Below are positions 1-22,642 of a DNA stretch of 22,642 bases, one piece after another; within the stretch, counting starts at the first letter, position 1; the number at the start of each line of letters is the position of its first letter. The notes beneath the pieces are model-generated. The model searched no databases. It had not been told where the DNA came from and saw only the letters and a program-made list of their open reading frames with translations. Both the position numbers and the translations under genes were made by a program. The DNA is taken from positions 1 to 22,642 of the IMG/VR virus record IMGVR_UViG_3300030090_002705; one strand, written 5' to 3'. This stretch comes from a virus.

Positions 1-1
1 C

Positions 2-33
2 GGGGGACGGTTGCCCGTCCCCCCGTGGTTTTT
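2..33 (+). terminator. Intrinsic terminator-like hairpin
   Basis: A perfect 9-bp stem (GGGGGACGG at 2-10 with CCGTCCCCC at 15-23) closes a 4-base loop TTGC. A run of five T (29-33) follows about five bases later. This would end rightward transcription entering from the left. Its T-run overlaps the stop codon of the leftward gene at 32-244, so the hairpin also sits just past that gene's 3' end and could serve both directions. Confidence 0.6.
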
Positions 34-244
34 ACTCTACTATTTCGTAACTTCCGGTTTGGTATACATGGGTTTTGGTGATTAGTATTAGGGGCGCTTC
101 GTCGCCATATATTGGATGCTCGTACCATGTACCATGTATATTAGTACCCATATAACTAGCTTTTCCTAATTCGTATTTTTTAATGAATTCAGTGGGTGAA
201 AGCTTGTATGTTTTTAGAATATCGCTAAACGTGTTGTTACTCAT
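32..244 (-). CDS. Small hypothetical protein (70 aa), leftward
   Basis: This is the only leftward gene supported in the window. It encodes 70 aa with an ordinary residue mix, a Lys/Tyr-rich first half (KTYKLSPTEFIKKYELGK) and no membrane segment or recognisable motif. Read leftward, the bases before the ATG are GGGGGACACC, a modest ribosome site. A 20-bp near-perfect palindrome lies 23-42 bases upstream of the start, where an operator or promoter would be expected. The gene ends at the terminator-like hairpin at 2-33. Its opposite orientation to the structural operon suggests a separately controlled, perhaps early or regulatory, gene, but that is inference. I do not recognise the family. Confidence 0.65.
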   Translation of the reverse strand: MSNNTFSDILKTYKLSPTEFIKKYELGKASYMGTNIHGTWYEHPIYGDEAPLILITKTHVYQTGSYEIVE

Positions 245-266
245 GGTGTCCCCCGTTTAATGTTAT

Positions 267-286
267 TTGAATGCTCAAGCATTCAA
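267..286. promoter_or_regulatory. 20-bp inverted repeat, possible operator
   Basis: The arms TTGAATGCT (267-275) and AGCATTCAA (278-286) are perfect 9-bp inverted complements separated by CA. The site lies just upstream of the leftward gene that starts at 244, where a dimeric repressor could sit. A shorter look-alike, TTGAA-TGT-TTCAA, occurs at 367-379. Binding by any protein is inference. Confidence 0.4.
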
Positions 287-416
287 GCCAACCCGCAAAA
301 ACTGTCCATCTAGGGAAGGATGCCGCAATGGCTGTCCCGTGCTATCTGGGGCTCTTGTGGGTTGTTTTGAATGTTTCAACTAGGGGGTCTGCATGGTGGC
401 CCATGCGTACATTGTA

Positions 417-431
417 AAGGTTCCGAACCTT
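417..431. repeat. Short perfect inverted repeat
   Basis: AAGGTT (417-422) and AACCTT (426-431) are perfect complements around CCG. Another 6-bp hairpin, GCATGG-TGGC-CCATGC, lies just before it at 391-406. Neither is followed by a T-run, so they do not look like terminators. Confidence 0.4.
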
Positions 432-1199
432 AAAGCGTGTGCTCCTCCGCATTTCCCACCGTGGCCGCTACATTGCTATTCCGGCCGCTTTGGTGGCCGT
501 CTGGCGCATTCTGCTGCAATGGGCTAGGTGGTGGGCTGCTGGGCTCTTTGGTGTTGGTGTCCTTTTGAATGTTGCATCCATACGGTTAAGGGCTTCCTCG
601 CTGGGGTTGCCGATAAGAGCGTCTATCACTTGGAGTGTGGATGCTGGGCTGATCTGGTTGCCAACCTTGCTTACTTATCTGATGTAAACTCATCTGCGGT
701 AGCTCTGTGTCCTTCTACTCGTTGCCCATTCGCTGGGTTTAACAGTGAGCCGTTTAATCGGGGCTAAGCTAGACCCCATTTGCTGTGGCTATTCAGTTGT
801 TTAAGGTGCTGGGGCCAGCGACCTCGCCGTCCCCGATGGATACAAAGTAGCACGGGTAAAACCCCCAATGCAACCCCCAATCCGTGCTTAAAAAAACGAA
901 TTTTCCCCAATTTGGGCCAAAAATGGCAATCAGACCCCAAAATCTAGACAAAAAAATGGGGTCAATGTGGCCAACCTCGACGGCGGTCTACTTCGCTGAC
1001 GTTGACAACCAATAGCGGGTCTGATCTAGAATTTGGGGGACGGTTTCAGGGGGCCAGTTAATGGTTACTAGGTGTCGGGGTTGCTGTACTTATAGATACC
1101 AGTAGTCACCAAAGAGACAGACGACGGGGGCTAGTGACTGGATAGACCAAACAGGAACTAAAGCCACAGAAACGGGCAGCAGTGACAGTCTAGGGCAGC

Positions 1200-1222
1200 C
1201 AAGCAGCGGCCAAGGCTGCTTG
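1200..1222. repeat. 8-bp stem hairpin in the control region
   Basis: CAAGCAGC (1200-1207) and GCTGCTTG (1215-1222) form a perfect 8-bp stem with a 7-base loop. The nearest T-run on the plus strand (1280-1286) is too far away for a standard intrinsic terminator. It may be a protein-binding or packaging element, but its role is unknown. Confidence 0.4.
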
Positions 1223-1296
1223 TTACTAGAAAGTAGCAGGGAAAAAGGGGAATTGTGCAGACTGGTCGACACTTTTAGGTTTTTTTGTGCTCAAAT

Positions 1297-1316
1297 GAGA
1301 ATGAGAATCATTCTAG
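1297..1316. promoter_or_regulatory. Fur-box-like site 1
   Basis: The bases read GAGAAT, GAGAAT, C, ATTCTA: two direct hexamers followed by one inverted hexamer. This is the same arrangement as the classical bacterial Fur (ferric uptake regulator) box built from NAT(A/T)AT-type hexamers. The core TGAGAATCATTCT (1302-1314) is repeated exactly in site 2, 48 bp downstream. Resemblance to the Fur consensus is known pattern matching; Fur binding here is inference. The sites could equally be small-terminase binding repeats. Confidence 0.45.
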
Positions 1317-1349
1317 TTCCGGGGCTAAGGTTACAAGATACTTAGTAAC

Positions 1350-1364
1350 TGAGAATCATTCTCA
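1350..1364. promoter_or_regulatory. Fur-box-like site 2, perfect 7-1-7 palindrome
   Basis: TGAGAAT-C-ATTCTCA is a perfect 7-1-7 inverted repeat, the form described for Fur-family operators in many bacteria. It lies 85 bases upstream of the ATG at 1449. Between it and site 1 is another inverted repeat (GTTAC 1330-1334 with GTAAC 1345-1349) and a weak -10-like GATACT (1337-1342). A promoter held between two operators is a possible reading, but no good -35 box is seen. Confidence 0.5.
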
Positions 1365-1448
1365 TTTAGGAGCCGGTAGAGAGAGGCCGGGGGTACTCTT
1401 GGTGGTGGTAGCTTCAGAGGCGATAACCAGTTCCCAGAAAAGAGGCAT

Positions 1449-1724
1449 ATGATACAGAGGTATTGCAACTGGTGTCAGGCAGCAATGGAGTGTCGCAGTA
1501 GCCAGAAGATGTACTGTAGTCACAAGTGTCGGGATGCAAGTTACCGGGACAGGAAGAAGCTAGAGACTAGCAACAAGGTTACACGTAGGTACTGTGAACA
1601 TGGGGGGATACGGTATCCGGTAATGACAAACAAGTGGGTAAGGATATCGACTTGCCCGTGGCATCCTGTTATGCTTGGGATGAAGTCACTGGAGTGGTTA
1701 GCTGTTCAGAGAGGGGGAGAATAA
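1449..1724 (+). CDS. Cys-rich zinc-finger-like protein (91 aa)
   Basis: The protein opens with a probable zinc-binding knuckle, Cys6-x2-Cys9 and Cys23-x3-Cys27, followed by a basic stretch (RDRKK, residues 33-37). A second possible metal site is Cys49-x-His51 with Cys69-x2-His72. This layout is typical of small phage DNA- or RNA-binding zinc proteins, often of unknown role. An AGAGG ribosome site precedes the ATG at a rather short 3-base spacing. Its TAA stop overlaps the ATG of the next gene (TAATG), so it is probably translated together with the small-terminase candidate. It is the first gene of the rightward block and lies just after the Fur-like sites, so it might be regulatory or assist packaging. 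That role is inference. Confidence 0.75.
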   Translation: MIQRYCNWCQAAMECRSSQKMYCSHKCRDASYRDRKKLETSNKVTRRYCEHGGIRYPVMTNKWVRISTCPWHPVMLGMKSLEWLAVQRGGE

Positions 1725-2245
1725 TGGCTAGGACTTCTAATGCGAGCAAGCATCCAGCCTTACAGGTTCATGCTCAGAGGGGGATGCAGGAGACGGAGGA
1801 TCGGTTAAAGAAGGGGCTGTTGGAGCTTGATGCGTACCAGCGGCTTACTGGGGAAGATCAGAGGTTTCTTGCGGCGTACCTGCATCATCGGGATCTGGCC
1901 TTGGCGGTTAAGGAGCAGGGCAGGGATCTGAAGTGGGTACATGAGAAGCAGCGTACTGTTCACGGGTTTCAGGATGTCATGGATTACGTGACGAAGAATG
2001 CCAAGGAGTTTGCCTTGGTCTATGCTGAACAGATGATGGCTGCTAATTTATTTGAATTGAATGATATGATCCGTGATCCTGATGTGGACACGGCGAATAA
2101 GATCAAGGCCATCAAGGAAAACAGGGAGACGGTTAACAGTCTTAGTGGGGATAATATCTTCGCCAAGGGAACGCCGACCATGTTTAATATTACCATTCAT
2201 GGATTTGACCAGCCCAATGACGATAAGAATATTATTGATGGATGA
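1724..2245 (+). CDS. terS: Putative terminase small subunit
   Basis: The 173-aa product is mostly helical. Residues 44-75 (DQRFLAAYLHHRDLALAVKEQG...) resemble the N-terminal DNA-binding helices of phage small terminases. Residues 95-140 form the likely oligomerisation helices, and residues 152-161 (TMFNITIHGF) match the short beta segment many TerS proteins carry near the C-terminus. Position one block upstream of the large terminase supports the call. I chose the ATG at 1724: it overlaps the previous stop as TAATG and has GGGGGAG upstream, whereas the in-frame start at 1634 lies inside the upstream gene. The last nine residues (NDDKNIIDG) and their DNA are repeated at the end of the gene finishing at 2818. 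TerS normally recognises the viral packaging site and hands DNA to TerL. The family call rests on shape and context, not a strict motif. Confidence 0.65.
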   Translation: MARTSNASKHPALQVHAQRGMQETEDRLKKGLLELDAYQRLTGEDQRFLAAYLHHRDLALAVKEQGRDLKWVHEKQRTVHGFQDVMDYVTKNAKEFALVYAEQMMAANLFELNDMIRDPDVDTANKIKAIKENRETVNSLSGDNIFAKGTPTMFNITIHGFDQPNDDKNIIDG

Positions 2246-2246
2246 T
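2216..2246 (+). repeat. 31-bp direct repeat, copy 1 (3' end of terS)
   Basis: This copy matches 2789-2819 at 30 of 31 bases; the single difference is a silent GAT/GAC change at an Asp codon. It encodes the last nine residues of the small-terminase candidate and includes the ATGA stop/start overlap with the next gene. The copies start 573 bp apart, an exact multiple of three, and lie in the same frame. Confidence 0.9.
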
Positions 2247-2370
2247 CTGTTCTTCATGTAAGGAGAAGTCCCGTGTAATGAAGTTGCTCAGGTGGCCTGA
2301 AACTATAGTTACATATTTTTGTACTAGAGAATACTGTGAAAATAGTAGGTATAAAGTAGATGATAAGTGA
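2242..2370 (+). CDS. Tiny zinc-ribbon protein (42 aa)
   Basis: This short frame begins with an ATG that overlaps the stop of the upstream gene as ATGA. It ends in TGA eleven bases inside the next gene (start 2360), so it is well placed for translational coupling on both sides. The product has Cys3-x2-Cys6 and Cys27-x4-Cys32 separated by 20 residues, the signature of a minimal four-cysteine zinc ribbon. A basic stretch (KEKSR) follows the first pair. No strong ribosome site is visible apart from the coupling. Small four-cysteine phage proteins often bind nucleic acid, but no function can be assigned. It lies inside the segment bracketed by the 31-bp direct repeats, so it may have arrived with that cassette. 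Confidence 0.65.
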   Translation: MICSSCKEKSRVMKLLRWPETIVTYFCTREYCENSRYKVDDK

Positions 2371-2818
2371 AAATATTAACGAGGGTGTTCTTTTCTGTGA
2401 TGGGTTTGAAGAGGCACTGATAGGAATAGCAGAGCAGTACCATAGACCTGCTATAGCAATATATGACAGGGGGAAGGTCATAGAGATTCTTGTTCAAACC
2501 AAGGATATGTCATACGAAGATGCTGAAGAGTATTTTAACTATAATATCTTTCATGCTTGGGTAGGAGAGCAGACTCCTATGTTCCTGTCTTATGTAGATA
2601 CACAGACACTTACTAGGGCAATTATACGTGCTCAGGACATACGGGTTTCTCAACCGTGGAATAACTCACCAACAGACCATAAGATAATCAAGAAACTTGC
2701 TGAGTATGAGCAAATTTTCAAACAGGATGGCGGGTACGTGGATGATTATGACGTAAGGTATCACGGTAAAGACGCTTTTCCCAACCTAAATGACGATAAG
2801 AATATTATTGACGGATGA
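2360..2818 (+). CDS. Conserved phage protein of unknown function (152 aa)
   Basis: Residues 13-76 carry the pattern of a widespread, uncharacterised phage family: CDGFEEALIGIAE, an AIYD segment, then MSYEDAEEYFNYNIFHAWVGEQTPMF. I recall this layout (D-G-x2-EA, FN-x3-AWVGE-x-TP) from many phage genomes but know no function for it. The protein continues about 75 residues past the usual core end and finishes with NDDKNIIDG, identical to the end of the small-terminase candidate. It starts inside the 42-aa gene and its TGA overlaps the next ATG (ATGA). There is no independent ribosome site, so it is probably coupled. The C-terminal tail may be a captured copy of the terS end or a shared binding peptide. 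Confidence 0.8.
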   Translation: MISENINEGVLFCDGFEEALIGIAEQYHRPAIAIYDRGKVIEILVQTKDMSYEDAEEYFNYNIFHAWVGEQTPMFLSYVDTQTLTRAIIRAQDIRVSQPWNNSPTDHKIIKKLAEYEQIFKQDGGYVDDYDVRYHGKDAFPNLNDDKNIIDG

Positions 2819-2819
2819 T
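2789..2819 (+). repeat. 31-bp direct repeat, copy 2
   Basis: This is the second copy of the repeat at 2216-2246, with one silent difference. It encodes the last nine residues of the 152-aa protein and the ATGA overlap with the gene starting at 2815. The bases before each copy do not match, so the homology begins abruptly. Confidence 0.9.
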
Positions 2820-3393
2820 AGCGATAGATATCACTCCTAGTATGATTGAGAAGGCCCAGATGGAGGCTAGCAGGGTTGGAGTCCTGAATAACTCTATACT
2901 TCAGGGCAAGGGCAATCTTGCAGGTAAGATTGGAGAAGAGATTGCTGTCAGGTCTTTTGGTGCTGAAATCGTTGACTCTTATAGCTATGACGTAATGATG
3001 CGGGGGCAGAGGGTAGAGATAAAGACCAAGAGACGTACGGTAACTCCTCGACCCGATTACGAGGTGTCTATAGCAAGAACCAGTGTCCATCAGGCTTTAG
3101 ATGCTGATACATACCTGTTTATCAGCCTGACGATGGATGGAGATGTTCCTGTTAAGGGATGGGTGTGCGGGGAAATGCCTGTCAGTGAGTATTTTGACAG
3201 GGCTAGGGTCATTAGAAAAGGGGAAAAAGATTACCGCAATAATTTTGTATGCCATACGGACATGTATAATATGCCAATATCCCAGTTGTATCCGGTAGAT
3301 CTTCCGATGTTTAATACGCAGATGACTATGGAAAGTATATTGCAGGACACCTTAATAGTTCCTAAGCCCTATATGGATAAGTATGAGCACTGA
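2815..3393 (+). CDS. PD-(D/E)XK nuclease-like protein (192 aa)
   Basis: The sequence shows the core of the PD-(D/E)XK nuclease fold: a helix with G40-E41-E42 (GKIGEEIAVRSFGAE), Asp59 in SYDV, then after a short turn Glu68-x-Lys70 in QRVEIKTK. These match the Glu, Asp and E-x-K metal-binding and catalytic set of phage recombination or resolvase-type nucleases. Later residues show beta structure (YLFISLTMDG, around 106-115) and no further motif. It starts by an ATGA overlap with the preceding gene and its end overlaps the large-terminase start by 11 bases. Its position between the terminase subunits suggests a role in trimming or resolving DNA before packaging, or destroying competing DNA. That role is inferred; the fold call is fairly firm. 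Confidence 0.7.
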   Translation: MIAIDITPSMIEKAQMEASRVGVLNNSILQGKGNLAGKIGEEIAVRSFGAEIVDSYSYDVMMRGQRVEIKTKRRTVTPRPDYEVSIARTSVHQALDADTYLFISLTMDGDVPVKGWVCGEMPVSEYFDRARVIRKGEKDYRNNFVCHTDMYNMPISQLYPVDLPMFNTQMTMESILQDTLIVPKPYMDKYEH

Positions 3394-4831
3394 CCAGTTA
3401 GTTGAAACGAATGTAAATCTGGCCGACTACTACAATCCACATGCTGGACAAAGACCGATACACCAGTCTGTAGCCCAGAACAAGTGGCTGGAGATGGCCC
3501 GACGTTTCGGTAAGTCTAGGTCTGCTTTTGGAGAATTCCTCCGTGCATATCAGGACGCAATGGTTATGCCAGTGGATGCATCAATGGTTCCACCTTTCCA
3601 TGCGTGGATTGCTGTCCCCAGCTTTCCCCAGTCCAATCAGGTCTGGAACGAGCTCATGTCCCTGATACCCCCAGCTTTTGTGTACCGTACCAATCAGGAC
3701 GACCGCACAATCTATCTCAGGGGGTCACAAGCTAGACCATGGGGTCTACTAGAGGTCAAGTCATGCCATAACCCTGAAGCACTGCAGACTGCTGGTCTGG
3801 ATTTCCTGTGGGTTACTGAGTCTCAGGATATCGCTAACCGTGCTTTTGAAAAACTCCTTCCCACCCTGCGCAGTCCCGGACGAATGAGTCGAGCCGTATT
3901 CGAGGGCATTCCCTCCCTCTATTCCGACCACTGGTTCCGAAGGGGCTGCGCAGCAGCATCAGACGGCAGGGAGAACCATGCTTACTTCCATGCAACCGTG
4001 TATGACAATCCTACCCTGAGTCCCGAAGATGTGGCCGAGGTAGAAGGAGACAAGGACTTATTGCCTCTCAGGGTATGGGAGCGCATGTACCTAGCGAACT
4101 TCAATGATGACGCTGGCTATTTCAGTAACGTATCCGCGTGTATTGCAGGTGATCTGCTGCCAGAACCCCTGCCCGGTGCGGAATACGTCGCGGGATTAGA
4201 CCTTGGTCGTAAGGTTGACGCATCCGTAATGACCATTATGGACGCAAAGGAACGCCGGGTTGTCTACCATTACAGGTGGGACGACTCAGAAAACTGGGTA
4301 CTGCAGAGGGATTCCATAGTACGGATTGCTAGTGACTGGGGTCTGAGCCGGGTAATGGTCGATGCTACTGGTATGGGTGGTGACATGTTCATGTCCGAAA
4401 TGCTGGAAGCTGGCGTACCAGCCGAACCATTCATATTCACACAGGCTTCAAGGGAGAGCATACTGCAGGATCTGTCGGTAGCAATGGAGAGGGAAAGTAT
4501 ACGATTCCCACAGGTGGACGCATTGCTCCGTGAACTAAGGGCATTTCAGGTCAGGAAGCTGCCAAGCGGCAGGCCACGGGCCGAAGCTCCACCCGGAGAG
4601 CATGATGACGAGGTATTCGCCCTTGCACTGGCACTGAACTGCTGCGCCCCAGCGCCTACTACCGATACGTCGATTCGTTCAAGGAAAATGGGCGGTAGGT
4701 ACGCACCTACCCAGAACGAGGCAAACAATAACCAGACGGCTCCCGGTGCACGGAATTCGGCACAAAGATATGCAAGACAACGAATTCTTGATAAAATCCG
4801 TGACAGACAGGATCAGTTGCAGTTATTATAG
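3383..4831 (+). CDS. terL: Terminase large subunit
   Basis: This is the packaging motor that cuts concatemeric DNA and pumps it through the portal using ATP. The 482-aa length fits the family. The N-terminal ATPase has a variant Walker A at residues 39-45 (ARRFGKS) and a Walker B-like strand FLWVTES with Glu146 as the likely catalytic carboxylate. The C-terminal RNase-H-like nuclease shows Asp273 (AGLDLGRKVDAS), Asp327 (VMVDATGMGG) and the HDDE motif at 407-410 before ALALAL. The start overlaps the preceding gene by 11 bases without a strong ribosome site, suggesting coupling. The C-terminal tail after about residue 425 is polar and basic and probably flexible. Confidence is high from the combined motifs. 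Confidence 0.95.
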   Translation: MSTDQLVETNVNLADYYNPHAGQRPIHQSVAQNKWLEMARRFGKSRSAFGEFLRAYQDAMVMPVDASMVPPFHAWIAVPSFPQSNQVWNELMSLIPPAFVYRTNQDDRTIYLRGSQARPWGLLEVKSCHNPEALQTAGLDFLWVTESQDIANRAFEKLLPTLRSPGRMSRAVFEGIPSLYSDHWFRRGCAAASDGRENHAYFHATVYDNPTLSPEDVAEVEGDKDLLPLRVWERMYLANFNDDAGYFSNVSACIAGDLLPEPLPGAEYVAGLDLGRKVDASVMTIMDAKERRVVYHYRWDDSENWVLQRDSIVRIASDWGLSRVMVDATGMGGDMFMSEMLEAGVPAEPFIFTQASRESILQDLSVAMERESIRFPQVDALLRELRAFQVRKLPSGRPRAEAPPGEHDDEVFALALALNCCAPAPTTDTSIRSRKMGGRYAPTQNEANNNQTAPGARNSAQRYARQRILDKIRDRQDQLQLL

Positions 4832-4834
4832 CTA

Positions 4835-5077
4835 ATGCAAATATTAAGTATTGCACATGAAGATAATCTATGTAATCTTGGAGATGATCCAAGACATTAC
4901 TGGGTTATGGAGGCTGCCAGATTAAGAGGATGTTCCAACAGGGATATAGGATTGCCGATATATAGCTTCTTTGATGGACAGGGAATCAATTCCAGTTACT
5001 TTCATCCCCTAGATCTGTACAATAAAACTGTGGATTGGCTGGTGAAGAACTATCCGAAAGAGTTCAAATTGGAGTAA
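4835..5077 (+). CDS. Small hypothetical protein (80 aa)
   Basis: The gene starts three bases after the terL stop and ends 14 bases before the portal start chosen here. The product is soluble-looking, with several aromatic residues (HYWVMEAARLRGCSNRDIG; DLYNKTVDWLVKNYPKEF) and a predicted C-terminal helix. It has no signal peptide, membrane segment or known motif. There is no good ribosome site before the ATG, so it may be coupled to terL. Its place between terminase and portal is one where small accessory packaging genes often occur, but the function is unknown. Confidence 0.6.
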   Translation: MQILSIAHEDNLCNLGDDPRHYWVMEAARLRGCSNRDIGLPIYSFFDGQGINSSYFHPLDLYNKTVDWLVKNYPKEFKLE

Positions 5078-5091
5078 CAGGGAGGACGGTA

Positions 5092-6963
5092 GTGGTACTC
5101 TCTTCGCAGGAAAGACAAGACGGGATGTTTGTCCCCGGTTACTGGGAAAACGAACAGGAAAGGGATCGCCCACCTTCCTTGGACGAGATATTGACTCTCT
5201 TCAAGGAGGGGAGACAGTATTTTCAGGGATTGCATGGGCAGTGTCGCATAGCAGAAGAATACTTCAGGGGGCAAAGGACAGTACCCGCCCCAGAGGGAAT
5301 AGATCCCGTGTGGCCGGGAACCGCAAGCGCAATAGTAAATATCGCAACCGACCACGTTGATGTTAATAATTTATCCATAGATGTTCCCTCCTCACCCCGT
5401 GCCAAGGCTAGGGCAGAGAGATTGAAGAAGTTTTATCAGGGTGCGTGGCAGTCATTCAAGACTCCAGTGCTCAGGACTTCCGTAGCCCAGTCCTTCTTAT
5501 ACGGAATAGCGTTCCGAAAGACCATGTTCGATACGGACAAGTGGCCCAATGCTCCCCATTTTGATGACTTTGGTGATGATCTCAGTGCATACAAGACAGC
5601 ACTGGAAGATTTTATGGACATGCGGTGCATTACATGGCCCATTGACGAGTGCGTAATACGCCCCGTAAACCTTGTCTGGGACGATTCCAAGACACGGATG
5701 AAGTGGGCAATAGAGTTTTACGAGCGTCCCATTACCGATATCAAGAAACGATACCCGGAATGGATGCCAACTGCCGACATGGAAATGAACGGCTGCGCTA
5801 CATGGATGGAATACTGGGATGAAGAGTGGTGTGGCTACTTGGTAGACAACCAGTTCATCTGGGGGCCGTACAAGCACGGCTACGGGTTCCTTCCATACAC
5901 CAAGATAGTGCCCAGTCGGTCGTATACCTACGACGATGGGCCTCCGCATGAGAGATATACGGGAATACTGGAGCCAGTAAAGAGCCTGCTCGACGAAGAA
6001 GCTCGTCTGGCTACCCAGATACAGGCAATTATCCGCACGATAGCGTGGAGAACGGTAGATTTTCAGGGGCCACGCTCGTTAGCGGAAGAAGCAATGCAGA
6101 ATTACGAGATGTTCGGGGCAAAGAACTTCTTACCGCCGGGCGTGAGTGTACAGCTTTCCCCTATGGGACAGGTTCCACCCGACCTTTACCAGCAATTAGC
6201 CACGGTACAGAACTATATTGAGGCTGCTACCTTCCCCAACGTGGTACGTGGTATGCGGCCAAGGGGTGTATCAGCAGGATTTGGTATATCCGTGCTGGCT
6301 GGTATGGGAAGATTGGTGTTTCAGGCGGTTGCCGATGGAATACAGCGGTCAATCGAAGAGAGTAATTCCAAGTTTGCCAAGCTGGTAGAGAATAAGATCA
6401 AGGGCAGGATAACCGTTCATGCCCGCAGTGATATCCATAGCTTTGACCAGAGCATTGAGCCTGATGATATCAGGGGAATGTACGAGAATATAGTGAAGGT
6501 CAAGGCAGAAGCCCCAGAAGAAAGGGAACGTGAAGCCCTGCTTGCCATGCGGTTGCAGGGAGCCCAGATCATATCCATGTACGAGGCGCAACGCCGTGCT
6601 GGTATTACCAACCCGCTGGAAGAACAGATGCAGATCAGGGCAGAACAGTTGCTCAACAGTGAGCCCATGATGCAGGCCCAGATCCAGCAACTGCTCCAGC
6701 AGATAGGACTGGGTGAACAGATGGGTCAGTCAGTATCTCCCCAGATGGGCGGGGCTGGCGGTGTGGGATCCATGAACCTTGGAGGAGCCCAGTTGCCTAG
6801 ACCCGGTGAAGGAATGATCCAGCAGGGACGGGTGGCGACACAGGCAGGAGAGCCAAGCGTTTACCCGCAGGGGCAATCAGGAATAGATAGCCTTGGCAAT
6901 ACACTGGGGAATCCGGGTGGAGGCCCGGTAAATATGCCTTCTGGACAGAGAATAGGAGGATAA
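5092..6963 (+). CDS. Portal protein
   Basis: This is probably the dodecameric ring at the capsid vertex through which DNA enters and leaves. The product is 623 aa, within the portal range. Its features are acidic and aromatic N-terminal helices, a beta-rich wing (about residues 190-280, YERPITDIKKRYPEW and the following WMEYWDEEW), and a C-terminal helical part rich in Gln and Glu ending in a Gly/Pro/Gln tail (about 540-623). Position directly after terL and before scaffold and capsid supports the call. I prefer the GTG at 5092, with GGAGG at 5081-5085. The longer in-frame TTG at 5035 lies inside the upstream gene and has no ribosome site. Identification rests on context, length and architecture rather than an exact motif. 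Confidence 0.75.
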   Translation: MVLSSQERQDGMFVPGYWENEQERDRPPSLDEILTLFKEGRQYFQGLHGQCRIAEEYFRGQRTVPAPEGIDPVWPGTASAIVNIATDHVDVNNLSIDVPSSPRAKARAERLKKFYQGAWQSFKTPVLRTSVAQSFLYGIAFRKTMFDTDKWPNAPHFDDFGDDLSAYKTALEDFMDMRCITWPIDECVIRPVNLVWDDSKTRMKWAIEFYERPITDIKKRYPEWMPTADMEMNGCATWMEYWDEEWCGYLVDNQFIWGPYKHGYGFLPYTKIVPSRSYTYDDGPPHERYTGILEPVKSLLDEEARLATQIQAIIRTIAWRTVDFQGPRSLAEEAMQNYEMFGAKNFLPPGVSVQLSPMGQVPPDLYQQLATVQNYIEAATFPNVVRGMRPRGVSAGFGISVLAGMGRLVFQAVADGIQRSIEESNSKFAKLVENKIKGRITVHARSDIHSFDQSIEPDDIRGMYENIVKVKAEAPEEREREALLAMRLQGAQIISMYEAQRRAGITNPLEEQMQIRAEQLLNSEPMMQAQIQQLLQQIGLGEQMGQSVSPQMGGAGGVGSMNLGGAQLPRPGEGMIQQGRVATQAGEPSVYPQGQSGIDSLGNTLGNPGGGPVNMPSGQRIGG

Positions 6964-7281
6964 ATGCCTAAATTAAGTAACGATATGAACCAGATCCAGA
7001 GCCCCATAGATAGCGCACTTGCCTATCTACAGGAGACTCAGGAGACTGTATTCAATTCCATACTGGGCCCACAGCAGGAACCACGGGAGCCCAAGATCCT
7101 TGGTCTGCCCGTTAACCCTGCGATAGAACAGGTGCTGGCAGATGCCCAGCAACGGGGACAGATGCTGCAGATACAGAATCAGGTAACTGCTCCACCGCCC
7201 CGTCCCGATACTCCAATGCCTGTGCCTCCTGCCCCTCCACCACAGGGGATGGATGATCTTCTTGGTGGAGGTATGATCTAA
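6964..7281 (+). CDS. Proline/glutamine-rich hypothetical protein (105 aa)
   Basis: The gene immediately follows the portal stop, with AGGAGG just upstream of the ATG. The first half is a probable helix rich in Gln and Glu (SALAYLQETQETVFNSIL). The second half is low-complexity and proline-rich (PPPRPDTPMPVPPAPPP) and ends in a Gly-rich tail, so it is probably disordered. Its TAA overlaps the next ATG (TAATG). Its length and composition resemble small linker or assembly proteins found near portals, but I do not recognise the family. Confidence 0.7.
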   Translation: MPKLSNDMNQIQSPIDSALAYLQETQETVFNSILGPQQEPREPKILGLPVNPAIEQVLADAQQRGQMLQIQNQVTAPPPRPDTPMPVPPAPPPQGMDDLLGGGMI

Positions 7282-9947
7282 TGGTATCTAATGTAAATTT
7301 ACAGGCATTAGCTGATCTTGATCCCGAAATGGCTGCAATGCTGCGTGTGAGGCAAAGAATTGCCGCTGATCCTACTGGGGCAGCATTACAGGAAATAAAA
7401 GATTACACTGGGACAAAATCAAATCTTCGTGAAGGATTAACTACTGAGCAGTTTGCTCAGAAGTTTGGTATTCCTAATATTGGTTTGAGCCGTCAAGATC
7501 AACAGAAAGCTGATTATGCCAAGATTCAGGCAGACCTTGCCGCCCGTAGAGCACGGGTTGGGGGGCCACGCACGGTTCGCCCTGATGAGATGACGTATAA
7601 GGCTGAAATTGATGCTGCGAGAGCAGCCGCAGCTAAAGCCCCTCCTACATTACAGGTAGGGGTTACTGAAGATGTAGATAAGTTAAACAAGGAGTTTCTT
7701 GAGCCACTTGGCTTAGACCCTGTGGCATCGTTGGATGAATTCCTTGATCTGGTTAGGAGTGACAGGGCTAAGTCTATAGAGACTGGCGGGGGAGTGGGGG
7801 ACTATGCGCTAGTGTATACCGCTAGATACCCATTAGATCCGTGGGGTATCTTTGGCCCGCCTAGAACAACAGACCCGAATCTTCCGCTAGTACCTGACTT
7901 TCCTATCCCTGATGCTCCTCCTCCAGTGGATGGGATGGCTGAAGATCCTGCAAAGCTGGCCGAACTTAATACTGTGCTATCTAGATCGGGGCTTGCTCAA
8001 GTGTCGTCTCTCGCAGCGTTCCCTGCTGTGGTTGATGCCATGCAGTACGACGAGCAAGGCAACTTGTTTATTCCGGGGTCAGAGGGATACGCTACTGCTC
8101 AGTATTATACAGACCTATTGAATTTGTATTCTGATCCAAATTGGGCTCCTTCTGAAGCTGGGTATGATGTTTTGGACAGAGATCCCGGTCTGCTTTCCAC
8201 GTTATTTAACCCTCAAGAGGGGGAAAGAGGATTCTTTCAAAGCGGAGACTCTCCCATACTTACTAGGGATGTTTCTGGAGACGTTAGACCTGATGCTCCA
8301 GTCCGGGAAGGTGTAACTTCAATATGGGTAACTAATCCTGATGATCCGGGTGGGGAACCTATAATGGTTCAGGTTAATCCCCAGACAAATAAGCCTTTAG
8401 AAGATGCTAGTGGAAACTATATCCGTGTGCAAGATGATCCAGAAACTGTTGAATCTGCAGATGCTGCTTTTAGTCGAGCTATCAGCGCATTTCAAAGGTT
8501 GGCATCCACTATGGCTGAGGATACTTCCGGGCCGGGAGGTATGCCCAGATTCCCTAATATCGGAGACTTAATACACAGCGATGCGTATCCTGTTGAGGCT
8601 CAGCTTCAGGACTTGCAAGACCTGTACAGTGATATAGCACAGGCTCGTGAAAGAGGGGGGCTAAATAGAGCAAGGGACGCTGAGATTATTAACTCGTTTT
8701 CTAATCAGCTTCGTGCAGATGTATCCCTTGAATTAGAACAGGTTAGAGCCCGGCAGAACTTTGAACTGGCTAGTAGTAATTTGTCCCTTGAAATTGCCAA
8801 GGCCATGGAAGAGGGCAGGCAATTTGACCAAGGGCTCCAGTTCCAGTACCAGAAAGCCCAGTCTGATTTAGATCAGGCAAACCGTGCGCTGGAACTGTCT
8901 GCTTGGCAGACTGCGGTAGAGAATCCGTTCAATGTCGCAGCTATGAATATGCTCAGTGGGCAGAATGTATTTGGCCCACAGGCGACTCCTACTGATGCGT
9001 TCCAACAGGCTCTTGGAAACAGGGGTGCTGTCCAGCGGTACAACGAACAGGGGCAACTGGTGACAATGACCGACCCAGAGTTGGAGCTAATGCAACAGCG
9101 TATGCTGGCAAACCCCAACCGTCCCATGTTTTCAGGGCAGGGATTTGATACTCCAGTAACCCGTGAACAGTTTGTAATGGCGTATAACCAGTTGTTGCAG
9201 AGAGGCATGTCCCCGACGGATGCCGCTACTGCTCTTGGTATGGGGCCAGACGGGTTACGGAAAATGCAGGAACTGACTACTCCGGGAGTAAGGCCACGGG
9301 TTGGGGGAGGAGTTCCTCCGTCCATGGGGCTTAGTCCATTTGCTGGAGCATTTAGTTCTGCTCCGTCTGGAGTTGGTGGGTTTACCGCTCCTCCTCCAGC
9401 ATTTGGAGCTCCGCAGCAACCAGTGGCTCAAGGTGCTCCACAAGGGGCTGTGGGAAGAATAGACCCGGAGACTGGTCAGTTGTATCGTGCATCTGGGCCA
9501 ACAACTCTTAATGATGCTCTATCTCAGCAGCAAAGAGATGCTGGGGCAGCGGCTCAGTATTACGAGAGCGGTGGCCCTTATTTGCCGGGAGTCCCTATGC
9601 CTCATCAAGCGGTATCTCAGGTAGGTAGTCTTGGTGCTATTCCTCAACCGTTACAGAATATCGGTTTCCAGATTCCTGAAGGGGCACGTTTTGGGCAGGG
9701 ACTTGGTATAAAGAATTTCTTTACAGGTGGGACTCCTACTGTCTCTGATATATCAAACTTGCCGTCTGTGGCTTCTGGTTTATTAACCAGTGTTGGGGCT
9801 GCTACTGGAAACATGCGTGAAGATCTGATGAGACAGGCTAGGGATATCACTCCCACAACTGTGTCTGATGCTACTGGAGGAGCCAGACGATTGACTCCTG
9901 CTGTTACTCGTTTAAGACAGGCTAAACGTGGATATGGAGCTTACTAA
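7281..9947 (+). CDS. Large probable virion protein (888 aa), coiled-coil
   Basis: The N-terminal half (1-430) is rich in Asp, Pro and Gly, with no recognised domain. Residues about 438-545 form a long charged and Gln-rich helical stretch with coiled-coil character (SLELEQVRARQNFELASSNL, then QAQ/DLDQ repeats). Residues about 625-662 hold a helix-turn-helix-like segment (MSPTDAATALGMGPDGLRKM). The last 200 residues are Gly/Pro/Gln-rich and likely disordered. Both junctions use TAATG. It sits between the portal and the scaffold, next to an even larger protein, which suggests an internal or ejection protein or a portal-associated core protein. A tape-measure role is less likely because the coiled coil is short. 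Synonymous codon use appears more C-rich around 8800-9330 than on either side. Function is inference. Confidence 0.65.
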   Translation: MVSNVNLQALADLDPEMAAMLRVRQRIAADPTGAALQEIKDYTGTKSNLREGLTTEQFAQKFGIPNIGLSRQDQQKADYAKIQADLAARRARVGGPRTVRPDEMTYKAEIDAARAAAAKAPPTLQVGVTEDVDKLNKEFLEPLGLDPVASLDEFLDLVRSDRAKSIETGGGVGDYALVYTARYPLDPWGIFGPPRTTDPNLPLVPDFPIPDAPPPVDGMAEDPAKLAELNTVLSRSGLAQVSSLAAFPAVVDAMQYDEQGNLFIPGSEGYATAQYYTDLLNLYSDPNWAPSEAGYDVLDRDPGLLSTLFNPQEGERGFFQSGDSPILTRDVSGDVRPDAPVREGVTSIWVTNPDDPGGEPIMVQVNPQTNKPLEDASGNYIRVQDDPETVESADAAFSRAISAFQRLASTMAEDTSGPGGMPRFPNIGDLIHSDAYPVEAQLQDLQDLYSDIAQARERGGLNRARDAEIINSFSNQLRADVSLELEQVRARQNFELASSNLSLEIAKAMEEGRQFDQGLQFQYQKAQSDLDQANRALELSAWQTAVENPFNVAAMNMLSGQNVFGPQATPTDAFQQALGNRGAVQRYNEQGQLVTMTDPELELMQQRMLANPNRPMFSGQGFDTPVTREQFVMAYNQLLQRGMSPTDAATALGMGPDGLRKMQELTTPGVRPRVGGGVPPSMGLSPFAGAFSSAPSGVGGFTAPPPAFGAPQQPVAQGAPQGAVGRIDPETGQLYRASGPTTLNDALSQQQRDAGAAAQYYESGGPYLPGVPMPHQAVSQVGSLGAIPQPLQNIGFQIPEGARFGQGLGIKNFFTGGTPTVSDISNLPSVASGLLTSVGAATGNMREDLMRQARDITPTTVSDATGGARRLTPAVTRLRQAKRGYGAY

Positions 9948-12900
9948 TGAGCACTAATGGAAATGGATTTCCGAATATTGGTGTCCCTTCAGAACTGCTT
10001 CAAACGGGAGTTTCTACTTCTTATCGTCGGCAGGATAGGAGAGCTAGAAGAAATCGGAATCAGCAAGAGCGAGATAGACGGCTTGCGGATCGAATGACTA
10101 AGACCGGGATAATAGGAGCCTACGAAGAAGGGCAGCAGTTGGTTCCCCGCACAGATCAAACAGGAACTACAGGGAGCCGTATCGAGCAGAGCATAGATCC
10201 ATCAGATGAAAAATCTCCTGTTGGAAAAATGTTTGATTTTGTAGAAGAGAGTATTAGCCAGCCAATGGCTGCATTGGGACTGGCAACATTGCCTGTCCAT
10301 ACGATGTTTGGAATAGAAGGGGAAACAGAGCGTGTTAAGCGCACCCATGCGGTAATAAATGAAGTCCTTACTGGACGCAAAACATGGTCACAGGGCTGGG
10401 ACGAACTTGCGGTAATACAGAAGGAGCGTCCGTTTGCACTGCAATTAGGTTCAGAGTTGTTATTTGACCCGTTAAACCTTGTTCCCGGAAAGGTATTCAC
10501 TACACCTTTTGTCGGTGGAATAAAAGCTGCAAGAGGGTTAAGTAAGATTAAACGTGCAGGAAACTTGACTGACGAGGGAGCGGAATCGGTTGCTGCTTCT
10601 GCTGATGAGGCTTTGCTCACAGAGCGGATCGCAGGAATCAGCGATCCTGAGCAGATACAGAATGTCGTGAGTGGAAAGTATTCGGTTGACGAGTTTATAG
10701 GATCTGCTGCCCCTAAAGCATCTGATGATTATTTCCGTGCTGCTACCCGTATTCCGGGGTTTAAGCAGCTAGTTGGCATGGTAGCCCCTGCTTATTTAGT
10801 AGATATGTCGTCAAATGTTACGAGTAAGGGAGGCTTTAACGTGAAGAGATTTATTACCTCTCTGATGTATTACCAAGAGCAAACCCGTGCTTCTGCCAAA
10901 ATTGACCAATCCAAACTGTTCCGTAACTGGACTTTTAAGAATGCCGATGGGCAGACAGTAAAGTTGTTTGAGCAAGATGAAAGAACTGGAGCTTTGTTAA
11001 ATGTTGTTCGGAGGGTAACTCGTGGAGGATCTCCAGTAAACTTGCCACTATCTTCTGAGCGTGTAAAGGGCTTCCTCCCTGATCTATTTACGGGACGAAT
11101 AACTCCGCAGCAAATAGCAACTCGATCAGGTATAGCTGTAAAGCGATTAACGACAGTACGGAATCGGGCTCGTGATCAGGCTGTTAAAGAACTGTTATCA
11201 GACCCGGCTCGTCGAAAGCAGTTACTTGACCAGTGGAGCACTGAATTAGGGCGAATTATCCCTAATCCATCTGCTGATGGAGCAACGCTGTCGAAGAAAG
11301 AAATTGCCACTTTCCTTAGCGACGCTGATGTTGTGAATCGCATTGACCGTATTCTTGCCAATCCTCGTACCCAGATGCTTCCAGAGGGAGGCTTTGGTAG
11401 GATTGGTGACTGGGCTGTTGGAACTATTTCTAAAAGCGAGCGAGGAGACTTGGATCGGCTAACTGGATTCGCTCCTAGACTTGGCGATCTTGATCTAGGT
11501 GCAGAGGCTCTTAGAAGAGACGATATCTTCTTTAACGAAGTAGTGCAGAATCCTTCAATGTTTGAGCTAACTGCTTCTCAAAGGCAGTTTATTGACGGGA
11601 TTAACCAGCATTATTTCGATCTGAAAAACTATATGATTTCCAAGGGAGTAAAGCCTGACTCTGAGATCTTTGGAGATGATGTTCCGGGTAACTACTTTTC
11701 TAATATTTGGCAAATGGGAATGGGGCTAGGTTTAAGAAGAGGAGTTCAGGAAGGAGCAATTCTTGGTCAACAGAAAGGTTTTGAAAACGCTAGGCTCTAT
11801 GATTATGCTGCCGATGCAATGGATGCTGGATACCGCCCTATAGACATTGAAGAGACTGTGCGCATTTCCACTCAGGGGATTTACCAGATGGTAGCTGAAA
11901 AGCACTTGATGGAAATGGCTGGAGGGTGGACAACCCAGATGGCAAAGCGCATAAAGGAAGGGGGTAGGGTTTACGAAGAAGATCTGCTAAAGCTGAAGAA
12001 CATGTCGCAGAAAGAAAAGGACTTGATACAGAAAACATTAAAGGAAACTTCTGGTAGGTTTATTAAAGGGATTAACGATGCATCGTCTGCTCTGCGAACA
12101 TTGCAATCAGGATTCGACATGGGAACTCCGTTTATTCATGGGTTGCCATTGCTGCTTACCAGACCAAAGCTATGGGTGCAAAGTTATAAACACGCAGTCA
12201 ATGCGATGATAGACCCTCAAGCCATGAGGCGTTTTCAGGCTGACCACTACGATACATTAAGAGAGATGAATGAACGCAACGCTCTTGCTATTGGTGATAA
12301 AGAGTATCTGGAAGGATTGGGCAAAGAGGGTTGGATTCAATCGGGCATGACAAAAGCAGCAGAGTTCCAGCCTTCGTCTAAATTAGTAAAGCCAGCGGCT
12401 TTTGCTGGACGGCAACTAGGACGAGGAGGAAGGTTTCTTTCCACTAGGGCAGAGCGTCATTTTGAAGGATGGCTGATTGGGAGCAAGGTAGCGTTATGGG
12501 AGTCTCTTAGAGACTCTGCCATTCGGAAAGCCCGACAGAAGGCAAGTAAAGTTAATGCTAACCTGACAAGCCCTGAATACTTGGCTGCTTATGCTCTTGA
12601 AGAAAAGAGAGCTCTGGATCAGTTAGCTTCTCATGTAAGCAAGATGACGGGAACTGTCAGCATGGCTAACATGGGAATCAGGATGGGGCAAAGACGGTTG
12701 ATGTCAGGGCTGCTGATGTATGCGCCACGTTACAGAATGGCTTGTTATGGATTGATGCTGGATATTACACGAGGCAATTACCAAGCATCACTTGCAACCC
12801 AGCGTCTAGGCAAGATGTTGCTAACGGGATCTTTGTATTACCAGTATATAGCACGGAATCTGGATCAGCCTGTTTACCTTGACCCTATTAACGATGGGGG

Positions 12901-14506
12901 CAAGTTTATGAGCGTTGAAGTAAATGGAGTGAAGCTCAGTCTTGGGGGTGCTCATTTAGCGACTTTAAGATTCCTTGGATCTCTACTTGCTGAAGATAGT
13001 AATGATGATAACCCTATGAGCCCACTGAAAATATGGGAAGGTGATAATGAGGTCAATCGGATGGTGAGATCTCAGATATCCCCTGTTGGTGGAATAGGCT
13101 GGGATTTAACAACAGGAAGGAACTATTTCGGGGATCCTATCAGGGAAGAGGGTTCGCCTGATCCTACGCAGCTTTTTACGGCGTTTGGGGATTCTGTGTT
13201 GCCGTTCTTTATTGCTGGGATGGCAGAGCATCCAATGCCGGGATGGGATCTAGGACAGAAAGATGCTCTTACAGGGGATATGGCAAATGTTGTTGATCCT
13301 ACGTGGGGTGAATGGCTGGGTGGTATTGTTACTGGAGGTACTGCTGAGTTTGGTGGTATGAGAGGATATCCGACTAGCAGGTATGAGCGTGGGCTTGAGC
13401 AGGCGAACCGTGCATTGCAGGATATCGTACAGAATCCTGATGATCCTCGCCACGCTGAGTATATTAACCTGTTTAGAATCGATGATGAAACCCTTTCTAT
13501 GCTAGAGGAGCAAGGTAGGGATCTTTCAGATCTTAACTGGAAAGACTTGAACGGAGCACAAAAGACACAGATAAAGTTAAATGACCCAAGTATTCCTGCC
13601 CTTTTGAATGCAGATAATGCTTTGTGGGCTTCTAGGGGCTCAGAGATGGATCAACAGATTCAGGAGCTCAGGGACGCACGGCTTTCTATCAAGGAGAATT
13701 ATGATGCAGAGGTAAGTGAGCTTGTCGCAAAATTAGGGAGGCCACGAGATCCCGACGATGAGGCTGCGGGGACATGGCGACCAGAAGATATCAGGAACGA
13801 ACTGCGTATACTAGGGCAAAGACAAGCTGGCAGGTATGCTGATCTTATTAACCCAGAACTAAACCCCAGAACTGCTGAGGCGCAACAGGCTCTCGATGAA
13901 GAGAAAATGAATCCTAATGTTCCACAGGAAGATCAGGCATATTTGGATTATATTACCAACGTCATGGCGGCTGATTACACGTATGACGGGTTTGGCTACG
14001 ACCATGATAAAAGAAAAGATAATGTAGAGAAATGGAATATTGAGTGGACTGGGAGCCCTGATGGTATAGATAAAAAGACAGGGAAGCCCCATGAGTTATT
14101 TCAGTATGTACAGCACAGGATGAATCACGACCAGAATGAAATTGTTCGTGAACTCAGTCAAGGCAACCATATGCTTACTCCCTATTGGGAAGTTCCGACT
14201 ACTATTATGGTAAAGATGAATATGGAGACTTCGATCCCTATTTATAAGAGTTATCAGAGAATGACGGAAGGGGAGAAAATGGAGGAATTGGCTAGAAATC
14301 CTTGGATAAAAAGTATAGATAGTGCAGTTGCCCGAACGAGAAGAGCTATCAGGGAAGCTAATCCTTCCGTAGATGCTTTCCTGTATCGGTGGGGTTACAC
14401 ATCGACTCTACGTCACGAATTGAATATAGCCAAAGCAAAAGAAATGATGCCCAAATACGGGGATGATTTCTTTCGGGCTGATGGATACACAACAATCATA
14501 TGGTAA
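9947..14506 (+). CDS. Giant probable internal/ejection virion protein (1519 aa)
   Basis: The start overlaps the upstream stop as TAATG. The N-terminus (1-80) is very basic and polar (YRRQDRRARRNRNQQERDRR). Most of the rest is helical. Two amphipathic or hydrophobic stretches stand out: about 728-755 (PFIHGLPLLLTRPKLWVQSY) and about 916-975 (RRLMSGLLMYAPRYRMACYG, then LLTGSLYYQYIARNL). These resemble the membrane-associating segments of large phage polyvalent or internal virion proteins, where an FAPRY-like pattern is familiar. The C-terminal end (NPSVDAFLYRWGYT) also matches a recurrent ending in such proteins. No lysozyme, peptidase or polymerase motif was found. It probably travels inside the capsid or is ejected with the DNA, but that is inference. 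Confidence 0.65.
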   Translation: MSTNGNGFPNIGVPSELLQTGVSTSYRRQDRRARRNRNQQERDRRLADRMTKTGIIGAYEEGQQLVPRTDQTGTTGSRIEQSIDPSDEKSPVGKMFDFVEESISQPMAALGLATLPVHTMFGIEGETERVKRTHAVINEVLTGRKTWSQGWDELAVIQKERPFALQLGSELLFDPLNLVPGKVFTTPFVGGIKAARGLSKIKRAGNLTDEGAESVAASADEALLTERIAGISDPEQIQNVVSGKYSVDEFIGSAAPKASDDYFRAATRIPGFKQLVGMVAPAYLVDMSSNVTSKGGFNVKRFITSLMYYQEQTRASAKIDQSKLFRNWTFKNADGQTVKLFEQDERTGALLNVVRRVTRGGSPVNLPLSSERVKGFLPDLFTGRITPQQIATRSGIAVKRLTTVRNRARDQAVKELLSDPARRKQLLDQWSTELGRIIPNPSADGATLSKKEIATFLSDADVVNRIDRILANPRTQMLPEGGFGRIGDWAVGTISKSERGDLDRLTGFAPRLGDLDLGAEALRRDDIFFNEVVQNPSMFELTASQRQFIDGINQHYFDLKNYMISKGVKPDSEIFGDDVPGNYFSNIWQMGMGLGLRRGVQEGAILGQQKGFENARLYDYAADAMDAGYRPIDIEETVRISTQGIYQMVAEKHLMEMAGGWTTQMAKRIKEGGRVYEEDLLKLKNMSQKEKDLIQKTLKETSGRFIKGINDASSALRTLQSGFDMGTPFIHGLPLLLTRPKLWVQSYKHAVNAMIDPQAMRRFQADHYDTLREMNERNALAIGDKEYLEGLGKEGWIQSGMTKAAEFQPSSKLVKPAAFAGRQLGRGGRFLSTRAERHFEGWLIGSKVALWESLRDSAIRKARQKASKVNANLTSPEYLAAYALEEKRALDQLASHVSKMTGTVSMANMGIRMGQRRLMSGLLMYAPRYRMACYGLMLDITRGNYQASLATQRLGKMLLTGSLYYQYIARNLDQPVYLDPINDGGKFMSVEVNGVKLSLGGAHLATLRFLGSLLAEDSNDDNPMSPLKIWEGDNEVNRMVRSQISPVGGIGWDLTTGRNYFGDPIREEGSPDPTQLFTAFGDSVLPFFIAGMAEHPMPGWDLGQKDALTGDMANVVDPTWGEWLGGIVTGGTAEFGGMRGYPTSRYERGLEQANRALQDIVQNPDDPRHAEYINLFRIDDETLSMLEEQGRDLSDLNWKDLNGAQKTQIKLNDPSIPALLNADNALWASRGSEMDQQIQELRDARLSIKENYDAEVSELVAKLGRPRDPDDEAAGTWRPEDIRNELRILGQRQAGRYADLINPELNPRTAEAQQALDEEKMNPNVPQEDQAYLDYITNVMAADYTYDGFGYDHDKRKDNVEKWNIEWTGSPDGIDKKTGKPHELFQYVQHRMNHDQNEIVRELSQGNHMLTPYWEVPTTIMVKMNMETSIPIYKSYQRMTEGEKMEELARNPWIKSIDSAVARTRRAIREANPSVDAFLYRWGYTSTLRHELNIAKAKEMMPKYGDDFFRADGYTTIIW

Positions 14507-14517
14507 AGCCTTTTAAC

Positions 14518-14546
14518 TTGACATATATTTTGAACGGTAGTAATAC
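14518..14546 (+). promoter_or_regulatory. Possible sigma70-type promoter before the scaffold/capsid genes
   Basis: A perfect TTGACA (14518-14523) is followed after 17 bases by TAATAC (14541-14546), a weak -10 match of three of six. The 116-base gap before the scaffold gene is the largest inside the structural block, and it is AT-rich. A short near-palindrome, ATAAC-AC-GTTAT (14565-14576), lies just downstream. The promoter would boost scaffold and capsid expression over the genes upstream. The weak -10 limits confidence. Confidence 0.4.
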
Positions 14547-14622
14547 TATTCATTATGTAATGTGATAACACGTTATTTCTAAGGCCATCATCCCACGAGG
14601 ACAGGGTGGCAGGAGAGAGGAT

Positions 14623-15414
14623 ATGGTACAGCCCAACGAAAACCCAGAGAGTCCATCAGGAAGTGATGTGGTGAACAATATCATAGATCAGGCATCGGCA
14701 GATTTGGATCGAGAACTGGATAGCACTCAACCACAGCCGCCTACAGCGGAACAGGTGAGAGAGTTGCAGGCTCAGATTTCCCAGACACAAGCCGAAAATA
14801 GAGGACTGCAAGGTATGCTTGATAAAGCTGTGAATGCTATTCGTCGTGACAGTGAAAACAGGATCGACGAAAGATTTCGGCAAATGCAGCAGGCCCAGCA
14901 GAATCAGGATTACCTGAATTCTCTTGACCCTCGTGAGCGTGAAGTGCAGGAACCTATGTTGCAGCAGCTTAACGAGCTAAAGCAGCAACTTGTAACCCAG
15001 CAGACTATGCCACAGGGACAGCCTCAACCACAACCACAGCCACAGACTTCAGTGGAATCACAATGGGAGCAGGTCTACAGGATTGTAGAAGGAATGGGAT
15101 TGAACCGTAATGATCCGAACGTGAACTATGCTGTCTTGACGGACAACACTAAGACCGATGCTCAAAAGGAACAGATGTTTTATGCGAGCGTCAGTACGGC
15201 AGTTGCCCAGAGAGGACAGCCAACTCCTCAAGCTCCTGCTACGCAGGCTGTAGATCCCCAAGCCCAGACCCCACCAGTGGAGACTGGGAGACAGGGAGGC
15301 ACTGGAGATGTCCAGAATATGGATCAGTTAATGGATTGGTGGATTCCACTCTCAAATCCAACTCCAGAGCAGACAGCTTATTATAAGCAGAGGTTTGAGC
15401 AGTTATCTCAATAG
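14623..15414 (+). CDS. Putative scaffolding protein (263 aa)
   Basis: The product is acidic and polar, with a disordered N-terminus, a central coiled coil (about residues 43-125, rich in Gln, Glu and Arg: RELQAQISQTQAENRGLQ), a proline/glutamine spacer (PQGQPQPQPQPQ) and a C-terminal helical end (PEQTAYYKQRFEQL). This is the usual shape of phage scaffolds, which guide capsid assembly and are then lost or cleaved. It lies directly before the capsid gene, the typical place. GGAGAGAGG precedes the ATG. The call rests on architecture and position. Confidence 0.75.
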   Translation: MVQPNENPESPSGSDVVNNIIDQASADLDRELDSTQPQPPTAEQVRELQAQISQTQAENRGLQGMLDKAVNAIRRDSENRIDERFRQMQQAQQNQDYLNSLDPREREVQEPMLQQLNELKQQLVTQQTMPQGQPQPQPQPQTSVESQWEQVYRIVEGMGLNRNDPNVNYAVLTDNTKTDAQKEQMFYASVSTAVAQRGQPTPQAPATQAVDPQAQTPPVETGRQGGTGDVQNMDQLMDWWIPLSNPTPEQTAYYKQRFEQLSQ

Positions 15415-15443
15415 AAAAATAATACAGAGGTGCATAAAACTGT

Positions 15444-16334
15444 ATGGCTACAGGCATATCAATTTCCAGCACCAGCAATCTGTCCTCTGGACAGAAGATA
15501 CTGGTAGCTGGCGCAAAAGAAGCCTTTGAGCCTTCTGCTCCAAACCCTGATTTAATCGCTAATGAGCGAATACCACAGGGACATAAGCAGTGGGATGTAC
15601 TCACATTCGCTCGTTTGACCAATGCTCAAGCCCTCACTGAAGGCGTGGACTTGGCAAGCAGCGAACAACTAGTTGCCAACTCTCTGAGCATAACGCCTTC
15701 AGAGCATGGCATTATAGGAACTATCTCCCGTCGGTTAATTCGCAGACAGGGTGATAGCAACATCGTCCGAACTCTGGGAACGCTATTGGCGAACTCTCTC
15801 AGAAGAAGGATGGACTTGGACGTAATAGCTCTTTATGACGGACTTTCAAAGTCAGTCGTAGGTGCTGGTAACGCCCTTGATATAACCAGTTATCGTGGTG
15901 CAGTGGCTTATCTACTCACTGACAATAGCTCATCTTATGGGCCAGCCCCGATGCCTTTGGTATCCGCTCTACACATTGAGCAGATATCTGACATCATGTT
16001 GGACATATCTGATCCCGGTACTGCGGCTGGTGGCCGTCCTGCTGGTTTCGGTGATGATCTCTTGCAGAGATGGTGGAGAGGTCGTGACCGTCTGTACGGT
16101 GTACAGATATTCCACGCAGGAAACATCTCCCGTGATTCCAGTGATGACGCTAAGGGCGCAATCTTCAATCAGAGTTTTGCTCACCTTGTCATGGCTAATA
16201 ACGCGGATGTTACCACTGAAAATGACAACTCACTACGTGCGGAAGAACATGGTATCTTCCAAGAATGGGGTGAAGGTGAACGTGCTGATCCTCATGGCGT
16301 AGAAGTCTATTCGGATGCTGCGGCTACGGTCTAA
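15444..16334 (+). CDS. Major capsid protein (HK97-fold type, probable)
   Basis: The 296-aa product follows the scaffold gene. It has the composition of an HK97-fold coat protein: a flexible N-arm (residues 1-45), a segment ALTEGVDLASSEQLVANSLS (about 63-82) like the E-loop and strand region of coat proteins, then a long spine-type helix (NIVRTLGTLLANSLRRRMDLDVIALYDG, about 105-132). A later alpha/beta part follows (MPLVSALHIEQISDIMLDIS). The loop AAGGRPAGFGDDLL (around 195-208) may be the A-domain tip. ACAGAGGTG serves as the ribosome site. It ends in TAATG, overlapping the next gene. It forms the icosahedral shell. Confidence is good from size, place and pattern, although no single diagnostic motif exists. 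Confidence 0.8.
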   Translation: MATGISISSTSNLSSGQKILVAGAKEAFEPSAPNPDLIANERIPQGHKQWDVLTFARLTNAQALTEGVDLASSEQLVANSLSITPSEHGIIGTISRRLIRRQGDSNIVRTLGTLLANSLRRRMDLDVIALYDGLSKSVVGAGNALDITSYRGAVAYLLTDNSSSYGPAPMPLVSALHIEQISDIMLDISDPGTAAGGRPAGFGDDLLQRWWRGRDRLYGVQIFHAGNISRDSSDDAKGAIFNQSFAHLVMANNADVTTENDNSLRAEEHGIFQEWGEGERADPHGVEVYSDAAATV

Positions 16335-17014
16335 TGGTATCTCGAAGTAGAGAGCAAATACGTGAGCCGGGTGTCCTGCTGGACTCTCAGGTTATACAGT
16401 CTGACGGTGGGGAAGCTCAGGTTGGGGTATACGAATATGTAAATCCCATAGCATCTGAGCGTCCCGATGCCCATAAGATAAAGCTGTATGACTGTGTAGA
16501 CCAGTCATGGACTTCAAATCTGGATCGAGAAGCAGCGTACCAAAAGTATCTGCACAAGGTATTTGCTAAATGTAGTGCCTGCAATTTTGGCACTGCTGCT
16601 GAAATACTGCCGATGACGGCAGTTAACACTGTTAAGATGCATGTCACTCAGGGTATTGAATCTTACAAAAATCACGCTGGAGCATACCTCGTTCCTCAAG
16701 ACGATGGACGGGTTATGTGTACCGGGTGCAGTGAGGTATTCTCTGCCCGAAAGGGACAGGCTAGAAAGCACTTGGAAGCCGTATTGGATTTTCCAAGTAC
16801 ACACAATCAGGTAGATGCCTTGTTAATTAGACGGTTTGCTCTGGAGCCTCAGCAGCCCGAAATACTCAGACATGAGTTTGTGTACAAAGGATCTGATGAT
16901 ATCCAGATTGCAGGAGTTGCAGGGATGCGTCCCGATAAGGTTGATGCCCCGCAACAAAGCCGCCGCAAACGGCGCAGGAGTAGAAATGGTCGGACTTCAA
17001 GACAGAACCTCTAG
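16334..17014 (+). CDS. Zinc-finger-like protein after the capsid gene (226 aa)
   Basis: The start overlaps the capsid stop as TAATG. Two probable zinc sites are visible: Cys80-x2-Cys83 with His103 or His114, and Cys129-x2-Cys132 followed by FSARKGQARKH with His146. The second fits a C-x2-[CH]-x(2-5)-F-x-[SA]-x2-G-x3-H pattern that recurs twice in the next protein. The C-terminus (209-226) is strikingly basic (SRRKRRRSRNGRTSRQ) and could bind nucleic acid or the capsid interior. Head-completion or decoration proteins are expected in this slot, so a zinc-finger protein is unusual. It may be a structural zinc protein bound to DNA in the head, or a regulator. The family is not recognised. Confidence 0.7.
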   Translation: MVSRSREQIREPGVLLDSQVIQSDGGEAQVGVYEYVNPIASERPDAHKIKLYDCVDQSWTSNLDREAAYQKYLHKVFAKCSACNFGTAAEILPMTAVNTVKMHVTQGIESYKNHAGAYLVPQDDGRVMCTGCSEVFSARKGQARKHLEAVLDFPSTHNQVDALLIRRFALEPQQPEILRHEFVYKGSDDIQIAGVAGMRPDKVDAPQQSRRKRRRSRNGRTSRQNL

Positions 17015-17732
17015 GTTGCCATGGGATAACTTCGTCCCAGACGAAGCTGATTCCAATGTACATCTTCATATTGACCGATTCCGTGAGTCGGAATGGCCCA
17101 ATATTGTAAGGGAACTAGCCAAGGAGCCCTATAACATAGTGCTTCCTGAAGGGCTGGAACCTCATTGGGTTGCACCGGGTAAAGCGGTTTACTGGAGCGA
17201 ACGAATAGTTCGTGAAGTAGTCGTCATGGAAGAGTACGGTATATCCAAGAGAGTGCTTGAGGATGTTTCTCACGGCTGGTTCCCAGCTAGTGAAGAACAT
17301 GGGTTGCCTGCTAACAACGCATCGACTATTGCTCACTACCTGAACAAAGGATTCCGTCTCCGTCCTCCCGAAGCAGGGGTGGCCGATGAGACGTTGCAGT
17401 CCACCTGCACTGCTGAGACTCTGGAGCTAATCGACCAAGAGCCTGAAGAGGAACTGGAAACAGAAACATATGTTTGCAGGAGGCATGGCAATAAAAGCCG
17501 TACCTTCAAAAGCTGGAAGGGTTATGTCAACCACTGTGCTTATTTCAAGGAACTTCTGGAAGAAGAAGTCCCTGAGTCTGTACGGTTAAAGATGGCAGAG
17601 CATCCTTATTTCTGTTTACAGCATAACAAGGGGTTTGCAAGTGAAGCTGGAGCATTGAGACATATGCGTAACGAGCTCAGTAAAGGTGGAAAGGCAGTTC
17701 ATTTCAGCGTAGAACAAATGAAAATTAACTAG
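16986..17732 (+). CDS. Second zinc-finger-like protein, possible paralog (248 aa)
   Basis: I chose the ATG at 16986, with AGGAG ending five bases upstream, rather than the in-frame ATG at 16836, which lies deep in the preceding gene. The chosen gene overlaps that gene by 29 bases. The C-terminal third carries two repeats: Cys164-x2-His167 ... F174-x-S-x2-G ... His183, and Cys210-x2-His213 ... F217-x-S-x2-G ... His226. They resemble each other and the finger of the upstream protein. The N-terminal part (1-130) is mixed alpha/beta (VREVVVMEEYGISKRVLEDV) with an acidic link at 150-160. Adjacent genes sharing a rare motif suggest duplication or a shared partner. The role is unknown; a structural or DNA-associated function in the head is inference. 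Confidence 0.75.
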   Translation: MVGLQDRTSRLPWDNFVPDEADSNVHLHIDRFRESEWPNIVRELAKEPYNIVLPEGLEPHWVAPGKAVYWSERIVREVVVMEEYGISKRVLEDVSHGWFPASEEHGLPANNASTIAHYLNKGFRLRPPEAGVADETLQSTCTAETLELIDQEPEEELETETYVCRRHGNKSRTFKSWKGYVNHCAYFKELLEEEVPESVRLKMAEHPYFCLQHNKGFASEAGALRHMRNELSKGGKAVHFSVEQMKIN

Positions 17733-17748
17733 CTTTCTGGAGGCTAAA

Positions 17749-18492
17749 ATGGCTTTAACATATGGAAGTATTTGGGGAGACTATGGTGATGAAAAAGCCA
17801 CAGGAACAACCCAGCTACACCCTCTAAGTACAAGAATGGTACTCCCTGATGGCAGGGTGTACTACTACGGTCAAGCTGACGGCGCAATAACTGCTGGTAA
17901 AGTTTGCCAGAGTGCTGTTGGTATAGCCAACCATGATATGGATTTGGCAGTTAACACTGCTTCAGCAGGAGACAAGTCCCTTACTGTTACAGTAGGGGGA
18001 ACTGCTGTTACTGAAGATCAGTACAAGGACGGCTATGTCTATGTCAATGATGGAACTGGCGAAGGTCATGTTTACAAGATCCGTCAGCATGATGCTATAG
18101 ACAGTAGCGGATCAGGTACGATTAATCTTTACGATGGCGATGCGATCAAGGTAGCATTTGCTGCTGCGACTATCGTAGGTCTTGCAAAGAATCCGTACCA
18201 TGACTTCATTGTCTATCCTACGACTGCAACAGGTCATTGCGTAGGTGTTACTCCAACTGATATTGCAGATAATGCGTATGGATGGCTCCAAACTTGGGGG
18301 CCAGCAGCCGTTCTTTGCGATGTAGCATCAGTAATAGGCAATCATATCCGTGTATCAGACGGTACAGCAGGGTCAACTGAACCACTAGACAGAGATGGAA
18401 CGCATGAGAATGAAGAGAGCATTGGTGTTGCTTCATTGATTGCTCCTGTCACAACTGACTACGGTTACGTTGATCTTAGAATCCGACCGTAA
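17749..18492 (+). CDS. Beta-rich probable virion protein (247 aa)
   Basis: Strong GGAGG precedes the ATG. The protein is rich in Gly, Thr and Val and looks beta-stranded. The opening MALTYGSIWGDYGDEKATG, followed by LPDGRVYYYGQADGAITAGKVCQ, resembles a family of structural proteins often found just after the capsid gene in environmental phages. The repeated turn-and-strand pattern (SLTVTVGGTAVTEDQYKDGY; GHVYKIRQHD) is consistent with a decoration or capsid-stabilising protein. Context suggests it coats or stabilises the head. No catalytic motif is seen. The specific role is inference, but virion location is likely. Confidence 0.65.
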   Translation: MALTYGSIWGDYGDEKATGTTQLHPLSTRMVLPDGRVYYYGQADGAITAGKVCQSAVGIANHDMDLAVNTASAGDKSLTVTVGGTAVTEDQYKDGYVYVNDGTGEGHVYKIRQHDAIDSSGSGTINLYDGDAIKVAFAAATIVGLAKNPYHDFIVYPTTATGHCVGVTPTDIADNAYGWLQTWGPAAVLCDVASVIGNHIRVSDGTAGSTEPLDRDGTHENEESIGVASLIAPVTTDYGYVDLRIRP

Positions 18493-18496
18493 TATG

Positions 18497-18530
18497 GGTA
18501 GCTCAGAGGGGAGCTACCGTAGTTCCCCTC
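18497..18530 (+). other. Two mutually exclusive hairpins between genes
   Basis: Stem A pairs GGTAGCTC (18497-18504) with GAGCTACC (18511-18518). Stem B pairs GAGGGGA (18506-18512) with TCCCCTC (18524-18530). They share bases 18506-18512, so only one can form at a time. A weaker outer pair, ATGGG (18494-18498) with CCCAT (18535-18539), encloses both. There is no T-run, so this is not a standard terminator. It may stabilise or process the mRNA, or control the ribosome site GGAGG at 18541. Confidence 0.5.
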
Positions 18531-18549
18531 CACTCCCATTGGAGGCGAT

Positions 18550-18678
18550 ATGCCAGCAAAGATAAGAAAGACGAAGGGTGGCTACGCAGTCAAGACCAAG
18601 AGTGGTAAGATGACTCGCCATGCTACCCGTTCGTCTGCTGAAAAGAAAAAGAAAGAAACCTATAGGGGTAAGAGTTAA
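18550..18678 (+). CDS. Tiny basic protein (42 aa)
   Basis: The frame runs from an ATG with GGAGG just upstream (18541-18545) to a TAA that overlaps the next ATG (TAATG). The product is strongly basic, with many Lys and Arg residues (MPAKIRKTKGGYAVKTKSGK, then AEKKKKETYRGKS) and no acidic patch. Very short basic proteins of this kind are commonly embedded in phage structural operons. Nucleic-acid binding or neutralising packaged DNA is plausible but unproven. The ribosome site and the exact start/stop overlap make translation convincing. Confidence 0.75.
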   Translation: MPAKIRKTKGGYAVKTKSGKMTRHATRSSAEKKKKETYRGKS

Positions 18679-19208
18679 TGGGATATCCGATATGGATCAG
18701 CTTTTACCCCGAAGGGTCTACACATGAACATATGGTTCTGCTTGATGACGGGCTTGATCCCAACGATCCGTTTAGATGGACGGGAGAAGAGATCGAGGAT
18801 GCAGCACAAGAACTAGCTGAATCTGTGTATAGATGCAATAGTGATCGCCATGATGGTCACGGTCATAGTCATACGACTGAGGACATCAAGAATGCCTACA
18901 GTGCAGCGGTTAACCAACTGTTCACCGTAGACTATTCTGGAGCATGGCGAGACATACAAAAGAATATAGCGAAATGGAAACGCTGGAAGGGGCCAGTACC
19001 AGAGATGGTAGTGCTTCCTGACGAGCATGATTCCAAGACATGGAATGTAATGATCCCTGATGAGGATGGAACTCCTGTCATGTACAAGGGGAACCAAGAT
19101 GCTCTCAAGGATATAATGCCAAGACCTGAAGAAGTCGGGGCCGTGCAAAACCCTCACGGGCCGGGCTGGACGTTCAAGAGACGTAGAAGGCCAAGGCAAT
19201 TTAACTAG
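18678..19208 (+). CDS. Hypothetical protein with His cluster (176 aa)
   Basis: The ATG overlaps the preceding stop as TAATG. Residues 58-65 (HDGHGHSH) hold four histidines in eight residues, next to Cys53, a possible metal-binding spot. The C-terminus is basic (FKRRRRPRQF). The middle (about 65-110) is a Trp- and Lys-rich helix (YSGAWRDIQKNIAKWKRWKG). No known family is recognised. It lies between the beta-rich virion protein and the tail-proximal genes, so it is probably a virion or head-completion component, but this cannot be shown from sequence. Confidence 0.65.
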   Translation: MGYPIWISFYPEGSTHEHMVLLDDGLDPNDPFRWTGEEIEDAAQELAESVYRCNSDRHDGHGHSHTTEDIKNAYSAAVNQLFTVDYSGAWRDIQKNIAKWKRWKGPVPEMVVLPDEHDSKTWNVMIPDEDGTPVMYKGNQDALKDIMPRPEEVGAVQNPHGPGWTFKRRRRPRQFN

Positions 19209-19218
19209 GGGGTAAATA

Positions 19219-19503
19219 ATGGGTCAAGTAAGTACGACGATCCTGACCAGTGATGGTCAGATCAAAGCAACTGGTGGGACATTGGTATGGCTTACTATCA
19301 GTGCAGTAGCTACAGGTGGTGCTGTTCAGATCAATAACAGTACTGATGATAGTGGTACTGATGTAATGGGCTTTGTAGTCCCAGCCAATTCAATGACACA
19401 CATATATCTGGGAATGCCAGAGCAGGGGGGCCTGTACTGTGGAACAGGTATCTACTGTGATATTCCCGGATCCAACATAACTGTATCGGCGGGATATGTG
19501 TAA
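19219..19503 (+). CDS. Small beta-rich virion protein (94 aa)
   Basis: The product is rich in Gly, Thr, Ser and Val with alternating hydrophobic strands (TLVWLTISAVATGGAVQINN; MGFVVPANSMTHIYLG; GLYCGTGIYCDIPG). It resembles the small jelly-roll-like proteins seen in many environmental phage structural blocks, often thought to decorate capsid or tail. GGGGGT precedes the ATG by a few bases, and the stop overlaps the next start as TAATG. No catalytic motif is present. A structural role is inferred from composition and position. Confidence 0.65.
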   Translation: MGQVSTTILTSDGQIKATGGTLVWLTISAVATGGAVQINNSTDDSGTDVMGFVVPANSMTHIYLGMPEQGGLYCGTGIYCDIPGSNITVSAGYV

Positions 19504-20891
19504 TGCCTAGTACAACGTGGCAAAATCTAAGAAGAGAATTTGCGGCGTATCTAGGTTACTCAGAAATAATTGGCAAAGATGGTGAAGCGTGGACAACCAC
19601 GAGCACCATTGGAGCTTCGACTACTATCACATCTACTGAGCTCCGTGATTACGGTATGGATGATTACCTTGGAGCAGGATCAGGAGACGATAGTATTCAG
19701 AATTACTGGGTACAGATATTAGGTAGTAATAATTCTAATGTAGTACGCCGTATTAAGTTATATGATGCTTCCGCTGGAACCATCACTGTTACAGGAACGA
19801 ACCTGTCTGCTGAGTCAGGTAACGTGGACTTTGAGATCCATCGGTATAGTCCTACGTTACTCAGAAGCCTGCTGAATGAAGCAAGGTTAGCAGCTAGGGA
19901 TGTTCTCTATGCCCCCGTAGAACGCACTGTAATGACCGCACAGGCCATTACGAAGTATGAGATACCCTCTACTATCTTTGAGAAGCCTGTGGCTATCTAT
20001 CTAGAAGATGGGGTGCAGTCGGATTATGCGAATAACATACTGACTGATGGTGGGTTTGAGACATGGACTAACTCTACTACCCTGACTAACTGGTCTGGGA
20101 CTAACCTAGATGTAACGCAGGAGCAGGAGACTACGAGCCCCAAGAACTATGCGGTTCTGAGGGACACTTACTCTGCACGGTGCACGTCTCAGGCAAGCAG
20201 TACTGGAACACTGCTCCAGACTATCTCCAGTCCCGGCACATATTCGGGGCAGAGAATAGGGATGTCTATCTGGGTATACTGCCTGACTGCCAGTATTGTG
20301 AGTACCCAGCTAACGATCAATGGCACTATCAATCTGGGTACTGCTGCTGATGGTGGGCTCCACAGGGGAACAGGCTGGGAGTTATTGACCCATTATGAGA
20401 ATATGCCAGTCACAGTTAGTTCTCTTACCGTAGGGATATCAGTTGTTTCGGGTGCTACTGACAACACTGAGTTCTACGTGGATGAAGCTAATGTGCACGT
20501 TGGCCCGATACAGGAGCCAGATCGTGGAGCTCAGGTACTCCGTAACTGGACGTACCGTGCGATGTTTGAAGATACGACCAGAAGGTCGTACATAGATTTT
20601 CCGTATCTACTGCCTGACAATCACCTTCTAAGGATTTCGGGTAAAGCTGAACTGTCATCAGTTTCTGCTGAAAGTGACACAATGGAAGTAGCATCTCCCC
20701 AGTCCCAGATACTTTTTGCGTATGGTGCTGAGGAGTTGTACCGCCGACTATTGCAGAGTGCTGCCGATATGGACGAGCTCTACATGCGTAGACGGTTAAC
20801 CCAGATACGAGATCACAAGGCAGAACTGATAGAGAGTCATGGCACACCTGTAGCATCTAGGGCACTCAAGATACCGGATGGAGGTGTCTAA
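19503..20891 (+). CDS. Putative head-tail connector with embedded carbohydrate-binding-like domain (462 aa)
   Basis: The N-terminal part (about 1-170) and the C-terminal part (about 340-450) look like one phage head-tail adaptor or tail-accessory protein. The first has LRREFAAYLG and LLRSLLNEARLAARDVLYAP; the second has LLRISGKAELSSVSAESDTM and helices FAYGAEELYRRLLQSAADMD. Between them, residues about 178-337 form a beta-sandwich-like module that starts NILTDGGFETW and ends FYVDEANVHV, the usual borders of CBM-type carbohydrate-binding domains. The module is therefore inserted in a connector-like frame. It ends in TAATG, overlapping the next gene. Connectors join portal to tail; the inserted module might bind host surface sugars or stabilise the virion. 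The domain call is pattern-based. Confidence 0.6.
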   Translation: MPSTTWQNLRREFAAYLGYSEIIGKDGEAWTTTSTIGASTTITSTELRDYGMDDYLGAGSGDDSIQNYWVQILGSNNSNVVRRIKLYDASAGTITVTGTNLSAESGNVDFEIHRYSPTLLRSLLNEARLAARDVLYAPVERTVMTAQAITKYEIPSTIFEKPVAIYLEDGVQSDYANNILTDGGFETWTNSTTLTNWSGTNLDVTQEQETTSPKNYAVLRDTYSARCTSQASSTGTLLQTISSPGTYSGQRIGMSIWVYCLTASIVSTQLTINGTINLGTAADGGLHRGTGWELLTHYENMPVTVSSLTVGISVVSGATDNTEFYVDEANVHVGPIQEPDRGAQVLRNWTYRAMFEDTTRRSYIDFPYLLPDNHLLRISGKAELSSVSAESDTMEVASPQSQILFAYGAEELYRRLLQSAADMDELYMRRRLTQIRDHKAELIESHGTPVASRALKIPDGGV

Positions 20892-22642
20892 TGCCCGGCC
20901 CATCAGGACGACAGGTAATACTGGAGAAGCATAGCGACTCTACCTTCAAGACTCCCCTGCGGATTATGCAGGGGGATGAGAATGAGTTGCTGTACAACTG
21001 GGAGCTTGCTCCTCCATTGGCTCCAGAAGTTCCGTCCCGTGACGTTAGTTACGGACAATACGATCCTGCTCAGGTTCTGGAATGGAGCCAGAGTGACTGG
21101 AGCGGGGGAGCCCTACAGTTCTATTATGATAGGGAAAATCCTAACAAGTATGCGCTTGCTGATGGAATATGGACATTAACTCCTAATGAGATCTCGTTAG
21201 CCCCTGCTACAAGGGAAGTTACTTACGGGACACGTAACGGTGCGTGTCAGTTAAAAGCTACGACCAACTGGAGTACCAGTGGTGTAACCCTGACTGCCGT
21301 GACTACAGAGCCCCATAGTGGAGAGTACCACTTTCAGGGAGCTTCGTGGAGTACCAATGACTACTGTGAACTGTCCTTGGTGCAGACTGAGCAGCCAGCA
21401 GCACGACTTCAGAGTGTGCTGATTAACGTCACTGCACGGGTAAAGAATGCTACTAATGCTACTGGAACGATGAGACTCCAGATAGTCGAGAGTGGAGGAT
21501 CTTCTACTCCTACTACCAGTGGCAGTACAACAGCCCTGACTACCACGTACCAGACTATCAGTGCGTCAGTAACCTTACAGAGTGATAGTACTGGAGTAGT
21601 GATCCGTTTGCAGATGGTAGCAGATGGTGGCTCAGATCGTACTATCTACTTTGATTCGGTACAGATGGTGGCAGGTTCGTCGGGGGATAGCTCTCCGAAT
21701 ACAAGCAATGCCCAGATGAAACAGCTAGGCACGGATCTATTATGCGCTACAGATCGCAGCCTATGGAAGTTTGACGATACTGGGGATTACTGGTGTCTGC
21801 AAAAGGGATTTGGTGCTGCAATTACTGGAATGGAAATCTTTGAGAACAGGGTATATGTAGCATTCGGGGCCAGTACCGCATACCAGTACAGCAATGCAGG
21901 GGATCCTACTTCATGGACTACTGCATCTGGGGGAAGCACTTACCAGCCTCGTGCTATCAGGCTCAGTAAAGGATTGAATTCGTCAGGGGTATGGTGCTTG
22001 GTAAAGAACACTGACGATAAGAGTATTCACTTCGGGACAGACGGAACCGACCCTACTACGTGGGGGGCTGCGCTGACTACAGGAGCGGATGACTTTGCGA
22101 TTACCCAGTTATATCAACTGGATGGAGCTATTGGGGTGGCCAAGGAAGATGGTATGTACCGTTACCTTGCCCCCACCAATAACATGTTTGCCAATGTATA
22201 TCCAGCGGCAGAACATATGCCCAGCACTGATAACTTCAGCAGGGGCATCATGTTCAACGGATCTTTCTACACTGTACTGGGAGAGACGGGACTTGTAGCG
22301 TACAGGTTCGGCCAGAACGAAGGACATAGATGGATATCCCTGCATGACATAGTAAGATCTCCGGGGTTCAGTGAGTTCGGTAACAGGGTAAGGGCACTTG
22401 GGACAGATGGTGAACTTCTGTACCTGCTCGTGGAGGATTTGAATGCTAGCAGTCTTACCAAGAAGTGCTGGCTGTTTGCCCTTGAGGTACAGGAACAGGG
22501 GCCAGTAATCCACACAATGTGCTCTATGGTTCTCTCAGATGGCTTGGATATATTTGTTCACAAGCCAAGCGGATCAAATAACAGGTTCATCTACATAGCA
22601 GGTGATATTAACGATGAGGCTTACTGCTATCGTATGCAGTTA
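20891..22642 (+). CDS. Incomplete large beta-rich tail/virion protein (584+ aa)
   Basis: The reading frame opens at an ATG overlapping the preceding stop (TAATG) and stays open for 584 codons to the window edge, so the gene is cut at its 3' end. The start region has MPGPSGRQVILEKHSD and an aromatic-rich segment (YNWELAPPLAPEVPSRDVSY). Residues about 115-258 look like a second CBM-type beta-sandwich, ending IYFDSVQMV, comparable to the module in the upstream gene. From about 270 there is a run of short beta repeats (LWKFDDTGDYWCLQ; YQYSNAGDPTSWTT; GMYRYLAPTNN) suggestive of a beta-propeller. It is probably a tail or appendage protein. The domain reading is inference; the open frame itself is clear. 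Confidence 0.75.
   Translation, partial: MPGPSGRQVILEKHSDSTFKTPLRIMQGDENELLYNWELAPPLAPEVPSRDVSYGQYDPAQVLEWSQSDWSGGALQFYYDRENPNKYALADGIWTLTPNEISLAPATREVTYGTRNGACQLKATTNWSTSGVTLTAVTTEPHSGEYHFQGASWSTNDYCELSLVQTEQPAARLQSVLINVTARVKNATNATGTMRLQIVESGGSSTPTTSGSTTALTTTYQTISASVTLQSDSTGVVIRLQMVADGGSDRTIYFDSVQMVAGSSGDSSPNTSNAQMKQLGTDLLCATDRSLWKFDDTGDYWCLQKGFGAAITGMEIFENRVYVAFGASTAYQYSNAGDPTSWTTASGGSTYQPRAIRLSKGLNSSGVWCLVKNTDDKSIHFGTDGTDPTTWGAALTTGADDFAITQLYQLDGAIGVAKEDGMYRYLAPTNNMFANVYPAAEHMPSTDNFSRGIMFNGSFYTVLGETGLVAYRFGQNEGHRWISLHDIVRSPGFSEFGNRVRALGTDGELLYLLVEDLNASSLTKKCWLFALEVQEQGPVIHTMCSMVLSDGLDIFVHKPSGSNNRFIYIAGDINDEAYCYRMQL

Follow-up and report, generated by a model that had tools for sequence, protein, structure and literature searches.

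A 31-base direct repeat of the end of a terS-like gene brackets two small genes in the variable terS–terL interval of a metagenomic phage contig

The window, i.e., the whole stretch of DNA analyzed here, is the entire IMG/VR record IMGVR_UViG_3300030090_002705 of 22,642 bp. Close to its left end, a terS-like gene for the small terminase subunit is followed on the same strand by a short cysteine-rich ORF, a gene that we call gene 2, a nuclease-like gene and terL. Two copies of a direct repeat bracket the Cys-rich ORF and gene 2 (Table 1). To the left, positions 1–1450 hold short ORFs only, and another Cys-rich ORF of 91 aa (1449–1724; MIQRYCNWCQ...CSHKCRDASYRDRKK) with weak profile matches lies directly upstream of terS. 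Searches for tRNAs and against Rfam gave no match in the window.

Table 1. Features of the terS–terL region of the window
Feature	Position	Strand	Length	Remarks
terS-like gene	1724..2245	+	173 aa	Assigned by position, homology to relatives and helical predicted fold; by comparison with relatives, source of the original tail
Repeat copy 1	2216..2246	+	31 nt	Covers the final nine codons of terS, its stop, the ATGA overlap and one base more
Cys-rich ORF	2242..2370	+	42 aa	CxxC...CxxxxC, zinc-ribbon-like; start codon inside repeat copy 1
Gene 2	2360..2818	+	152 aa	phrog_13182 domain, residues 4–86; extension, 87–143; TerS tail, 144–152
Repeat copy 2	2789..2819	+	31 nt	Covers the final nine codons of gene 2, its stop, the ATGA overlap and one base more
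Nuclease-like gene	2815..3393	+	192 aa	E...D...(D/E)xK pattern; third cargo gene
terL	3383..4831	+		Bounds the slot on the right; matches phrog_2 (large terminase subunit), E=1.6e-23; 93% identical in L007

A sequence-only reading of this locus had described two 31-base blocks with one silent difference, nine shared residues at two C termini, matching ATGA overlaps and an abrupt start of the homology. All four statements were confirmed. The copies are identical in 30 of 31 positions, and the sole mismatch is GAT versus GAC, both encoding Asp; with this differing base, the exact run common to both copies is just 23 bp. The reading frame is kept in both copies, i.e., terS and gene 2 each end in ...NDDKNIIDG*, and the stop codons overlap the next ATG at 2242 and 2815, respectively. 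With a simple composition model, about 7e-9 pairs of 31-mers matching in at least 30 of 31 positions are expected in the window, and a score-limited scan reported this as the only short-range direct repeat. Farther upstream the likeness stops abruptly: the 57 residues of gene 2 preceding the tail compare with TerS no better than shuffled sequence does, and the same was found for the DNA. An origin of the gene 2 extension as a decayed second terS copy was rejected because the likeness ends at the tail. A degenerate search of IMG/VR for the exact peptide NDDKNIIDG followed by a TGA stop found no further copy. One silent change in nine tail codons, compared with about two expected at the divergence of terL between the window and its relative L007, gives no date for the duplication.

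Relatives of the window (given here as L numbers) were collected from IMG/VR via TerL, which is 93% identical in L007 and about 50% identical in about 35 contigs. IMG/VR queries with the nuclease-like protein or TerS returned no close relative, or L007 only, and a TerL profile found no relative in the genome collection. TerS was recognizable in many of the relatives found by TerL. The window's TerS-like protein matched no database family; it is 37% identical to the ORF at the same position in L007, tail included, and near its N terminus it has an HPA motif that is common to the TerS candidates of the relatives. TerS of L007 ends in ...GFDNPTDVKVIEG, compared with ...GFDQPNDDKNIIDG in the window, and tails of a comparable, though diverged, kind are found on TerS of L012, L014 and L099. 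Because these four proteins end in this way, the tail is taken as native to terS.

Gene 2 matched the profile phrog_13182, a family without assigned function, with residues 4–86 (E=1.2e-26). Its aligned homologues are about 86–107 aa in total and stop soon after the common domain, and they have neither a TerS-type tail nor the approximately 57-aa extension of the window protein. No homologues of this extension (residues 87–143) were found; matches in L117 (antisense, inside terL) and in L057 and L060 (inside an unrelated ORF) were judged to be chance. A fold search with the gene 2 model against the PDB gave nothing at E≤0.001; the predicted models of TerS and gene 2, built with 13 and 10 sequences, respectively, have moderate quality. 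Members of the gene 2 family are also present in large Bacillus phages, and L014 has two of them upstream of terS (119–412 and 602–925) with a Cys-rich ORF in between. Judged by the sequences compared, i.e., the TerS tails of the relatives and the tail-less gene 2 homologues, the tail belonged to TerS first and came to gene 2 secondarily. This fits the earlier suggestion of a rebuilt 3′ end.

The sequence-only reading had alternatively proposed a shared functional tag. The nine residues would then dock to a partner, probably TerL in the case of TerS, and gene 2 would carry them to bind the same one. The C-terminal moiety of TerS reportedly binds TerL in lambda and P22 (PMC9611059). In the model of the window's TerS, residues 144–173 have pLDDT<50, i.e., the tail is part of a flexible C-terminal portion, and its copy on gene 2 is predicted to be unstructured and may hence be accessible. 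Moreover, an [IV][IV][DE] motif occurs in 8 of 13 TerS tails compared with 1.4 in shuffled tails, when the tails are taken as unrelated. However, TerS of L095, L096, L101 and L102 are without this motif, and the gene 2 homologues in the slots of L097, L099 and L101 have C termini unrelated to the tails of their own TerS. Also, the identity is found at the DNA level and continues for several bases past the stop codon, which a peptide does not need but which is expected from DNA copying. The proposal of a tag is weakened by these findings and we regard it as improbable; that a cargo protein captured the TerS docking peptide and targets the packaging ATPase TerL, as a new packaging regulator or competitor, seems slightly more doubtful still.

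The bracketed segment 2247–2788 (542 bp) has a G+C content of 39.7%, compared with 48% for the window. This value (0.397) is below that of every non-overlapping 542-bp stretch of the window, which bears out an earlier remark that the bracketed DNA is more AT-rich than its flanks: it is the most AT-rich stretch of its size. Its 42-aa Cys-rich ORF had no family match and no convincing homologue among the loci of the relatives examined; homology to the Cys-rich proteins of these relatives was not detectable. Searches with the cargo proteins against the PDB, NCBIfam and PADLOC gave no assignment. Scanning the region for promoters, with a sigma-70-like consensus only, gave 8 sites compared with 6.4 expected from shuffling, and no terminator was found on the + strand of the segment.

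A site-specific integrative element that uses the 31 bp as its att core and restores the end of the gene it enters would formally have the same architecture, i.e., a repeat at a gene's 3′ end and a restored reading frame. No recombinase is encoded in the 542-bp segment according to the ORF list and profile and family searches, although a trans-acting enzyme could lie outside this partial genome. No pair of terminal inverted repeats was found at the two ends of 2247–2788. Furthermore, the exact peptide core occurs in no other IMG/VR record, and where the cargo has homologues, these follow other sequences. We give such an element hardly any credence.

The protein encoded downstream of the second repeat copy is 36–39% identical to proteins of two other phages, with E41, D59 and K70 invariant, and matched no family or PDB entry. 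On its motif alone, it is probably a PD-(D/E)xK-type nuclease. The two phages with relatives of this protein are Ruegeria phage RpAliso and an uncultured podovirus; their neighbors there are genes of nucleotide and RNA metabolism and not terminase genes. The nuclease-like gene is therefore travelling cargo itself.

The interval between terS and terL is a variable slot in which small accessory genes come and go. In L012, L013, L014, L018, L104–L107 and L117, terS abuts or overlaps terL. The interval contains a 92-aa orphan in L007, a gene 2 homologue alone in L099, a Cys-rich protein and a gene 2 homologue in L101, these two and a DNA cytosine methyltransferase in L097, a Cys-rich protein and a methyltransferase in L095, L096 and L100, and a Cys-rich 59-aa ORF in L102 and L103; the methyltransferases were called by sequence motifs, with no family search. 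As the contents differ in this way among relatives, the Cys-rich ORF, gene 2 and the nuclease-like gene of the window are one more filling of the slot. At its right border, DNA similarity between the window and L007 (about 83% over 3.6 kb) starts at 3377 and 4995, respectively, 6 bp before the terL start codon. At this sharp mosaic border, recombination has thus broken the DNA before.

The methyltransferase-like genes (L095, 3569–5026; L097, 2612–3970; L096, 1492–2628; L100, 452–1642) have a variable middle part that is open in two frames. In the second frame, it contains repeated [NKG]WPTP cassettes of about 24–54 aa, and their order varies between near-identical contigs (B C D E F G H in L095, J G C F A in L097). 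This arrangement suggests a dual-coding gene with cassettes that have been shuffled. A literature search for WPTP found nothing relevant.

L095 and L097 are 97.7–99.3% identical in the aligned blocks flanking the slot, and only L097 has the gene 2 homologue. In L097, this gene is bracketed by the 10-bp direct repeat ACGATTAATT, with one copy at 2354 in the 3′ end of the Cys-rich gene and the other at 2581, where the gene 2 homologue itself ends. L095 has a single copy at 3538 and its Cys-rich gene is intact. Microhomology of at least 10 bp is expected in 7.5e-5 of random deletions. Since the more distant L101 has the gene, the state of L095 is most simply a loss: the gene 2 homologue would have left by recombination between short direct repeats, and the upstream gene would have been left whole. 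The pair resembles the window in that a gene 2 homologue lies in the terS–terL slot with a direct repeat at gene ends; the repeat has 10 bp and lies at the end of the Cys-rich gene, in contrast to the 31 bp at the end of terS in the window. This filled and empty pair, with its short direct repeat where the upstream gene ends, supports in part the cassette of the sequence-only reading; being most simply a loss, it is no case of gain by this route. Of the other clean indels in the relatives, one of 310 bp in L111/L112 is without microhomology and one lies inside the methyltransferase cassette array, hence repeats are no rule for all indels.

The contig L097 also bears on the reality of the arrangement. 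An assembly artefact, i.e., two genomes joined at a common short sequence, could be supposed for a metagenomic contig such as the window, given that the repeat is about as long as common assembly k-mers. However, the copies differ at one base and the exact run is only 23 bp, and L097, a separate contig, has a similar order of terS, Cys-rich ORF, gene 2 homologue, enzyme and terL. We consider an artefact highly improbable.

We propose, as a reasonably probable explanation, that the repeat is a recombination footprint around non-autonomous cargo, where a segment was joined into the terS–nuclease junction and the end of terS was duplicated. The setting would be an operon tightly packed by start/stop overlaps in which small genes are gained and lost. 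Segment 2247–2788, with the Cys-rich ORF and gene 2, would have been inserted at the terS–nuclease junction via short-homology or template-switch recombination. This insertion would have duplicated the last 31 bp of terS, and the duplication would have supplied the left ORF with its start codon and the right ORF with its last nine codons and stop. The repeat would be a footprint and not the att site of an autonomous element, and a recombinase would not be required. Recombination between the copies could lead to precise loss that leaves terS and the nuclease gene both intact. At the empty site, terS ending in ...NDDKNIIDG would be joined through ATGATAGCG to the nuclease gene, with one repeat copy.

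Among the IMG/VR relatives searched, an empty-site relative of the window itself is not known: terS joined directly to this nuclease gene was not found, and the nuclease gene is in no relative examined. For the window's own lineage, we thus infer the exact event, i.e., gain by this route, its direction and the duplication of the terS end, from the observed repeat, slot, variable cargo and presence or absence of the gene in L097 and L095. As the nuclease gene is cargo too, the ancestral terS–nuclease junction is an assumption. The inserted cassette of the sequence-only reading hence stands insofar as it is accessory cargo and many relatives have nothing in this slot; it does not stand as an unusual mobile unit or site-specific element, given that there is no recombinase and no convincing terminal inverted repeats. 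Of the two observations that the sequence-only reading had named as making a recent insertion unlikely, only one was made: the two genes are missing from some relatives, but the tail does differ among those compared.

The event could also have taken place on the nuclease side. The Cys-rich ORF and gene 2 would already have been behind terS and the nuclease gene would have come later, from a related phage with the nuclease after terS, with the last 31 bp of that terS fused to gene 2. L097 and L101 indeed have a Cys-rich gene and a gene 2 homologue straight after terS, and the varying position is the last before terL, with a methyltransferase or nothing. Such an event would account for the odd gene 2 extension as foreign DNA that is read through, and the nuclease family is found in other phages and other contexts. 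However, G+C is lowest in the Cys-rich ORF and gene 2 and intermediate in the nuclease gene. Moreover, the donor needs a near-identical terS end, and none was found in IMG/VR. We consider this order of events rather unlikely, though a serious rival.

With cargo joined in behind terS as the preferred explanation, the closest known case is genes 43–46 of mycobacteriophage LRRHood, four genes on 1.35 kb with 29-bp direct repeats (Pope et al. 2011, PMC3029335). One repeat copy lies at the end of the upstream gene, and relatives are single-copy and cargo-free; the authors preferred the view that the genes were acquired from another phage by recombination, without naming a recombinase (PMC3029335). 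Both loci have direct repeats of about 30 bp (29 versus 31) around small accessory genes (1.35 kb versus 0.54 kb), and in both the upstream gene ends in one of the repeat copies. By this analogy, the arrangement in the window is repeat-flanked cargo of the LRRHood kind, a kind already known. In contrast to LRRHood, where single-copy empty relatives are known, none is known for the window; the window also differs in having terS as host gene and a second copy that is fused in frame to a cargo protein.

By the definition quoted in PMC3029335, phage morons are accessory genes that have been inserted where relatives have two adjoining genes. The window resembles them in its extra genes between neighbors that are adjacent in relatives and in their deviating base composition. 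A difference lies in the start/stop overlaps that tie its genes into the operon; as for signals of their own, neither promoters, scanned with the sigma-70-like consensus, nor terminators exceeded the level of shuffled sequence. The mobile element MPME is likewise a very small inserted DNA in phage genomes, of about 440 bp, with terminal inverted repeats and 6 bp added at the target, and it is near-identical in several phages (PMC3029335). Neither terminal inverted repeats nor a 6-bp addition nor near-identical recurrence were seen for the window.

If the tail is functional, for which support is weak, it would represent a new way of regulating packaging. On the preferred explanation, small accessory genes can enter a tightly overlapped phage operon without breaking either neighbor, and short repeats at stop/start overlaps would keep both frames whole on gain or loss. 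Near-identical filled and empty terS–terL slots, as in L097 and L095, are a natural test bed for the gain and loss of cargo without a recombinase.
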